From Rhizobiales bacterium PAR1 (GTDB taxonomy: Bacteria; Pseudomonadota; Alphaproteobacteria; Rhizobiales; Beijerinckiaceae), in assembly GCA_002256205.1 (NCBI GenBank), contig NKIW01000003.1:186001-250000 (forward strand): DNA of 64,000 nucleotides. Direction: 5' to 3'. Position numbers and translations under genes: made by a program. Of this stretch, positions 1-64,000 are shown piece after piece. A model generated the notes under the pieces. The model ran no database searches, was not told the DNA's origin, and saw only the letters and a list, made by a program, of their open reading frames with translations. Each line of letters opens with the position of its first letter. Position 1 is the first letter of the stretch.

Positions 1-844
1 AGGTCAAGTGCCGCCTTCCGCCTGGGAGAGCATGGTCCGCACTGGCAAGGCCCGCGCGGCGATCCGCCGGGCAACGCGTGAGGCGGTCAGGAAGCAGTTC
101 GTTGGCCTCGGGCGGCGCATTGTCGAGCGCGCCTTCGTGCGGGCCGAAAAGAAATTTTCCGAAGATAAGCTCGTCGCAGCCCTGCCGCGTCTGGCTCGCG
201 CCACACTCGATGATGTGCTGACCGCCGTCGGGCGCGGTGAGATGTATTCGGGCGATGTTATCAAGGCGGTTTTCCCGGATTTCCGCGAAGAGGTCGCCAA
301 GGCGGCTGCACCCGGAACCGGTGCCGGCTGGTTTGGCGTACAGGGTGCCGAAAAGCTCAAGTTCAAGGTGCCGGGGCAGGAATCTAATGCCGGTTCGATC
401 CCGATCCGGGGCCTTTCTGATGATCTTCCCGTGCGCTTTGCGCCTAACGGCGGCGCCGTGCCGGGGGATCGCATCGTCGGCATTCTGACGCCGGGCGAGG
501 GGATCACGATCTACCCGATCCAGTCACCGGCGCTGATGGCCTATGACGAGGAACCGTGGCGCTGGCTCGATGTCCGGTGGGATGTTGACGAGCATGATCC
601 GCGCCGCTTCTGGGCGCAGCTTGTCGTCTCGGTGATCAACGAGCCGGGCAGTCTGGCTGAAATCGCGCGCGTGATCGCGGATACCGATGCCAACATCGAC
701 AATATCGCGATGCGCGCGAAAACGGCGGATTTCCGTGAGATGATCCTCGATATCGAGGTCTGGGATCTCAAGCATCTCAACGCGATCCGCTCCGAACTCA
801 AGGCCAAACCCATGGTCAACAGTGTCGAACGCGTGATCGAATAG
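1..844 (+). CDS. rsh: RelA/SpoT-family (p)ppGpp synthetase/hydrolase, 3' part only
   Basis: This is the C-terminal end (about 280 residues) of a bifunctional alarmone synthetase/hydrolase of the stringent response; the catalytic domains lie upstream of the window, and the reading frame is open to its left edge (first whole codon at 2). Visible parts are a helical region, a domain resembling the RSH conserved-Cys/zinc-finger region, and a C-terminal ACT domain over about the last 78 residues. In the middle domain the motif reads FAPNGGAVPGDRIVGI and is followed by Tyr and Ser where many RSH proteins have His and Cys, so the usual metal-binding Cys/His set is absent. I recall the same in rhizobial Rsh proteins. 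Single-copy Rsh beside pyrE-pdxJ-acpS is a familiar alphaproteobacterial arrangement. Confidence 0.93.
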   Translation, partial: GQVPPSAWESMVRTGKARAAIRRATREAVRKQFVGLGRRIVERAFVRAEKKFSEDKLVAALPRLARATLDDVLTAVGRGEMYSGDVIKAVFPDFREEVAKAAAPGTGAGWFGVQGAEKLKFKVPGQESNAGSIPIRGLSDDLPVRFAPNGGAVPGDRIVGILTPGEGITIYPIQSPALMAYDEEPWRWLDVRWDVDEHDPRRFWAQLVVSVINEPGSLAEIARVIADTDANIDNIAMRAKTADFREMILDIEVWDLKHLNAIRSELKAKPMVNSVERVIE

Positions 845-864
845 GCACTCTTCAGGAACCCTAG

Positions 865-1335
865 ATGAGCCGTTTTGCCCCGCTGCCGCCGGATATCTAC
901 GACAGGATGACCGGCCTCGAAATTTTACAAGCCATGGTGCGTGGTGAAATGCCCGGCGCGCCGATTGCGCAGGCGCTCAATTTTTCGCTGGTCGAGGTTG
1001 ATCATGGGCGCGCGGTTTTTGCGGGCGAACCGACGGCGGATTACCTCAATCCGCATGGTTCTGTGCATGGTGGTTGGGCCGCAGCGGTGATGGATTCGGC
1101 GCTCGGCTGCGCCGTTCACACCACGCTGGCGCTTGGCGAGAAATACACCACGGTGGAAATGAAGGTGAATTATCTCCGCCCGATCTTTCCCGGCAAGCCG
1201 GGGCGGCTTATCTGCGAGGGGAAGGTGATCAATCGCGGGCGTACGCTGGCCCTGAGCGAGGCACGGCTTGTCGATCTGGAAGGCCGCGTTTACGCCCATG
1301 GCACGGAAACCTGCATGATTTTTCCCAAAGCATGA
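865..1335 (+). CDS. PaaI-family hotdog thioesterase
   Basis: A 156-residue single hotdog-fold protein, probably hydrolysing an acyl-CoA or aryl-CoA thioester in the cytoplasm. The family signature is clear: NPHGSVHGGW at residues 62-71 followed by the catalytic-type Asp77 in VMDSALG, and the strand pattern TTVEMKVNYLRP after it. Start is the ATG at 865, preceded by AGGAA. It lies 20 bases after rsh and 37 before pyrE and may be co-transcribed with them. The natural substrate cannot be told from sequence. The last codons and the stop lie inside a tandem 17-base duplication, so the C-terminal CMIFPKA is partly repeat-derived. Confidence 0.88.
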   Translation: MSRFAPLPPDIYDRMTGLEILQAMVRGEMPGAPIAQALNFSLVEVDHGRAVFAGEPTADYLNPHGSVHGGWAAAVMDSALGCAVHTTLALGEKYTTVEMKVNYLRPIFPGKPGRLICEGKVINRGRTLALSEARLVDLEGRVYAHGTETCMIFPKA

Positions 1336-1346
1336 TTTTCCCGAAA
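1313..1346. repeat. Tandem 17-base repeat across the thioesterase stop codon
   Basis: Two head-to-tail copies, GCATGATTTTTCCCAAA (1313-1329) and GCATGATTTTCCCGAAA (1330-1346), differ at two or three positions. The first copy encodes the last residues of the thioesterase and the stop codon falls in the second. The sequence resembles one arm of small palindromic elements common in rhizobial genomes, but no second arm is present here. Confidence 0.7.
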
Positions 1347-1372
1347 AGCTAAAAAACGGACGGAGCTGAGAA

Positions 1373-1966
1373 ATGACCAAAGACGAAGTGCTGGCTGTGT
1401 TCCGTGAAGCAGGAGCGCTGCTCGAAGGCCATTTCATCCTCTCTTCGGGGCGCCGCTCGGGCTTTTTCATCCAGAAAATGCGCGTGTTCGAAAATCCGGC
1501 CCGCACCGAGAAGCTCTGCCGCGGCCTTGCCGAGAAGATCGTCGCGCAATTCGGCAAGATCGATGTCGTGGTCTCGCCCGCTGTCGGCGGCATCGTGCCG
1601 GGCTACGAGATTGCTCGTGCACTCGGCGCCCGCGCGCTTTTCGTCGAGCGCGAGGACGGCGAATTCCAGCTCCGGCGTGGCTTCGCGATTGAGCCGGGCG
1701 ACAAGGTGATAGTGATCGAGGACATTATCACCACTGGCCTTTCGGCGCGCGAGTGTATCAACAGCCTCGCGGATCAGCCCGGCACGATCGTCGGCGCCGC
1801 CTGCCTGATTGACCGCTCGGGTGGCAAGGTCAATGTCGGCGTGCCGCTGGTCGCGCTCTGTGAATTCGCGGTGCCGGATTATGATCCTGCCAACCTGCCG
1901 CCGGAACTCGCGGCCCTGCCGCCAACCAAGCCCGGTAGCCGGGGCATTCAGGGTGTGAAGTCATGA
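1373..1966 (+). CDS. pyrE: Orotate phosphoribosyltransferase
   Basis: Transfers orotate to PRPP to form orotidine 5'-phosphate, the fifth step of de novo UMP synthesis. The 197-residue protein shows the PRPP-binding signature [13 protein letters not shown] at about 112-124, an SSGRRSG substrate loop at 24-30 and the flexible-loop region FVERE after residue 89. Start is the ATG at 1373, preceded by GGAG. Its stop overlaps the pdxJ start (ATGA at 1963-1966), which implies translational coupling to the vitamin B6 gene. Confidence 0.97.
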
Positions 1967-2745
1967 CGCTGGATTCCAAGCGGCCAGAGCGTATCCGCCT
2001 CGGTGTCAACATCGACCACGTAGCGACCGTGCGTAACGCGCGTGGCGGGGCGCGACCTGATCCGGTGCGTGCTGCCATGCTGGCGATTGGTGCAGGCGCC
2101 GATGGCATTACCGCGCATCTGCGTGAAGACCGCCGTCATATTCGCGATGAGGATATGGCGCGGCTCAAGGCAGAGATTGCCAAGCCGCTGAACTACGAAA
2201 TGGCCGCAACGGCGGAAATGCTCGCGATTGCGCGCCGCATTCGCCCTCATGCCTGCTGCCTCGTGCCTGAAAAGCGCGAGGAACGCACGACTGAAGGCGG
2301 ACTCGATGTCCTCGGCGGGCAAAATCATCTCCGGCCCTATATCGCCGAGCTGAAAGAGGTGGGCATCCGCGTCTCACTCTTCATTGAGCCGGATCGCGCG
2401 CCCATCGAGATGTCGAAGTCCCTCGGCGCGGATATTGTCGAACTGCACACCGGCTCGTGGTGCCACGCGATAGAGGCGGGAGATACCGCGAAGGCCGAGA
2501 CCGAATTCAGGCGTCTGAAGTCTGGTGCGGCCATCGCTGCTGCGGCAGGGCTGGAGGTTCACGCCGGGCACGGGCTTGATTTCGAAACCGCTGAAAAACT
2601 CGCTTCAGTCAGTGAATTCGTCGAGTTCAACATCGGCCATTTCCTGATGGGCGAGGCTGTTTTTGTGGGGCTCGCACAGGCCATTGCCACCATGCGTCTT
2701 GCGATGGACCGGGGGCGGGGGCTCATTCCGGTTGACGCCAGATGA
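1963..2745 (+). CDS. pdxJ: Pyridoxine 5'-phosphate synthase
   Basis: Condenses 1-deoxyxylulose 5-phosphate with 3-amino-2-oxopropyl phosphate to make pyridoxine 5'-phosphate in the DXP-dependent vitamin B6 route. The 260-residue TIM-barrel protein begins with the typical [16 protein letters not shown] (14-29), carries HLREDRRHI at 52-60 and the conserved HAGHGL at 200-205. It overlaps pyrE by four bases and acpS by four bases, so pyrE-pdxJ-acpS form a tightly coupled unit, as in many alphaproteobacteria. Confidence 0.97.
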
Positions 2746-3143
2746 TCATCGGCATCGGCTCGGATCTGTGTAACATCGACCGTATCGGCGAGACGCTGGC
2801 GCGGTTTGGTGAGCGGTTCATCAACCGAGTCTTCACGGAAGTCGAGCGCGATCGTTCCGAGCGCCGGGCCGAGCGCGTCGCGAGCTATGCCAAGCGCTTT
2901 GCCGCCAAGGAAGCCTGCGCCAAGGCGCTGGGAACCGGCCTGAGGATGGGCGTCGCCTGGCGCGAAATGGGCGTCGTGAACCAGAAATCGGGCAAGCCGA
3001 CGCTCGAACTCACGGGCGATGCGGCGGCGCGCCTCGTTGCGATCACGCCGCCGGGACATCGCGCCGTCATTCACCTCACGATCACGGACGACAAACCCTT
3101 CGCGCAGGCCTTCGTCGTGATCGAGGCTCTGCCGGTGGGGTGA
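2742..3143 (+). CDS. acpS: Holo-[acyl-carrier-protein] synthase
   Basis: Transfers 4'-phosphopantetheine from CoA to apo-ACP, activating fatty acid synthesis. The 133-residue protein has the two family motifs: [12 protein letters not shown] with metal-ligand Asp8, and [14 protein letters not shown] with Glu58. The start ATG overlaps the pdxJ stop (ATGA at 2742). The following gap of about 130 bases before lepB has no gene and could hold a separate promoter for lepB-rnc-era-recO. Confidence 0.97.
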
Positions 3144-3272
3144 ACCTGAAATCCGGCAAAAATTCACCCCGAATTTCGCCGCATTGCCCTTGTCAAACCG
3201 CGCCTGTATACCCCTCAAGGGCTTTCGGTCGCGTCTGGCTTCCGGGGCTTGTTTTTCGAAAGACATTCTGGA

Positions 3273-4049
3273 ATGGCGATGGACAATTTGCAGGAAAAGA
3301 CCAAGCCCGCCGATACTGGCGGAATTGGCGAAACCATCCGCGTGATCGTCGAGGCGCTGCTGATTGCGCTGGTGATCCGCACCTTCGTCTTCCAGCCCTT
3401 CAACATTCCCTCGGGTTCGCTGATCCCGACCCTGCTGATCGGCGATTATCTCTTCGTTTCGAAATACACCTACGGTTATTCGAAGCACTCGTTCCCGTTC
3501 TCCATCGCGCCGATCAGCGGCCGCATCTGGGGCGCTGAGCCGAAGCGTGGCGATATCGCGGTGTTCAAGCTGCCGCGCGATGGCGAGACAGATTACATCA
3601 AGCGCGTCATCGGTCTGCCGGGCGACCGCATCCAGATGATCGACGGCCACCTCCGCATCAACGGCCAGCCGGTGAAGAAGGAGGCCGATGGCTTCATGGA
3701 AAGCCGCGACGCTTTCGGCCGCACCGCGCGCATCCCACGCTACAAGGAGACGCTTTCGAATGGCGTCACCTACAATGTCATCGAGCGCGAGGGGAATTCC
3801 GGCTATTGGGATAACACCATCGAGTATGTCGTGCCGATGGGGCACTTCTTCATGATGGGTGACAACCGCGACAACTCGACTGACAGCCGTGACCAGTCGG
3901 CCAGCGGTGTGGGTTTCGTGCCCTATGAGAACCTTGTCGGACGCGCGGAGATCATCTTCTTCTCGATTGAAGAAGGCACTCCGCCCTGGCAGCTCTGGAA
4001 ATGGCCGGAAGACGCCCGCTGGGGCCGTTTCTTCCAGAAAATCCGGTAA
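3273..4049 (+). CDS. lepB: Signal peptidase I
   Basis: Inner-membrane serine protease that removes signal peptides from Sec-exported proteins. One N-terminal membrane segment (about 22-40) is followed by the catalytic Ser49 in IPSGSLIPTLLIGD, the general-base Lys110 in YIKRVIGLPGD, and the box E motif GDNRDNSTDSR. The residue after the catalytic Ser is Leu, where Met is commoner. About 258 residues. The frame is open from a TTG at 3249, but the ATG at 3273 or 3279 fits the family start better; which of the two is used is undecided. The stop TAA overlaps the rnc start. Confidence 0.95.
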   Translation: MAMDNLQEKTKPADTGGIGETIRVIVEALLIALVIRTFVFQPFNIPSGSLIPTLLIGDYLFVSKYTYGYSKHSFPFSIAPISGRIWGAEPKRGDIAVFKLPRDGETDYIKRVIGLPGDRIQMIDGHLRINGQPVKKEADGFMESRDAFGRTARIPRYKETLSNGVTYNVIEREGNSGYWDNTIEYVVPMGHFFMMGDNRDNSTDSRDQSASGVGFVPYENLVGRAEIIFFSIEEGTPPWQLWKWPEDARWGRFFQKIR

Positions 4050-4780
4050 TGGGTGGAGCGCCAGAAAATCTCGGGCGGCTTGAAGCGCGGCTGGGTCATC
4101 GCTTCGCCAACAAGGCGCTGCTCGAAGAGGCGGTGACGCATATCAGCGCCGGGATTCTGAACGCAGAGGCAAGCCGTGGACTCTCCTACCAGCGGCTGGA
4201 ATTTCTGGGCGACAGAGTCCTCGGCCTGATCGTCTCGACCATGCTGTTCGAGACCTTTCCTCTGGCACCGGAGGGCGAACTCTCGAAACGCCTCGCCGAT
4301 CTCGTGCGCAAGGAAACCTGCGCCGCTGTGGCGCGGGACTGGCATCTGGGTGATCACCTGCGTTTGGGGGAGGGCGAACGCCGTTCCGGCGCGAAGAAGC
4401 GTGACGCCATTCTCGGCGATGCTTGTGAAGGTGTTATCGGTGCGGTGTATCGCGACGCCGGTTTTGAAGCTGCGGAAACGCTGATCCGCGCCAACTGGAC
4501 CGCACGGATGCATGCGCCGCGCGTTGTCCCCAAGGACGCCAAGACGCAGTTGCAGGAAATCGTGCAGGCCGAAGGGCTTCCGGTGCCTGTTTACAAGGAT
4601 ATTGGCCGCTCAGGGCCGGATCATGCACCTGAATTCGAGGTTGCGGTCACGGTGCCGGGCTACCCGGATATTTCCGGGCGCGGTACCTCAAAACGATTGG
4701 CGGAGCGCGCGGCGGCAGAAGCCTGGCTCCAACGTGCCGGCAAGCGCCCGGCCTCCACAGAGACGAAAGAAACGGTATGA
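4049..4780 (+). CDS. rnc: Ribonuclease III
   Basis: Double-strand-specific endoribonuclease for rRNA precursor processing and mRNA turnover. The 243-residue form starting at ATG 4049 has the catalytic signature RLEFLGDRVLGL (Glu51, Asp55) and a C-terminal double-stranded-RNA-binding domain from about residue 170, ending with the typical SKRLAERAAAEAWL. An in-frame start at 4001 exists but would lie within lepB; the ATG overlapping the lepB stop by one base is preferred. It overlaps era by four bases, the common lepB-rnc-era arrangement. Confidence 0.96.
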   Translation: MGGAPENLGRLEARLGHRFANKALLEEAVTHISAGILNAEASRGLSYQRLEFLGDRVLGLIVSTMLFETFPLAPEGELSKRLADLVRKETCAAVARDWHLGDHLRLGEGERRSGAKKRDAILGDACEGVIGAVYRDAGFEAAETLIRANWTARMHAPRVVPKDAKTQLQEIVQAEGLPVPVYKDIGRSGPDHAPEFEVAVTVPGYPDISGRGTSKRLAERAAAEAWLQRAGKRPASTETKETV

Positions 4781-5712
4781 CCGAGACCACCACAACTCCC
4801 GAAGCAGGGCCGACGCGCTGCGGCTTTGTCGCCCTGATCGGCGTGCCGAATGCTGGCAAATCGACGCTGGTCAACCAACTTGTTGGCGCCAAGGTCTCGA
4901 TTGTCTCGCGCAAGGTTCAGACGACGCGGACGCAGATCCGCGGCATCGCGATGGCTGGACAGACGCAGATCGTGCTCGTGGATACCCCCGGCATTTTCGC
5001 CCCCAAGCGCCGGCTTGAGAAGGCGATGGTCACTTCCGCCTGGGGCGGCGCGGCGGATGCTGATCGCGTCGGCGTGCTGATCGATGTCACCCACGCGGAT
5101 AACGATTCCGAGGATGCGCTGCTCAACGCGCTCTCCGAGATCAAGCAGCCGATGTTCCTTGTGCTCAACAAGATCGATCTTGTGCCGGCGGAAAAGCTCC
5201 TCGCCATCGCCGAGACGCTCAACAAGCGTGCGAATTTCGAGGCGACCTTCATGATTTCGGCCTCGAAGGGGCACGGCGTCGGCAAGATCGTGGAATGGCT
5301 GAAGGACAAGCTCCCGCTCGGCCCTTGGCTTTACCCGGAGGATGAAATCTCCGATGCGCCGCTGCGCTTTCTTGCCGCCGAAATCACCCGTGAGAAGATC
5401 TTCGAGCGCCTGCACGACGAGCTTCCCTACCGCTCCACGGTCGAGACCGAGAAATGGACGGTGATGAAGAATGGCGATATCCGCATCGATCAGGTGATTT
5501 TTGTCGAGCGTGAGGGCCAGCGCAAGATCATGCTGGGTGAGGGCGGCCAGACCATCAAGTCGATCGGTTCCGCCGCGCGCAAGGAAATCATGGAAGCGGC
5601 GGAGGCCAAGGTTCACCTCTTCCTCTTCGTGAAGGTGCGCGAGAACTGGTCTGATGATCCCGAGCGCTATCGCGAGATGGGGCTCGAATTCCCGCACGAG
5701 AAGAAGAAGTAG
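4777..5712 (+). CDS. era: GTPase Era
   Basis: Essential Ras-like GTPase that binds the 3' end of 16S rRNA during 30S assembly. The G1 motif GVPNAGKST lies at 22-30, G3 DTPG at 69-72 and G4 NKID at 131-134. A C-terminal KH domain contains GEGGQTIKSIG. The length of 311 residues is normal. The start overlaps rnc (ATGA at 4777), and recO follows after 42 bases. Confidence 0.97.
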   Translation: MTETTTTPEAGPTRCGFVALIGVPNAGKSTLVNQLVGAKVSIVSRKVQTTRTQIRGIAMAGQTQIVLVDTPGIFAPKRRLEKAMVTSAWGGAADADRVGVLIDVTHADNDSEDALLNALSEIKQPMFLVLNKIDLVPAEKLLAIAETLNKRANFEATFMISASKGHGVGKIVEWLKDKLPLGPWLYPEDEISDAPLRFLAAEITREKIFERLHDELPYRSTVETEKWTVMKNGDIRIDQVIFVEREGQRKIMLGEGGQTIKSIGSAARKEIMEAAEAKVHLFLFVKVRENWSDDPERYREMGLEFPHEKKK

Positions 5713-5754
5713 CAGCAGGGATACGGCGCTTCCGGCGCGGAAAAGAGAGCCGGC

Positions 5755-6507
5755 ATGGAATGGCAGGATGAAGGGCTGGTGCTCTCCACGCGCCGCCACG
5801 GCGAGCGCGATGCCATTCTCGAGGTCATGACGATTGGCCATGGCCGCCATCTCGGCATGGTCCGGGGCGGGCGCTCCTCGCGGCAAGTGCCGACGCTTCA
5901 GCCGGGCAATCGCGTCGCGCTGACATGGCGCGCGCGGCTGGAGGATCACCTCGGTCAATTCACAGCCGAAACACTCGAAAGCCGGGCAGGGGTCGTGCTC
6001 TCCGACATGCTCGCTTTGCATGCCGTCACGCACCTTGGCATGCTGATGCGCCTACTGCCGGAACGCTCGCCGCATCCCAATGTTTATCAGGCTGCTGACG
6101 CGATCTGCTGTTTTTTGGCAAACCCCGAAATTCTCGGGCCTGTGCTTATCCGTTTCGAAATCATGATCCTGTCCGAACTGGGTTTCGGGCTTGATCTGTG
6201 GCAATGTGCCGCGACCGGCGAGACCGAAAACCTCGTTTACGTCTCGCCGAAATCGGGTCGTGCGGTCTCACGCAGCGCGGGGGCGCCCTGGGCGACAAAG
6301 CTCCTGCCGCTGCCCGCCTTTCTGGCAGAAAACGCCGCGACAGCGCCCGTCGCGCCGGATCAGGTCGCGGATGGTTTTCGCCTCGCGGGCTATTTTCTCG
6401 ACCGGCATATTTTTGATCCGCGCGGTCTTGCACACCATGCCTCCCGCGATGTTGTGATCACCGAAATTCTCGCGCGCCTGAGGCCGCAGAATGAATCAAG
6501 CGCATAA
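5755..6507 (+). CDS. recO: DNA repair protein RecO
   Basis: Recombination mediator that loads RecA on single-stranded DNA with RecR and RecF. The 250-residue protein opens with the OB-fold start MEWQDEGLVLSTRRHGERDAIL, broken here after the family motif GLVLSTRRHGERD, and continues with a helical C-terminal region. Position directly after era fits. The cysteine cluster seen in some RecO proteins is not apparent, as is usual for this group. It is probably the last gene of the lepB operon, since 393 gene-free bases follow. Confidence 0.93.
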   Translation: MEWQDEGLVLSTRRHGERDAILEVMTIGHGRHLGMVRGGRSSRQVPTLQPGNRVALTWRARLEDHLGQFTAETLESRAGVVLSDMLALHAVTHLGMLMRLLPERSPHPNVYQAADAICCFLANPEILGPVLIRFEIMILSELGFGLDLWQCAATGETENLVYVSPKSGRAVSRSAGAPWATKLLPLPAFLAENAATAPVAPDQVADGFRLAGYFLDRHIFDPRGLAHHASRDVVITEILARLRPQNESSA

Positions 6508-6900
6508 AATTCAGCATAGAAATCAACGCACAGCATGTGGCAAGGGAACGCCTTTGTGCCGTCCTTTCGCGCGCTTGTGGCCGACTGTCATCCGGCAAGA
6601 GGTCGGTCTCCGGCGCGGTGCCGCATCGTGCTTTCTGCCCGAGTAAAGGGTGCCGCATCACGGCAGAGCACCCCGGTCCGACCCATGTTCCCGCGCGAGC
6701 ACCGAGGTCAAGGCGGGCGAGGTCTGGGAGAGCCAAAAACGATTCTTTTCCGCTCTTCAGAGGCGTTTCAGTATCGAAATTGGCAAAAATTCCGGCAAAT
6801 TCCCTACGGTCGGTTAGGCATATCCCCTAGCAAATTCTTTGGAGTTCGGCGGCTATAAAGCGGTTCGTGAATTTTCGTCCCGAATTGTATCGAGCGGGCT
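6508..6900. other. Gene-free stretch between recO and the TadG-like gene
   Basis: I find no convincing gene here. The longest open frame (6535-6858, 107 codons) has no recognisable start signal or domain and odd composition, and was not accepted. An 11-base direct repeat, GGTGCCGCATC, occurs at 6617-6627 and 6649-6659. The last 150 bases are clearly richer in A and T than the neighbouring genes and probably hold the promoter of the next gene. Confidence 0.6.
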
Positions 6901-8352
6901 ATGAGTGCGAAATTGAGCAGATTGCGTCGGATAACAGCAGCGTTCCTTCGGGCCCGACAGGGTACGACGGCGACGGTCTTTGCCTTTGCGATGCCGGCCT
7001 TGCTCGGGATTGGCGGGATCGCGGCGGACTACTCCTCGATTACAACCAGCCGGAACCGGCTTCAGGCCGTTGTCGACTCTGCCGCACTCGCTGTCGCACG
7101 GGAAATGACCGTATCGACGACCGCCAGCTCACAGGTTCAGGTTCTCGCGCAGCAGTATGTTGCGGCCAATATTCCAGCCAACACCCCTTATCCGATCAGT
7201 ACGACAGCGGTTCTGACCGAAGCCGGTCTTGCCGTGAAGGTCGATGGCTCGCAGCAGATTGTAACCCCGTTTGGTCTGGCCAGCACGGTTGGTGGCATCA
7301 ATACGATTTCTGCCACGGCAACAGCGCGCGTTACCGGTACCTCACAGACGCAGCGCATTTGCATTCTCGCACTGGCCGATGACATTAAGTCCGGGCTTTT
7401 CATGCATAACGGCGCACAGGTTCTGGCACCGGAATGCGCGCTCTATTCCAACTCCACTGACAAAAATGCGGTGGTCATTCAAAAGAGTTCAATCATTCGC
7501 TCGTCGATTGTTTGCGCGCGTGGCGGCATTTCTAACCAAGCAAGTACCCTCTTGACGACCCTTGTGACGGATTGTCCGGCAATGAAGGATCCCCTTGCGG
7601 CCAAAGGTGAACCCCCGCTGACTGATCCTTGCCTTGCCAAGTCGAAGATCATCGTGACCGGAATTGTCACGCTGAATCCGGGGACCTATTGCAATGGGCT
7701 CTTCATTTTCAGCACCAAGTTTACGGGCACCCCGCCCGTAGTGAAAATGAATCCCGGCATCTATGTTTTCCGGGATGGTCCGATCCTGATCGGCGGCGAT
7801 GCGACTGTTACAGGCGCTGGTGTGTCGCTGGTGCTGACCGGCAAGAACGCGCTCTTACGCCTCCATGACAATGCGCTCATCCAGCTCAGCGCACCATCGA
7901 CCGGTATTGCAGCAGGTATGTTGATCTGGGAGACGAAGAGCTGGCAATCGGGTCTGAATTCATGGAAATCAGGCGGCTGCGGCACTGAGATGTCTGGCAC
8001 CAAGGTGAAGGGTGGTACGAGCGTGCCATCTGAGGACACGGGCGCGACGGGCTGCTCAACTGTGCAGGCTTACATCCAGAAATTGCTGAAAAAGACCAAC
8101 GAGCATCAGATCAATTCGAACCGTGCCAAGGAATTGACCGGCACGATCTACTTGCCGAAGGGGCTCCTGCTGGTCGACTCCACCGGCCCGATTGCCGACC
8201 AGTCGCCCTTCACGATCTTCGTGGTCAACAAGCTCGACCTTTATGATGGCCCGGTTCTGACCTTGAATGCGAACTACACGGCCACCACCGTGCCCGTGCC
8301 GCCCGGCCTGACGGCTGCCATCGGTGGCTCGCAGGTCCGCCTCGGCCAGTAG
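6901..8352 (+). CDS. TadE/TadG-like Flp pilus-assembly family protein
   Basis: A 483-residue exported protein. The N terminus has a short positive stretch (RQGTTATVF) and one hydrophobic helix at about 22-42, the arrangement of the TadG-like Flp pilus-assembly domain; ADYSSITTSRNRLQAVVDSAALAVAR right after it is typical and is broken here only by description. The rest, from about 150, is a long glycine- and threonine-rich region (NPGTYCNGLFIF, NPGIYVF, GAGVSLVL) suggestive of beta-solenoid repeats, with several Cys that could form disulfides outside the membrane. No other tad/cpa genes lie nearby, so its role in pilus assembly is unproven. A weak GAGCGGG precedes the ATG. The last codons are part of a tandem duplication. 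Confidence 0.75.
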   Translation: MSAKLSRLRRITAAFLRARQGTTATVFAFAMPALLGIGGIAADYSSITTSRNRLQAVVDSAALAVAREMTVSTTASSQVQVLAQQYVAANIPANTPYPISTTAVLTEAGLAVKVDGSQQIVTPFGLASTVGGINTISATATARVTGTSQTQRICILALADDIKSGLFMHNGAQVLAPECALYSNSTDKNAVVIQKSSIIRSSIVCARGGISNQASTLLTTLVTDCPAMKDPLAAKGEPPLTDPCLAKSKIIVTGIVTLNPGTYCNGLFIFSTKFTGTPPVVKMNPGIYVFRDGPILIGGDATVTGAGVSLVLTGKNALLRLHDNALIQLSAPSTGIAAGMLIWETKSWQSGLNSWKSGGCGTEMSGTKVKGGTSVPSEDTGATGCSTVQAYIQKLLKKTNEHQINSNRAKELTGTIYLPKGLLLVDSTGPIADQSPFTIFVVNKLDLYDGPVLTLNANYTATTVPVPPGLTAAIGGSQVRLGQ

Positions 8353-8374
8353 ACAAGTCCGCCTCGGGCAATAG
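8332..8374. repeat. 21-base near-duplicate containing a stop codon
   Basis: Two 21-base copies, 8332-8352 and 8354-8374, are separated by a single A and match at about 18 positions. Each carries the core GTCCGCCTCGG and each ends in TAG. The first copy encodes the final residues QVRLGQ and the stop; the second lies just after the gene. A duplication of the gene's 3' end is the simplest reading. Confidence 0.65.
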
Positions 8375-8382
8375 CCGCGAAC

Positions 8383-8407
8383 AGGCCGGGGATAACCCCG
8401 GCCTTTG
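8383..8407 (+). terminator. Hairpin terminator after the TadG-like gene
   Basis: A perfect 9-base stem AGGCCGGGG (8383-8391) and CCCCGGCCT (8396-8404) with the loop ATAA is followed by a short TT. It lies between the TadG-like gene and parC and would act on rightward transcripts. Confidence 0.6.
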
Positions 8408-8456
8408 CATAGGCCCCCGCCTTGTCGCGACTCGGCCCATGCGCTAACCCGAAAGC

Positions 8457-10697
8457 ATGGGCAAGCCGGTCGAACCACCTCCCGAAGACGCAACAGAAGC
8501 GATTGCGCTGCGCGATGCGCTTGAGGAGCGCTACCTTGCCTATGCGCTCTCGACGATCATGCACCGCGCGTTGCCGGATGCACGCGACGGGCTGAAGCCG
8601 GTCCACCGCCGCCTCCTGTTCGCGATGCGGATGCTCAAGCTCGATCCCGGTCAGGCGTTCAAGAAGTGCGCCCGCGTCGTCGGCGACGTCATCGGTAAAT
8701 ATCACCCGCATGGCGATCAGGCCGTCTATGACGCGATGGTCCGCCTCGCGCAGGATTTTGCCCAGCGCTATCCGCTCGTGGAAGGGCAGGGCAATTTCGG
8801 CAATATCGATGGCGATAATGCCGCTGCCTATCGCTACACCGAAGCACGGCTGACCGAGGTCGCCCGCCTGATCCTCGACGGGATCGACGAAGACGCGGTC
8901 GATTTCCGCCCGACGTATAACGGGGAAGATGAAGAGCCGATCGTTCTTCCCGGTGCCTTCCCGAACCTGCTGGCGAACGGTAGCCAAGGCATCGCGGTCG
9001 GCATGGCGACCTCGATTCCGCCGCACAACGCCGCCGAGCTTTGCGGCGCGGCAATGGCACTGATCGATGATCCGAACGCCAGCCTCGAAACCCTGATGAG
9101 CCATGTGCCGGGTCCGGATTTCCCGACGGGCGGCATCATCGTCGAGCCGCCGTCGAGCCTTGCGGAAACCTATCGCACCGGGCGCGGCTCAGTGCGGCTC
9201 CGGGCGCGCTGGCACAAGGAAGATACCGGGCGCGGTTCTTACGTCGTCGTCATCACCGAAATTCCCTACAACGTGCAGAAGAGCCGGCTGATCGAAAAAA
9301 TCGCCGAGCTTCTTAACGAGAAGAAACTGCCGCTTCTCGCTGATGTCCGCGATGAATCCGCCGAGGATGTTCGCGTCGTGCTGGAGCCGCGTGCCCGCAC
9401 GGTCGAAGCCGAGCTGATGATGGAGGCGCTGTTCAAGCTCACGGAGCTGGAAACGCGCTTCTCGGTCAACATGAACGTGCTGATCGACGGCAAGGTGCCG
9501 AAAGTCGTCGGCCTTGCGGAAATGCTCAAGGCGTTTCTCGGTCATCGCCGCGAGGTGCTGCTGCGCCGCTCGCGCCATCGCCTCGGCAAGATCGACGCGC
9601 GGCTGGAAATTCTCTCCGGCCTCATCATCGCCTTCCTCAACCTCGACGAGGTGATCCGCATCATCCGCGAGGAGGACGAGCCCAAGCCCGTCCTGATGAA
9701 GCGCTTCGAGCTGACGGATGTGCAGGCCAACGCCATTCTCGATACGCGCCTGCGCCAGCTCCGCAAGCTCGAGGAAATGGAACTCCGCCGCGAGCATGAG
9801 GAACTGACGAAAGAAAAGGCCGCCATCGAGGCCCTGCTCGCCTCCGAGGCGAAGCAGTGGAAAACCGTCCGCTGGGAAGTCGCGGCGGTCGCAAAGGCGT
9901 TCTCGAAGGAAACGACGCTCGGCAAGCGGCGCTCCGATTTCGGTGTGGTCGGCGAGGTTTCCGGTGATGTCGCCGATGCGCTGATCGAGCGCGAGCCGAT
10001 CACCGTGGTCGTCACGCAGAAGGGCTGGATCCGTGCGCTCAAGGGTCATGGCGTCGATCTCACCAACCTTCAGTTCAAGGGCGATGACGGGCTCGCCTTC
10101 TCCTTCGCAACCGAGACGACGGCAAAAATCATCCTGCTCGTGACCGACGGCAAGGCGTTTACGCTCGAGGCTTCGAAGCTGCCGGGTGGACGCGGCTTTG
10201 GCGAACCCATCCGCCTGATGGTGGATCTTGATGCCGAATCCGAAATCATGGCGGCCTTCCCGTTTGTTGCGGGCCAGAAGCGCCTGATCGCCTCACGTGA
10301 TGCGCGCGGCTTTGTCGTTGCGGCGGAGGATCTCATCGGCAATACCCGCAAGGGCCGGCAGGTGATGAACGTCGATGATGCAAGGCTCTGGATCGCGCAT
10401 CCCATCGAGGGCGATATGGTCGCGATCGTTGGCGAAAACCGCAAATTGCTGGCGTTCCCGCTGTCAGAAGTACCGGAAATGCCGCGCGGCAAGGGTGTAC
10501 GCTTGCAGCGCTACAAGGAGGGTGGCCTTTCTGACATCAAGACCTTCGCTGGCGCGAACGGCCTGACGTGGCTCGACAGCGCCAGTCGGACCTACACGCT
10601 CAAGGGCGATGATCTCAAGGAATGGCTCGGCCACAGGGCTGAATCCGGCCGCTTGCCGCCGAAGGGTTTTCCGCGTTCGAACAAGTTCACAGGATAA
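8457..10697 (+). CDS. parC: DNA topoisomerase IV subunit A
   Basis: Type IIA topoisomerase subunit that cleaves and rejoins DNA for decatenation of sister chromosomes, with ParE (not in this window). The 746-residue protein has the active-site Tyr127 in [11 protein letters not shown], the N-terminal winged-helix region [15 protein letters not shown], and a C-terminal beta-pinwheel with shallow GyrA-like repeats. Its length and the absence of a GyrA box fit ParC, not GyrA. In the quinolone-resistance region the sequence is [10 protein letters not shown], with Gln at the position of Ser80 of the E. coli enzyme; I recall this from other alphaproteobacterial ParC proteins. Confidence 0.95.
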
Positions 10698-10833
10698 ACC
10701 TGCTAAATTTGCTTGCAAAAAAGCAATATCATTCGGCGTGAATTCGGGTTGTCGATTGCGCCAATGCAACCCATTTATCCCCCATCCTGTCTCACGCGGG
10801 CCTGAGGCCTGCACATACAAAGGGGGCTATCCC

Positions 10834-11412
10834 ATGACCAAAGTTGCCATCGTTTATCACTCCGGCTACGGCCACACCGCTGCGCTCGCAGAGGCTGTTG
10901 CTGCGGGCGTCAAGCGCGCGGGCGGCACGCCAAACCTTCTGCGCATCGAGAATGCCGCGCAGGATTTCGGTCCGTTTCTCGATGCCGTCTCGGCCTCCGA
11001 TGCCGTGATTTTCGGCGCCCCGACCTACATGGGCGACGTTTCGGTGGGGCTGCGTGCCTTCTTTGAAGCGTCCTCGAAGATCTGGTTCACGCAGGGCTGG
11101 AAAGACAAGCTTGCCGCCGGTTTCACCGTGGGTGCGAGCTTTGGCGGCAACAAGGATCACACCCTGATGTCGATGATCGTGCTCTCGATGCAGCACGGCA
11201 TGATCTGGTCGGGTCCCGGCGTCCCGAACGCGCAGATCAACCGCAACACCGATGCTGGCGGTGCGCATCCCAACCGTATCGGCTCGGCATTGGGTGTCGT
11301 GACGCAGGCTGACAACGCCGCACCGGACGTGACCCCGCCGGCAGGCGACAAGGAATTCGGCAGCCTGCTCGGTGAGCGCATTGCGAAGCTCGCGGCCAAA
11401 CTCAAGGCCTGA
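10834..11412 (+). CDS. wrbA: NAD(P)H:quinone oxidoreductase, WrbA-like flavodoxin
   Basis: FMN-binding flavodoxin-fold enzyme of 192 residues that reduces quinones by two electrons and protects against oxidative stress. The N terminus KVAIVYHSGYGHTAALAEA is the phosphate-binding loop region, GAPTYMGDVS the second FMN contact and GASFGG the third. The frame extends upstream, but the ATG at 10834 after AAAGGGGG is the right start. The 136 bases in front carry a TTGCTT/AAGCAA inverted repeat (about 10709-10726) and are probably its own promoter region. A terminator follows. Confidence 0.9.
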   Translation: MTKVAIVYHSGYGHTAALAEAVAAGVKRAGGTPNLLRIENAAQDFGPFLDAVSASDAVIFGAPTYMGDVSVGLRAFFEASSKIWFTQGWKDKLAAGFTVGASFGGNKDHTLMSMIVLSMQHGMIWSGPGVPNAQINRNTDAGGAHPNRIGSALGVVTQADNAAPDVTPPAGDKEFGSLLGERIAKLAAKLKA

Positions 11413-11464
11413 GCGGGCGCGACCTGAACTCTCGCCTTTGGGCGATTTCAGCTTTAATCATCAG

Positions 11465-11492
11465 CGGGCGGGGATTCTCCGCCCGTTTTTTT
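11465..11492 (+). terminator. Rho-independent terminator after wrbA
   Basis: Stem CGGGCGG (11465-11471) pairs with CCGCCCG (11479-11485) and is followed by seven T residues. Confidence 0.88.
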
Positions 11493-11504
11493 CAAGGAGC
11501 AACC

Positions 11505-12161
11505 ATGGCCTCCGAGAAGCTGGCGCGTCCGCGCCTCCTCTACTTCGCCGATACGATGTGCTCGTGGTGCTATGGCTTCGCACCGCAGATGGACACGATC
11601 CTTCAAGCATTGGGAGACCGCGTCGAGATCATGTTGTTCTCCGGTGGTTTGCGGCCCTTCACCACCGAGCCGGTCACGGAAAAGACGCGCAGCTATCTCG
11701 CGGAAACCTTCCAGCGTATTGGCGCGCTGACCGGGCAGCTCTTTGTCGAGGGGGTGCTCCAGCAACCGGGATTCATCTACGATACGGAGCCGGCCTCGCG
11801 CGCTGTTGTCACCATGCGCAGCCTGGCACCGGGGCTGGAATATCCCTATATGCTGGCGATCCAGCGTGCATTTTATGCCGGTGGGGCGGATATAACCCAA
11901 TCGGAAGTGCTTGCGACCCACGCTGCGGGCTTCGGGTTTGATCGCGCCGCCTTCCTCGATGCCTTCGAAAGCGATGTCATGAAGCAGGCGACTCTGGCGG
12001 ATTTCCAGGTTGCCCAGCGCCTCGGGATCGACGGATTTCCCACGCTGGTCCTGCATCGTCAGAAGGCGGATGGCGAGGATGAGCTGATCCTTGTCGGCAA
12101 GGGCTATGGACAGGCCGATGAAATCATCGCCAACCTCGAAGCGGTGTTGGCGCAGGGCTGA
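11505..12161 (+). CDS. DsbA-family (FrnE-like) thiol oxidoreductase
   Basis: A 218-residue thioredoxin-fold protein with an inserted helical domain. The active-site pair is Cys19-Ser-Trp-Cys22 in DTMCSWCYGF, and the cis-proline loop is GIDGFPTL. No signal peptide is visible, so it acts in the cytoplasm, unlike classical periplasmic DsbA; this matches the FrnE-like branch of the DsbA family. The start ATG at 11505 follows AAGGAG directly after the wrbA terminator. It converges with bpt, and both stop codons lie inside one palindrome. The physiological substrate is unknown. Confidence 0.85.
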   Translation: MASEKLARPRLLYFADTMCSWCYGFAPQMDTILQALGDRVEIMLFSGGLRPFTTEPVTEKTRSYLAETFQRIGALTGQLFVEGVLQQPGFIYDTEPASRAVVTMRSLAPGLEYPYMLAIQRAFYAGGADITQSEVLATHAAGFGFDRAAFLDAFESDVMKQATLADFQVAQRLGIDGFPTLVLHRQKADGEDELILVGKGYGQADEIIANLEAVLAQG

Positions 12162-12174
12162 CGCACTGCGTCAG
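12158..12174. terminator. Palindrome spanning two convergent stop codons
   Basis: The 17-base perfect palindrome CTGACGCACTGCGTCAG contains the stop of the rightward DsbA-family gene (12159-12161) and, on the other strand, the stop of bpt (12171-12173). It could form a small hairpin in both transcripts. There is no T tract, so termination is only a possibility. Confidence 0.4.
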
Positions 12175-12923
12175 TCCTTGACAGCGCCCTTTTCCACCCG
12201 TTCCCAGGAGAGCAATCCAAGTCGCTCCTGCGGCAGGAAGCGGCCTTTGTAGGCCATCTTCTTCGAGCCTTCGACCCAATAACCGAGGTAGAGGTAGGGC
12301 AGGCCGAAGGCTTTCGTCTTGGCGATATGATCCAGGATCATGAAAGTGCCGAGAGAGCGATCCTGAAGATCCGGATCGTAGAAGGAATAGACCATCGAGA
12401 GCCCATCCGAGAGGATATCGGTGAGGCCCACGCCGACAAGCTCGGCGGTCTCGTCCGGTTCCGAGGGCGGGCGGCGATATTCCACCAGCCGGGTCTCGAC
12501 ATGGGTGTCCTCGACCATCGAGGCAAAATCGATCATCGACATATCGACCATGCCGCCATCAGCATGGCGGGCATCCAGATAGCGGCGGAAGAGGCCGTAC
12601 TGCTCGGCTGTCGGGCTTGCCGGAACCATGCGCGCCGTGAGGTCGCTGTTGGCCTCGAGGATGCGGCGAAACCCGCGCGAGGGGGCGAATTCATGGGCGA
12701 GAACCCGTGTTGAGACACAGGCACGGCACCCATCGCAGGCGGGGCGGTAGGCAATGGATTGGCTACGCCGGAAGCCGCCCTGCGTCAGGATTTCGTTGAG
12801 CTGCAACGCCCGCTTGCCAACGAGATGCGTGAACACCTTCCGCTCCTGCTTCCCCGGTAGATAGGGGCAGGTCGAGGGGGAGGTGAGAAAGAACTGCGGC
12901 GTATCGCGCGGCTGGTCGGTCAT
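12171..12923 (-). CDS. bpt: Aspartate/glutamate leucyltransferase (Bpt)
   Basis: Aminoacyl-tRNA-protein transferase that adds leucine from Leu-tRNA to proteins with N-terminal Asp or Glu, marking them for ClpS/ClpAP degradation (N-degron pathway). The 250-residue protein has the family Cys residues at 19 ([13 protein letters not shown]) and in CDGCRACV (63, 66, 69), and the C-terminal GNAT-like fold with [18 protein letters not shown]. The domain order and length fit the Bpt/ATE2 branch, known from alphaproteobacteria. It converges on the DsbA-family gene. Confidence 0.93.
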
Positions 12924-13036
12924 GGGTCGTCCGGGCGGGAAGCCTCCGGGATGGGTTGGCTCAGAGGCGCGAGTCGCCTCTGATCGCGCCTGCCGGGATC
13001 ATTCCGCAAATGCTCTGTTTCGGCAAGCACGCCGGC

Positions 13037-14284
13037 TCAGGAAGCGGGCAGAAGCGCGCCATTGGCGTCGATCCGGCGCACAGAATAGCCCTCGGCTTCA
13101 AGCCGCGCCACGATCTCCGCCGCATGGGCAGCATCGCGTGTCTCGACAGTGACATCAAGCGAGACGCCCTTCGCCGGCACCGAGAGGAAGGTCCGGCGGT
13201 GCGTGACTTCAAGGATATTCGCGCCGAATTCGCCAAGCTTGGTTGCCACGCGGCCCAGAAAGCCGGGGCGATCCTCGCCCGTGAGGCGGAAGGAGACGAT
13301 GCGCTCGCGCCGCTCCAGTTCGCGCACCATGATCGAGGCGAGGATGCGTGCGTCGATATTGCCGCCGCAGAGGATCAGCCCGACGCGTTTGCCACTGAAC
13401 ATGTCCGGCTTGTGCAACAGCGCTGCGAGTCCTGCCGCCCCCGCACCTTCCGCCATGGAGCGCTGGTGCGTCGCAAAGGCATCGACCGCGCGCTCAACCG
13501 CGCTTTCCGGTACGATGACATGATCCGCGACAAGGTCGCGCACGATAGGCAAGGTTTTCGCGCCGACGTATTTGACTGCGATGCCCTCGGCCAGCGTCTG
13601 CCCGCCGATCGGGAGGGTGTCGCCGGTCAGAGCATTGTGGAACGAGGGGTAGCTCGCGACCTCAACGCCGATCACCTTGATATCGGGCCGGAGCGCGTGA
13701 AACGCCACAGCATTGCCGGAGATCAGACCGCCGCCGCCCATCGGAATCACGACGACATCGAGATCGGGGTTATCCTCCAGCATTTCGAGCGCGATCGTGC
13801 CTTGTCCGGCGATCACATCGGCATCGTCATAGGGGTGGACGAGGATCAGACCTTGCTCGGCGATCATCCGCTCGACGAGGCCCTGACTTTCCGCGAGCGT
13901 CGTGCCTTCAAGGATCACCTGCGCGCCAAAGCGGGCGGTGTTCTCGACCTTCACGTAAGGTGTGCCGACGGGCATCACGATGGTCGCGGGAATGCCGAGC
14001 TTTTGAGCGTGATACGCTACCGCCTGTGCGTGATTGCCGGCCGACATGGCGATAACGCCGGTTTTTGCCGCCCGAGGGTCAAGCCGGGACATCTTCACGA
14101 AGGCGCCGCGCTCCTTGAAAGAGCCGGTGACTTGCATGTTCTCGAATTTGACATGGCATTCGGCGCCCGTCAGCGCCGAAAGGCGCGGCGCATGCAGAAA
14201 CGGCGTGCGTACCACGTTGCCTTTGACGAGGCGCGCGGCATCGCGGATCGCCTCAAGATCGACGGCATAAGGAAAGCTTGTCAT
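13037..14284 (-). CDS. ilvA: Threonine ammonia-lyase with ACT domain
   Basis: PLP enzyme that deaminates L-threonine to 2-oxobutanoate, the first step toward isoleucine (or catabolic use). About 415 residues from the ATG at 14284; an upstream in-frame start at 14344 adds 20 residues of unlikely sequence. The PLP lysine is Lys57 in TGSFKERGA, and the phosphate-binding glycine loop is PMGGGGLISG. A C-terminal ACT domain of about 80 residues suggests allosteric control. A single ACT domain and this length resemble the shorter catabolic-type threonine dehydratases, so the assignment to the biosynthetic gene is not certain. Confidence 0.88.
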   Translation of the reverse strand: MTSFPYAVDLEAIRDAARLVKGNVVRTPFLHAPRLSALTGAECHVKFENMQVTGSFKERGAFVKMSRLDPRAAKTGVIAMSAGNHAQAVAYHAQKLGIPATIVMPVGTPYVKVENTARFGAQVILEGTTLAESQGLVERMIAEQGLILVHPYDDADVIAGQGTIALEMLEDNPDLDVVVIPMGGGGLISGNAVAFHALRPDIKVIGVEVASYPSFHNALTGDTLPIGGQTLAEGIAVKYVGAKTLPIVRDLVADHVIVPESAVERAVDAFATHQRSMAEGAGAAGLAALLHKPDMFSGKRVGLILCGGNIDARILASIMVRELERRERIVSFRLTGEDRPGFLGRVATKLGEFGANILEVTHRRTFLSVPAKGVSLDVTVETRDAAHAAEIVARLEAEGYSVRRIDANGALLPAS

Positions 14285-14315
14285 GGTCCACCCTGTTTCG
14301 AGCGTTTTTTTTGAA

Positions 14316-15719
14316 CTACACTTTTCGATGCGCGCCATCGGCAAAGCCGAAAAATCCGCCCGGCTTGAGCACGAGGGCGATCGAAAGCAGCGTGAAGGTC
14401 GCCAACTCCCAGTTCGCGATCTCGCGCAGGGCCGACCAGCTCACCTGAAACGCCGCAATTGCCACGCCGCCGAGCACCGCGCCACCGAGCGAGCCGATAC
14501 CGCCGAGGATCGCCGCAATCAACCCGGTGAGGCCAAGGAGCGTTCCGCCGGAAAAGTGCATGCCGCCGTAATTGAGCGTGATCGTCACACCCGCAAGCCC
14601 TGCAAGCAGCGTCGCCAGCGCGCTGATGGCGATGAGCAGCTGGCGCGGATCGATCCCGCAGAGGCTTGCCGCAAGGGGATCATCCGCGCTTGCACGCCAC
14701 GCCCGCCCGAGGCGGGATTTGTGCATCAGGAGAAGCGTGAGGAGGATCGCCGCCCAGTCCACGGCCACCATCGCCAGAAGACGCGGCTGGGCAATGACAT
14801 CAAACCCCGTCGCCGAGGCGAGGCGCCAGCCTTCACCATGGACCGGTTGCAGCCAGAGTGTTCCCGCGCCTTGTGCAAGCCTCAGCCCCTCCTGTACCGC
14901 GACCAGCAGGCCGACGCCGGCGACAAGCAGCGGCTGGCCGGAGGCGCGCTCGCCGCGCCCTGCCGAGAGCGGCCAGAGGATCGCCCGTCCCATGACCAAG
15001 CCGTAGAGCGCCGAGAGCGCGAGCGCGCCAAGCATCGCCAAACCCCCGGCAATGAGCGGTGAGCTGATGCCCAGTGTCACCAGCCCCACCACGATCAGGC
15101 TCGCCGCGATGCCACCGAGCGCGGCGAATTCGCCAAACGCGAGATTGATGCGGCCGATGAGCCCGTAGATCAGCGCGGTCGCCAGCGCGAGCAGCGCGAG
15201 AATGCCGGTGCGTGGCAAACTGTTGAGGACATGCTGGAGCGCCACCGCCGCGCGGCGCGGCATGTGCACGAAAGCCTTGCCGATGCGCGAGGAACCGGGA
15301 TCAGCGATCACCGCATCCTGTGTTTCGAGCCAGCGCTCTTTCAGGAAATAGAACGCGGCTTCGCCCATGCCGACGCCATCGACCTGAATTGCTGCGAGGT
15401 CGCGCTTGGCCGCAGAATAGCCGATACCGCCAAAGCGACATGAGAGAAGGTGCTCCTGCTCGTCTGCGGCGGTCCGGAAGGTGATATGCACGGAGCTGCG
15501 TGTCCCCGGTTCGCTCAGGATGACGCGGATGCCCTCGTCTTCCGGGTAGAGCGCAGGCAGCAGCATCCGGCAGAGGCGCGCCTGTTCGGCATCAGCATTG
15601 GGCGAGCCGGCGAGAAACAGCGGCACGATGATCAGCGCGAGGCCGATCATCGAAGCCAGTGCGAACCAGAGGATATGGCGTAAACCCGCCAACCCGGAAC
15701 TGGAGCGGGCAGGCGGCAT
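14316..15719 (-). CDS. LivH-type ABC permease with large extracytoplasmic insert
   Basis: A 467-residue inner-membrane protein. From about residue 155 it is a branched-chain amino acid/urea type ABC permease (LivH family): many membrane helices, LIGRINLAFGEFAALGG, and the coupling region RAWRASADDPLAASLCGID with MHFSGGTLLGLTGLIAAILGG. In front of this are one membrane helix (about 13-37) and an approximately 115-residue extracytoplasmic part with two Cys (50 and 94). No ATPase, second permease or binding protein is adjacent, so it is an orphan component. Start chosen at ATG 15719, just upstream of the hemB stop at 15724; hemB and this gene probably form an operon. Substrate unknown. Confidence 0.82.
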   Translation of the reverse strand: MPPARSSSGLAGLRHILWFALASMIGLALIIVPLFLAGSPNADAEQARLCRMLLPALYPEDEGIRVILSEPGTRSSVHITFRTAADEQEHLLSCRFGGIGYSAAKRDLAAIQVDGVGMGEAAFYFLKERWLETQDAVIADPGSSRIGKAFVHMPRRAAVALQHVLNSLPRTGILALLALATALIYGLIGRINLAFGEFAALGGIAASLIVVGLVTLGISSPLIAGGLAMLGALALSALYGLVMGRAILWPLSAGRGERASGQPLLVAGVGLLVAVQEGLRLAQGAGTLWLQPVHGEGWRLASATGFDVIAQPRLLAMVAVDWAAILLTLLLMHKSRLGRAWRASADDPLAASLCGIDPRQLLIAISALATLLAGLAGVTITLNYGGMHFSGGTLLGLTGLIAAILGGIGSLGGAVLGGVAIAAFQVSWSALREIANWELATFTLLSIALVLKPGGFFGFADGAHRKV

Positions 15720-15723
15720 GGTC

Positions 15724-16761
<1,038 letters not shown>

Positions 16762-16891
16762 TCATAAGAAGGCTGCTCGGTAAAGGAAAGCCTCCGTTGC
16801 ACGCGCCTTCGTGGAGATCGCGGCCTTCCTGAGAGATTGACCTGCGCGCGCCACACGGCTACCGCCAGAGGGCTATCGAGCGGAGGACAAC

Positions 16892-17947
16892 ATGCGGATT
16901 GAGAGCGGTGACATTCTGGTCGAAAAGCGCGGCCATCTCGGGCTGGTGACGCTGAACCGTCCGCAAGCGCTGAACGCCCTCAATGATGCCATGGTCGATG
17001 GTCTTCAGGCCGCACTCGACGCCTTCCGTGTCGATGATGAAGTCACCTGTGTCGCGATCCGTGGTGCGGGCGGCAAGGCCTTCTGTGCCGGCGGCGATAT
17101 CCGCCTGATGCATGATCTCGGCCGTGCCGGAAAGCAGGAGGTCGCGCTCGATTTCTGGGCACGTGAATACCGCCTCAACACCGTTATTCAGGCCTACCCG
17201 AAGCCCTATGTCGCGCTGCTCGATGGCATCGTCATGGGCGGCGGTGTCGGCGTGTCGCTGCACGGGCGCTATCGTTTAGCGGGACCGAACTACCTTTTTG
17301 CGATGCCGGAAGTGGGCATCGGCTTTTTCCCCGATGTCGGTGCGAGCTATGCACTGCCGCGTCTCAAGGGCGCGTATGGCATGTATCTCGCGATGACCGG
17401 CGCGCGTATCCGCCGCGCCGATGCGATGATGCTCGGCCTCGCGACCCATTCCGTGAAGGGCGGCGCGGAGGAGGAGATCATCGCCGCGCTGGCCGCAGGC
17501 GAGGCCGTTGAAACAGTTGCGGCCCGCTTCGCCGACGACGCTGGCCCTGCGCCACTCGTCGCGCAGGAAGCGAAAATTGAGCAGTATTTTTTGCAAGGCA
17601 GCCTCACCGCCGTGATCGAGGCGCTGGGCGATGGCGCGGAGGAGGACCCCTTCGCTGCGGAGACGCTGGCCGGTATGCTCAAACGTTCGCCGATGAGCAT
17701 GGCGCTGGCCGCCGAGCAGATGAAGCGTGGCAGGGACATGACCTTCCCCGAGGCGATGGTGATGGAGTTTCGCATCGTCAGCCGCATTGTGCATGGCCAC
17801 GATTTCTATGAAGGCGTGCGCGCGCTGATCATCGACAAGGACAACAAACCGGTCTGGCAACCCGCGAAAATCGCCGATCTCGATGAGGCGGCGGTGCTGG
17901 CGCATTTCGCAGCCCTCCCCAACGACCTGACATTCAGCAAGGCCTGA
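16892..17947 (+). CDS. Enoyl-CoA hydratase/isomerase family, probable 3-hydroxyisobutyryl-CoA hydrolase
   Basis: A 351-residue crotonase-fold protein. GGKAFCAGGDIR and the oxyanion-hole stretch DGIVMGGGVGVSLHGRYR are present, and PEVGIGFFPDVGASY is the signature of the ECH_2 subgroup to which 3-hydroxyisobutyryl-CoA hydrolases of valine breakdown belong. Length (about 350, with a C-terminal extension) also fits that subgroup and not simple enoyl-CoA hydratases. The ATG at 16892 follows GGAGGA. A small membrane protein gene follows after four bases. The exact substrate is inferred from the family. Confidence 0.87.
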   Translation: MRIESGDILVEKRGHLGLVTLNRPQALNALNDAMVDGLQAALDAFRVDDEVTCVAIRGAGGKAFCAGGDIRLMHDLGRAGKQEVALDFWAREYRLNTVIQAYPKPYVALLDGIVMGGGVGVSLHGRYRLAGPNYLFAMPEVGIGFFPDVGASYALPRLKGAYGMYLAMTGARIRRADAMMLGLATHSVKGGAEEEIIAALAAGEAVETVAARFADDAGPAPLVAQEAKIEQYFLQGSLTAVIEALGDGAEEDPFAAETLAGMLKRSPMSMALAAEQMKRGRDMTFPEAMVMEFRIVSRIVHGHDFYEGVRALIIDKDNKPVWQPAKIADLDEAAVLAHFAALPNDLTFSKA

Positions 17948-17951
17948 CCGT

Positions 17952-18446
17952 ATGGCCATGTTCCAGCTGGGCAGCAAGACAGGACGACCGGAGGACCGCA
18001 AGGCCAGCGGCGATCTTGTCATCGAACCCGGTAGCCGGGATGAGCCGCCGATCGGCGCGGAAATTCATAACCCCGGCATTCGCTGGGATGTGATGTTCGT
18101 GCTGTTCCTGCGGCTGATCGCGGTGGTGTGGCTCGCCAAGGGCATCAGCTTCTGGGCTCTCTTGATGGGCCTCGGTGATCTGCCCTTCACCGAAGAAAGC
18201 CGTTTGCGGCAGGCGCTGATCGTGGCCTTCGCCCTTGTGGATTGTGCTGCAGCCGTCGGGCTCTGGCTGGTGTCGCCCTGGGGCAAGAGCCTCTGGGTTT
18301 TTGTCGTGGTCGCGGAAATCGTGCTTGGCGTCACCCATTTCGGCCATGCGGTAGGGTTGACCTCGGCGTCGGGCTCGCTGCTAGCGCTGTTCAGTTTCTT
18401 TGTGCTGGCCTTCGCCGTCAAGCGCCGACACCTCGGAATCTTTTAG
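17952..18446 (+). CDS. Small conserved membrane protein (possibly DUF6163)
   Basis: A 164-residue protein with a soluble, charged N terminus of about 45 residues and then four hydrophobic segments (about 47-70, 84-105, 112-130 and 137-156). I do not recognise a function. Its place just upstream of ldtR, and its general form, match a DUF6163-type protein I recall next to LdtR in rhizobial genomes, but I could not check this. The start is ATG 17952 or 17958, immediately after the hydrolase gene, so the two are probably co-transcribed. Confidence 0.75.
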   Translation: MAMFQLGSKTGRPEDRKASGDLVIEPGSRDEPPIGAEIHNPGIRWDVMFVLFLRLIAVVWLAKGISFWALLMGLGDLPFTEESRLRQALIVAFALVDCAAAVGLWLVSPWGKSLWVFVVVAEIVLGVTHFGHAVGLTSASGSLLALFSFFVLAFAVKRRHLGIF

Positions 18447-18691
18447 AAAAATTGCTGATCAGGCATGGTATCCAAATGGTTTCGAAGGTGTTCGAAACGC
18501 GGTAAACAGACATTCACATTTACATTTTAAAAATACTAAGCGTTTCTCAATGCAATTCTTCGTTCACTCCAATAGATAAACATCAAATTTACGCTGGAAT
18601 TTAAACTCATTTTCACCCGCCACCTGTACAACCCTAGGCATAACAAGAGGACGAGCAAAAGCACGCCTCGAACAAACAGGGGTTTGGTGTC
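18447..18691 (+). promoter_or_regulatory. A+T-rich region upstream of ldtR
   Basis: The 245 bases before ldtR are strikingly richer in A and T than the neighbouring genes, especially 18500-18610. They carry no open frame of note. They are presumably the ldtR promoter and operator region; MarR-type regulators often bind their own upstream DNA. I could not define the -35/-10 boxes. Confidence 0.45.
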
Positions 18692-19204
18692 ATGAACAAC
18701 GCGAATGTCGCACGCGCACTTGAACAGAAGCCGGAAGCAGATACGGCCGTTCGTCCGCTTTATCTTGAATCGCTCGCGCTGGTGGAGCGTCTTCATCGCC
18801 GCCTTCTCGATGTGATCAAGGACGAGTTCGATCGTCGTGGTCGTGCCGATGTCAATTCGGTTCAGGCGTTGCTGCTCTATAACATCGGCGACAACGATGT
18901 GACTGCGAGCGAGCTGCGCACGCGCGGTTACTATCTCGGCTCGAACGTCTCCTACAACGTCAAGAAGCTCGTCGAACTGGGCTACCTCAGCCATCAGCGC
19001 AGCCGCGTGGATCGCCGCTCGGTCCGCATCCGCCTCGCCCCGAAGGGCAAGGAAGTGCATGCGATCGTCGCCGGCGTCTACGAGAAGCATATCCGCACCG
19101 TCGAGCAGATCGGGGGCATTGCGGCCCATGAATTCGATACGCTCAATCAGGCGCTTCTCCGCCTTGATCGATTCTGGACTGACCAGATCCGTTACCGTCT
19201 CTGA
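18692..19204 (+). CDS. ldtR: LdtR-like MarR-type winged-helix regulator
   Basis: A 170-residue winged-helix DNA-binding protein. The region VNSVQALLLYNIGDNDVTASEL is the start of the domain, RGYYLGSNVSYNVKKLVELGYL covers the recognition helix (split here), and RSRVDRRSVRIRLAPKGKE is the beta wing. These are highly characteristic of LdtR of rhizobia and Liberibacter, which regulates an L,D-transpeptidase gene and cell-wall/osmotic tolerance. The only L,D-transpeptidase in the window lies 620 bases downstream, which strongly supports the naming. In Liberibacter LdtR its activity is ligand-sensitive; nothing here shows what it senses. Confidence 0.88.
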   Translation: MNNANVARALEQKPEADTAVRPLYLESLALVERLHRRLLDVIKDEFDRRGRADVNSVQALLLYNIGDNDVTASELRTRGYYLGSNVSYNVKKLVELGYLSHQRSRVDRRSVRIRLAPKGKEVHAIVAGVYEKHIRTVEQIGGIAAHEFDTLNQALLRLDRFWTDQIRYRL

Positions 19205-19220
19205 GTGGCAGGGTGAAGGG

Positions 19221-19255
19221 ATTGATCAATTAAGATAGGTGTCATTTTGATCAAA
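19221..19255 (+). promoter_or_regulatory. Twin TTGATCAA palindromes, candidate operator
   Basis: Two 10-base palindromes with the same core, ATTGATCAAT (19221-19230) and TTTGATCAAA (19246-19255), have centres 25 bases apart. They lie just after ldtR and before the small gene at 19290. Spacing and symmetry suit binding of a dimeric regulator; LdtR itself is the obvious candidate, by inference only. Confidence 0.4.
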
Positions 19256-19289
19256 TCTGGAAAATCATCCAGATATTAAGGAAGATGAC

Positions 19290-19517
19290 ATGCTGGATTG
19301 GATAATCAAAGATATAGTGTCCGCTGTAAGTTGGATCACGGAGTATGATTGGGCAAGATTTATGGACGGAAAGTCCGGTGCATCGATCGTTATATTTATG
19401 ATATTCCTGATGATCAAAAATCTTCGCGGTGATAACGCGAAGAATGGCGCCTGTGATTTAGGTGTCGGCGGCGATAGTGGTTTTGGTGATAGCGGGGGCG
19501 ACGGCGGGGGCGATTGA
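19290..19517 (+). CDS. Small membrane protein with Gly/Asp-rich tail
   Basis: A 75-residue protein of unknown function. Residues 1-30 are amphipathic (DWIIKDIVSAVSWITEYDW), residues 31-43 form a short hydrophobic segment (SIVIFMIFLMI), and the last 20 residues are a low-complexity acidic tail rich in Gly and Asp (GVGGDSGFGDSGGDGGGD). A good ribosome site, AAGGA, precedes the ATG at 19290. Base composition is lower in GC than the surroundings over its first half. It stands between ldtR and the L,D-transpeptidase, with a terminator 41 bases after its stop, so it is probably its own short transcript. A real gene is likely but not certain. Confidence 0.6.
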   Translation: MLDWIIKDIVSAVSWITEYDWARFMDGKSGASIVIFMIFLMIKNLRGDNAKNGACDLGVGGDSGFGDSGGDGGGD

Positions 19518-19826
19518 CATCATCGCGTCGGAGCAAATCCTCGTCCTTGAAGCTTCAAAGCCCGCCCCAAGGCGGGCTTTTTGCCGTGTCGGCGTGGGGT
19601 TGTGCATGTCCCGCAGCGCTGTTATGCGCACAGCCGGGCTTGCCGATGGGCCGCAGCGTGGTAACGACCGCGTGATCAAAAGCTTTTCGTGTTCCTCGCC
19701 ACATTTTCGCCCGAGAGCGCGCGCTTTCCCTTGGTCAACGTTCAAGCGCGGCATCGGGCCGCAATTTTTTGACACGACGTGGCTCTCGATCATCGTGAGT
19801 TAACGAAGTATGATGAGGAATCGGGC
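19518..19826. other. Gene-free stretch upstream of the L,D-transpeptidase
   Basis: Holds the terminator at 19558-19582 and then about 240 bases without a credible gene; an open frame at 19462-19803 crosses the terminator and shows no domain. A TTGACA at 19769-19774 is a candidate -35 box for the L,D-transpeptidase gene, but no good -10 box follows at the normal spacing. Confidence 0.5.
19558..19582 (+). terminator. Rho-independent terminator after the small Gly/Asp protein
   Basis: Stem AAGCCCGCC (19558-19566) and GGCGGGCTT (19571-19579), loop CCAA, followed by T residues. Confidence 0.9.
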
Positions 19827-21176
19827 ATGAATGATGCTGGTTCTTGGAATGGAATGGGGCAGAAGATGCAGCGGGATACGCAGGTTAAGGGTTTGGTGAG
19901 CGGGTTGGACCGTCGGCGCTTCCTTCTGGGAACGGCGGGCGTGATCGGTGGTGCGAGCCTGACGACCTTCCCGGCGCTTGCCCAGCAGGGCAACCTTGTC
20001 GGCGGTCAGGCCGAATGGGCGCAGACTTATGATGCCGGCGGCCAGAAGACCCGCAACATCGTTACCCCTCATCCCATTCTGAGCCAAGCCACCATTCAGG
20101 CAACCGAAGGCGCTATCCGCGTCTATCAGGATATCGTCGCGAAGGGCGGTCACCAGCCGCTGCCGACCAGCCAGCGCCTCAAGCTCGGCATGCGCCACCA
20201 GAATGTTCAGCCGCTCCGCGACCGCCTGATCGAACTCGGCGACCTCTCGCCGAATGTCGGCTCCGGGCAAGTTTTCGACTCATACGTCGATGCCGCTGTG
20301 AAGCGCTATCAGGCCCGTCATGGCCTCACGCCGACCGGCGTTGTCGGCGCGCAGACCTTTGCTGCGTTCAACACCTCGGCGCAAGTTCGCCTCAAGCAGC
20401 TGGAAGTGAACCTCGTTCGGCTGCGCACCTACAACGGCAACCTCGGCACGCGCTACGTAACGACCAACATCCCGGCGGCCTATGTCGAGACCGTGGAGAA
20501 TGGTCAGGTCGCAACCCGCCACGTGGCTGGTGTCGGCAAGATCGACCGCCAGTCGCCGATCATGACCGCGAAGATCCTCGACGTGAACTTCAACCCGACC
20601 TGGACGGTTCCGGCCTCAATCATCAAGAAAGACCTTATTCCGCTGATGCGGAAGAACCCGAATTACCTCGCCGAGCAGAAGATCCGCATCATCAACAAGC
20701 AGGGTCAGGAAATCCAGCCTTCGGCGGTCAACTGGAATTCGGACGAGGCGACGAACTACATGTTCCGGCAGGATCCGGGCGGCGAGTTCAACTCGCTTGG
20801 CTTCGTGCGCATCAACATCGCCAATCCGCATGGCGTTTACATGCACGATACCCCGGCCAAGGGCATTTTCGGCGACGATTACCGCTTCGTCTCTTCGGGC
20901 TGCGTGCGCGTTCAGAACGTCCGCGATTATATCTACTGGATCCTGCGCGAAAATCCGCAATGGACCCATGAGGCCATCGATGCCGCACTGCGCTCCGGCC
21001 AGCGCATCGACGCGCGTCCGCGCGAGCCGATCCCGGTGTATTGGGTTTACATCACCGCCTGGGGCACGCCAGAGGGCGTAATCCAGTTCCGGGATGACAT
21101 TTATGGCCGCGATGGCGTCGGCCCCGGTGCCGTCACCGAGGCGCTGCGTGAAGGCGATGACCGGCCGGCTGAATAA
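19827..21176 (+). CDS. Tat-exported L,D-transpeptidase (YkuD domain)
   Basis: Periplasmic enzyme of about 449 residues that makes 3-3 peptidoglycan cross-links or attaches proteins to peptidoglycan. A twin-arginine signal, DRRRFLLGTAG, followed by a hydrophobic stretch and a cleavage site ALAQ, is at about 28-54. A peptidoglycan-binding helical repeat (VKRYQARHGLTPTGVVG) comes next, then the YkuD catalytic domain with HDTPAKGIF and the catalytic Cys in SSGCVRVQNV. The start at 19827 after GAGGAA is preferred; an earlier GTG at 19779 lacks support. The domain order is that of the large L,D-transpeptidases controlled by LdtR in related bacteria, and the regulator is upstream. A terminator follows. 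Confidence 0.92.
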   Translation: MNDAGSWNGMGQKMQRDTQVKGLVSGLDRRRFLLGTAGVIGGASLTTFPALAQQGNLVGGQAEWAQTYDAGGQKTRNIVTPHPILSQATIQATEGAIRVYQDIVAKGGHQPLPTSQRLKLGMRHQNVQPLRDRLIELGDLSPNVGSGQVFDSYVDAAVKRYQARHGLTPTGVVGAQTFAAFNTSAQVRLKQLEVNLVRLRTYNGNLGTRYVTTNIPAAYVETVENGQVATRHVAGVGKIDRQSPIMTAKILDVNFNPTWTVPASIIKKDLIPLMRKNPNYLAEQKIRIINKQGQEIQPSAVNWNSDEATNYMFRQDPGGEFNSLGFVRINIANPHGVYMHDTPAKGIFGDDYRFVSSGCVRVQNVRDYIYWILRENPQWTHEAIDAALRSGQRIDARPREPIPVYWVYITAWGTPEGVIQFRDDIYGRDGVGPGAVTEALREGDDRPAE

Positions 21177-21198
21177 ACACAGCCTCCCTGCGAATTTT

Positions 21199-21234
21199 AT
21201 GGCCGCATCTGCAAGGGTGCGGCCATTTTGTTTG
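21199..21234 (+). terminator. Terminator after the L,D-transpeptidase gene
   Basis: A perfect 9-base stem ATGGCCGCA (21199-21207) and TGCGGCCAT (21218-21226) is followed by TTTGTTT. Confidence 0.8.
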
Positions 21235-21365
21235 TCGGATGTCTTGTCGTGGCGGGTCTATCCCTTTAGGAACGCGCACGACGATCCCATCATGAGAACG
21301 CACCGATGACGGAACGGGCACGCCGTGCCCAAAGGCGTTACGCTGCCGAGACAGGAATGATCCCG

Positions 21366-22655
21366 ATGACCGCTGCCCCCATTCGTTCGAATTCGTTTTT
21401 CTCTGCCGGTCTGGCGGATGTGGACCCGGAAATAGCGAAAGCGGTGCAGCTGGAACTCGGTCGCCAGCGCGATGAAATCGAGCTGATCGCCTCGGAGAAC
21501 ATCGTCTCCCGCGCTGTGCTCGAAGCGCAGGGGTCGGTGCTCACCAACAAGTACGCCGAGGGTTATCCGGGCAAGCGCTATTACGGCGGCTGCCAGTTCG
21601 TCGATATCGCCGAAGACCTCGCTATTGCCCGCGCCAAGCAGCTTTTCGGCTGCGATTTCGCCAATGTGCAGCCGAATTCCGGTTCGCAGGCGAATCAGGG
21701 TGTGTTCCTCGCGCTGATGAAGCCGGGTGAGACCTTCATGGGCCTCAACCTCGCGGCAGGTGGGCATCTCACGCACGGCGCGCCGGTCAACATGAGCGGC
21801 AAGTGGTTCAATGTCGTATCCTACAATGTCGACAAGGAAACCCACCTGATCGACATGGAAGAGCTTGAGCGCCTTGCCCACGAGCACAAGCCCAAGATCA
21901 TCATCGCCGGCGGCTCGGCCTATTCGCGGCATTGGGATTTCGCGAAGTTCCGCGAGATTTGCGATGCGGTGGGCGCGTATTTCATGGTCGATATCGCGCA
22001 TTTCGCGGGCCTCGTGGCCGGCGGCGCGCATCCCTCGCCGTTCCCGCATGCGCATGTCGTCACCACTACGACGCACAAGACCCTGCGTGGCCCGCGCGGC
22101 GGCATGATCCTCACCAACGATCCCGAGATCGCGAAGAAGGTCAATTCGGCGATTTTTCCTGGCCTTCAGGGCGGCCCGCTGATGCACGTGATTGCGGCCA
22201 AGGCCGTGGCGTTCCATGAGGCGCTGCGCCCTGAGTTCAAGGCTTACGCGGCGCAGGTCGTGGCCAATGCGGCGGCGCTCGCGGCACGGCTCAAGACGCG
22301 TGGCTTTGATATCGTGGCGGGCGGTACTGACAACCACCTGATGCTCGTTGATCTTCGCCCGAAGAAGGTCACTGGCACCATGGCGGAGAAGGCCTTGGGG
22401 CGTGCGCATATCACCTGCAACAAGAACGGCATCCCGTTCGACCCGGAAAAGCCGATGGTGACGTCGGGTATCCGCCTCGGCACCCCGGCAGCGACTTCGC
22501 GCGGCTTCGGCATCGCGGAATTCGAAGCCGTTGCCGAGATGATCGGCGATGTGATCGATGGGTTGGCCAAGAACGGCGAAGCTGGCAATGGTGCGGTGGA
22601 AGAGACCGTCAAGGCGCGCGTCCATGCGCTGACCGCGCGCTTCCCGATTTACTGA
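21366..22655 (+). CDS. glyA: Serine hydroxymethyltransferase
   Basis: PLP enzyme that interconverts serine and glycine and feeds one-carbon units into tetrahydrofolate. The PLP lysine is in [15 protein letters not shown], and [10 protein letters not shown] and [12 protein letters not shown] are family landmarks. About 429 residues from the ATG at 21366, which has AGGAA nine bases upstream; the frame is open from 21306, but that would add an unlikely basic leader. nrdR and the riboflavin genes follow, a common alphaproteobacterial order (glyA-nrdR-ribD). A small palindromic repeat begins two bases after the stop. Confidence 0.97.
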
Positions 22656-22656
22656 A

Positions 22657-22704
22657 GCATTTTCAAGCGAAGTGGGAACCGGTTCGCGTGAAGAAAATGC
22701 GACA
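22657..22704. repeat. 48-base interspersed palindromic element, copy A
   Basis: The element starts with GCATTTTC and closes with GAAAATGC, a perfect 8-base inverted repeat, around a central GAACCGGTTC palindrome. A second copy of the same length at 41701-41748 matches at about 36 of 48 positions. It lies immediately after the glyA stop, so it may form a hairpin in the mRNA between glyA and nrdR. Such elements are common in rhizobial genomes. Confidence 0.75.
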
Positions 22705-22765
22705 CTACCAGGAAAACAGCCTGGCCGATCAGATACTCTCTGATCGGGCGAAAGGCTAACCCGCT

Positions 22766-23254
22766 ATGCGCTGCCCGTATTGCGGATCGCTGGACAGTCA
22801 GGTCAAGGACAGCCGTCCCTCGGAGGATCACGCCGCGATCCGCCGTCGGCGCGTCTGCCCGGATTGTGGCGGGCGGTTCACGACCTTCGAGCGGGTGCAA
22901 CTACGGGAAATCACCGTCGTCAAGCGCAATGGCAAGCGCGCACCCTTTGACCGCGACAAGCTCGCGCGCTCCATTGAGGTTGCGCTGAGGAAGCGGCAGG
23001 TCGATCCCGAGCGCGTGGAACGGCTGATCAACGGCGTCGTCCGCCAGCTCGAAAGTCAGGGCGAAGGCGAGGTTTCAAGCGAGGATATCGGCGAACTCGT
23101 GATGGAGGGGCTGAAATCCCTCGATGATATCGCCTATGTGCGCTTCGCCTCGGTCTACAAGAATTTCCGCGAAGCCAAGGAATTTGGCGCGCTGATCCAT
23201 GAACTCGAAGCCAAACCGGGCGAAACGGTCGATCCCGACGGGGACATAGACTGA
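22766..23254 (+). CDS. nrdR: Transcriptional repressor NrdR
   Basis: ATP/dATP-sensing repressor of ribonucleotide reductase genes. The 162-residue protein has the zinc ribbon Cys3-x2-Cys6 and Cys31-x2-Cys34 and an ATP-cone domain from about 47 ([16 protein letters not shown]) to 137. The length is typical. It overlaps ribD by one base and thus leads the riboflavin operon. Confidence 0.97.
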
Positions 23255-24363
23255 TGTCCTCGTCCCGCGATGTCTTGTTCATGCGCGCAGCGCTGGCGCT
23301 GGCTCGGCGCGGGCTTGGCCGGGCGGCGCCGAACCCCAGCGTTGCGGCGCTGGTGGTCGATGAGCGTCGCTCGCCGCCCGTGATGCTCGGACGCGGCGTT
23401 ACAGCACCGAAGGGCCGGCCGCACGCCGAGGCCATCGCGATTGCGCAAGCCGGCGATGCCGCGCGCGGTGCAACGCTCTACGTCACGCTGGAGCCCTGTG
23501 CGCGCCGATCCGAGCGGCACTTCGGACCGTCCTGCACGGAAATCATCCTGACAAGCGGCATTGCCCGCGTCGTAATCGGCGCTTCCGATCCCTCGCCGTT
23601 TGCGGCGGGGGACGGGGCGACCCGCCTTCGCGCGGCGGGTATCGCCGTCGAGGAAGGCGTGCTGGGGCAGGAAGCCGCCCTACTCAATCGCGGCCATTGC
23701 CAGCGCGTTCGGCTCAATCGCCCCTTCGTCCGGGTGAAACTTGCACAAACAGCGGATGGCTTCGCGGCCACGGCGGATCGCAAGCCGCTCGCGATCACCG
23801 GCGAAGAAACCCGTGCCTATGTGCATCGCCTGCGCGCCGATGCCGACGCGCTGATCACCGGGATCGGCACCGTGCTCGCGGATGATCCGTTGCTTGATGT
23901 TCGCTTGCCGGGCATGGCGGATTGGTCGCCGCTCCGGGTGGTGGTCGATACGCAAGGGCGGATGACGCCCGATACGCGCCTCATCAAGGATGCCGCCCGC
24001 GTGCCGGTGCTGATCGCGACCGCTGGGCCGGAAGCCGTGCGGGCCAAGCTTGGCGAACAGCAGGGCGTTGAGGTCGTCGCGATCCCCAAGGCGGGCGAAG
24101 AGATTGATTTACCGGCGCTTCTGGGAGCGCTCGCGGCGCGTGGCATCACCCGCGTGCTGGTCGAGGCCGGGCCGACACTGGCCAATGCCTTTGCCGAGGC
24201 AGGTTTTTGCGACGAACTCATCCTGCTCAGCGGGCCTACCGCGATAAGTACAGGCCTTCCGGCAATCGGCACCGCCCTTGCGGATTGGCTGAAGCATGCC
24301 GATATGCTGGAGACTCGGCAAATTGGTACCGATACCCTCACGCTTTTCGGGAAAAACCTCTGA
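23254..24363 (+). CDS. ribD: Bifunctional riboflavin deaminase/reductase RibD
   Basis: Deaminates and then reduces the GTP-derived pyrimidine in the second and third steps of riboflavin synthesis. The N-terminal deaminase has the zinc ligands in RPHAEA (His57, Glu59) and Cys82 plus Cys94; the spacing between the two Cys (11 residues) is longer than the usual 8. The C-terminal reductase begins with NRPFVRVKLAQTADGFAA and has ADALITGIGTVLADDP. The 369 residues are a normal length. One base of overlap with nrdR and one with ribE indicates a coupled operon. No FMN riboswitch is visible upstream. Confidence 0.95.
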   Translation: MSSSRDVLFMRAALALARRGLGRAAPNPSVAALVVDERRSPPVMLGRGVTAPKGRPHAEAIAIAQAGDAARGATLYVTLEPCARRSERHFGPSCTEIILTSGIARVVIGASDPSPFAAGDGATRLRAAGIAVEEGVLGQEAALLNRGHCQRVRLNRPFVRVKLAQTADGFAATADRKPLAITGEETRAYVHRLRADADALITGIGTVLADDPLLDVRLPGMADWSPLRVVVDTQGRMTPDTRLIKDAARVPVLIATAGPEAVRAKLGEQQGVEVVAIPKAGEEIDLPALLGALAARGITRVLVEAGPTLANAFAEAGFCDELILLSGPTAISTGLPAIGTALADWLKHADMLETRQIGTDTLTLFGKNL

Positions 24364-25007
24364 TGTTCACCGGCATTGTCAGCGATATCGGCGAGATCAT
24401 CCATGCGGAAGGTGAGGAGAAGCTCCGCCGCTTCCGCATTGCTTCCAGCTATGATCCGGATGGCATCGAGATCGGCGCCTCCATCGCCCATGCCGGTATT
24501 TGCCTCACTGTAACCCACAAGGGTCGTGCCGATCACGGCAAGGCGGATGCGCATCCCGGTGGCTGGTTCGAGGTCGAGGCGGCGGCAGAGACGTTGCGCC
24601 TCACCAAGGCTGGCCAGTGGCAGGTCGGCACCAAGCTCAATCTCGAACGCGCGATGAAGATCGGCGATGAACTTGGCGGCCATATTGTTACCGGGCATGT
24701 CGATGGCCTCGCCGAGATCATCGCCCGTGAGGACGTGACGCCGGATGATGCCAACTGGGGCGCGACAGCACGCTTTACCTTCCGCGTGCCAAGGCCGCTG
24801 CATCGCTTCATTGCGGCGAAGGGCTCGGTGACGCTCGATGGCACCTCGCTGACGGTCAATACTGTGGCCGATGACACCTTCTCGGTGTTGCTCATCCCCC
24901 ATACCCTCAAGGTAACCACCTGGGGAAGCCGGAAAGCTGGTGATCAGGTTCATCTTGAAGTCGATCTGATGGCGCGCTATGCCGCACGCCTTGCGGAAAC
25001 GGCCTGA
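24363..25007 (+). CDS. ribE: Riboflavin synthase alpha subunit
   Basis: Dismutates two 6,7-dimethyl-8-ribityllumazine molecules into riboflavin. The 214-residue protein shows two lumazine-binding barrels, the first starting at MFTGIVSDIG and the second around GHIVTGHVDG. The start ATG 24363 overlaps the ribD stop. An upstream in-frame start at 24207 would lie within ribD and was rejected. (The gene is called ribC in some bacteria.). Confidence 0.96.
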   Translation: MFTGIVSDIGEIIHAEGEEKLRRFRIASSYDPDGIEIGASIAHAGICLTVTHKGRADHGKADAHPGGWFEVEAAAETLRLTKAGQWQVGTKLNLERAMKIGDELGGHIVTGHVDGLAEIIAREDVTPDDANWGATARFTFRVPRPLHRFIAAKGSVTLDGTSLTVNTVADDTFSVLLIPHTLKVTTWGSRKAGDQVHLEVDLMARYAARLAETA

Positions 25008-25064
25008 GCGCTCTATCCCCAACTTCCAGACACAGAAACGTCTCCCAACCGGAGTTTAATTGCC

Positions 25065-25550
25065 ATGGCCGAGGCCGCGCGCCGCGCCCTTCCTGATGTC
25101 GACGCCAAAGGCGCGCATTTCGTCATCGTCGAAGGGCGGTACTATGACGCTCTTAACGATCAACTCGTCGCGGGCGCTCGCGCCGCCTTTGAAAAGGCCG
25201 GTGCGACGAGCGAAGTCATCACCATGCCGGGCGCACTCGAAATTCCGATCGCAATCGAAGTTGTCCGCCAGCAGGCAAAGGACGGCCAGCGCCGCGCCGA
25301 TGGGTTTGTCGCACTCGGTGTCGTGATCCGGGGCGAGACGACGCATTACGAGATTGTCTCCAACGAGAGTGCGCGCGAATTGATCGCGCTGGCGACCCGT
25401 CAGGTGCTCGCCTTTGGCAATGGCATCCTCACCGTTGAGAATTACGAGCAGGCCGAAGTGCGCGCCAACCCGGCCAAGGGCGATAAGGGCGGCGATGCCG
25501 CCCGCGCCGCATTGGCGCTCTACGCGCTCAAACAGGGGACGACCCGATGA
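25065..25550 (+). CDS. ribH: 6,7-dimethyl-8-ribityllumazine synthase
   Basis: Makes lumazine from the pyrimidine amine and dihydroxybutanone phosphate, the penultimate riboflavin step. The 161-residue protein has the typical active-site stretches [25 protein letters not shown] and [17 protein letters not shown] precedes the ATG at 25065. It overlaps nusB by four bases (ATGA at 25547). Confidence 0.97.
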
Positions 25551-26059
25551 GCGATATGAATGCGCCCCGCCCGAAGGCCACACCCGCCTCGCGCGGCGAA
25601 AAGCGCTCTGCTGCCCGCCTTGCGGCGGTGCAGGCGCTCTACCAGATGGAAATCGCCGCCAAGGGCGTCAACGAGGTCTTCGCCGAGTTTGAATCCTTCT
25701 GGATGGGCCGCGAGATCGAGGGCGAGCAGTACAAGCCTGCCGAGAGCAAGCTCTTCCGTGCGATTGTCGAGGGCGTGCTTGCCAATCAGGTCGAGATTGA
25801 TCGGAAGGTCGACCAGCTTCTGGCCGATGGCTGGCCGCTGAAGCGCATCGAGGCGATCATGCGCGCGGTGCTGCGTGTCGGCGCCTTTGAGCTGATGTTC
25901 ATGGCGGATACACCGGTGCGCGTCGCGATTTCCGAATATGTCGATATCGCCTCGGCGTTTCTGGAACGCGACGAGGTCGGCATGATCAACGCCGTGCTGG
26001 ATCGGCTTGCCAAGGAAGTCCGCGCCGAGGAACTCGCGCGCCCGGCCCGCACCAACTGA
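25547..26059 (+). CDS. nusB: Transcription antitermination factor NusB
   Basis: RNA-binding factor that, with NusE/S10, supports rRNA antitermination. The all-helical 170-residue protein has the N-terminal [16 protein letters not shown] and the C-terminal [18 protein letters not shown]. The ribH-nusB-thiL order is standard, and the four-base overlap with ribH suggests coupling. Confidence 0.96.
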
Positions 26060-26077
26060 CGGCGGGAGAGCGGCAGC

Positions 26078-27073
26078 ATGTCCCCGCTCTCTGAAAACCG
26101 GCTCTCCGAGTTTGATCTCATCGCCTCGCTATTTGCGCCGATGGCGGGCGAGGGTGCGCTCGGTCTGCTCGATGATGCGGCGGTGCTGACGCCCTCGCCG
26201 GGCATGGACCTCGTGGTCACCAAGGATGCGCTGGTCGAAGGCGTGCATTTCTTCGCCGATGATCCGCCTGCCTCGATTGCGCGGAAAGCCTTGCGTGTAA
26301 ACCTCTCGGACCTTGCCGCGAAAGGTGCGACGCCGCGCGGCTTTTTGCTCGCGCTTGGGCGCGGACCCCGACAGACCGACGACTGGCTCAAGGCTTTTGC
26401 CACGGCGCTTGCCGAGGATAGTCGCAGCTATGCAGTTCCCTTGCTGGGAGGCGATACGGTGAAAGCCGCGCAAGGTTTCTTCTCGATCACCGCCTTTGGT
26501 GAAGTGCCGCAGGGCCAGATGGTCAAGCGACAGGGCGGCAAGCCGGGCGATCTTCTCTATGTCTCGGGCACCATCGGCGATGCCGCGCTCGGGCTGAAAC
26601 TCCGGCTTGAACCGGAAGCGCCATGGGCAAAAGCGCTCGCGCCCGAACATCGCGTGTTCCTTGCGGATCGCTACCTCCACCCGCAATCACGCATCGCGCT
26701 GGCATCTGTACTGCTCGTCCATGCCTCCGCCGCGATGGATATCTCGGACGGGCTCGTGGGCGATGCCGACAAGCTTGCTGCGAGGCTAGGGCGAAACATC
26801 GAAATCGCCTCTTTGCCGCTCTCGCCGGCGGTTCGCGCAGCGATCACACATGACCCCGTGCTACTCGACGTGGCGCTCACAGGTGGCGACGATTATGAAA
26901 TCCTCGCCGCTGTTCCGCCTGAAAATGCGGTGGCCTTTGAAAACGAGGCCTTGCGTTCCGGCATTCCCGTCGTGAAGATCGGAACCTTGCTGACAGCTGA
27001 GTCAGAGGTGGCTTGGCTTTTGCCGGATGGTTCGCTGAAGGCCTTCGGAAGCCGATCCTACAAGCATTTCTAG
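26078..27073 (+). CDS. thiL: Thiamine-monophosphate kinase
   Basis: Phosphorylates thiamine monophosphate to the active cofactor thiamine diphosphate. The 331-residue PurM-like protein has LLDDAAVL, VVTKDALVEGVHFF and the later MDISDGLVGDADKLA and GGDDYEIL motifs that bind ATP and metal. GGGAG precedes the ATG at 26078. It closes the nrdR-rib-nusB operon, with an MFS gene 32 bases on. Confidence 0.95.
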   Translation: MSPLSENRLSEFDLIASLFAPMAGEGALGLLDDAAVLTPSPGMDLVVTKDALVEGVHFFADDPPASIARKALRVNLSDLAAKGATPRGFLLALGRGPRQTDDWLKAFATALAEDSRSYAVPLLGGDTVKAAQGFFSITAFGEVPQGQMVKRQGGKPGDLLYVSGTIGDAALGLKLRLEPEAPWAKALAPEHRVFLADRYLHPQSRIALASVLLVHASAAMDISDGLVGDADKLAARLGRNIEIASLPLSPAVRAAITHDPVLLDVALTGGDDYEILAAVPPENAVAFENEALRSGIPVVKIGTLLTAESEVAWLLPDGSLKAFGSRSYKHF

Positions 27074-27105
27074 ACCCATGCGCCCAAACCGAAAGACAGA
27101 CGCTT

Positions 27106-28311
27106 ATGCCCTATGATGATGCCCTCGCGCGGCGCAACGCCATCATTCTTGCGGTGGCCATGGGCTTCGCCGGTGCTAATGCCTCGGTGGTGATCGCAAC
27201 CGGTGCGCTGGTGGGCAAGCTGCTCGCGCCTTCCGCCGACTGGGCGACGGCACCGGTCACCGCCTTTGTGGTTGGCACGGCGCTGGCGACAATGCCGGCG
27301 GCCTGGATGATGCGGATCATGGGGCGGCGCGATGCCTACCGCATCGGTGCGGCGTTCGGCGTGCTGGCGGGACTTCTGGCCGCCTGGTCGGTCAAAGAGG
27401 GGCTGTTCTGGAGTTTCCTGGCTGCAACGGCGCTCTGTGGTTGCTATCAGGCTTTCGTGATTTCCTATCGCTTCGGCGCAGCGGACAGCGCGAGCCCGGC
27501 CTTTCGCCCGCGCGCGATTTCCTATGTCGTGCTCGGCGGGCTGGCCTCGGCGGTGATCGGACCGCAGCTCGTGATCCATACCAAGGATCTGATGCCGCCC
27601 TACACCTTCCTGCCGAGTTATATCGGACAGGCGGTGGTGGCCGCGCTGGCGATCCTTGTGCTGGGCAGCCTGCGCTTTCAGCCCGTTCCGAGCGTCGAGA
27701 ACGGCGCCGAGCCCTCCCGCCCGATGCGGGAAATCTTCGCCTCCTCGCGCCTGCGCGTCGCAGTCGCCTGCGGAGCTATCGCACAGGCACTGATGAACCT
27801 CATCATGACAGCAACCCCGCTCGCGATGATCGGCTGCGACCACACTACGACCGATGCGACGCTGGCGATCCAATGGCATATCGTGGGGATGTACCTGCCG
27901 GGTTTCTTCACCGGCAATCTCATCGCCCGCTTCGGGGTCTACCCGGTGATGATCGCTGGCCTTGGCCTGCTGAGCCTCTGCGGCGTGGTTTCGCTGAGCG
28001 GCATCACGGTCTCGCATTTCTTTATCGCGCTGATCCTGCTGGGTCTCGGCTGGAACTTTGCCTTTGTCGGCGCCTCCAGCCTTGTCGCGGATGGGTTGAA
28101 ACCGGCCGAACGCACCAAGGTGCAGGGCATCAACGATCTCATCGTCTTCGCTACGACCTCGGTGGCCTCGCTCTCGGCAGGTAAAATTCTCGCGGTTTTT
28201 GGCTGGGGCACGCTCAACGTGACGATTTTTCCTTTCGTCGGTGCGGCGGCCATTCTCGTGCTCTGGTTGATCCGGGACGAGAAAAAGCGGGCGATGTCCC
28301 CGGCAAATTAA
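27106..28311 (+). CDS. MFS transporter
   Basis: A 401-residue inner-membrane protein of the major facilitator superfamily with about 12 hydrophobic segments and the loop motif RIMGRRDAYRIGAAFG between helices 2 and 3. Start chosen at ATG 27106, since the frame further upstream overlaps thiL. It resembles the YnfM/permease-like carriers often annotated near thiL in alphaproteobacteria; the substrate is unknown. It may be read through from thiL, as the gap is only 32 bases and lacks a terminator. Confidence 0.85.
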   Translation: MPYDDALARRNAIILAVAMGFAGANASVVIATGALVGKLLAPSADWATAPVTAFVVGTALATMPAAWMMRIMGRRDAYRIGAAFGVLAGLLAAWSVKEGLFWSFLAATALCGCYQAFVISYRFGAADSASPAFRPRAISYVVLGGLASAVIGPQLVIHTKDLMPPYTFLPSYIGQAVVAALAILVLGSLRFQPVPSVENGAEPSRPMREIFASSRLRVAVACGAIAQALMNLIMTATPLAMIGCDHTTTDATLAIQWHIVGMYLPGFFTGNLIARFGVYPVMIAGLGLLSLCGVVSLSGITVSHFFIALILLGLGWNFAFVGASSLVADGLKPAERTKVQGINDLIVFATTSVASLSAGKILAVFGWGTLNVTIFPFVGAAAILVLWLIRDEKKRAMSPAN

Positions 28312-28474
28312 GGTCGCCCATTTCTAAAGGTGGGATAAAGACGAAAATTCGACGAAGTGACCGTGGATTAAACGTTAAAGCTTTGCTAACACCGCTGGCG
28401 ATCAGCGGGCAGGGGCTGGGAGGCCGCGAACGTTTCACCTGCCGTGGGCTGAGCACATAAGATCGAGTAAAAAC

Positions 28475-30628
28475 ATGACAGCTCTTCTCGCTATCATCGC
28501 GCTCGGTGCCCTCTCCATCGTTTATGCGATCATCACGATCAATTCCGTGATGGCGCAGGATGCGGGCAACGCACGGATGCAGGAAATTGCCGGTGCCGTC
28601 GCCGAGGGCGCCAGTGCCTATCTCAAGCGCCAGTACAACACCATTGCCATCGTCGGCGTGGTCATCTTTGCTGCAGCCTGGGCTCTGCTCGGCTGGCAGG
28701 TTGCCATTGGCTTTGCCATCGGCGCGATTCTTTCGGGCGCTGCCGGCTTCATCGGCATGAACGTATCGGTCCGTGCCAACGTGCGCACGGCTGCTGCGGC
28801 GATCAAATCGCTCGCGGGCGGCCTCGACATTGCCTTCAAGGCCGGTGCCGTGACTGGCATGCTCGTGGCAGGCCTCGCGCTCCTCGGCGTTGCGGTTTAC
28901 TACGGCATCCTCACGGTGGGCCTTGGCCTCAAGCCGGGTGACCGCACTGTGATCGACGCGCTGGTCGCGCTCGGCTTCGGCGCCTCGCTGATCTCGATCT
29001 TCGCCCGTCTCGGCGGCGGCATCTTCACCAAGGGTGCGGACGTCGGCGCTGACCTCGTCGGCAAGGTCGAAGCCGGTATTCCGGAAGATGATCCGCGCAA
29101 CCCCGCGACGATCGCCGATAACGTTGGCGACAACGTCGGTGACTGCGCCGGCATGGCGGCGGATCTGTTCGAAACCTACGCCGTGACCGTGGTTGCGACG
29201 ATGGTTCTCGCGGCGATCTTCTTCGCCGGTTCTGCGCTGCTTCCGACTATCATGCTTTACCCGCTGATGATCTGCGGCGCCTGCATCGTGACCTCGATTG
29301 TCGGCACCTATTTCGTCAAGCTCGGTGCTAACGGCTCGATCATGGGCGCGCTCTACAAGGGCCTGATTGCGACCGGTGTTCTTTCGGTGGCGGGTCTCGC
29401 GCTTTCGACGCAGTACATGATCGGCTGGGGTGAAATCGGCAAGGTTTCGGGCCAGTCCATCACTGGCACGGGCCTGTTCTGGTGCGGCATCATCGGTCTC
29501 GTCGTGACCGCGCTGATCGTCGTGATCACCGAGTACTACACCGGCACGGGCAAACGCCCGGTAGTGTCGATTGCGCAGGCTTCGGTGACCGGTCACGGCA
29601 CCAACGTCATTCAGGGCCTCGCGGTGTCGCTCGAATCGACGGCGCTTCCGGCGCTGGTGATCGTCGGCGGCATCATCGTCACCTACCAGCTCGCGGGCCT
29701 CTTCGGCACGGCGATTGCCGCGACCACGATGCTTGGCCTTGCCGGCATGATCGTCGCGCTCGACGCCTTTGGTCCGGTGACCGACAACGCTGGCGGCATC
29801 GCCGAAATGGCCGGCCTTCCCAAGGAAGTCCGCCACTCGACCGATGCGCTCGACGCGGTGGGCAACACCACGAAGGCTGTCACCAAGGGCTACGCGATCG
29901 GTTCCGCCGGTCTTGGCGCTCTCGTGCTCTTCGCGGCCTTCAGCTACGATCTCCAGTACTTCGCGGCGCAGGCCGATGCGGCAGGCTCGAAGCTCTATCC
30001 GTACTTCAAGGGCATGGGTGTGGTCTCCTTCGACCTCTCGAACCCCTATGTTGTTGCGGGTCTGATCTTCGGCGGCATGATCCCCTACCTCTTTGGCGGT
30101 ATCGCCATGACCTCTGTCGGCAAGGCAGCGGGCTCTGTGGTCGAGGAAGTTCGCCGTCAGTTCCGTGAAATGCCGGGCATCATGCAGGGCACCCAGAAGC
30201 CGGATTATGCCCGCGCGGTGGATATCCTCACCCGCTCGGCGATCAAGGAAATGATCATCCCGTCGCTGCTCCCGGTTCTCGCCCCCATCGTCGTCTACTT
30301 CGGCGTGCTGGCGGTCTCGGGCTCGAAGGCTTCGGCTTTCGCGGCGCTCGGTGCCTCGCTTCTCGGCGTCATCGTCAATGGCCTCTTCGTCGCCATCTCG
30401 ATGACCTCGGGCGGTGGTGCCTGGGATAACGCCAAGAAGTCCTTCGAAGACGGTTTCGTCGACAAGGACGGCGTGAAGCACCTCAAGGGCTCGGATGCGC
30501 ACAAGGCCTCCGTCACCGGCGATACCGTCGGCGACCCCTACAAGGATACGGCCGGTCCGGCTGTCAATCCGGCGATCAAGATCACCAACATCGTGGCCTT
30601 GCTGCTGCTGGCGATCCTCGCGCACTAA
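28475..30628 (+). CDS. hppA: Membrane-bound proton-translocating pyrophosphatase
   Basis: Integral membrane pump that couples pyrophosphate hydrolysis to proton transport. The 717-residue protein has about 16 membrane segments, the substrate motif [19 protein letters not shown] and the second acidic motif [19 protein letters not shown]. At the position that separates potassium-dependent from independent enzymes the sequence is [10 protein letters not shown], with Lys; this points to the potassium-independent, proton-pumping class. A strong terminator follows. The 163 bases upstream are its own promoter region. Confidence 0.97.
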
Positions 30629-30653
30629 GCTTTGTTGATGCAGTGCAAAATAG

Positions 30654-30680
30654 AAACCCCGCCGCAAGGCGGGGTTTTTT
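30654..30680 (+). terminator. Rho-independent terminator after hppA
   Basis: Stem AACCCCGCC (30655-30663) and GGCGGGGTT (30668-30676) with loop GCAA and a run of T residues. Confidence 0.92.
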
Positions 30681-30773
30681 ATTGCCAAAATGTCGACCTG
30701 ACGTAATCTATTGATGAAATTCCGGTTTAAGCTCCCGGATTTCATTGTGAGATGATCGTTTAAGGAAAATCAC

Positions 30774-31043
30774 ATGAAAACGACAGTATTGAAAGTTATC
30801 GGTTTTTCAGCATTTCTTTTCACGTTGAACTATCCGGTTCAGGCCTACGATGCGCAATGTGACAAGATTGCCAACGGGCAGCGTCGTGCTCTCTGCCAGT
30901 GCCGCTCGGATGCTGGCGCTACCGTGAGCGTCCGGGCTGACGATTCCGGTAAACTCAAGGTTCGCGAGTCGCGCGTGCGCAGCAAGAACCTGCCGCAGGT
31001 TCAGGCCTGCATGGATCAGAAGGGCTTCAAGGGGCCGGTCTGA
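30774..31043 (+). CDS. Small secreted Cys-containing protein
   Basis: An 89-residue protein of unknown function. Residues 1-24 form a signal peptide (MKTTVLKVIGFSAFLFTLNY, cleavage after VQA), leaving a basic mature part of about 65 residues with four Cys (positions 29, 42, 44 and 79), enough for two disulfide bonds. AAGGA lies eight bases before the ATG. It has its own upstream A+T-rich region and a strong terminator, so it is a single-gene transcript between hppA and bamE. I recognise no domain. Confidence 0.75.
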   Translation: MKTTVLKVIGFSAFLFTLNYPVQAYDAQCDKIANGQRRALCQCRSDAGATVSVRADDSGKLKVRESRVRSKNLPQVQACMDQKGFKGPV

Positions 31044-31066
31044 GGCCCAGGTAGTTCCCGAAATAC

Positions 31067-31098
31067 AAAACCCCGCGAGAGCCTCGCGGGGTTTTTTG
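31067..31098 (+). terminator. Rho-independent terminator after the small secreted protein
   Basis: Stem AAAACCCCGCGAG (31067-31079) pairs with CTCGCGGGGTTTT (31083-31095), followed by further T residues. It also lies just past the end of bamE on the other strand and could serve both directions. Confidence 0.92.
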
Positions 31099-31121
31099 TC
31101 TGCCGGCCATGGAGCTTGTGC

Positions 31122-31637
31122 TTAGAGCGCGCTGGCGCCGATGCGGCGGAAGAGGCTGGTGATCATGCTGCCGTCGTTGCCGCCTGTCGGTGTTGTGCGC
31201 GAGATGAAGTCGAACACCACGCCGTCCTTCATGCCGTAATTCGCCACGCGCTCGACCTTGTTGTTCTTGTCGAGATAAACGGCCACGACGCGCTGATCGG
31301 TGATCTTCTCTTCCATGAACAGCGCGGGCTGGCTGATTTTCTGAGAGATGTAATAATAGGCCTTGCCACCCACCGTGGAGGTGGTGGAGGGCGTACCCAG
31401 CACCAGGATGACCTGTTCGGCCGAAGAACCCGGTCTGATCTGATCGAGAGCCTTTTCATCGAGCACGAAACCGCGGATGCCGGTCCCTTCCTGCGTCGAG
31501 AGCGTATCGCAGCCGCCGAGCGCCAGCCCCATGGTCATCCCCATCAGGACTACGCCGAGAAGCGCGCGGCGTGAGGTGCCGGAGGTCATGCGGTTGCCGG
31601 GGGTCACGCGATCGAAAAGGCTCAGGTCACGTTTCAA
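31122..31637 (-). CDS. bamE: Outer membrane protein assembly factor BamE
   Basis: Lipoprotein of the BAM complex, which inserts beta-barrel proteins in the outer membrane. The lipobox LALGGC ends a hydrophobic signal, with lipidated Cys43 if the TTG at 31637 is the start; that TTG has GGAG at good spacing. An ATG at 31589 (giving a 155-residue form) is the alternative. The SmpA/OmlA domain follows, with RPGSSAEQVILVLGTPSTTS and FMEEKITDQRVVAVYLDKNNKVERV. Divergent from the bc1 chaperone gene, the usual alphaproteobacterial pairing. Confidence 0.92.
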   Translation of the reverse strand: MKRDLSLFDRVTPGNRMTSGTSRRALLGVVLMGMTMGLALGGCDTLSTQEGTGIRGFVLDEKALDQIRPGSSAEQVILVLGTPSTTSTVGGKAYYYISQKISQPALFMEEKITDQRVVAVYLDKNNKVERVANYGMKDGVVFDFISRTTPTGGNDGSMITSLFRRIGASAL

Positions 31638-31859
31638 GGCGTCTTACTCCACCGAAAAGCCGATCCGGAACGACGGATCGGTGCAAGAATTTCGTCTGTC
31701 CGGCTCACCATGCTTTGCACGTCGGGACGAACGTCGCTATGGATGCCCAAATTGCGCGTGAAAGACAATCTCCGATCCCGCCGAATTCTGCCAAAACTGG
31801 CAGTTCGTTGCGGGCATCGCTGATTTTCTCTGCACGCTGAGCATCGCCGCAGGAGCCTG

Positions 31860-32387
31860 ATGATCTCGTTTCCGTTTTTCAAGCCGCGCAAGGATCCTGT
31901 CGCAGCGCTCTACGGCGATATCGTGGCGGCCTCGCGCGCACCTGAAGCCTATCGCGTTTTTGGCGTCGCGGATACGTTCGAAGGCCGTTTCGAGCGCCTC
32001 GCGCTGGTCACCACGCTGGTGCTCCGGCGCTTGCAGACCATGCCGCCTCCGGCTGCTGCACTGGCACAGGAGCTGGTGGATCGTATCTTCGCCGGACTTG
32101 ATGAGGGTCTGCGGCTCGCCGGCGTCGGAGATCTCTCCGTTGGCAAGAAAGTGAAAAAGCTCGCGCAGGGCTTTTATGGTCGTGCCGAAGCCTACACGGC
32201 GGCGCTGGAAGCGGGTGAAGCGACCTTGCGGGATGCGCTATCGCGCAATCTGCTGGCGGGTCGGGTGCCGCCCGATGCCGTATCACAAGGTCTTCTCGAT
32301 GAAATCGCTGGTCTGAATGCCCGCCTTGAGGCCGCTTCGCTCGAAAGCCTTCTTGCAGGCGGCGTGCTCAGTGCCCACTATTCCTGA
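31860..32387 (+). CDS. Ubiquinol-cytochrome c chaperone (CBP3 family)
   Basis: A 175-residue protein of the Ubiq_cyt_C_chap family, whose mitochondrial relative Cbp3 assists cytochrome b biogenesis of the bc1 complex. Typical stretches are AYRVFGVADTFEGRFERLAL and the helical region KKVKKLAQGFYGRAEAY. AGGAG precedes the ATG at 31860. The family role in bacteria is not firmly established. The DUF177 gene follows after 60 bases, a conserved alphaproteobacterial neighbour. Confidence 0.9.
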   Translation: MISFPFFKPRKDPVAALYGDIVAASRAPEAYRVFGVADTFEGRFERLALVTTLVLRRLQTMPPPAAALAQELVDRIFAGLDEGLRLAGVGDLSVGKKVKKLAQGFYGRAEAYTAALEAGEATLRDALSRNLLAGRVPPDAVSQGLLDEIAGLNARLEAASLESLLAGGVLSAHYS

Positions 32388-32447
32388 AGAAAGATAGGAT
32401 GACAGGCAAAAGAGCCTGCGCATCGCCCGTTTCCCGGAGCCGGAACC

Positions 32448-32981
32448 ATGTCGAAGCCTGATCCTGATCTGCCGTTCTCCCACCCGGTTCCGGTGGCGAC
32501 GCTCCACGGCGAAACCTACCTGAAGCTCGCGCCGGATGCCGCCGCGCGCGAGCGCATCGCGGACGAGCTGAGTCTCGACGGGATCGACGCGCTCAGCGCC
32601 GAGATGAAGGTGACGCATGCCAACAACGGCCTTGTCACCATTGAAGGGCAGCTTGAGGCCAAGGTGCACCCGGTCTGCGTGGTCAGCCTCGAGCCCTTTG
32701 ATCAGACGATTTCCGAGCCGGTGATCGTCAAATTCGCGCCAGCCGGTCTTATCGAGAAGATGACAACGCGTGCCGAGGAAAATGGCGACGAGGATTTCGA
32801 GCCGCCGGATGAAATCATCGACGGCGTCATCGACTTTGGCGCGGTTGTCACCGAATTCCTTGCGCTTTCGCTCGATCCCTATCCGCGAAAGCCCAATGCC
32901 GTCTTCAAAGGTGGCGATCCCGTGGAGCCGAAAATCTCACCCTTCGATGCCCTCAAGGCTTTGAAGGCAGACAAGGCCTGA
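32448..32981 (+). CDS. DUF177/YceD-family protein
   Basis: A 177-residue protein of the YceD (DUF177) family, linked in other bacteria and plastids to 23S rRNA accumulation or ribosome biogenesis. Typical elements are the central GQLEAKVHPVCVVSLEPFDQTI and the acidic DDEIIDG-like segment EPPDEIIDGVIDFGAVVTEFL (quoted in part), then LSLDPYPRKP. In many bacteria yceD is followed by rpmF and plsX; here rpmF is missing and plsX comes next after 242 bases. GGAG precedes the start. Confidence 0.9.
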   Translation: MSKPDPDLPFSHPVPVATLHGETYLKLAPDAAARERIADELSLDGIDALSAEMKVTHANNGLVTIEGQLEAKVHPVCVVSLEPFDQTISEPVIVKFAPAGLIEKMTTRAEENGDEDFEPPDEIIDGVIDFGAVVTEFLALSLDPYPRKPNAVFKGGDPVEPKISPFDALKALKADKA

Positions 32982-33175
32982 GGAGATCCTCGGAGGAAAA
33001 TACGGCATGAGGCGGTTGGTTTTGCGCTGATTTGCCCTTGGAGTGACCCTTTTCGGCTTGCACAAGGGCTGCACAAATTCTATGCCGTCACACCCCCTCG
33101 GCCGGGGTAGGCTCTTTGCCGGTTCTTGGCTGGTCAGGCGTGAGCTTCGATCCGATCTGAAGGCAGTTTTCTGGT

Positions 33176-33220
33176 ATGAGCGAAGCGGTAATACACGGCA
33201 TCAGCGAAGCGGTAGTGTAA
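33176..33220 (+). CDS. Possible 14-codon leader peptide before plsX
   Basis: ATG 33176 to TAA 33218-33220, encoding MSEAVIHGISEAVV. It is a duplicated, mutated copy of the plsX beginning. AGGCAG lies about 14 bases upstream, so initiation would be weak. If translated, its stop three bases before the plsX ATG would allow reinitiation. It may equally be untranslated debris of a repeat. Confidence 0.3.
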   Translation: MSEAVIHGISEAVV

Positions 33221-33247
33221 GGCATGAGCGAAGCGGCAACCGGCCTG
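33176..33247. repeat. Three tandem 24-base units ending in the plsX start
   Basis: Units at 33176-33199, 33200-33223 and 33224-33247 share the core AGCGAAGCGG at the same offset. Units 1 and 3 begin with ATG, unit 2 with ATC. Unit 3 is the start of plsX (MSEAATG). Reading from unit 1 gives a 14-codon peptide MSEAVIHGISEAVV that stops at TAA 33218-33220, three bases before the plsX ATG. So the plsX translation start appears to have been copied upstream in frame. Confidence 0.75.
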
Positions 33248-34354
33248 GTACGGATTTCGCTGGATGCGATGGGGGGCGATTTCGGCCCATCCGTTGTCAT
33301 TCCCGGCGCGGCACGCGCGGCGGAACGCCACCCGGATGCCCGTTTCGTGATTTTTGGCAAGGAAGCCGAGATCAATGCTGAACTCGCCAAGTTTCCGGCG
33401 TTGCGCGACAAGGTCAAGGTCACCCACGCCGAGATCGCCATCTCGATGGAAGACAAGCCAAGCCAGGCGCTGCGTGCCGGTCGCTACAAATCCTCGATGT
33501 GGATGGCGATCGATGCGGTGAAAAAGGGCGATGCGGATGTCTGCGTCTCCGCTGGTAATACCGGCGCGTTGATGGTGATGAGCCGCTTCTGCCTCAAGAT
33601 GATGCCGGGGATCGATCGTCCCGCCATTGCCTGCATGTGGCCGACCGCCAAGGGCGAATCCATCGTGCTGGATGTCGGGGCGTCGATTGGTGCCGAAGCT
33701 GAAAATCTCGTCGATATGGCGATCATGGGTTCCGCGATGGCGCGGATCGTGTTCGACATCGACCGCCCGACGGTCGGTCTCCTCAATGTGGGCGTCGAGG
33801 AGATGAAGGGCGTCGAGGAAGTCAAGGAAGCCGCGCGCATCCTGCGCGAGAGCAACCTGCCGAATATGCAGTATATGGGCTATGTCGAGGGCGACGACAT
33901 CGGCAAGGGCACGACCGACGTGGTGGTGACCGAAGGATTCTCGGGCAATATCGCGCTGAAGACCGCCGAGGGCACGGCCAAGCAGGTCGCCGATTTTCTG
34001 AAAGCCGCGATCAGCCGATCGTTCATGGCGAAGATCGGCTATGTCTTCGCGCGCGGTGCCTTCAAGGCGCTGAAGGCCAAGCTCGATCCGCGTCGCTCGA
34101 ACGGGGGCGTATTTCTCGGCCTTGACGGCATTGTCGTCAAAAGCCATGGCGGTACAGATCCCCTCGGCTTTGCTACAGCGATCGATGTCGCCTATGACAT
34201 GGTGAAATACGAACTCTTGGCCAAGATTACGAAGGCCCTTGCGGAGCGCGGCGACTGGGTCCTGCCCGGCGCGTCGTCTTCCATGGTCGAGGCCGCTGGC
34301 GATGCTGGCGCGGCACAACCGGCCAAAGCGCCGACGAACGGGACGGAAGGTTGA
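33224..34354 (+). CDS. plsX: Phosphate acyltransferase PlsX
   Basis: Converts acyl-ACP to acyl-phosphate, the first step of PlsX/PlsY phospholipid synthesis. The 376-residue protein has the N-terminal [19 protein letters not shown], the central [14 protein letters not shown] and IGSAMARI-like helix, and C-terminal [20 protein letters not shown] (quoted in part). The C-terminal 30 residues are Ala-rich and poorly conserved. The start at 33224 lies in the third unit of a tandem repeat. It is followed after two bases by fabH, the usual plsX-fabH pair. Confidence 0.95.
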
Positions 34355-34356
34355 GT

Positions 34357-35328
34357 ATGCGTCGTTCGAGGATTTTGGGCGTCGGGAGCTACCTCCCGGA
34401 ACGCCGTGTGACCAACGCGGAACTCGCGGCACGGATCGAGACATCCGACGAGTGGATTACCCAGCGCACGGGCATCAAGGCTCGTCATGTCGCCGCGGAG
34501 GGTGAGACCACCAGCATGCTGGCGACTAAGGCCGCCGAGCGCGCGCTCGCGCATGCCGGCCTCAACGCTGCCGATATCGATCTCATCGTGCTCGCAACCG
34601 CGACGCCGGACTACACCTTTCCGGCCGCCGCGACGCAGGTTCAGGCGAACCTTGGTATCACGCATGGCGTGGCGTTTGACGTTGCCGCCGTTTGCTCGGG
34701 TTTCGTATTTGCACTGACGACGGCGGACAAGTTCCTCACCGGCGGATCGCACAAGCGCGCGCTGGTGATTGGCGCCGAAACCTTCTCGCGCATTCTAGAC
34801 TGGAATGATCGCACGACCTGTGTGCTCTTCGGCGATGGCGCCGGCGCTGTCGTGCTTGAAGCTTACGACGCGGAAGGTACGCCACAGGATCAGGGCATCC
34901 TGACGACGCATCTGCGCTCGGACGGCCGCCATCGCGAAAAGCTTTATGTCGATGGTGGCCCCTCATCGACCCAGACGGTCGGGCACTTGAAAATGGAAGG
35001 CAAGGAAGTCTTCAAGCATGCGGTCGGCATGATCACCGATGTTGTGGTCGATGCCTTTGCCGCCACTGGCTATTCCGCCGAAACCATCGATTGGTTCGTG
35101 CCGCATCAGGCCAACCGTCGGATCATCACCGCCAGTGCTGATAAATTAGGCATTGACCTTCAGAAGGTGGTGCTAACCGTGCAGGATCATGGCAATACAT
35201 CCGCAGCATCGATTCCCCTCGCGCTGGATACGGCTGTGAAAGACGGTCGTATTCAGAAGGGGCAGGTTGTGCTGATCGAGGCTATGGGTGGTGGATTCAC
35301 CTGGGGCTCGGCTCTTTTCAGGCTCTGA
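34357..35328 (+). CDS. fabH: 3-oxoacyl-[ACP] synthase III
   Basis: Starts fatty acid chains by condensing acetyl-CoA with malonyl-ACP. The 323-residue protein has the catalytic triad Cys (DVAAVCSGF), His (VPHQANRR) and Asn (DHGNTSAAS), and [14 protein letters not shown] near the N terminus. The ATG at 34357 follows the plsX stop by two bases; a TTG at 34351 is less likely. An 87-base gap, probably with its own promoter, leads to ihfA. Confidence 0.97.
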
Positions 35329-35415
35329 GAAGGCTTGACCCTGGTCAATGCGCTGAATAGCGTGCCTTTTCATAATGATACGAACAAATTTATCTGAACG
35401 ACAGGGAAGAACGAC

Positions 35416-35727
35416 ATGGCTGGCCAGACGATTACCCGCGCGGATCTCTGCGAAGCAGTTTATCAGAAGCTGGGCTTGAGCCGCGCCGAGTCATCCGAGC
35501 TCGTCGAAACGGTGCTCCGCGAGATCAGCGACACGCTGGCCAAGGGCGAAACGGTGAAGCTTTCCTCCTTCGGCTCCTTCGTAGTGCGCCAGAAGGGCGA
35601 GCGCGTCGGCCGCAATCCGAAGACCGGCGTCGAGGTGCCGATCACGCCGCGCCGCGTGCTGGTGTTCAAGCCTTCGAACGTTATGAAGGCTCGCATCAAC
35701 GGCCAGGAAGTCGCCGACGAGGATTGA
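35416..35727 (+). CDS. ihfA: Integration host factor subunit alpha
   Basis: DNA-bending HU/IHF-family protein that works as a heterodimer with IHF beta in recombination and gene regulation. The 103-residue protein shows the beta-arm region [22 protein letters not shown] and starts [26 protein letters not shown] precedes the ATG. The fabH-ihfA-merR order is standard in alphaproteobacteria. Confidence 0.96.
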
Positions 35728-35786
35728 TCGGGATTTCGGGGGGCGGGTGACCGGTAGGAGAAGTTTCAAGTGAGAATTTCCCCTTG

Positions 35787-36593
35787 ATGGACAAGGCGCC
35801 CGATGCCTACCGCACGATCAGCGAAGTGGCGGAAGATCTCGATCTTCCCCAGCACGTGCTGCGTTTCTGGGAAACCCGCTTCGGACAGATAAAGCCGCTC
35901 AAGCGCGGCGGGGGGCGTCGCTATTACCGCCCGGATGATGTCGAACTCCTCAAGGGCATCCGCCATCTCCTTTACAAGGAAGGCTACACGATCAAGGGCG
36001 TGCAGCGAATCCTGAAGGAGCAGGGCGTCAAGGCCGTGCAAGCGTTCGTGCGCGAGACCATGGCGGACCCCGCGTATGCGCCGGTGCCGCCGCCCGCGCC
36101 AAGGCCGGAGCCGATTATCCGCCTGGAACAGGCACCGGTTCCAGCCGCCGTTTCGTATGCCGCAGCGGCTTTAGAGCCGCCACCGGTTCAGGCGCCGGCC
36201 TGGCAGGAGGATGCGGACGATACGCCCGCTTTTGATGATGAAGAGCAGGACGAGGCTCCGGCCGAACTGCCTGAGGCTGTTCAGCCTGCTGCGGCGGTGA
36301 TGCAGACACCCGTCAGTCCAGCCCCGGTTCCGGCACCTCCCGAGGTTGCGCCGAGCGTTGCGCCACCCGCGCCGCGTCCGCAGGTCTCCATGTTTCGTGG
36401 CGGGTTACAGCGTGCCGATCATGCCGAGACGCCGAGTGCCTTGTCCGCGCATGGCGCCTTGCCTGTACTTGATGTCGCCCGCGCGGGAGAAACACCGGGG
36501 CTTTCCTCCCGCGATGCGCTTCTGATGGCGCTCGACGAGCTTCAGGCCTGCCGTGCCGCGATTGATCGTGTGCTCGCCCGACGCATGGGATAG
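35787..36593 (+). CDS. MerR-family regulator with long Pro/Ala-rich tail
   Basis: A 268-residue regulator. Residues 10-78 are a MerR winged helix ([25 protein letters not shown], quoted in part as VLRFWETRF, and [18 protein letters not shown]). Residues 100-215 are low-complexity, rich in Pro, Ala and Val with an acidic patch. The end, about 240-268, is a conserved-looking helix ([24 protein letters not shown]). The same architecture follows ihfA in many rhizobia; its targets are not known to me. ATG 35787 is preferred over the TTG at 35784. Confidence 0.88.
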
Positions 36594-36637
36594 GCACGTC
36601 TGGGCTGAGCCCATGGCTCTCCGATCCAGGGTGCCGA

Positions 36638-39025
36638 TCAACCGTTGTTGGCGCTGATCAGCCCGCGTTGCAGCAGATAACGCCGCACCATGCCGCGCGC
36701 CGGCTCGAAGTGGAACAAGACCTTCTGCGCGCCTTGCGGCAGGATCACGGCGCGGAAAATGCCATTGGCCCGCAGGATTTTCGCTGGCATGCCATCGACG
36801 GTCGCGAACCACCACGGATGCCAGACATCGTTGAGCACCAGCACGCCGCCCTTGGGCGCATTCACTTCAATTTCGATCTCGGTATTGTTGTAGCTCACGA
36901 TTTTCGCCGTACCGCCCGCCGATTTACGCGGCAAGGGCAGGGCGCTCGGCTCGACATAGGCGATCTTGGTGAAATCGGTCGAGGGCCAGTTGCCGGATTT
37001 GATCAGCGAATCCTGATCGAGCGGCACGGCCTGTGGCACCACCATCACCCGCGGCAGGGTATCCGGATTTTCATAGATATAGCCGTCCTTGGTCCGCGCG
37101 ACGAGCGGCATCGGGTTCTCGGCGAGGGTGGGGTCGATCTTCTCGATCGGAACCGGGCTCGCGATGAAGCGCAGGCCGAGGAGGTTCGCGAGCGGCGAGC
37201 GATACCCCGGCATGAGGGCCGAGAATTTGCGGTAATCCCACCACGGCACATGGTCACGCGCGCCGACGGCCGCGCCGTAATGGCCGACGCGCAGCGGGTT
37301 GTAGCCGAGCACGTTTTCCAGCTGGTGGATCATTGAAACATTCGGCCAGTCAAACCCGAGGCCGGCAAGTTCGATGCGGTCGCGGCGTTCATCGTTCTGG
37401 ACGACATGCGATTTGAGGAAATCGATCGTCTCGTTATGCTTGTCCGGCTCCATGAACGCGTAGTTTTCCGGCGGTAGCGCGGTCGAGTGGTTGGGGCGGA
37501 TGTTCCACGCGAGGTCGGCCGTCAGGCAGATCGACAGGGCCGCTGCAACGCGCATCGGGTGGCTGCGCGCGTGGCGCACCGCATAGGCCAGTGCCGCGAA
37601 GCTCACGCTGATCGTCAGCAGCGCCACCATGATTTCCGGCATCGCCTGCCCGAGCTTGCCAAGCCAGATCGCCATGCCGATCCCGATCAGGATCGGGACA
37701 ACAAGAATGAGGCTCAGCGTACGATCCGCCAGCGGCGGCAGGCGTTGCTCGCCTCGTTGCAGGATCGCGTTGAGGCCGAAGCCAGCGAGAATGGCCCCGA
37801 GCGCGCCGACGAGGAAGGTGGAATCCGCCGGGCGGCGGAAGAGATCTGCGCCGGGGAGGGCATGGTAGAGCGCTTCGAACACCGGTGTATAGCGTCCGAG
37901 CGAATAGGCGATCATCAGGCCGAACAGGATCGCCAGCACGATCATCCGGCGCGAATAGGCCTGCTTGTTGGTGAGCCAGGTCGCGATGCCGATCACCGGC
38001 AGAATACCGGTGTAGAAATTCGCCATGTTCCGGGACACCCACGTCTGGACCATATAGGGCCAATGAACGCTCGGTGCGCCCCAGAAATCCTGCTGCGGGC
38101 CGATGGTGCCGAAGATGTTCGAGACGACAAAGGTGATCAGGCTCGTCGGGTGAAGCGAGCCGAGGAACGCGTCCTCGATGTCGATATGCGCGCGGTTCGA
38201 GCCATCGGCGAAACTCAGCACCATCAACATCGGCAAGGCAATCATCACGATGCCGACAATGCCACCTGCCGCCAGTGGGCGGATTGTGTCACGCACCCGC
38301 TTCCAGCGCGCCTCGCCGCCGAGCCAGTGCACGATGACGAAGGCGGCCAGCGTAATCAGGACAAGGAAGGACACTTGATCGGGATCGAGGACGCAAAGCG
38401 CGGCAAAAAAGCCGGAGAGCGCGCCGTAACGCGCGGAGTGCAGGCGCAGGCCGCGTTCCAGCATCCAGAGCGCCCACGGAAAATAGATCAGGCTCATGAT
38501 CTGGCCGACATGTTGAATGCGCCATGCCGCACTCGAACCAAAACCAAAAGCAAGCGCCGCTACCAGTGCGGCGGCAGGATGCCAGCGCCTGTCACGCGCA
38601 AAGCCGAGCACGCCAAGCGCACCAAATACCAGCGAGCCATAAGTCACGCTGTCGACCATCTGGAAAGTCGGGTTGGCCGTCAGCATCGCCAGAATGAGAT
38701 GCGGCGGTGAGAAGATCATCGCCTGCGGGTCTGCGATCTGCGGGTGCCCGCTGAACACATAGGGGTTCCAGAACGGGCTCTGGCCGGAGTGGATTGCCTG
38801 CGCGAGGAAGGCGACCTGCGCCTGAAAATGCGCCTTGGCATCCCAGGGGATCGTGACCCGGCCGGAAACCCAGGGCCAGGCGAGAACCAGCGAACAGGCG
38901 AGAAGTAGCGCCGCGATAACAGCCCACTGCCGTAGCCCGCTATCAAGCGGCGGCAGCGGATAATCAATCCGAGGAGATGGGGCCAGTTTGGCCTGTTTCT
39001 CCACAGTGTCATGACGCTGAAGCAT
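36638..39025 (-). CDS. Large multi-pass membrane protein, YfhO/GT-C-like
   Basis: A 795-residue inner-membrane protein with about 12 helices in the first 500 residues and a C-terminal globular domain. The first loop carries PWDAKAHFQAQVAFL and, later, FWNPYVFSGHPQIADPQA, which is typical of YfhO-family and related GT-C glycosyltransferase folds that use polyprenyl-linked sugars. The ending (VWHPWWFATVDGMPAKILRANGIFRAV, quoted in part as VDGMPAKILRANG) is also YfhO-like. It may glycosylate a cell-envelope polymer, but no acceptor is evident. It stands alone, converging on the merR gene. Confidence 0.78.
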   Translation of the reverse strand: MLQRHDTVEKQAKLAPSPRIDYPLPPLDSGLRQWAVIAALLLACSLVLAWPWVSGRVTIPWDAKAHFQAQVAFLAQAIHSGQSPFWNPYVFSGHPQIADPQAMIFSPPHLILAMLTANPTFQMVDSVTYGSLVFGALGVLGFARDRRWHPAAALVAALAFGFGSSAAWRIQHVGQIMSLIYFPWALWMLERGLRLHSARYGALSGFFAALCVLDPDQVSFLVLITLAAFVIVHWLGGEARWKRVRDTIRPLAAGGIVGIVMIALPMLMVLSFADGSNRAHIDIEDAFLGSLHPTSLITFVVSNIFGTIGPQQDFWGAPSVHWPYMVQTWVSRNMANFYTGILPVIGIATWLTNKQAYSRRMIVLAILFGLMIAYSLGRYTPVFEALYHALPGADLFRRPADSTFLVGALGAILAGFGLNAILQRGEQRLPPLADRTLSLILVVPILIGIGMAIWLGKLGQAMPEIMVALLTISVSFAALAYAVRHARSHPMRVAAALSICLTADLAWNIRPNHSTALPPENYAFMEPDKHNETIDFLKSHVVQNDERRDRIELAGLGFDWPNVSMIHQLENVLGYNPLRVGHYGAAVGARDHVPWWDYRKFSALMPGYRSPLANLLGLRFIASPVPIEKIDPTLAENPMPLVARTKDGYIYENPDTLPRVMVVPQAVPLDQDSLIKSGNWPSTDFTKIAYVEPSALPLPRKSAGGTAKIVSYNNTEIEIEVNAPKGGVLVLNDVWHPWWFATVDGMPAKILRANGIFRAVILPQGAQKVLFHFEPARGMVRRYLLQRGLISANNG

Positions 39026-39082
39026 CGCTCCTCCAAGGGCGGTCAGCCTGAAAGGAGGCGCAGAATGCGCCCCAAATCCTGA

Positions 39083-40204
39083 TTAAACGTTCACAGGTGC
39101 GTGCGCCACCATCGCCTCGAAGTCAATGAAATGACCGGCACGATCCCGCTTGGAAGCAAGATAACGGACGTTTTCCGCTGTCTGGCGACCATAGGCGCGG
39201 TTGTCCGACACCACATCGAGCCCCGCGGCCTCAAGGGCACGCAGCTTTTCAGGGTTGTTGGTCATCACCTTGACGCTGGCGACGCCCAATTGCTTGAGCA
39301 TCTCGGCAGCAAAATCGAAACGGCGCTGGTCGAGCCCGAAGCCGAGCACTTCATCGGCGTCATAGGTATCCCAGCCCTGACTCTGCAGCTTGTAGGCGCG
39401 CATCTTGTTGGCGATGCCGTTCCCGCGTCCCTCTTGATCGAGGTACAGCAGAATGCCGCCTTCGCCTTCCGCCATTTTCTGAACGGTGCCACGCAGCTGA
39501 TCGCCGCAATCGCACTTTAGCGAGCCGAAGAGATCCCCCGTCAAGCACGCCGAATGCATGCGGATCGCCACGGGTTTGGCAAAATCCGGCTTGCCGACGA
39601 TGATCGCGACCTGATCGCGCATACCTTCGCCGCCGCGAAACACCACAAACTCGGTATCCGCCGCAAATTCGAGCGGAACGGGTGCGCGGCCCACGATCCG
39701 GATCGCGCGGACCTGACTGGCCCGATACTCCATGAGATCCGCCAGCGTGACGCGAACCATGCTGGCCGGAATGGTCGAGGTCGGCATGGGGACAGCGTAA
39801 ACCGCCGGCGTGACCAGCGTCAGACGAGCGAGTTCAAGCGCAGCCTCATCAAGCGCGACTACGGGTGCGACAGGCGCATCAATCCGCCCCTCGATCTTGA
39901 GGCCGAGCATTTCCGCCCGTTCCGCGTTCGGCACCGGAAAGGAGACCGCTCCGGGAAGGGTGCGATCAAGCCCGAGACGACGCAGACGCGCCGCCGGCAG
40001 CACTAGCCGGGCGCGCGCCGGCGCCACCTTGTCGAGCGCGGCGGCCACGCGGCCATCAAGCGCTTCAACGTTGAGCACGATCAGCGCTTCTTCGTTCTGG
40101 AGGATGGCTACCGGGCGTCCGGCGCGGTATTCTGCGATGGCCCGATCTACGGCGAGTTCACCAGCGGTATCGAAGAGCCCGAGAATCTGACTGACGTCAC
40201 TCAT
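39083..40204 (-). CDS. ribA: GTP cyclohydrolase II with degenerate RibB-like N-terminal domain
   Basis: Opens the imidazole ring of GTP and releases formate and pyrophosphate, the entry to riboflavin synthesis and other GTP-derived compounds. The C-terminal half (about 180-370) has the zinc ligands Cys220, Cys231, Cys233 in SACLTGDLFGSLKCDCGDQL and the catalytic DQEGRGNG. Residues 17-140 align in outline with RibB (AIAEYRAGRPVAIL), but the RibB metal motif DDEDRENEGD is replaced by QNEEALIVLN, so that half cannot be an active RibB. It is divergent from a stand-alone RibD-type reductase, away from the main riboflavin operon. Confidence 0.93.
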   Translation of the reverse strand: MSDVSQILGLFDTAGELAVDRAIAEYRAGRPVAILQNEEALIVLNVEALDGRVAAALDKVAPARARLVLPAARLRRLGLDRTLPGAVSFPVPNAERAEMLGLKIEGRIDAPVAPVVALDEAALELARLTLVTPAVYAVPMPTSTIPASMVRVTLADLMEYRASQVRAIRIVGRAPVPLEFAADTEFVVFRGGEGMRDQVAIIVGKPDFAKPVAIRMHSACLTGDLFGSLKCDCGDQLRGTVQKMAEGEGGILLYLDQEGRGNGIANKMRAYKLQSQGWDTYDADEVLGFGLDQRRFDFAAEMLKQLGVASVKVMTNNPEKLRALEAAGLDVVSDNRAYGRQTAENVRYLASKRDRAGHFIDFEAMVAHAPVNV

Positions 40205-40388
40205 TTACGCCTCTTTCGTCCATGTTTTGCGGTCTTGTCGGTTGGAAAATTCCACCGGATGGACACCGTGTACCGTCATAATGCCCGCATTCTTGTGTCA
40301 GCGAACATGAACGGCTCATGTCTGCCTTTCGGACAATTAAAAAAAACGTTATCCGGCGGTGAACCGCTTCTCCAGATGAAAGTCGCTC

Positions 40389-41126
40389 ATGGTGCAGGAA
40401 GTTCCGAACATGGGCGATTTTGCTTCAAACGGCGAAGCGTCCAACCCGTTTACGCACTTCCGACGCGATCAGATGGATCGGCCCTTCATCGTTGCGCAAT
40501 TGGGCCAGTCTCTCGATGGACGCATTGCGACGCGGACCGGCGATAGCCGCTATATCGGGGCTGAGCCCTCGCTCTGCCACCTCCATCGCATGCGCGCCGC
40601 AGTTGACGCGGTTGTGGTCGGCATCGGCACGGTGCTCGCGGATAACCCCCAGCTCAACGTCCGCCGTTGCGAGGGTCGAAACCCTGCACGCGTCGTGATC
40701 GATGCGAAGGGGCTTCTGCCGCCAGATGCCAAGTGCCTGGATGGTGCGGATGGCGCACGCAGGATCGTCTTTCGTGGCGCGGGGCAGGCGTATCCGCCGC
40801 TGCCCGCAGGCGTGGAGACCGTCACTCGCCCGGTCGATGCTGCCGGCCATTTCGACCTTGTGGATATGGCAAGAGCGCTCAACGCGCTCGGGTTTGACAA
40901 GGTTCTGATTGAAGGTGGCGCGCGTATCATTTCTCGGGCGATCGACGCCGGGATCGTCGATCGTCTGCACCTGATGATCTCGGCGGTGATCCTTGGCTCG
41001 GGGCAGGCGGGGCTTGATCTGGCCCCGATCGACTACCTGAAGGATGCGCTCCGCCCGGCGGTCACAGTAATTCCGCTTGGCGCAGGCGAGGTACTCTACG
41101 ATTGCGCATTGAAACCGAAGCGCTAA
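40389..41126 (+). CDS. Stand-alone RibD C-terminal reductase-type protein
   Basis: A 245-residue NADPH-dependent reductase of the RibD_C/dihydrofolate-reductase-like fold. PFIVAQLGQSLDGRIATRTGDSRYI (quoted in part as QLGQSLDGRIATRTGD), AAVDAVVVGIGTVLADNPQLN and KVLIEGGARIISRAIDAG are the cofactor and substrate motifs. There is no deaminase half. A complete ribD exists at 23254-24363, so this copy is probably not needed for riboflavin itself and may reduce a related GTP-derived intermediate. It diverges from ribA, with a 184-base shared upstream region. b561 follows after 27 bases. Confidence 0.9.
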   Translation: MVQEVPNMGDFASNGEASNPFTHFRRDQMDRPFIVAQLGQSLDGRIATRTGDSRYIGAEPSLCHLHRMRAAVDAVVVGIGTVLADNPQLNVRRCEGRNPARVVIDAKGLLPPDAKCLDGADGARRIVFRGAGQAYPPLPAGVETVTRPVDAAGHFDLVDMARALNALGFDKVLIEGGARIISRAIDAGIVDRLHLMISAVILGSGQAGLDLAPIDYLKDALRPAVTVIPLGAGEVLYDCALKPKR

Positions 41127-41153
41127 GCTCGCCTGCATCGAAGGAGAGATCCC

Positions 41154-41699
41154 ATGGCTGGCCTGCGCCCGATTGCCTATTCCACAACGCAAAAAGCGCT
41201 GCACTGGATCATTGCCCTGATGGTGATGATTCTGCTGCCTGTCGGCTTTTACATGAAGGATCGCGGCCTCGCGACCAACTTTGATGCCCTCACGGACCGA
41301 CTTTACACCGCGCATAAAACCTTCGGTGCGCTGGTACTTCTGCTGGTTATCCTGCGTATCGTTGTGCGCGTCCGACGTGGCACGCCGGCCCCGGAGCCGA
41401 CACTCAACCGCCTGCAAATCATCGCTGCCGAGGCGGTCCATGGGCTGATTTATGTCCTGCTGCTGATGGTGCCCGTGCTCGGCTGGTTCGGCGTTTCAGC
41501 TTATGGCGCGCGGGGCATTCTGGGCGGGTTCAGCTTGCCGGAAGTCCTCGGCAAGGATACGCTACTGGCGGAGATCATCCTGAAATATCATGGCGTTGCT
41601 GCCATCGGGCTTTTGCTGCTGATCGGCGCCCATATTGGCGCTGCCGTGCTGCATCACTTCATCCTGAAGGATGGCGTGGTCAAACGCATGCTGCGCTAG
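41154..41699 (+). CDS. Cytochrome b561-family membrane protein
   Basis: A 181-residue, four-helix inner-membrane protein of the bacterial cytochrome b561 (CybB) type. Candidate haem ligands are the His of TQKALHWIIALM, YTAHKTFGALV, AVHGLIYVLLL and GAHIGAAVLHHF. It passes electrons from quinol or to superoxide in characterised members. AAGGAG precedes the ATG at 41154. It follows the RibD-type reductase closely, so it may be in the same operon. A palindromic repeat begins right after its stop. Confidence 0.9.
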   Translation: MAGLRPIAYSTTQKALHWIIALMVMILLPVGFYMKDRGLATNFDALTDRLYTAHKTFGALVLLLVILRIVVRVRRGTPAPEPTLNRLQIIAAEAVHGLIYVLLLMVPVLGWFGVSAYGARGILGGFSLPEVLGKDTLLAEIILKYHGVAAIGLLLLIGAHIGAAVLHHFILKDGVVKRMLR

Positions 41700-41700
41700 A

Positions 41701-41748
41701 GCATTTTCCGGTCAAGTGGATACCGGTTGAACGAAAGAAAATGCGACA
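41701..41748. repeat. 48-base interspersed palindromic element, copy B
   Basis: Same length and ends (GCATTTTC ... GAAAATGC, then GACA) as the element at 22657-22704, with about 36 of 48 matching positions and a central ACCGGT. It begins one base after the cytochrome b561 stop. Both copies sit directly behind a stop codon. Confidence 0.75.
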
Positions 41749-41759
41749 AAGACAAGAAA

Positions 41760-42614
41760 TCAGCGCGGATGGGCCATGATATCGGTATGGCCCGTCATCA
41801 TCCACGAACCTTTTTTGCGCGCTTCCGCCTTTCGGAAGGCGAGCCAATCCGCGAGCGCTTCTGGCGCGATAAGGCCCGTTTCGCCCACGGCACCGGCGAG
41901 TCCACCGAGCAGTTCCTGCACCAGCGCCTTGTCGGATGTGTTGAGTACCCACGGTGAATCGCCCGTCTCGACCGAGTAGCCCGCTGCGACAAAAGCATCG
42001 ACCAGCGCTTTAGCGGCCTTCGGGCCTGCTGCGGGTCCAAAACCCTTGTCGCGCTTCTGGTGTTCCCCGAAAGCGGCAACGACAGCGCGATCCTGCGCAT
42101 GGGCGGGCGAGAATTCATCGCGCCCGTCATAGGTCAGCACGGTGTAGAAATTCGCGCCGGACGCCGCAACCGCCTTGGCGAAGTGCGCCATCCATGCGGT
42201 GGAAATCAGATCGAACAACGCCGAGGCGGTCACCAGATCCGGGTGCTTCTCCAGCACCGACTCAAGGTCGAGATTGAGATCGGCGATGCGAAAGGACACG
42301 CCAATATTCTTCCCCCCCTTAATCAGCACGAGACTGTCGCCGATGGCGCGTGCCTCGTCTGCCCAGAGGGTCAGCACCCGTGCGGCCTCTTCGAGCAGGG
42401 CAGGATTGTAGTCGACCAGCGTCCATTCCTGCATGGGTCCAAGGAGCGGGGCTGTCGCGCGCAGGTTCGAGCCCGTCCCCGAGCCAAGATCGACGACGCG
42501 AACACTCGGCGTATCGATAAAGCGTCCAGCAAGCCGTCGCACGAGATCGGGGTTGCGCGAACGATGGTCGACACCCTCGCGAAGCGCCAACCATGCGGCG
42601 GAAAAGCCGGTCAT
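41760..42614 (-). CDS. SAM-dependent class I methyltransferase
   Basis: A 284-residue Rossmann-fold methyltransferase. Motif I, VRVVDLGSGTGSNLRA, is at 38-53, an acidic motif VDYNP at about 68-72, and DLVTASALFDLIS further on. No substrate-specific domain is recognisable. Its start overlaps the stop of the glycosyltransferase gene by one base, so the four genes from 45098 to 41760 read as one leftward operon, of which this is the last. Confidence 0.88.
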   Translation of the reverse strand: MTGFSAAWLALREGVDHRSRNPDLVRRLAGRFIDTPSVRVVDLGSGTGSNLRATAPLLGPMQEWTLVDYNPALLEEAARVLTLWADEARAIGDSLVLIKGGKNIGVSFRIADLNLDLESVLEKHPDLVTASALFDLISTAWMAHFAKAVAASGANFYTVLTYDGRDEFSPAHAQDRAVVAAFGEHQKRDKGFGPAAGPKAAKALVDAFVAAGYSVETGDSPWVLNTSDKALVQELLGGLAGAVGETGLIAPEALADWLAFRKAEARKKGSWMMTGHTDIMAHPR

Positions 42615-43678
42615 TACGAGGCCTTCCGCGTCAGCGACAACGGATGCAACGCGCCGGCGATGATGCCCGCTGTATCATCCCAAGTCGGCAGTTTTTCGCC
42701 GGCGAGATAGGCGGCGTCAGCAAGGCGCGCCCGCAGCGACGGATCAGCCATCGCCTGTTCGAGCGCGACGCGCAGGGCATCGGTATCGCCGGGCGGAACC
42801 TTGAGGCCCGCACCATCCGGAACGGTCTGGCTCGCGGCCCCGCCAGTCGTGGTGATGATCGGCAACCCGCGCTGGAGCGCTTCGGCCAGCACCATGCCGT
42901 ACCCTTCGAACAGCGAGGACATCACAAAGAGATCAGCCTTCTCGTAGAGTTCATCGAGTTCCTTGTCGCGCACCGCGCCGACAAGCTGGATGCGATCCGA
43001 AAGACCTTCGCGGTCGATCTGCTGTTGCAGCGCATTGACCGTATCGAGCGCACGTGCGGCGCCGACAATGCGCAGACGCCAGTTGCGCTTCTTGAGGCCA
43101 GCGAGGGCTTCAACGAGCACAGCATAGCCCTTGCGCGGGACAATCGAGCCGATGGCGAGGAGTTCCAGCGTGGCGTTGCCGGAGCCCGTGGCGCGCGCCT
43201 TGCGGGCAGTGCCGGGCTCGGCAACCGTGATCTTGCGCTCGGGAACGCCGAAATCGCCCTGCAAAATCTTGCCGGTCAGCGGCGAGGTCACGACGACATG
43301 GCTCGCGAGCGCCAGCGCCGCCGCTTCCGAAAGATGCAGCGCCTGCGCACGCTCGGCGGAAATGCCGTTCTCCAGTGCGAGGGGATGGTGACACAGCGCC
43401 ACCAAGGGGCGGTTGAAGGAGCGGATCAAATCCGCCGGCATCGCGCCATAAGCCAGCCCGTCGATCAGCAGCACGGCACTCGGCGGCAACCCGCGCACGA
43501 TGGCAGCGCAATCCGCGAGGTCTTCCGGTGTGGCATTGGGGAAGGCGCCGGGGAGTGCCACATGCATCGTCTGCACGCCATGCTGGGGCAGCAGCCGGAT
43601 GACCGCGCGATCATAGGCATAACCGCCGGTCGGCAGGCTGAGATCGCCGGGGATCAGGAACGCGACTTCGCTCATCAT
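42614..43678 (-). CDS. GT4-family glycosyltransferase
   Basis: A retaining glycosyltransferase of about 354 residues with the GT-B fold. The donor-site Glu motif is FEGYGMVLAEALQRGLPIITT, the N-terminal acceptor domain begins FLIPGDLSLPTGGYAYDR, and the middle has LLAIGSIVPRKGY. The TTG at 43681 is in frame, but the ATG at 43678 or 43675 is preferred. It is cytoplasmic, with no membrane helix. It is separated from the PTPS-like gene by five bases and overlaps the methyltransferase, so its acceptor may be a small molecule made by this operon. Confidence 0.9.
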   Translation of the reverse strand: MMSEVAFLIPGDLSLPTGGYAYDRAVIRLLPQHGVQTMHVALPGAFPNATPEDLADCAAIVRGLPPSAVLLIDGLAYGAMPADLIRSFNRPLVALCHHPLALENGISAERAQALHLSEAAALALASHVVVTSPLTGKILQGDFGVPERKITVAEPGTARKARATGSGNATLELLAIGSIVPRKGYAVLVEALAGLKKRNWRLRIVGAARALDTVNALQQQIDREGLSDRIQLVGAVRDKELDELYEKADLFVMSSLFEGYGMVLAEALQRGLPIITTTGGAASQTVPDGAGLKVPPGDTDALRVALEQAMADPSLRARLADAAYLAGEKLPTWDDTAGIIAGALHPLSLTRKAS

Positions 43679-43683
43679 CAACC

Positions 43684-44085
43684 TCAGGAAACCGGGCCTT
43701 CGAACCAGGCGCGCGCGAGATCGGTTTCGTGCAGCGTCACGCGGATTTTAGAAAGGCCCTTGCCATCCTCGCCGAGCGCGCCGGATTTTGCCGCCTTCAC
43801 CATCTCCTGAAAGATGTGGTGGGCAAGAAATTCGGTCGTCGTGAGAATGCCCTTGAAGGCCGGAACCTCATCAAGGTTCTGGTATTTCAGCGGCTTGAGC
43901 ACGGCAGCGAGCGTATCGAGCGCCGCGCCGATATCGACCACGACATTCTGCTTGGTCATTTTTTCGCGGAAGAACGCGACATCGACGACAAAGGTCGCGC
44001 CGTGCATGTTCTGCGCCGGGCCGAAGAAGGGATCGGGCAGCGAATGGCCGATCATGATGCGGTCACGGACTTCTACGGCGAACAT
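43684..44085 (-). CDS. Divergent PTPS/QueD-family protein
   Basis: A 133-residue tunnelling-fold protein of the 6-pyruvoyl-tetrahydropterin/6-carboxytetrahydropterin synthase family. The family keeps three His metal ligands, one in FxxxH and two in HGH; here His15 (IGHSL) and His29 (MHGATF) remain, but the third is Ala31, and the catalytic Cys before HGH is also missing. The later acidic motif LHETDLARAW and the TTEFLAHHIF helix are kept. Thus it is either a metal-binding variant or has a changed reaction. ATG 44085 overlaps the dehydrogenase stop. GPAQNMHGATF resembles a rhizobial subfamily I recall but cannot check. Confidence 0.85.
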   Translation of the reverse strand: MFAVEVRDRIMIGHSLPDPFFGPAQNMHGATFVVDVAFFREKMTKQNVVVDIGAALDTLAAVLKPLKYQNLDEVPAFKGILTTTEFLAHHIFQEMVKAAKSGALGEDGKGLSKIRVTLHETDLARAWFEGPVS

Positions 44086-45098
44086 CAAGGCTCCTGATAC
44101 GTCACGAGGGTCACCAAACCCGGAGCATCTCCTGCAAGAAGCCTCGGAATGGCAGGGGGCAAATCGGAAAACCGGATCGTCTCGGTGATGAGCTGATCGA
44201 GCTTGTCATCCGCCACTAAGCGTAGCGCTGCCTGAAGCCGGGATGAATAAGTCCAGCCGCGGGCCGCATGTCCCGGAGAAATCGTGCCGACTTGCGAAGA
44301 AACAAGGCTGACGCGCCCGGCATGGAACAAACCACCGAGCGGCGCCGTGATGTTCCTGCTGCCATACCACGAGAGTTCGACAACCTTCGCCTCTTGACCG
44401 GCTGCAGCAATCGCGGTCGCAAGGCCGGCTTCGCTCGCGGAGGTGTGAAAGACAATATCCACGCCCTTCGGCGTATGGGGCGGTTGAGCGAAGTTTGCCC
44501 CGAAATGCCGCGCGATCATCGCGCGCTCGGGGTTGATATCGACAAGCGTCACCTCAGTGCCCGGCATTCTCGCGGCGAGATAGGTGATCAGCAGACCAAC
44601 CAGCCCGCCGCCGACCACCACCACCTTGTCCGCAGCGCTTACGCCGGAATCCCAGATCGCGTTGAGCGCGGTTTCCATGTTCGCCGCCAGAGCGGCACGC
44701 GCGGGGGGCACGAAATCCGGCACGACATTCAGCCAGCTCACGTTGCAGGAAAAGCGCTCCTGATGTGGATGCAGCACGAAAACGCGTTGGCCGACCCACG
44801 CCTTTGGCCCATCTTCCACCACGCCGACGGCGCAATAGCCGTATTTCACCGGGAAGGGGAAATCCCCCTCCTGCAAGGGGCAGCGCATCCGCGACTCTTC
44901 TTCCCGCGGCACGAGGCCGGAGGCGATGAGCCGTTCAGTGCCGCGCGAGAGCACAGTAAACTCCGCGCGGACCACGGCTTCGCTTTCGCTCGCGGAACCC
45001 AGAGCAACGTCCCGGAGTTCGCCCTGCATCGGCGCCGTATAGAAGAGCGCGCGGGCCGTCTTTGAATTTTTCGGGGAGGGCGCCACATGATCTGCCAT
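44085..45098 (-). CDS. BchC-like medium-chain dehydrogenase/reductase
   Basis: A 337-residue NAD(P)-dependent oxidoreductase of the MDR (zinc alcohol dehydrogenase-like) superfamily. The Rossmann loop is VVVVGGGLVGLLITYLA. Where zinc enzymes have the catalytic Cys, it has SRGTERL (51-57), the motif of the BchC-like group, and the second zinc ligand region reads FPVKYGYCAVG, so the standard catalytic zinc site is absent. ATG 45098 after AAGGAGCG is preferred over 45200. It is the first gene of the leftward operon with the PTPS-like protein, a glycosyltransferase and a methyltransferase. Confidence 0.87.
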   Translation of the reverse strand: MADHVAPSPKNSKTARALFYTAPMQGELRDVALGSASESEAVVRAEFTVLSRGTERLIASGLVPREEESRMRCPLQEGDFPFPVKYGYCAVGVVEDGPKAWVGQRVFVLHPHQERFSCNVSWLNVVPDFVPPARAALAANMETALNAIWDSGVSAADKVVVVGGGLVGLLITYLAARMPGTEVTLVDINPERAMIARHFGANFAQPPHTPKGVDIVFHTSASEAGLATAIAAAGQEAKVVELSWYGSRNITAPLGGLFHAGRVSLVSSQVGTISPGHAARGWTYSSRLQAALRLVADDKLDQLITETIRFSDLPPAIPRLLAGDAPGLVTLVTYQEP

Positions 45099-45238
45099 AA
45101 CTGTGATCGCTCCTTGAAAAGGGACTGGTCTATGCAATGCCGGATGGCTTCCGTTCAGCTTCGATCCGCCATACGACAAGAACAGAGTGAAGTCTTTCAA
45201 GCCTTTCCACGATGGGAAAGGCTCCGCAAGAGCCGATG

Positions 45239-47053
45239 AGACAACCCCTTGAGGTCAAACGCCTGATGCCCGCCGAATCCACGCCCGTTTCTCCGCGCAT
45301 CGCCCTGACGCCCACGGGCACCCAGAGCGCCGAGGTGCTGATGCTGCGCCGTGCGATTGTCGCCGGGCTCAACATCCTCCTTTATTTTGGCCTCGCGTTC
45401 TGGGCGTGGAGCCTTCTCGGCGCGGGTGGCTGGACGCTTGTCGATATCCTGCTCTTCATTTGCTTCCTTCTCGGTACGCCCTGGGCGGTCCTCGGCTTCT
45501 GGAACGCGCTGATCGGCCTTTGGTTGCTGCATTCAAACCGCGATGCCATGGCGGATGTCGCGCCCTTCGCGGCGCTCGACGATCCCGCCGCGCCCATCGC
45601 GCTCAAGACCGCGATCTTCATGACGCTGCGCAACGAAGACCCAACGCGCGCGCTTCACCGGATGAAACTCATCAAAGCCGAGATCGATGCGAGCGGTTTC
45701 GGCGAGAAATTCGCCTATTTTCTGCTCTCTGATACCAACAAGGATGACGTTGCAGCCATCGAGGCGGCCGGCGTTGCTAAATGGAAGGCGGAGGCGGGCG
45801 AAGGCGCCGCGATCACCTATCGCCGCCGCGAGGATAACACCGGCTTCAAGGCCGGTAATGTGCGGGATTTCCTCGAAAACTGGGGTCACGCCTTCGACCT
45901 GATGCTGCCACTTGATGCCGATAGCCTGATGGATGCGAAAACGATCCTCCATCATGTCCGCATCATGCAGGCGAACCCCAAGCTCGGCATTCTTCAAAGC
46001 CTCGTTGTCGGCATGCCCTCGCGTTCGGCGTTTGCGCGCATCTTCCAATTCGGCATGCGGCAGGGCATGCGCACCTACACCATGGGGCAGGCGTGGTGGG
46101 TGGGCGATTGCGGCCCGTTCTGGGGCCATAACGCCCTCGCGCGTATCGCGCCCTTCCGCGATCAGTGTGAGCTCCCTGTCCTGCCGGGCGAAGCGCCCTT
46201 CGGCGGGCATATCCTCAGCCATGATCAGGTAGAGGCGACCTTCATGCGCCGCGCGGGTTATGAAGTGCGCGTGATGCCGGAGGAGGGTGGCTCATGGGAG
46301 GAAAACCCGCCGACGCTACTCGAATTCATGAAGCGTAACACGCGCTGGTGTCAGGGAAACTTACAGTATTTCAAGCTGCTGAACACGCCGAACCTCTATC
46401 CTGTCAGTCGCTTCCAGCTCATCTGGGCGATCCTGATGTTCCTCGGCATTCCGGCCTGGACCTTCATGCTGCCGCTCGCGGCGCTCAAACCCTTCGACAG
46501 CGAAGGGCTCGCGGGCTTTTCCAACTGTTCGGCGCTGACGCTCTACATCCTGTTCACGCTGATGAACCTGATGCCTAAAATCGCCGGCCTGATCGATATC
46601 GTGCTGACGCCGGGCGGCACGGCGCGCTATGGCGGCACGCCGAAATTTCTCTTCGCCGGCATCACCGAGATCGGTTTTGCTTGGATCTTGGGCGCGTCCG
46701 ATACTTTCAAGACCACGGTGTTCATCGTCGGCCTTATCTTCGGCAAGTCGATCACATGGGGCGGGCAGGCGCGCGATGCGCATGGCGTGCCGTGGGACGT
46801 CGCGGCGCAGAACCTCTGGCCGCAGACGCTTTTCGGCGTCGTTGTGGTGGGACTTATGGCCGCGACAAGCCTCGAATTCGCACTCTGGGCTTTGCCGCTG
46901 ACCTTTGGCTTCCTGATCGCCATCCCCTTCGCTGTCATCTCCGCCGATCCCGGATTGGGCGAAACCTTGGTCCGCAACGGGCTCTATGCGATCCCTGAGG
47001 AAATCGAAAAGCCGGAGATTGTCCTGAAGGCGCAACTGGGAGAAACGGTGTGA
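45239..47053 (+). CDS. opgH: Glucan biosynthesis glucosyltransferase H
   Basis: Membrane GT2 enzyme that polymerises the glucose backbone of osmoregulated periplasmic glucans. About 604 residues from ATG 45239 (other in-frame ATGs at 45212 and 45266 are possible). It has two N-terminal helices, the cytoplasmic GT2 domain with DxD-type LDADSLM and the NTRWCQGN acceptor motif, and several C-terminal helices. No opgG partner is visible. The next gene overlaps by four bases and encodes an FkbM methyltransferase, followed by an unknown protein; these may modify or help export the glucan. Divergent from the BchC-like gene. Confidence 0.92.
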   Translation, partial: RQPLEVKRLMPAESTPVSPRIALTPTGTQSAEVLMLRRAIVAGLNILLYFGLAFWAWSLLGAGGWTLVDILLFICFLLGTPWAVLGFWNALIGLWLLHSNRDAMADVAPFAALDDPAAPIALKTAIFMTLRNEDPTRALHRMKLIKAEIDASGFGEKFAYFLLSDTNKDDVAAIEAAGVAKWKAEAGEGAAITYRRREDNTGFKAGNVRDFLENWGHAFDLMLPLDADSLMDAKTILHHVRIMQANPKLGILQSLVVGMPSRSAFARIFQFGMRQGMRTYTMGQAWWVGDCGPFWGHNALARIAPFRDQCELPVLPGEAPFGGHILSHDQVEATFMRRAGYEVRVMPEEGGSWEENPPTLLEFMKRNTRWCQGNLQYFKLLNTPNLYPVSRFQLIWAILMFLGIPAWTFMLPLAALKPFDSEGLAGFSNCSALTLYILFTLMNLMPKIAGLIDIVLTPGGTARYGGTPKFLFAGITEIGFAWILGASDTFKTTVFIVGLIFGKSITWGGQARDAHGVPWDVAAQNLWPQTLFGVVVVGLMAATSLEFALWALPLTFGFLIAIPFAVISADPGLGETLVRNGLYAIPEEIEKPEIVLKAQLGETV

Positions 47054-47820
47054 GCCTATCCAAAGCCGAGATCGCCGCGCTCACCGCGCGTTGGCAGCAT
47101 CTCCAGCGCTCGTTCGAGGTCTATTACGGTGATCAGCCGCGTGATGACGCGATGGATGTGCTCTATGCGCGCTTTGTGAAGCCCGGCGGGCTCGCCTTTG
47201 ATATCGGCAGCCATGTCGGCGACAGGATCGGCTCTTTCCGTCGCCTTGGCGCGAGGGTTGTTGCGCTGGAGCCGCAGCCTGATTGCGCGGCCGCCGTGCG
47301 GGCGATCTACGGCGCGGACGCCAATGTCACGCTTCTGGAAGCCGCCTGCGGTCCGAAACCGGGCGCGCTCACATTGCATGTCAATTCCGCCAATCCCACT
47401 GTGACCACAGCCTCACCTGAGTTCGTGAAAGCGGCTGAAGGGGCGGCGGGTTGGGAAGGGCAGGTCTGGGACCGGGCGATCGAGGTGCCGGTGACAACGC
47501 TCGATGCGCTGATCGCCGCCCACGGCACACCGGATTTCGTTAAAATCGACGTCGAGGGTTTCGAGGCCGATGTCCTTGCGGGCCTCAACCAGCCGATCCC
47601 GGCGCTGTCGTTCGAATTCACCACCATCCAGCGCGATGTTGCCTGCAAATGCATCGCCATGATCGCGGCGATTGCGCCCTACCGGTTCAAGATCGCCCTC
47701 GGCGAAAGCCAGCGCTTCAGCTTCGATGAGCCGCTGCTGGCGGGTGACATGGCCGCGCATATCCTCTCGCTGCCCCATGAGGCCAATTCCGGAGATGTCT
47801 ATGCCTATCGCGGGACCTGA
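47050..47820 (+). CDS. FkbM-family methyltransferase
   Basis: A 256-residue SAM-dependent methyltransferase of the FkbM type, which often O-methylates sugars. Motif I is LAFDIGSHVGDRIGSF and the family region DFVKIDVEGFEADVLAGL follows at about 158-175. It starts at GTG 47050, overlapping the opgH stop, which implies coupling. O-methylation of the periplasmic glucan, or of a related envelope sugar, is a reasonable inference from context only. Confidence 0.88.
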   Translation: MSLSKAEIAALTARWQHLQRSFEVYYGDQPRDDAMDVLYARFVKPGGLAFDIGSHVGDRIGSFRRLGARVVALEPQPDCAAAVRAIYGADANVTLLEAACGPKPGALTLHVNSANPTVTTASPEFVKAAEGAAGWEGQVWDRAIEVPVTTLDALIAAHGTPDFVKIDVEGFEADVLAGLNQPIPALSFEFTTIQRDVACKCIAMIAAIAPYRFKIALGESQRFSFDEPLLAGDMAAHILSLPHEANSGDVYAYRGT

Positions 47821-47839
47821 GAGGCTGCTCCGTCGGGTC

Positions 47840-47923
47840 GTTTTTCTTCTTACACGTACCGTTTTCCTTCTCACCCGGCCCGTTTTCCTTCTCACCCGGC
47901 CCGTTTTCCTTCTCACCATGGTG
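47840..47923. repeat. Four tandem 21-base units coding VFLLTR(P/T)
   Basis: Four head-to-tail 21-base units: 47840-47860 (diverged), 47861-47881 and 47882-47902 (identical) and 47903-47923 (its end runs into an ATG at 47918). In the frame of the next gene they read VFLLTRT-VFLLTRP-VFLLTRP-VFLLTMV. The unit starts with GTTTTCCTTCTCACC. The array fills the leader between the FkbM gene and the unknown gene downstream. Confidence 0.85.
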
Positions 47924-47929
47924 ATCACG

Positions 47930-48868
47930 ATGTCCCAAGGCCAAGCCGATCAAACCAAGCCGGATCAAACGGTTCTTGGCGCGCACAACAAGAAGCCTGA
48001 GAGCCTCACCGTGAAGGTCGAGAACCATTCGGAACCTGAGGTTTGCGCGGAGAAGGACAATATCGACATCCGTTTTCTCAGCCCCGAGGTCCGGAGTTTC
48101 CGCATTCAGGCGATCCATCCCGCCTATATCGGCACGCTGCGCGAGGATCTTGCGCTGCCGGATTTTACCGATTGCGACATGTCCAGCGATCCGGTGTTCA
48201 ACCCCGGCAAGCCGCGCCAGGTCACGCTCTATGAAACGCCCTGGCTCTGGATCGTCGGGCAGGTGTATCCCGGCTTCTGGCGCCCGGCAGATGTGCCGGT
48301 GAGGATCGGCGACAAGGTCGAGCACGGCATCCACCTCGTGCAGGTCTACCAGCGCACCGCGCAGCGCATGGAGGAAATGCTGGTGGTGTACCCACCCGAT
48401 GGCTACTGGCGTGCGCGACCGCTCCCCGCCAAACACATGAACTGGACCGCCTATGGCTCCTCCTTCATGGTCGGACCGGTGACGCATGAGGGGCGCCCCG
48501 TTGTGGCCTTCAAGGAATTGCGCTTCGATCCCGAAACGCTGACCTTCCACTTTCCCTTCGTCGCGGGCGGGGAAGGCAGCCTGAAGCTCGACAGGCTCGA
48601 TACCGATCACATCAGTCTGGAAGTCGCGCTAAAAGGCGATCTGCCGAATGACAAACCCTTCGCGGCCCTGCGCTCGATGTACGTCACCGAAATCAACAAT
48701 GATGCCTCGCGCGTTGCCTGGCGCGAGAAGGGCAAGACCCGCTGGGGCGAGGAGCATATCCTTGATTACAATGGTGGCGAGGCCACGGAATTCTGGGCCG
48801 GACGGTACACGCCTTCGCGCCACAACATGTCCGCGCCGGATATGACCTTCTCGCGGTTCGGAAAATAG
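47930..48868 (+). CDS. Protein of unknown function downstream of opgH-FkbM
   Basis: About 312 residues from ATG 47930 (312 with MSQGQADQTK as start); ATG 47918 and an in-frame ATG at 47801 are alternatives, the latter putting the VFLLTRP repeats into an N-terminal signal-like segment. I recognise no domain. The protein is acidic and rich in aromatic residues, with ETPWLWIVGQVYPGFWRPADVP, PPDGYWRARPLPAKHMNW (both quoted in part) and no membrane helix in the main body. No clear ribosome site precedes either ATG. It is probably in the opgH operon and may act on the glucan; this rests on position alone. Confidence 0.7.
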   Translation: MSQGQADQTKPDQTVLGAHNKKPESLTVKVENHSEPEVCAEKDNIDIRFLSPEVRSFRIQAIHPAYIGTLREDLALPDFTDCDMSSDPVFNPGKPRQVTLYETPWLWIVGQVYPGFWRPADVPVRIGDKVEHGIHLVQVYQRTAQRMEEMLVVYPPDGYWRARPLPAKHMNWTAYGSSFMVGPVTHEGRPVVAFKELRFDPETLTFHFPFVAGGEGSLKLDRLDTDHISLEVALKGDLPNDKPFAALRSMYVTEINNDASRVAWREKGKTRWGEEHILDYNGGEATEFWAGRYTPSRHNMSAPDMTFSRFGK

Positions 48869-48906
48869 TCGCGTTCAGGGCAAAGGCAGACGCAAGCTCT
48901 TCTATT

Positions 48907-48933
48907 TTAATTGCAATTGTTGACGGCAATTAA
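48907..48933 (+). promoter_or_regulatory. 8-base inverted repeat upstream of the chemoreceptor gene
   Basis: TTAATTGC (48907-48914) and GCAATTAA (48926-48933) are perfect inverted repeats 11 bases apart, in A+T-rich DNA about 105 bases before the MCP start. A TTGACG lies between the arms. A regulator site or part of the promoter is likely. Confidence 0.4.
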
Positions 48934-49036
48934 GGGCAGGTTAACCCGACGTGCGTCATAAAATACAACCACAGGTTTAGTTTTGGGGGTGCGCAATCGT
49001 TGCGTAGCTTTCCGCATTTCCTTTGATCGGGAGTCG

Positions 49037-50998
49037 ATGATCAAGATGATCTTCCTCAATAATTACAGGCTCAGAACCAAGCTTCTGACCGTCTTGACGA
49101 TCCTGATCTCTGTATCGCTTGGCATTTTCGCCATGACTTATACCACCATGCAGCGCATTTCGGCCTCGACGCAGGATATGGCGGCATCGGCGGAGCGATT
49201 GCAGCACCTTGGGCGGGCGGGCGCGAATTTGCTGTCCTGGGCGCGCGCGGTCGAATTCCTGCCGCTCGATCTGAGCGAGAGCGAGCGAAAGGGCTTTGAG
49301 GATCAGGCAATGGATGAAATGCGCCGTATGCTGGCCCGGCTCGACAAGTTCGTCCCTTTCTCCGAGACCGGAAAGACGGATATCGCCCAGTTGCGGCAGG
49401 ATATCGCACGCTATGAGCGCCAAATCCATCAGGTCGTTCAGCGTCAGTCACGAGAGAAAGATCTTGATGGCGCGACCAAGACCGCCTTCCTCGGGATCAC
49501 CCAGATCGCCGGAATGCGTCAGACCCTCCGCCAGCTCGAAGAGCGCAATCAGGAGCGTTACAACCAGTCCATGACGGATGCCTTGACGCAAGAATCGCGG
49601 CTGATCGAGCGGATTCTTCTGATTACCGTGCTCGGTGGCGTTCTGGGGCTGGGTGCTGCGCTGGTTGTCATCCACTACGGCATTTCAAAGCCGCTCGTTG
49701 ACCTGTCGCTGACCATGGAAGCGCTGGCATCGGGCAATCTGGCCGTCGATATACGGGGAACAGAGCGCATGGATGAGATCGGTCCCATGGCGCGGGCGGT
49801 TGCGATCTTCAAGGAGAATGCCTCCGAGCGCCGCCGTCTCGAGGAGCATACCCGCAATGAGCGCGCCCGTGAGATCCAGCGTCAGAAGCGCATTGAATCG
49901 CTGATCCAGCACTTCCGCGGCGCCATCAGCGGTATCAAGCAATCCCTGGAGGTCGAGCTGGTTTCGATGCAAACCACCTCGACAACGCTCAACGAGATCG
50001 CTGAGCGCGCCTCGGACGGCGCCAGCGCAGCGAGAGATGCCTCGCAGGAATCCTCCGCGAATGTCGGTGTCGTGGCCGCCGCAGCGGGCGAACTGACGTC
50101 GGCAAGCCGGGAGATTTCAACACAGGTTCACAAGGCCAGCGCTTGCGTCAATCAGGCGATGGAGATGGCCCACAACACGGATCGTGATGTTTCGGGTCTC
50201 GCCAATCTCGCCAATAGAATTGGCGATATCGTCGGGATCATCTCGAATATCGCCGAGCAGACCAACCTTCTTGCGCTCAATGCGACCATCGAGGCCGCGC
50301 GCGCCGGAGAGGCGGGCAAGGGCTTTGCCGTGGTCGCCTCCGAGGTGAAAACGCTGGCGGGGCAGACCGCCAAGGCGACCGAGGAAATTTCAGCGCAGAT
50401 CTCCTCGATCCAGAACGCGACCCAGAAGGCGGTGCTCGCCATTCAGGCGATCACAGGTACGGTCACCGAGATCGAGGGCCGAACCATGGCGATTGCTGCG
50501 GCAGTCGAGGAACAGGAAGCCTCGACCCATGAAATTTCAAAATCCATCGCTTTGGCCTCGGATGGGTCCGATCGTGCCGCGCACAACGTGGCGAGCGTGA
50601 CCACTGCTATTGATCGCACCAGCGCGGAATCTTTGCGCCTGCGGGAGGCTTCGAATGAACTCTCGAATGTCGCGGGTGAACTTTCCCGTACGGTGGAAAC
50701 CTTCCTGACCAATGTTACGGATGATGTCACCGAGCGCCGCGCAGCGATCCGCAAGGCGACGCGCGAGACGGCGATCATCACCGCCAATGGACGGCGCCAG
50801 CAAACCCAGATGGTCGATATTTCCGAAGGCGGCGTCCGCATCGAGGTCACGCCGGGCCTCCGGGTGGGTGAGCACGTGGAAGTCGCGTGGTCCTCCGGCG
50901 CCTCCACCAAGGGCTCCGTGGTCTGGATGCTGGGCGGACATGCCGGCATCGCCTTTGGCGTCAAGATTGGTCAGGAGATCCTTGATCTCGCGGCCTGA
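49037..50998 (+). CDS. Methyl-accepting chemotaxis protein with C-terminal PilZ domain
   Basis: Chemoreceptor of about 653 residues. A membrane helix (about 16-36), an extracytoplasmic helical bundle to about 190, a second helix (about 191-215), HAMP (to about 270), and the signalling tip with [19 protein letters not shown] near 405. After the coiled coil the last 90 residues form a PilZ domain: RRAAIRK near 565 and VDISEGG near 592, the two usual c-di-GMP contact motifs (RxxxR, D/NxSxxG). Start ATG 49037 (GGGAG upstream) is preferred over 48983. The ligand is unknown. Confidence 0.92.
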
Positions 50999-51007
50999 AG
51001 CGCTTCT

Positions 51008-51037
51008 GGCCAGAGGTGGTCTGCTCCACCTCTGGCC
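51008..51037. terminator. Long hairpin between convergent genes
   Basis: GGCCAGAGGTGG (51008-51019) and CCACCTCTGGCC (51026-51037) form a perfect 12-base stem with a 6-base loop. It lies between the stops of the MCP (50998) and the VOC gene (51045), suiting a bidirectional terminator, although there is no T tract. Confidence 0.6.
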
Positions 51038-51044
51038 GGAGACA

Positions 51045-51422
51045 TCAGGCTGCCATGTCGCCCGGCGTGAAAACTCTGAGGCGATGGTTATCGGGATCAA
51101 GTGCGGTGAAGGTGAAGCCGAAATCCATGATCTCCGGGGCCTGTGCGATCACGATGCCCTGCTTCGCCCATGCGGCATGCGTATCGAGTACGCCCTGTCG
51201 ATCCGCCATCATGAAAGCCAACTCGCCGCCGCCGCCGGTCAGGCTCGCGGCGGGCAGCACACCGTTCCGGCGCCAGAGGCCGAGCATCATGCCGCCATCG
51301 AGAGGGAACATGGCAAAGCCAGGCGAGGCTTCCGCCGGGGCCTTGCCGAGCAGTTGCGCATAGAACGCCGCGCTGGTCTCGGCGTTCTCAACGTAGAGAA
51401 TAATCATTTTGGGGTCGGACAT
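51045..51422 (-). CDS. VOC-superfamily (glyoxalase/bleomycin resistance-like) protein
   Basis: A 125-residue single-chain protein with the two beta-alpha-beta-beta-beta units of the VOC fold: it begins MIILYVENAETSAAFYAQLLG and ends FTFTALDPDNHRLRVF. The metal-ligand positions are only partly conserved, and no reaction can be assigned. GGAG lies before the ATG at 51422. It faces the chemoreceptor gene. Confidence 0.85.
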   Translation of the reverse strand: MSDPKMIILYVENAETSAAFYAQLLGKAPAEASPGFAMFPLDGGMMLGLWRRNGVLPAASLTGGGGELAFMMADRQGVLDTHAAWAKQGIVIAQAPEIMDFGFTFTALDPDNHRLRVFTPGDMAA

Positions 51423-51480
51423 TCAGGTCTCCATCGGTTTCAATGGAGACCCTGATCGCGGATCCGAATGTCAGTTTATG

Positions 51481-52284
51481 TCAGGAGAGCAACACGCTCC
51501 GCATCGAGATTGAGCCGAGGTCGAAACCCTCGGCAAAGAAGCTCGGCGTATCAGCCTCTTCCCCCGCGCCGAGGGTATAGAGTAGCGGCAGCAGGTGCTC
51601 CACCGTGGGATGCGCCATGCGTGTCAACGGGTCGCGCGGATTGATCTCCGCCAATGCGCCGAAATCATGATTCCGGATACGCATGGCCAGATTTTCATCG
51701 AATTCGCGCGCCCAGTCGAAGGCTTCGATGCCGTAGCGCATCGCCGGCAGGTTGTGCACGGCATTGCCCGAGCCGACGATCAGCACGCCCTTGCGACGCA
51801 GGGCGCGCAAATCCCGCGCAATCGCCATATGGTCGGCGAAGGGGCGCGAGAGGTCGAGCGAGAGCTGGTAGACTGGCACATCCGCCTTTGGGAACATGCG
51901 AAGCAGCACACACCACGCGCCGTGGTCCAGCCCCCATTCCATATCCGCCTCGGCATGGTGATTCTGGAGAAGGTCCAGCGTCGCGGCAGCCAATTCCGGT
52001 GCGCCGGGCGCGGGATATTGCACCTCGTGCAAGGCACGCGGGAAGCCGCCAAAATCATGGATCGTGCGCGGCTTGCGCCCAACATGGACGAGGCTAACGC
52101 CGCGCGTCATCCAATGGGCGGAAACCACGAGGATCGCAGTTGGAGCTGGCAGGCTCTCGCCCATATCGCGCCAGGCGCGGGAGAACGGGCCATCCTCAAT
52201 GGCATGCATCGGGCTGCCGTGGCCGATGAACAGCACCGGCATGGTGGGGGTCGAGGCGAGGGTATCCGTGAGAAGCTGTGTCAT
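51481..52284 (-). CDS. YgiD-like class III extradiol dioxygenase
   Basis: A 267-residue LigB-superfamily enzyme of the 4,5-DOPA dioxygenase (YgiD) type, which uses a non-haem metal. Candidate metal ligands are the His of FIGHGSPM near the N terminus, IHDFGGFP, and LDHGAWCVL in the middle. The VLIVGSGNAVHNL stretch and length match the YgiD group. The true substrate is unknown. Confidence 0.88.
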   Translation of the reverse strand: MTQLLTDTLASTPTMPVLFIGHGSPMHAIEDGPFSRAWRDMGESLPAPTAILVVSAHWMTRGVSLVHVGRKPRTIHDFGGFPRALHEVQYPAPGAPELAAATLDLLQNHHAEADMEWGLDHGAWCVLLRMFPKADVPVYQLSLDLSRPFADHMAIARDLRALRRKGVLIVGSGNAVHNLPAMRYGIEAFDWAREFDENLAMRIRNHDFGALAEINPRDPLTRMAHPTVEHLLPLLYTLGAGEEADTPSFFAEGFDLGSISMRSVLLS

Positions 52285-52315
52285 GACCCAGATATAATTT
52301 GCCTTAATGCAAAAA

Positions 52316-53116
52316 TCAGTGGCCCAACAACACCTTTATTGCAGCCTTTGTTGGCAAATTTGCACGCGATATAATGAAGCTGTCGCTCGTGAGCCGTTCG
52401 ATCCCGTGCGTTGCGCGCATGCCCGAAAGGAAGCGATTGAGTGCCGTCTCTCCAAAATAGTGCATCGGCACGACGATTTTCGGCTGCAATTGCCCAATCA
52501 CCTCGATGATTCCGGCGTGATCGAGCGTCCACGAGCCATCGACTGCGGCAAACACGATATCTACCTGTCCGATCGCCTTGAGGTGATCCGGCGTCAGCGT
52601 ATGATGGAGATGCCCGAGATGGGCGATGCACAACCCCGCAACCTCGAAAATGAAGATCGAATTGCCGGAAAATTCAGTCGCCTCGCCATCGCGGATATTG
52701 GTCGGCACGTTGCGCACGCGCATATCGCGCTCCTGCACATCGTAGGATGGCGGCTTACCCTCGCGTGACCAGCCGCGCAGCACGTGTTTGATCGCCTGAT
52801 CGGGGCGGTGGGTATAGTGCGTGGAATGCGCGTGGTTCATCGTCGCGATGCTGGGTGGGGCAAGCGGACGAACGTAGTCATTGTAATCCGTTGCCGCGAT
52901 CACACCCTGCGGGCTTTCTATGGTGAAGGTCGCATGGCCGACATAAGTGATCTTCACCTCGTCCTTGCCGAGTGCCGCGAACTGGATCGCCGTGCCATCC
53001 GGCGCAATCGGCCCGCGTGCCACGGGGCCGAGGCAGGCATCCGCATGTGCAAAGCTCGCCGGGAGGGCGAGCAGGGCCAGCGCCAGCAGCAATCGGGAAA
53101 CGAGGGAACACGGCAT
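52316..53116 (-). CDS. Exported metallo-beta-lactamase-fold hydrolase
   Basis: A 266-residue protein with an N-terminal signal peptide (about 1-26, LALALLALPASFAHADA). The fold is the UlaG/MBL type: YVGHATFTIE near the start, then a His cluster HAHSTHYTH, HLGHLHH and VPMHYFG as likely zinc ligands. It is therefore a periplasmic metallo-hydrolase with unknown substrate. AAGGAGG precedes the ATG at 53116. It stands near, but does not overlap, the formaldehyde dehydrogenase. Confidence 0.85.
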   Translation of the reverse strand: MPCSLVSRLLLALALLALPASFAHADACLGPVARGPIAPDGTAIQFAALGKDEVKITYVGHATFTIESPQGVIAATDYNDYVRPLAPPSIATMNHAHSTHYTHRPDQAIKHVLRGWSREGKPPSYDVQERDMRVRNVPTNIRDGEATEFSGNSIFIFEVAGLCIAHLGHLHHTLTPDHLKAIGQVDIVFAAVDGSWTLDHAGIIEVIGQLQPKIVVPMHYFGETALNRFLSGMRATHGIERLTSDSFIISRANLPTKAAIKVLLGH

Positions 53117-53194
53117 CGGCGATCCTCCTTGATTGAAGATCGCACGCCCGGCGGCGACGTCAATCGCCCCCGCCGCTCACGTTTTCGTGGCTCG

Positions 53195-54319
<1,125 letters not shown>

Positions 54320-54484
54320 CGGGCAATCCTCTTGGTTTGAAATTTGCGCGATTTGGCCGAAATGACGCAGCCTATGCAAGATCAAAACCGCATCACCGTC
54401 AGGAAAATTGTCCGGATGCCCGGTTGCGCCGCCCCTTCTGCGCCGTAAGATAAAGCCAACCTTTCCGTTTCAGCGAGAATTGCC

Positions 54485-55660
54485 GTGAGCACCTTGTCCT
54501 TCCGTCTCAATCCCCGTGTGCTGGCGGTCGATTCTCCGCCGATTCCCGAAGCGCAGGGCTGGAAGGCGGCCTATGACGGGCGCCATGGCCCGATGATCGA
54601 TCTCAGTCAGGCCGTACCGGGTACGCCGCCGCCGCAAGAGATGCTCGCGCGCCTTGCCGAGGCGGCAGGGCAGGGCGATGCAACGCGCTATGGTCCGATT
54701 CTCGGCGATGGCCTGCTGCGCGAAGCCTATTCGGCCGAGATTTCGCGCTTTTACGGCGCCCCGATCCCTGAAAGCGCCATCGCGATTACCGCGGGCTGCA
54801 ACGAGGCCTTCGTTGTCACCATGATGGCGCTGGCCGGAGCAGGGGATACGGTCATTCTGCCGACGCCGTGGTACTTCAACCACAAGATGACGCTCGATAT
54901 GCTCGGGATTTCAGCGCGCGCGCTCCCTTGCGATCCCGCCAAAGGTTTCGTGCCGGAGGTGGAGGAGGCCGAAAAGCTGATCGACGGAACTGTCCGCGCT
55001 ATTGTCCTCGTCAGCCCCAACAACCCGACCGGCGCAATCTATCCGGCTGCGACTATCGAGGCCTTTGCGGCGATGGCGAAACGACGCGGCATCGCGCTCG
55101 TGCTCGATGAAACCTACCGCGATTTTCTGCCCGCCACGCATGGCTGCCCGCATGCGCTTTTCACCGACCCTGAGTGGGGTTCAACACTGATTCAGCTTTA
55201 TTCCTTCTCGAAGGCCTATGCGATTCCGGGCCATCGCCTCGGCGCTCTGGTTGCAGCGCCAGAAGTCATTGGCGAGATCGCCAAGATCCTTGATAGTGTG
55301 CAGATCTGCCCGGCGCGCCCGGCGCAGCGTGTTGTCGCATGGGCAATTGAGGGTCTGCGCGACTGGCGCGAGAGCCAACGTGCCGAACTGCAGGCCCGCG
55401 CGGCTGCTTGCAATGCGGCGTTTGCACCGCTCAAGGGTTGGCGGCTCGATAGCGTCGGCGCCTATTTCGCCTATGCGGCGCACCCTTGGCCAGATCAGAA
55501 AGCGGGGGATGTCGCGCGACGTCTTGCGACCGAATTCGGGATTCTTGGCCTTCCCGGCCCGTATTTTGGACCGGGGCAGGATACGCATCTGCGTCTCGCC
55601 TTCGCCAATGTCGGCGCGGATGTGCTCGCGGGGGTGACGGGACGGCTGAAGAAGGCATGA
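54485..55660 (+). CDS. Class I/II PLP-dependent aminotransferase
   Basis: A 391-residue fold-type I aminotransferase. The PLP Lys is Lys243 in YSFSKAYAIPGHRLG, with SPNNPTGAIYP and VLDETYRDF as other cofactor contacts. The amino donor and acceptor are not clear from sequence. It starts at GTG 54485. The gene lies between the formaldehyde dehydrogenase and tRNA-Pro, with no operon partners. Confidence 0.88.
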   Translation: MSTLSFRLNPRVLAVDSPPIPEAQGWKAAYDGRHGPMIDLSQAVPGTPPPQEMLARLAEAAGQGDATRYGPILGDGLLREAYSAEISRFYGAPIPESAIAITAGCNEAFVVTMMALAGAGDTVILPTPWYFNHKMTLDMLGISARALPCDPAKGFVPEVEEAEKLIDGTVRAIVLVSPNNPTGAIYPAATIEAFAAMAKRRGIALVLDETYRDFLPATHGCPHALFTDPEWGSTLIQLYSFSKAYAIPGHRLGALVAAPEVIGEIAKILDSVQICPARPAQRVVAWAIEGLRDWRESQRAELQARAAACNAAFAPLKGWRLDSVGAYFAYAAHPWPDQKAGDVARRLATEFGILGLPGPYFGPGQDTHLRLAFANVGADVLAGVTGRLKKA

Positions 55661-55717
55661 TCGCAAAACCGATCATCGCGTCTTGCAATTCGGCTCTTGA
55701 TTTTGGGTAAAATCAAA

Positions 55718-55794
55718 TGGTCGGAGTGGCCGGATTTGAACCGACGACCCCTTGTCCCCCAGACAAGTGCGCTACCAGGCTGCGCTACACTCCG
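55718..55794 (-). tRNA. tRNA-Pro (GGG)
   Basis: 77 bases on the minus strand including an encoded CCA (55718-55720). The acceptor stem CGGAGTG/CACTCCG, the T arm with GGTTCAAATCC and the anticodon stem CTTGT/ACAAG are all paired. The loop CTGGGGG gives the anticodon GGG (55758-55760). In some alphaproteobacteria a Pro tRNA follows the ihfA-merR genes; here it lies elsewhere, beside the exopolysaccharide region. Confidence 0.96.
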
Positions 55795-55943
55795 ACGTGG
55801 GAGGGCTTATAGGAGGTCCGGCCCGGACTGGCAACGCCTTTCGCGGTGTTCTCTGCTCTTCCGCAAATTAGGATAAAATGCCGCCGGTTTTTTCATCTTT
55901 TGGTGCTACGGGATCGGGTCATCTGTCGTGAGAGTCCTCCCCC

Positions 55944-57158
55944 ATGCGCATCATCCTCATTCTCGATACGGCCTATGTGAATGGCGGGCAGGCCAAGGTC
56001 GCGATTGATTCTGCGCTCGGGTTGAAGGCGCGCGGCCATGAACCGGTGATTTTCGCCGCTGTTGGACCTGTTGCCGCCGAGCTGGCGGACGCAGGCATCG
56101 AGGTCCATTGTCTCGATCAGCGCGAACTCCTGAAGGATGGCTCGCTCCTGAAGGCCGCATGGCGCGGCATTCATAACGCTGATGCAGCCAAGGCGCTCGA
56201 TGCCCTGCTGGCCGTGCAACCGCGTGGCGAGACGGTGATTCACGTCCATGGCTGGGCAAAGGCGCTGTCGTCCTCGATTGCCGGACCGATTGCCCGCTCG
56301 GGTCTGCCCTGCATCTGGACGATGCACGAATATTTCCTGCTCTGCCCGAACGGTGGTTTCTACAATTACCAGAAGCACGAGCATTGCCACCTTGAGCCGC
56401 TCTCGCTCGCCTGCCTCGCGACGAACTGCGACAGCCGTACCTATGTCCACAAGATGTGGCGCTCGGTGCGTACCGGGGTGCTCAAGCACGTGCATCACCT
56501 GCCGGATGTGATGAAGAATATTGCCTACTTCCACCCCTTCCAGCGCAAGGTGATCGAGCCGCATCTCGCGCCGGATGTCCGCCTGTTCGAGGTGGCGAAC
56601 CCGATCGAGATCGACAATCTCGGCCCCAAGCCCAACCCGGCGAGCGGCGAGATGATCTTTCTGGGGCGAATCTCGCGCGAGAAGGGGTTTTCGATCTTCG
56701 CCGAGGCGGCGCGCCTTGCCGGGATCACGCCCGTTTTTGTCGGCGATGGGCCGCTTGCGGGCGAATTGAAACGCAATTACCCCGAGGCGAAAATCGTGGG
56801 TTGGCAGGATGCTGCGGGCGTGCGCAGGCACCTGCGCGAGGCGCGGGCGCTGGTGTTCCCGTCGATCTGGTACGAGGGCCAGCCGCTCACTGTGCTTGAA
56901 GCGCTGGCGCTCGGAACGCCGGTGATCGCAGCGGATGGTTGCGCGGGCCGCGAGAGCGTCATCGACGGCGAAACAGGACTCTGGTTCAAGCATTCCGACC
57001 CGGTGGATCTCGCCCGTGCCTTGCGCGAAATGCAGGATGATGCCCGTGTTACCGCGATGTCGAACGCTGCTTACAACCGGTTCTGGGCCGATCCGTTTCT
57101 GATCGAGCGGCATACGCGCCGGCTCGAACAAGTTTACGCGGAATTGCTCAAGCCCTGA
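55944..57158 (+). CDS. GT4-family glycosyltransferase
   Basis: A 404-residue retaining GT-B glycosyltransferase. N-terminal DTAYVNGGQAKVAIDSALGL is the acceptor domain glycine loop, and the donor motif EGQPLTVLEALALGTPVIA lies near residue 310. The central LGRISREKGF is also typical. Several His/Cys in HEYFLLCPNGGFYNY and HEHCHLEPLSLACLATNC recall a metal-bound loop seen in related enzymes. It converges with the ligase gene and overlaps it by 11 bases. It is probably part of exopolysaccharide or lipopolysaccharide assembly. Confidence 0.9.
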   Translation: MRIILILDTAYVNGGQAKVAIDSALGLKARGHEPVIFAAVGPVAAELADAGIEVHCLDQRELLKDGSLLKAAWRGIHNADAAKALDALLAVQPRGETVIHVHGWAKALSSSIAGPIARSGLPCIWTMHEYFLLCPNGGFYNYQKHEHCHLEPLSLACLATNCDSRTYVHKMWRSVRTGVLKHVHHLPDVMKNIAYFHPFQRKVIEPHLAPDVRLFEVANPIEIDNLGPKPNPASGEMIFLGRISREKGFSIFAEAARLAGITPVFVGDGPLAGELKRNYPEAKIVGWQDAAGVRRHLREARALVFPSIWYEGQPLTVLEALALGTPVIAADGCAGRESVIDGETGLWFKHSDPVDLARALREMQDDARVTAMSNAAYNRFWADPFLIERHTRRLEQVYAELLKP

Positions 57159-58524
57159 GCGGCTCGTCCGGCGGCGAGGCGGTTCGCCACGCCATGGCGC
57201 GCTGGTAGGCACGATGGGCATAGACACGATACTCGTCGAGCCAACGGTTCGAGATCGCCGCCAGCCCCCAGCACAGCCCGTAGATCAGGAAGAGATGCCG
57301 CCAGCGGTCGGTATCGATCTGGAAGTTCTGCACAAGATGCGGCACCAGCCCGGCGAACATCACGACAGCATGGGATTGAAACGGCGTGCGGGTCAGCGCA
57401 TTGCGCCAAGCAACCACCACCGTGCAGGCGATAAACGCCAGAAACGTCAGGCCACCGACCCAGCCGTAGGACGAGAACGCCATCATATAGGTGTTATGCG
57501 GGTTTTCCGGGAAGTAATAGGAATGCCGGTTCGGGCCATAGCCGAAAGGGAGTTTCAGCAGTTCCGGCAGCGCCCGAAGCTGGTTGCCGAAGCGCCCGGA
57601 GGGACCGGAATCGTAGTCCTTCTGCAGAACGAAACGATCCTGAATGATCTGCGAGACGTTTTCCATCGACAGGAGCGCCGCCAGCGACAGGGCAATCACC
57701 ACAAAGAACAGCAGCGTCAGCAAGGTGAGGCGGGCGCGCATGGCGTCCTGCCGGGTCGTGATGAACATCATCGCGGCAAGCACCAACATGCCGATCACCA
57801 GCGCGGCCCATGAGCCGCGCGACTGGGTGAGGAACAGTGCTAGCAGCACCGGCATCGCGATCATGAGGCGAATGAAACGGCCGCTCGAATCGCGGAGGAA
57901 GTCGTGGATCAGGTAGAGCGCCGGCAGCACGAGGAAGGAGCCGAGCACGTTCGGATCGCGGAAGGTGCCGGAAACGCGGCCCTCATACATCGTGAAAGCC
58001 GTCCCCAAACCGGCGATATCGAGCCAGCCGATGATGCCGATGATCGAGGCGGCGAGCGCACCGAGAATGAGGCCCCATTTGATCGCCGTCAGGCGCTGAA
58101 GCGCATTCTGGTTGATGGAGAGCGCAAAAAAGATCGCGGTGGTGCCGACAAAGCAGGTGCCGAGCATGAATTCACGCGCTTCATCGACCTCGAGATAGGG
58201 CTGCAAGGCTGCAAGGCCCGCAAGGTTGAAGACCACGAGAAACAGGATCAGGGGAATATTGCGGCGGTCGAGCCGCAGGCCCAGCAGGGCAAACACGCCG
58301 ATCGCCAGCAGGCTCATCGCGTTGTAGGCGACGTCGATCACGACGAAGGCGCCGGAAAATACCATCAGGCAGAGGATGATGAGTTGCGTGGTTTCCGCGC
58401 TGTGCGGCGGCACCAGCAGACCGGAAGGGAAAGGTGACACCGCCGCCCATGCAGGCTTGGGGATCGCAACACGGCGGGCAGGGGCGGACGTACGCAACAC
58501 GGGAACTCCGGAACGGCCCAACAC
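57148..58524 (-). CDS. O-antigen ligase/polymerase-family membrane protein
   Basis: A 458-residue multi-pass protein with about 11 helices and the family's large periplasmic loop: GYGPNRHSYYFPENPHNTYMMAFSSYG carries the WaaL/Wzy-type HN motif (quoted in part as ENPHNTYMM). LTQSRGSWAALVIG is another landmark. It either polymerises repeat units (Wzy) or ligates polymer to lipid A. Start is GTG 58524, which is uncertain; a later start would remove about 30 non-hydrophobic residues. The gene is followed leftward by nothing of its operon; the upstream GT4 gene is 52 bases away on the same strand. Confidence 0.87.
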   Translation of the reverse strand: MLGRSGVPVLRTSAPARRVAIPKPAWAAVSPFPSGLLVPPHSAETTQLIILCLMVFSGAFVVIDVAYNAMSLLAIGVFALLGLRLDRRNIPLILFLVVFNLAGLAALQPYLEVDEAREFMLGTCFVGTTAIFFALSINQNALQRLTAIKWGLILGALAASIIGIIGWLDIAGLGTAFTMYEGRVSGTFRDPNVLGSFLVLPALYLIHDFLRDSSGRFIRLMIAMPVLLALFLTQSRGSWAALVIGMLVLAAMMFITTRQDAMRARLTLLTLLFFVVIALSLAALLSMENVSQIIQDRFVLQKDYDSGPSGRFGNQLRALPELLKLPFGYGPNRHSYYFPENPHNTYMMAFSSYGWVGGLTFLAFIACTVVVAWRNALTRTPFQSHAVVMFAGLVPHLVQNFQIDTDRWRHLFLIYGLCWGLAAISNRWLDEYRVYAHRAYQRAMAWRTASPPDEPLRA

Positions 58525-58575
58525 ACAGCCGCAACGAAAGAGTACCCTCGACGCTTCAAGAACTCGTTAAGGACG

Positions 58576-59727
58576 TTATGCCCTGCGCTCGGCGATGGCG
58601 GCCCGATACCCCGAGAGGATGGTCTCGACCATCACCGGCACGGTAAAGTGACTCTTGATCTTGTCCGAGAGCACCGTCGCATCCGCCTGAAGATCGGGGA
58701 AGGGACGGCCAAAAGCGTCCTTCATCACGTTCGCGAGGCGCTGCGGGATGTTCGGCGGCAGGAGGTAGCGGTAATCGCGCGTGACGATTTCCGGAATGCC
58801 GCCGACATCGGTCGTGATCAGCGGCAGTTTGCCCGCGACAGCTTCGAGCACGATATACGGCAGCGATTCAAACCGCGACGGCACGACCATGATGCGCCCG
58901 AGCCGGAAGGCCTCGGCCGCCGGGGTCACACCGCGCCAGCGGAACTGGCCATCGAGCCCGCGCTCGGCGATCAACGCGCGGATGCGCTCCTCGGAGGGGC
59001 CGGAGCCTACCATGGTGATTGAGGGGTGGAGTCCTTCGTTCGCGAGCAGGAACAGCGCTTCGACCAGCGTATCGATGCCCTTGGCCTCGCGGAACTCGCC
59101 GACATAGAGAAAATCGGTGGCATCCGGGTTGGGCTGCACCGCGTCAAACTCGTGCTCATAAAGTCCGTTGAGCGCGATCCGCGTCGGGCGTTTCGGCACA
59201 CAGACGAACTCATAATAGCGATCGGCGATGAATTGGCTCTCGAACAGGAACAGGTCCGTGCCACGCACCAGCGCACGCTCAATCAGCATGAAGGCCTTGT
59301 GTGCGAGCGATCCGGGATAGAAATTGAGGCTGCCGCCGTGCGGTGTATAGCAGCGGATCGGGCCGGAATTCGGTGTTAGAACGCCGGCCGCGCGCGCATA
59401 AAGCCCACCTTTGGCGCCGTGACCATGCACGACATCAACCTTGTGCTCAGCGACAAGTGCGCGAATTTTCATCAGCGCCGAAATGTCCGTGGGGTGCGGA
59501 TTTCGGTGCATCGGCTGGCGGTGAATGCCGAGCTTGAGGATTGGGCGGAGTTCTTCAAGCAGGCGATTGCCACGCTCGCCGCCCGTGGTGCTGTCACAGA
59601 AAATACCCACCTCATGTCCGCGCGCCACCATCGCCTTGATGACGTCGTAGACATTCCGGAACAGTCCGCCGACCGGCGCCCGGAAGACATAGAGGAGGCG
59701 CAGCGGGCGATCAGCGGATGCGGTCAC
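58576..59727 (-). CDS. GT4-family glycosyltransferase
   Basis: A 383-residue GT-B glycosyltransferase. It begins RLLYVFRAPVGGLFRNVYDVI, has VDVVHGHGAKGGLYARAAG in the acceptor domain and SRFESLPYIVLEAVAGKLPLI as the donor motif (both quoted in part). It is 46 bases from the Wza-like gene and 52 from the ligase gene on the same strand, so 60336-57148 reads as one leftward unit. Confidence 0.9.
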   Translation of the reverse strand: MTASADRPLRLLYVFRAPVGGLFRNVYDVIKAMVARGHEVGIFCDSTTGGERGNRLLEELRPILKLGIHRQPMHRNPHPTDISALMKIRALVAEHKVDVVHGHGAKGGLYARAAGVLTPNSGPIRCYTPHGGSLNFYPGSLAHKAFMLIERALVRGTDLFLFESQFIADRYYEFVCVPKRPTRIALNGLYEHEFDAVQPNPDATDFLYVGEFREAKGIDTLVEALFLLANEGLHPSITMVGSGPSEERIRALIAERGLDGQFRWRGVTPAAEAFRLGRIMVVPSRFESLPYIVLEAVAGKLPLITTDVGGIPEIVTRDYRYLLPPNIPQRLANVMKDAFGRPFPDLQADATVLSDKIKSHFTVPVMVETILSGYRAAIAERRA

Positions 59728-59772
59728 AGGTCAATTCCGGAAGTAGCGCACCCGAAGGGCCGCGCGGGGGCA

Positions 59773-60336
59773 TCAGAAGTAGCGTTCCTTGATGACGATG
59801 GTGTCGCCGGGGCGAACCGGGGTCGTCAGCGGTACCTCGACCACATAGGTCTCGCCCATGTGGGTGCGGGTGAGTTCCGCATAATTGCGGTTGGCGCGTG
59901 GCGAGAAGCCGCCAGCAATCGCCACGGCGGTCTGCACGGTCATGTTGTTGACGAACGGGAACTGGCCCGAGGTCGTCACCTCGCCGAGAACGAAGAAGGG
60001 CCGGTATTGCTCAACCTCGACTGAAACCTTCGGCTCGCGCAGATACCCCTCCCGGAGCTTCGCCTCGATCTGGCGGGCCAGAGCATAGGTGGTGCGACCC
60101 TGTGCGTCGATCAGGCCGATCAGAGGCATGGAAATGCGGCCCGAGCCGTCAACCGAATAGGAATTCGACAGGCTATCCTGCCCGAAAATGATCACGCGCA
60201 GGCGGTCACCGCCAGCGAGCGTGTAGGTTTCCCGCGCTTCGGTGCCGAAAAACTCGGGCGCAACCCGCGGATGCGTCGCGCAAGCGGAAAGCACCAGCGA
60301 CATCAGGGTAGCGATCAGGGCATGTTTCAGGCGCAT
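59773..60336 (-). CDS. Wza-like polysaccharide export lipoprotein
   Basis: A 187-residue exported protein of the outer-membrane polysaccharide exporter (OMA) family, short type. A lipobox MSLVLSACA gives a lipidated Cys near residue 19. The Poly_export domain contains YTLAGGDRLRVIIFGQD, and one SLBB-like segment has FFVLGEVTTSGQFPFVNN. It is too short for the full Wza barrel, and probably works with a separate porin or with the GumC-like protein encoded divergently. ATG 60336 is preferred over the 60441 start. Confidence 0.9.
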   Translation of the reverse strand: MRLKHALIATLMSLVLSACATHPRVAPEFFGTEARETYTLAGGDRLRVIIFGQDSLSNSYSVDGSGRISMPLIGLIDAQGRTTYALARQIEAKLREGYLREPKVSVEVEQYRPFFVLGEVTTSGQFPFVNNMTVQTAVAIAGGFSPRANRNYAELTRTHMGETYVVEVPLTTPVRPGDTIVIKERYF

Positions 60337-60473
60337 GGGAAACTCGGACAATGGAATAATCCTGAGGGAACCATGCGCGCTTATGGTTAATGATTGCTCA
60401 ATTTTACGAATTTTAACGAGAAAGAAACCATGTTCGCCCAACGTGCCTCTTCAGAGTAAGAGGAGCAATCCGC

Positions 60474-62708
60474 ATGGATCAGGCGGAGACCATGGCCGTA
60501 TCACCGCGCCCGACGCATGAGAGCGTCGGCGGCGTTGCGGCTGCGCTCTGGCGCAAGAAGTTCTGGATTCTCATCCCGACGCTGATGGCCTTTGCCCTCT
60601 CGATGGTCGCCGTCAATATCCTGACGCCCCGCTACACGGGTGAGGCGCGGGTGCTGCTCGAGAATCGCGAGACCTTCTATTCGCGCGCGGATCGCGATCA
60701 GAACAATGGCCCCGCGACTGCTATCGATCCGGAAGCTGTTGCCAGCCAGGTTCAGAACGTCATGTCGAAAGATCTGGCGCTGAAGGTGATCAACGATCTC
60801 GGTCTCGCCAAGCGGGCTGAGTTTGACCCGGTCCAGAAGGGCCTTGGCACGCTCGGGCAATTGCAGGTGTCGCTCGGTCTGATCAAGGACCCGCGCGCGA
60901 TCCCGCAGGAAGAGCGCGTTCTGGAAACCTATTCTCGCCGGCTGCTGGCGTTTCCGCTCGGCAAAAGCCGGGTGATCTCGATCGAATTCCAGTCGGAAGA
61001 CCCGCAAATCGCCGCGCAGGTCGCGAACCGCATCGCCGAGGAATACTTGCTGCGCGAAGAGGGCGCGAAGAACCAGACGAGCAAAGTTACCTCCGAATGG
61101 CTCGACAAGGCCATCGAACCTCTGATGAAAAAGGTTGTCGCCGCCGAGGGCAAGGTCGAGGCTTTCCGTTCGGCCAAGGGGCTCTTTGTCAGCTCCAATA
61201 ACACCACGATCTCGACCCAGCAGCTGTCTGAACTCAACACGCAGCTCTCGCAGTCGCGGGCGCAACAGGCCGATTTGCAGGCCCGTTCCCGCGTCATTCG
61301 CGAGGCCATCCGCCACGGCAAGGTGTTCGAGACCTCGGAAGTCATCAATAACGAACTGGTGCGCCGCCTGCTGGAGCAGCGCGCCCAGCTCAAGGCGCAG
61401 GTCGCTTTCGAGGAGCGGACGCTGCTCCCCGGCCATCCGCGCATGAAGGAGCTTGGCTCGCAGCTCGCCGATCTCGAGGGACAGGTGCGAGCCGCCGCCG
61501 AGCGCGCCGCCCGTGCCTTCGAGAATGACGCCCGTGCCGCCGGCGCCCGTGTCGCCTCGATGCAGGCCGAACTCGACAGCCAGAAGAAGACCGCCGCGCT
61601 CTCCAACGAGGACGAGGTGCAGCTGAAGGCCCTGGAGCGCGAGGCTGTTGCGCTGCGCGAACAGCTCAATTCCTACCGCAACAAATTCCTCGATGCCGCC
61701 GCCCGCTCCAACGAGAGCGCCCAGCCTGCGGATGCCCGCGTGATTTCGCGTGCCTTCCCGCAGAGCGATCCGACCTTTCCGAAGAAGGTGCCGGTAGTTC
61801 TGCTTGTGACGCTCGGCACGCTGGTGCTTTGCTGTACGCTGATCGCCACGCAATCGCTGATGGCGCGGCAGGCGATGCCGACCTATGCAGACGCCGGCTA
61901 CGATTATGATCTGCCCGCAGGGCCTATGTCCGCAAGGCAGGGCGGCTTTTCGATGCCCTTCGGTTTCGGAAAATCCGGCGACCCCGTCCCCGAAGCAGTC
62001 AATTTCCCCGAGAGCGAGACGACGGCACGTCCTGCCGCGACCCTGCGTCGTCCGCCCGCGAGCCAGTCGACGGCGGCGGATGATCTCGCGCGCGAACTCG
62101 CGCTGATGGACTTCAATAATCAGGGCAAGGTCGTGCTGGTCTTCGGGCTGGAGCATGAGGTTCGCACGGGGCTGAGTGCGGTGCGCTTTGCCCGGCGCTT
62201 TGCCGAGGATGGTGCAGCGATCATCCTTGATCTCGTCGGGCAGGGCTTTGTCGGGCGCAGCGGCAATCTTTATTCGCGGATGCTGCCGCCCGGTGCTCTG
62301 GGGCTCAATGCCTATCTCGACCGTGTCGCCTCGCTGGGCGATGTCATCCATCGCGATTCCCGGTCGCGGCTTCATGTCGTGCCGGCGGGTGAGTCGCTTC
62401 ATCACCGCATCGCCGGGACGGCAACGCGTGACGAACTGGCGACCCTCGTGGAAGCCTTGCGCCGCACCTATTCGCATGTCGTTGTTGACGCTGGCGCAAT
62501 CGGCGGCGCGGGCGAGTTCTTCGCGGGCCTCGGCGATGCCATCGTGCTGCTGTCACGCCAGTCGGAAGACGATCATTTCCTGCGTCGTACGGTCGAGCGC
62601 CTTGAGGGCTATCGCGACGCCCCGGTTTACGTGATGGCGGATGAAAGCGGCACGGAATATGCCGCCGCTAACGATGCCTATCCTTCGGACTTTGCGCGCA
62701 ACGGGTAA
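60474..62708 (+). CDS. GumC/Wzz-family chain-length protein with degenerate tyrosine-kinase domain
   Basis: A 744-residue inner-membrane protein. Two membrane segments (about 30-50 and 440-462) flank a periplasmic coiled-coil domain of about 390 residues, as in Wzc/GumC copolymerases. The cytoplasmic part (about 545-735) has the BY-kinase fold, but the Walker A reads GLEHEVRTGLS (about 556-566) with no GK[ST]; the Walker A' Asp in AIILDLV and Walker B-like VVVDAG remain. No Tyr-rich tail is present. So it is probably catalytically dead. GAGGAG precedes ATG 60474. It is divergent from the Wza-like gene with 137 bases between. Confidence 0.9.
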   Translation: MDQAETMAVSPRPTHESVGGVAAALWRKKFWILIPTLMAFALSMVAVNILTPRYTGEARVLLENRETFYSRADRDQNNGPATAIDPEAVASQVQNVMSKDLALKVINDLGLAKRAEFDPVQKGLGTLGQLQVSLGLIKDPRAIPQEERVLETYSRRLLAFPLGKSRVISIEFQSEDPQIAAQVANRIAEEYLLREEGAKNQTSKVTSEWLDKAIEPLMKKVVAAEGKVEAFRSAKGLFVSSNNTTISTQQLSELNTQLSQSRAQQADLQARSRVIREAIRHGKVFETSEVINNELVRRLLEQRAQLKAQVAFEERTLLPGHPRMKELGSQLADLEGQVRAAAERAARAFENDARAAGARVASMQAELDSQKKTAALSNEDEVQLKALEREAVALREQLNSYRNKFLDAAARSNESAQPADARVISRAFPQSDPTFPKKVPVVLLVTLGTLVLCCTLIATQSLMARQAMPTYADAGYDYDLPAGPMSARQGGFSMPFGFGKSGDPVPEAVNFPESETTARPAATLRRPPASQSTAADDLARELALMDFNNQGKVVLVFGLEHEVRTGLSAVRFARRFAEDGAAIILDLVGQGFVGRSGNLYSRMLPPGALGLNAYLDRVASLGDVIHRDSRSRLHVVPAGESLHHRIAGTATRDELATLVEALRRTYSHVVVDAGAIGGAGEFFAGLGDAIVLLSRQSEDDHFLRRTVERLEGYRDAPVYVMADESGTEYAAANDAYPSDFARNG

Positions 62709-62723
62709 TTTCCGTGCGCGGTG

Positions 62724-63878
62724 CTAGCGCAACCTGCGCCGAAGTCGCTTGAGAAGGCCAAACGCGGCCTCGTTCTGCTTGAACTTACGTTTCAGCCCGC
62801 GTTTTAGTCGCCACATCGCGGCAAGGATACGCCCGCGACCACTGACCGGCACGGCGATATCCGCAAGGGCGATTGTTTCAGGGCAATAATGCGCCTTGTA
62901 GCGTGCCTCACCGACGCCGAGGTCGAATTGGTGCGCGCCCTCGCTACACAGAGTGCGGATCAAGGCGACCAGCAAGACCTCGCCGGGGCTATAGCGGGCG
63001 ACAGCGGCATCCGGATCATAAGCCGTGAACATGCCGGAGAAGCTTTCGGCTCCAAGCGCACCGCCCAGAACCGCCAGCAGCCGCTCGCCGGCGTGAAGCG
63101 TATAGAGCCGGATCGCCCGGGTGTCGCCAAGGGTTGCGGCCTCCAGAAAGGCGCGGATTTCCGGTTCAGCGAAAGGGTCAGTAATGCCGAGGGCGGCGAA
63201 TTGCCCGGCTTTCCAGCTGAAATACTGCGCCAGCACGGCGCGGATTTCGGTCTCCCGCGTCACCCAGCCGGTGCGCAGTTCGCCGAATGCGGCGAGCTTG
63301 GAACTCTTCTGGCGCAGCTTCTTGCGATCATCGCGATCCGACAGGCGGGCCAGCAGCGCTTCCGCATCGGGCATCAGCGTGAGACCGGCTGCCTCGCTTG
63401 GTGCCGGCTGATGGGGTAACTCAGCGAGGGGATTGGCGTGGCCCATCCATGTCAGCGGCGCTTCCTCGAACAGGAAAGCATCGAAACCGGCCTCTCGCCC
63501 GGCAGCGGTGAGGGCTGCGCGCAGCGCCTCCTGCGGCCAGTCGCTGGTTTCGCCCGCAAGAACCGGGAAGAAATAGCTCGCGTGCCCTTCGCCGATCTTC
63601 TCGCCGACATTGCCGCCCCAATGGCGGGATTTCCTGAGGGGGAGCAGCAGGGCATTGCCCTTCACATCCGAGATTTCAATCAGCCGGAAATCTGTCAGTG
63701 CCAGATGCGCAACCAGAAAGCTTTCCAGCCAGCGCGCGCTCTGGAACGGCGTCGCATGGCCGCGCGCTCGCGCAAGGATGTCCAGCGCCTCCGCACCCTC
63801 AAGAACGCGTGCTTTCAGCGCCGATCCGGTGTCGAAAAGGGCTGCGGCAAAACTCTGCGGGGCGATCAGTGCGGTCAT
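62724..63878 (-). CDS. CelD/BcsL-like GNAT-fold acyltransferase
   Basis: A 384-residue protein with a double GNAT-like fold (the GNAT_6/CelD domain), found in cellulose and exopolysaccharide clusters. Key stretches are PFQSARWLESFL near 45, RKKLRQKSSKLAAFGEL in the middle and FSGMFTAYDPDAAVARYSPGEVLL and FDLGVGEARYKAHY near the end (quoted in part). It may transfer an acyl group or amino acid to the polysaccharide; the substrate is unknown. It ends with a strongly basic tail. ATG 63878 is preferred over 63899. Confidence 0.85.
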   Translation of the reverse strand: MTALIAPQSFAAALFDTGSALKARVLEGAEALDILARARGHATPFQSARWLESFLVAHLALTDFRLIEISDVKGNALLLPLRKSRHWGGNVGEKIGEGHASYFFPVLAGETSDWPQEALRAALTAAGREAGFDAFLFEEAPLTWMGHANPLAELPHQPAPSEAAGLTLMPDAEALLARLSDRDDRKKLRQKSSKLAAFGELRTGWVTRETEIRAVLAQYFSWKAGQFAALGITDPFAEPEIRAFLEAATLGDTRAIRLYTLHAGERLLAVLGGALGAESFSGMFTAYDPDAAVARYSPGEVLLVALIRTLCSEGAHQFDLGVGEARYKAHYCPETIALADIAVPVSGRGRILAAMWRLKRGLKRKFKQNEAAFGLLKRLRRRLR

Positions 63879-63951
63879 GGCGAGGTTTATAGAGGTCAAA
63901 CCCCGAAAAAACCGATAATATCGCGCAAAGCACGAATCGCCGAGGGATCAT

Positions 63952-64000
63952 ATGCAGGGCCTGCGCTATCGCGTGATCCGCCTGATGCTCGAAACCATTG
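63952..64000 (+). CDS. Start of a rightward gene, cut by the window edge
   Basis: An ATG at 63952 after GAGGGATC opens a frame reading MQGLRYRVIRLMLETI to the right edge. Only 16 residues are visible. The opening resembles some polysaccharide deacetylases of exopolysaccharide clusters, but that is a guess from a few residues and its position. Confidence 0.35.
   Translation, partial: MQGLRYRVIRLMLETI

What the first reader, a model, noticed from the sequence alone, without database searches (positions are those of the whole stretch)
39083..45098. Candidate pathway for a glycosylated, methylated GTP-derived compound
Within 6 kb lie ribA (GTP ring opening), a stand-alone RibD-type reductase, cytochrome b561, and a leftward overlapping operon of a BchC-like dehydrogenase, a divergent PTPS/QueD-like protein, a GT4 glycosyltransferase and a SAM methyltransferase. 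The organism has a complete ribD-ribE-ribH operon 15 kb away, so the second reductase and the isolated ribA are free for another purpose. GTP cyclohydrolase, PTPS-fold, reductase, methylation and glycosylation together match the logic of glycosylated pterins (for example those of cyanobacteria and green sulfur bacteria) but not any pathway I know in this order. The overlap of ATG/stop codons in the four-gene operon is seen directly; the product and the link to ribA are inferred.
Basis: partly seen in the sequence, partly recalled or inferred. Interest (0 to 1): 0.75.

Follow-up and report, generated by a model that had tools for sequence, protein, structure and literature searches.

The report
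Conserved zinc-less pterin-enzyme gene cluster
A set of neighbouring genes, kept together in bacteria as distant as relatives of rhizobia and Streptomyces, appears to make an unknown GTP-derived compound using borrowed vitamin B2 enzymes and a pterin-type enzyme that has lost its usual catalytic parts.

Summary
The genes are really there, and the neighbourhood is strongly conserved. The "PTPS/QueD-like" protein is a PTPS-IV (signature FGPAQ): its family lacks QueD's catalytic Cys, third zinc His and catalytic His, but keeps two glutamates (recalled as pterin-binding). Its closest solved structure is SCO6650 (3d7j). In 98 of 112 long loci, from Proteobacteria and Actinomycetota, it lies with the same dehydrogenase, GT4 and methyltransferase. 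Compared by genome, the stand-alone RibD reductase occurs in 31 of 39 genomes with PTPS-IV and 0 of 16 without; in four it is far from the operon but beside a RibA. I read this as a pathway GTP -> RibA -> reductase -> PTPS-IV -> dehydrogenase, GT4, methyltransferase -> membrane step. Gene association is shown; chemistry and product are inferred. PTPS-IV and its ribA/RibD_C neighbours are in print; I found no published function.

The parts
39083..40204 (-). RibA: GTP cyclohydrolase II with a long N-terminal extension (PRK08815 kind)
   Evidence: NCBIfam NF006456 490.7 bits, over its cut-off of 464. The three zinc Cys and the Tyr of the NKxRAY motif line up with E. coli RibA 2bz0 (residue roles recalled).
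40389..41126 (+). Stand-alone RibD_C reductase without deaminase domain; homology begins near residue 21-35, so the true start may lie downstream
   Evidence: PF01872 121 bits. Best PDB profile hit 6p8c, named 2,5-diamino-6-ribosylamino-4(3H)-pyrimidinone 5'-phosphate reductase. At 140 bits or more in 31 of 39 PTPS-IV genomes and 0 of 16 without.
41154..41699 (+). Cytochrome b561-type membrane protein
   Evidence: PF01292 99.5 bits. A relative within 9.5 kb of PTPS-IV in 55 of 112 long loci.
41760..42614 (-). Class I SAM methyltransferase of the cluster
   Evidence: Weak Pfam methyltransferase matches. Family alignment. Model pLDDT 96; nearest folds are methyltransferases of many kinds, 9-19% identity among the 50 listed. 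In 107 of 112 long loci.
42614..43678 (-). GT4 glycosyltransferase (ATG at 43678 or 43675; the listed ORF starts at a TTG, 43681)
   Evidence: PF00534 111 bits. Nearest solved relatives 6kih (Tll1590) and 7qsg (D-inositol 3-phosphate glycosyltransferase). In 96 of 112 long loci on the same strand within 2.5 kb.
43684..44085 (-). PTPS-IV: T-fold protein with FGPAQxxHGA in place of CxxxHGH
   Evidence: FGPAQ..HGA in 143 of 145 full-length matches and HGH in 0 of 145. 3d7j (SCO6650): profile E 9e-57, Foldseek rmsd 1.0 A. The only PTPS-family match of the genome at E 0.001.
44085..45098 (-). MDR dehydrogenase, distantly BchC-like; usual MDR zinc ligands not seen (by eye in the family alignment, ligand positions recalled)
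   Evidence: At 400 bits or more in 39 of 39 PTPS-IV genomes and 0 of 16 without.
45212..47053 (+). MdoH-like membrane GT2 of a cluster-specific clade, divergent from the MDR gene
   Evidence: 475 bits or more in 32 of 39 PTPS-IV genomes and 0 of 16 others; other MdoH paralogues score 201-301 bits.
47050..47820 (+). FkbM-type methyltransferase overlapping mdoH; accessory
   Evidence: TIGR01444 90 bits. A relative in 47 of 123 loci after three duplicates are removed.

Best explanation
The locus is a biosynthetic cluster for a GTP-derived small molecule that is not riboflavin, folate or queuosine. Proposed order: RibA opens GTP to 2,5-diamino-6-ribosylamino-4(3H)-pyrimidinone 5'-phosphate. The stand-alone reductase reduces it without prior deamination, or reduces a later dihydropterin. 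PTPS-IV binds the 2-amino-4-oxo-pyrimidine edge through its two retained glutamates and performs a step without the zinc/Cys-Asp-His machinery, most plausibly a rearrangement, ring closure or side-chain cleavage that gives a bicyclic pterin-like product. The MDR enzyme oxidises or reduces a side-chain alcohol, GT4 adds a sugar and the SAM enzyme a methyl group. A membrane enzyme finishes or exports the product: a dedicated MdoH-like GT2 in many Alphaproteobacteria, and in others a CDP-alcohol phosphotransferase, often with an LPG-synthase-TM flippase-like protein. Shown: gene families, conservation, co-occurrence, residue losses. Inferred: every reaction, the order, and the product. RibA may serve riboflavin as well.
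For: MDR, PTPS-IV, GT4 and MT together in 98 of 112 long loci, including a named gammaproteobacterium, genomes of the phylum outside the window's class and Actinomycetota. Among 55 genomes of the order (39 with PTPS-IV, 16 without): MDR 39 vs 0, reductase 31 vs 0, Fisher p 2.5e-8, MdoH clade 32 vs 0, RibA of 160 bits or more 24 vs 2, p 0.001. In G065, G070 and G106 the reductase sits beside a RibA of about 168 bits, and in G100 beside one of 128 bits, all about 56 kb to 0.9 Mb from the PTPS operon, so the association is not mere linkage. Same-family genomes without the operon (G042, G117, G147) also lack the reductase while holding a RibD-like frame. Catalytic residues of QueD replaced, glutamates kept. 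MdoH and CDP-alcohol phosphotransferase rarely occur together: 62 only MdoH, 25 only the latter, 4 both, 21 neither of 112, p 1.7e-8. In the Streptomyces locus the RibA has Met at the Tyr of NKxRAY and lies beside a creatininase-family gene, which fits a FAPy-forming enzyme plus deformylase arriving at the same intermediate (activity of SCO6655 recalled).
Against: 14 of 112 long loci miss part of the block as scored, and two Streptomyces plasmid copies (L151, L152) stand alone. RibDC or RibA lies within 9.5 kb in only 79 of 112 long loci, and 4 of 39 genomes have neither a RibA of 160 bits nor the reductase anywhere. Two of the 31 reductase matches (G004, G100) contain an in-frame stop. RibA of 160 bits or more also occurs in 2 of 16 genomes without PTPS-IV, and one RibBA without the zinc Cys (G108) reaches 161.5 bits, so that threshold does not mark active RibA cleanly. 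The creatininase of L150 is nearer to MftE (141 bits) than to ArfB (37 bits), and creatininase also occurs with Tyr-type RibA, so it need not be a deformylase. Fisher tests are not corrected for phylogeny, and the 16 negatives are 16 of 111. No product or reaction has been observed.
Confidence: 0.6

Rival explanations
1. RibA and the stand-alone reductase serve riboflavin (RibA supplying the GCH II that the degenerate RibBA lacks), and the MDR-PTPS-GT4-MT operon beside them is a separate, unrelated pathway.
For: In the RibBA of this genome and 40 further RibBA-type proteins the GCH II domain has no zinc-cysteine triad (41 proteins). The cluster RibA passes a curated GCH II model. No RibA lies within 9.5 kb of the operon in 64 of 112 long loci.
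Against: 13 of the 16 genomes without PTPS-IV have as their only PF00925 match a RibBA without that triad, yet hold a RibD-like frame, so they appear to manage without the cluster RibA. The reductase occurs in none of the 16. Clusters in Actinomycetota and outside the class repeat the association.
Confidence: 0.2
2. An envelope glycan or glycolipid operon: MdoH, GT4, FkbM, YfhO, CDP-alcohol phosphotransferase and flippase make a membrane-linked glycan, and the pterin-like enzymes only supply a decorating group or redox cofactor for it.
For: Dedicated MdoH clade, flippase-like and CDP-alcohol phosphotransferase genes in loci mostly without MdoH, YfhO just after RibA on the same strand in 14 of 126 loci.
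Against: The most constant part of the cluster is MDR-PTPS-MT, not the membrane enzymes; 21 of 112 long loci have neither MdoH nor the CDP-alcohol enzyme within 9.5 kb.
Confidence: 0.15
3. A true QueD or PTPS: queuosine, biopterin or folate pathway enzyme with chance neighbours.
For: Automatic annotation calls many of these proteins 6-carboxytetrahydropterin synthase.
Against: HGH motif in 0 of 145 full-length matches, catalytic Cys and His replaced. QueD model 32 bits against a cut-off of 89. No que gene among the ten window proteins scanned. SCO6650 did not catalyse the PTPS reaction (recalled, 2008 structure paper, not held).
Confidence: 0.02

Closest known systems
PTPS-IV subfamily of COG0720 (Phillips et al. 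2012, recalled; PMC5445326: section 19 read; PMC5041015: passages seen)
   Same: FGPAQ signature. PMC5445326 lists PF00925 and PF01872 as neighbours of its PTPS-IV cluster of 561 sequences.
   Different: That section names PF00925 as FolE2; here it is RibA (GCH II). It does not mention the MDR, GT4, MT, MdoH or CDP-alcohol genes. A passage of PMC5041015 gives an unpublished archaeal F420 role, which nothing here supports.
SCO6650 of Streptomyces coelicolor (PDB 3d7j)
   Same: Same family and fold: profile E 9e-57, Foldseek TM 0.95, 49% identity to the window protein. Recalled report: no zinc, no catalytic triad, no PTPS activity.
   Different: No substrate known to me. SCO6655, a FAPy-forming RibA homologue, is recalled to lie near it; the present work adds the wider conserved cluster.
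Cyanopterin or limipterin type glycosylated pterin pathways (recalled)
   Same: GTP start, PTPS-fold protein, glycosyltransferase.
   Different: They use FolE, a zinc PTPS and sepiapterin reductase; here RibA, a PTPS-IV without the zinc motif, a different reductase, an added methyltransferase and membrane enzymes.
Archaeal and fungal riboflavin route (reductase before deaminase, recalled)
   Same: Stand-alone RibD_C reductase; best PDB profile hits 6p8c and 2azn.
   Different: Here it sits in genomes that also have a bacterial RibD, and tracks PTPS-IV rather than riboflavin genes.

Membership tests
PTPS-IV (COG0720) | FGPAQ signature | tested here: met
   Window residues 22-26; 143 of 145 full-length matches carry FGPAQ..HGA.
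PTPS-IV (COG0720) | ribA and RibD_C neighbours | tested here: met
   Both adjacent in the window; RibDC or RibA within 9.5 kb in 79 of 112 long loci.
QueD / PTPS-I | CxxxHGH and Asp-His catalytic pair | tested here: not met
   Ala for Cys, HGA for HGH, Tyr for His against seven QueD-like proteins; HGH in 0 of 145. QueD model below cut-off.
PTPS-II / PTPS-III | CxxxxxHGH or ExxHGH | tested here: not met
   HGH in 0 of 145; QxxHGA instead.
GTP cyclohydrolase II (RibA) | Three zinc Cys, Tyr of the NKxRAY motif, curated model | tested here: met
RibD-type pyrimidine reductase | RibD_C domain with conserved motifs, no deaminase domain | tested here: met
   the substrate cannot be tested with these tools.
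BchC | Curated BchC model | tested here: not met
   42 bits against a cut-off of 291.
Glucan glucosyltransferase MdoH/OpgH | Curated model | tested here: inconclusive
   850 bits for NF003963 (cut-off 884) but over the cut-offs of NF003958 and NF003962; a clade apart from the other MdoH proteins of these genomes.
Glycosylated-pterin pathway (cyanopterin type) | FolE, zinc PTPS and sepiapterin reductase in the cluster | tested here: not met
   FolE is on another contig, PTPS lacks the zinc motif, no SDR among the ten window proteins scanned.
Glycosylated-pterin pathway (cyanopterin type) | A glycosylated pterin is made | not testable with these tools
   Needs metabolite work.

The most novel reading that the evidence does not exclude
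A previously undescribed class of redox-active, glycosylated and methylated pterin-like (or diaminopyrimidine-ribitol) compound that is attached to or exported across the membrane. It would be made by a zinc-free T-fold enzyme with new chemistry acting on the riboflavin-type ring-opened GTP intermediate, and be finished by interchangeable membrane modules (MdoH-like GT2, or CDP-alcohol phosphotransferase plus flippase), with cytochrome b561 as an electron partner.
Probability: 0.25. Interest if true: 0.85.

Novelty: new variant of a known kind. Interest (0 to 1): 0.6.

Why it matters
PTPS-IV is a named subfamily for which I found no published function beyond one mention of an unpublished archaeal role, and a crystal structure of a member has existed since 2008. 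The cluster defined here says which enzymes work with it, which substrates to try first (the RibA and reductase products), and in which harmless organisms to delete it. It would also correct at least hundreds of automatic annotations as 6-carboxytetrahydropterin synthase (581 relatives among the genome-contig stretches, itself a capped list), and could reveal a new membrane-associated cofactor or signal in common soil and water bacteria.

Tried and rejected
QueD, PTPS-II and PTPS-III activity: rejected on motifs. A viral origin: no relative in viral contigs (37 pattern matches, none confirmed). Plasmids: 20 of 72,556 plasmid records hold it; the other loci come from assembly contigs whose replicon I did not check. 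A riboswitch linking ribA to riboflavin: no Rfam match in 22000-48900. Promoter and terminator scan: at shuffled level. My own first reading, that the second GCH II domain (RibBA, C19) frees the cluster RibA, was taken from bit scores. I dropped it when the alignment showed that domain has no zinc cysteines. The methyltransferase fold search gave methyltransferases of many kinds and did not point to a substrate. ORF clustering for further neighbour families was dominated by shadow ORFs of high-GC DNA and was used only to spot families seen otherwise. Literature: ten searches listed no functional study of PTPS-IV or of the whole cluster that I recognised from titles and abstract starts; the library lacks most subscription papers. 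Phillips 2012, Spoonamore 2006 and 2008, and Brutinel 2013 (RibBX) are recalled, not read.
Full report
What is there. The seven genes of the finding are present at the stated places and strands, with the stated families. The MDR and PTPS genes overlap by one base in TGATG, GT4 and MT in TAATG; PTPS and GT4 are separated by a few bases. The genome is most likely a Rhabdaerophilum: G375, placed in the same genus as G000, has a contig of 391,809 bases, the length of R. calidifontis NZ_VTRS01000002.1, and the two stretches give the same row of matches. The window's PTPS is 90% identical to that species' protein.

The PTPS-like protein. It is the only PTPS-family match of its genome. It carries FGPAQ, reported as the PTPS-IV signature (PMC5445326, section 19 read; PMC5041015, passages). 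Of 146 loci that I collected (four of them duplicates), 145 gave a full-length match; 143 of these have FGPAQ..HGA, none has HGH, and the two exceptions (L139, L152) keep HGA. Aligned with seven QueD-like proteins from other genomes, the catalytic Cys becomes Ala, HGH becomes HGA and the His of the Asp-His pair becomes Tyr; the two glutamates at residues 86 and 121 stay (their role is recalled). The AlphaFold model (pLDDT 95) matches 3d7j, SCO6650 of Streptomyces coelicolor, at rmsd 1.0 A, and the profile finds the same entry at E 9e-57 against 5e-6 for the next. I recall, without having read it here, that SCO6650 was reported to lack zinc and triad and to have no PTPS activity.

Conservation of the neighbourhood. 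In the order, 39 of 150 genomes have a match; in the phylum, 32 of 397 have a strong one (178 bits or more) and 7 more a weak one of 43-47 bits that proved QueD-like. I took stretches of 8 to 20 kb around the 38 other matches in the order, 20 of the strong matches in the wider phylum, 80 named loci, the best 80 of 581 relatives in a capped scan of genome contigs, and 8 of the 20 plasmid hits. Of these 112: MDR on the same strand within 2.5 kb 107, methyltransferase within 3.5 kb 107, GT4 within 2.5 kb 96, and all three with GT4 allowed up to 6.5 kb 98. Within 9.5 kb: RibDC 71, RibA 48, either 79, b561 55, MdoH 66, CDP-alcohol phosphotransferase 29, flippase-like 23, creatininase 11. These are tblastn matches at E 1e-5 or 1e-4. 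Two Streptomyces plasmid copies stand alone (L151, L152).

Genome-level test. For 55 genomes of the order, 39 with PTPS-IV and 16 without (16 of 111; see Tried and rejected), the MDR is found at 400 bits or more in 39 and 0 (one negative, G005, has a 185-bit relative). The stand-alone reductase at 140 bits or more is in 31 and 0, while every other match, such as the RibD C-terminal domain, stays below 92 bits; two of the 31 contain an in-frame stop. The MdoH clade at 475 bits or more is in 32 and 0, other MdoH proteins scoring 201-301 bits in both sets. RibA at 160 bits or more is in 24 and 2. Fisher p values are 2.5e-8 for the reductase and 0.001 for RibA, without correction for relatedness. 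In G065, G070 and G106 the reductase lies beside a RibA of about 168 bits, in G100 beside one of 128 bits, far from the PTPS operon: a second module that follows the first. In G142, 109 kb from the operon, and in G137 and G089 on other contigs, it stands without a strong RibA. Four of 39 genomes have neither.

RibA and riboflavin. The genome has three PF00925 proteins: the cluster RibA, a RibBA on C19 and a PRK07198-type protein on C7. The GCH II domain of RibBA has none of the three zinc cysteines and lacks the EGRG segment; the cysteine triad is also missing in 40 other RibBA-type proteins examined, two of them with a single Cys. Yet same-family genomes G042, G117 and G147 have such a RibBA as their only PF00925 match and hold a RibD-like frame, so GCH II there is either done by RibBA after all or by something unknown. 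FolE is present on C8.

Reading. The common start is most likely the ring-opened GTP intermediate. Of 59 loci with a RibA match at E 1e-15, 55 show Tyr in the NKxRAY-type motif, 3 were not read by the pattern and 1 (Streptomyces L150) has Met. That one lies beside a creatininase-family gene, which fits the recalled FAPy-forming activity of SCO6655 followed by deformylation; against this, the creatininase is nearer MftE than ArfB and creatininase also occurs beside Tyr-type RibA. The reductase keeps conserved motifs and is nearest to stand-alone diaminopyrimidine reductases; the window cluster holds no deaminase domain. PTPS-IV would then act on a 2-amino-4-oxo ring without zinc chemistry; the MDR shows none of the usual MDR zinc ligands (by eye; positions recalled); GT4 and MT decorate. 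The membrane step differs by lineage: MdoH and the CDP-alcohol phosphotransferase rarely occur together (4 of 112; 62 and 25 alone; 21 neither; p 1.7e-8). The CDP-alcohol protein of L155 is nearest PgsA at 43 bits, far below that cut-off, so its substrate is open. All reactions are inference.

Novelty. PTPS-IV and its ribA/RibD_C neighbours are in print. I found no paper on its function or on the MDR-PTPS-GT4-MT-MdoH/CDP cluster in ten searches of open papers (listed in Tried and rejected). I therefore call it a new variant of a known kind: known enzyme families arranged in a conserved pathway of unknown product.

Noticed in passing
L205:1370-2680 (own genome C19) and 40 further RibBA-type proteins (L208-L247): In all 41 RibBA-type proteins examined the GCH II domain lacks the zinc-cysteine triad. 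13 of 16 genomes without PTPS-IV have no other PF00925 match although they hold a RibD-like frame, so the enzyme for the first riboflavin step in these bacteria is unclear.
   Followed up: partly
window 36638-39025: A YfhO-family membrane protein follows ribA on the same strand; the same arrangement is seen in 14 of 126 loci.
   Followed up: partly
window 47672-48868: ORF downstream of FkbM without a Pfam match; relatives at 44-80% identity occur in 9 of 38 loci of the order.
   Followed up: partly
L155:3205-4791: A gene annotated as sulfatase, without a Pfam match at E 0.001. A relative occurs in 14 of 123 loci, 13 of them with a CDP-alcohol phosphotransferase and 10 with a flippase-like gene.
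   Followed up: partly
L151, L152 (Streptomyces plasmids): PTPS-IV copies without the rest of the cluster, near cupin, MBL-fold and BTAD/sigma-factor genes.
   Followed up: no
L206:1207-2466 (G000:C7): A PRK07198-type GTP cyclohydrolase II homologue at 740 bits, well over its cut-off of 403.
   Followed up: no
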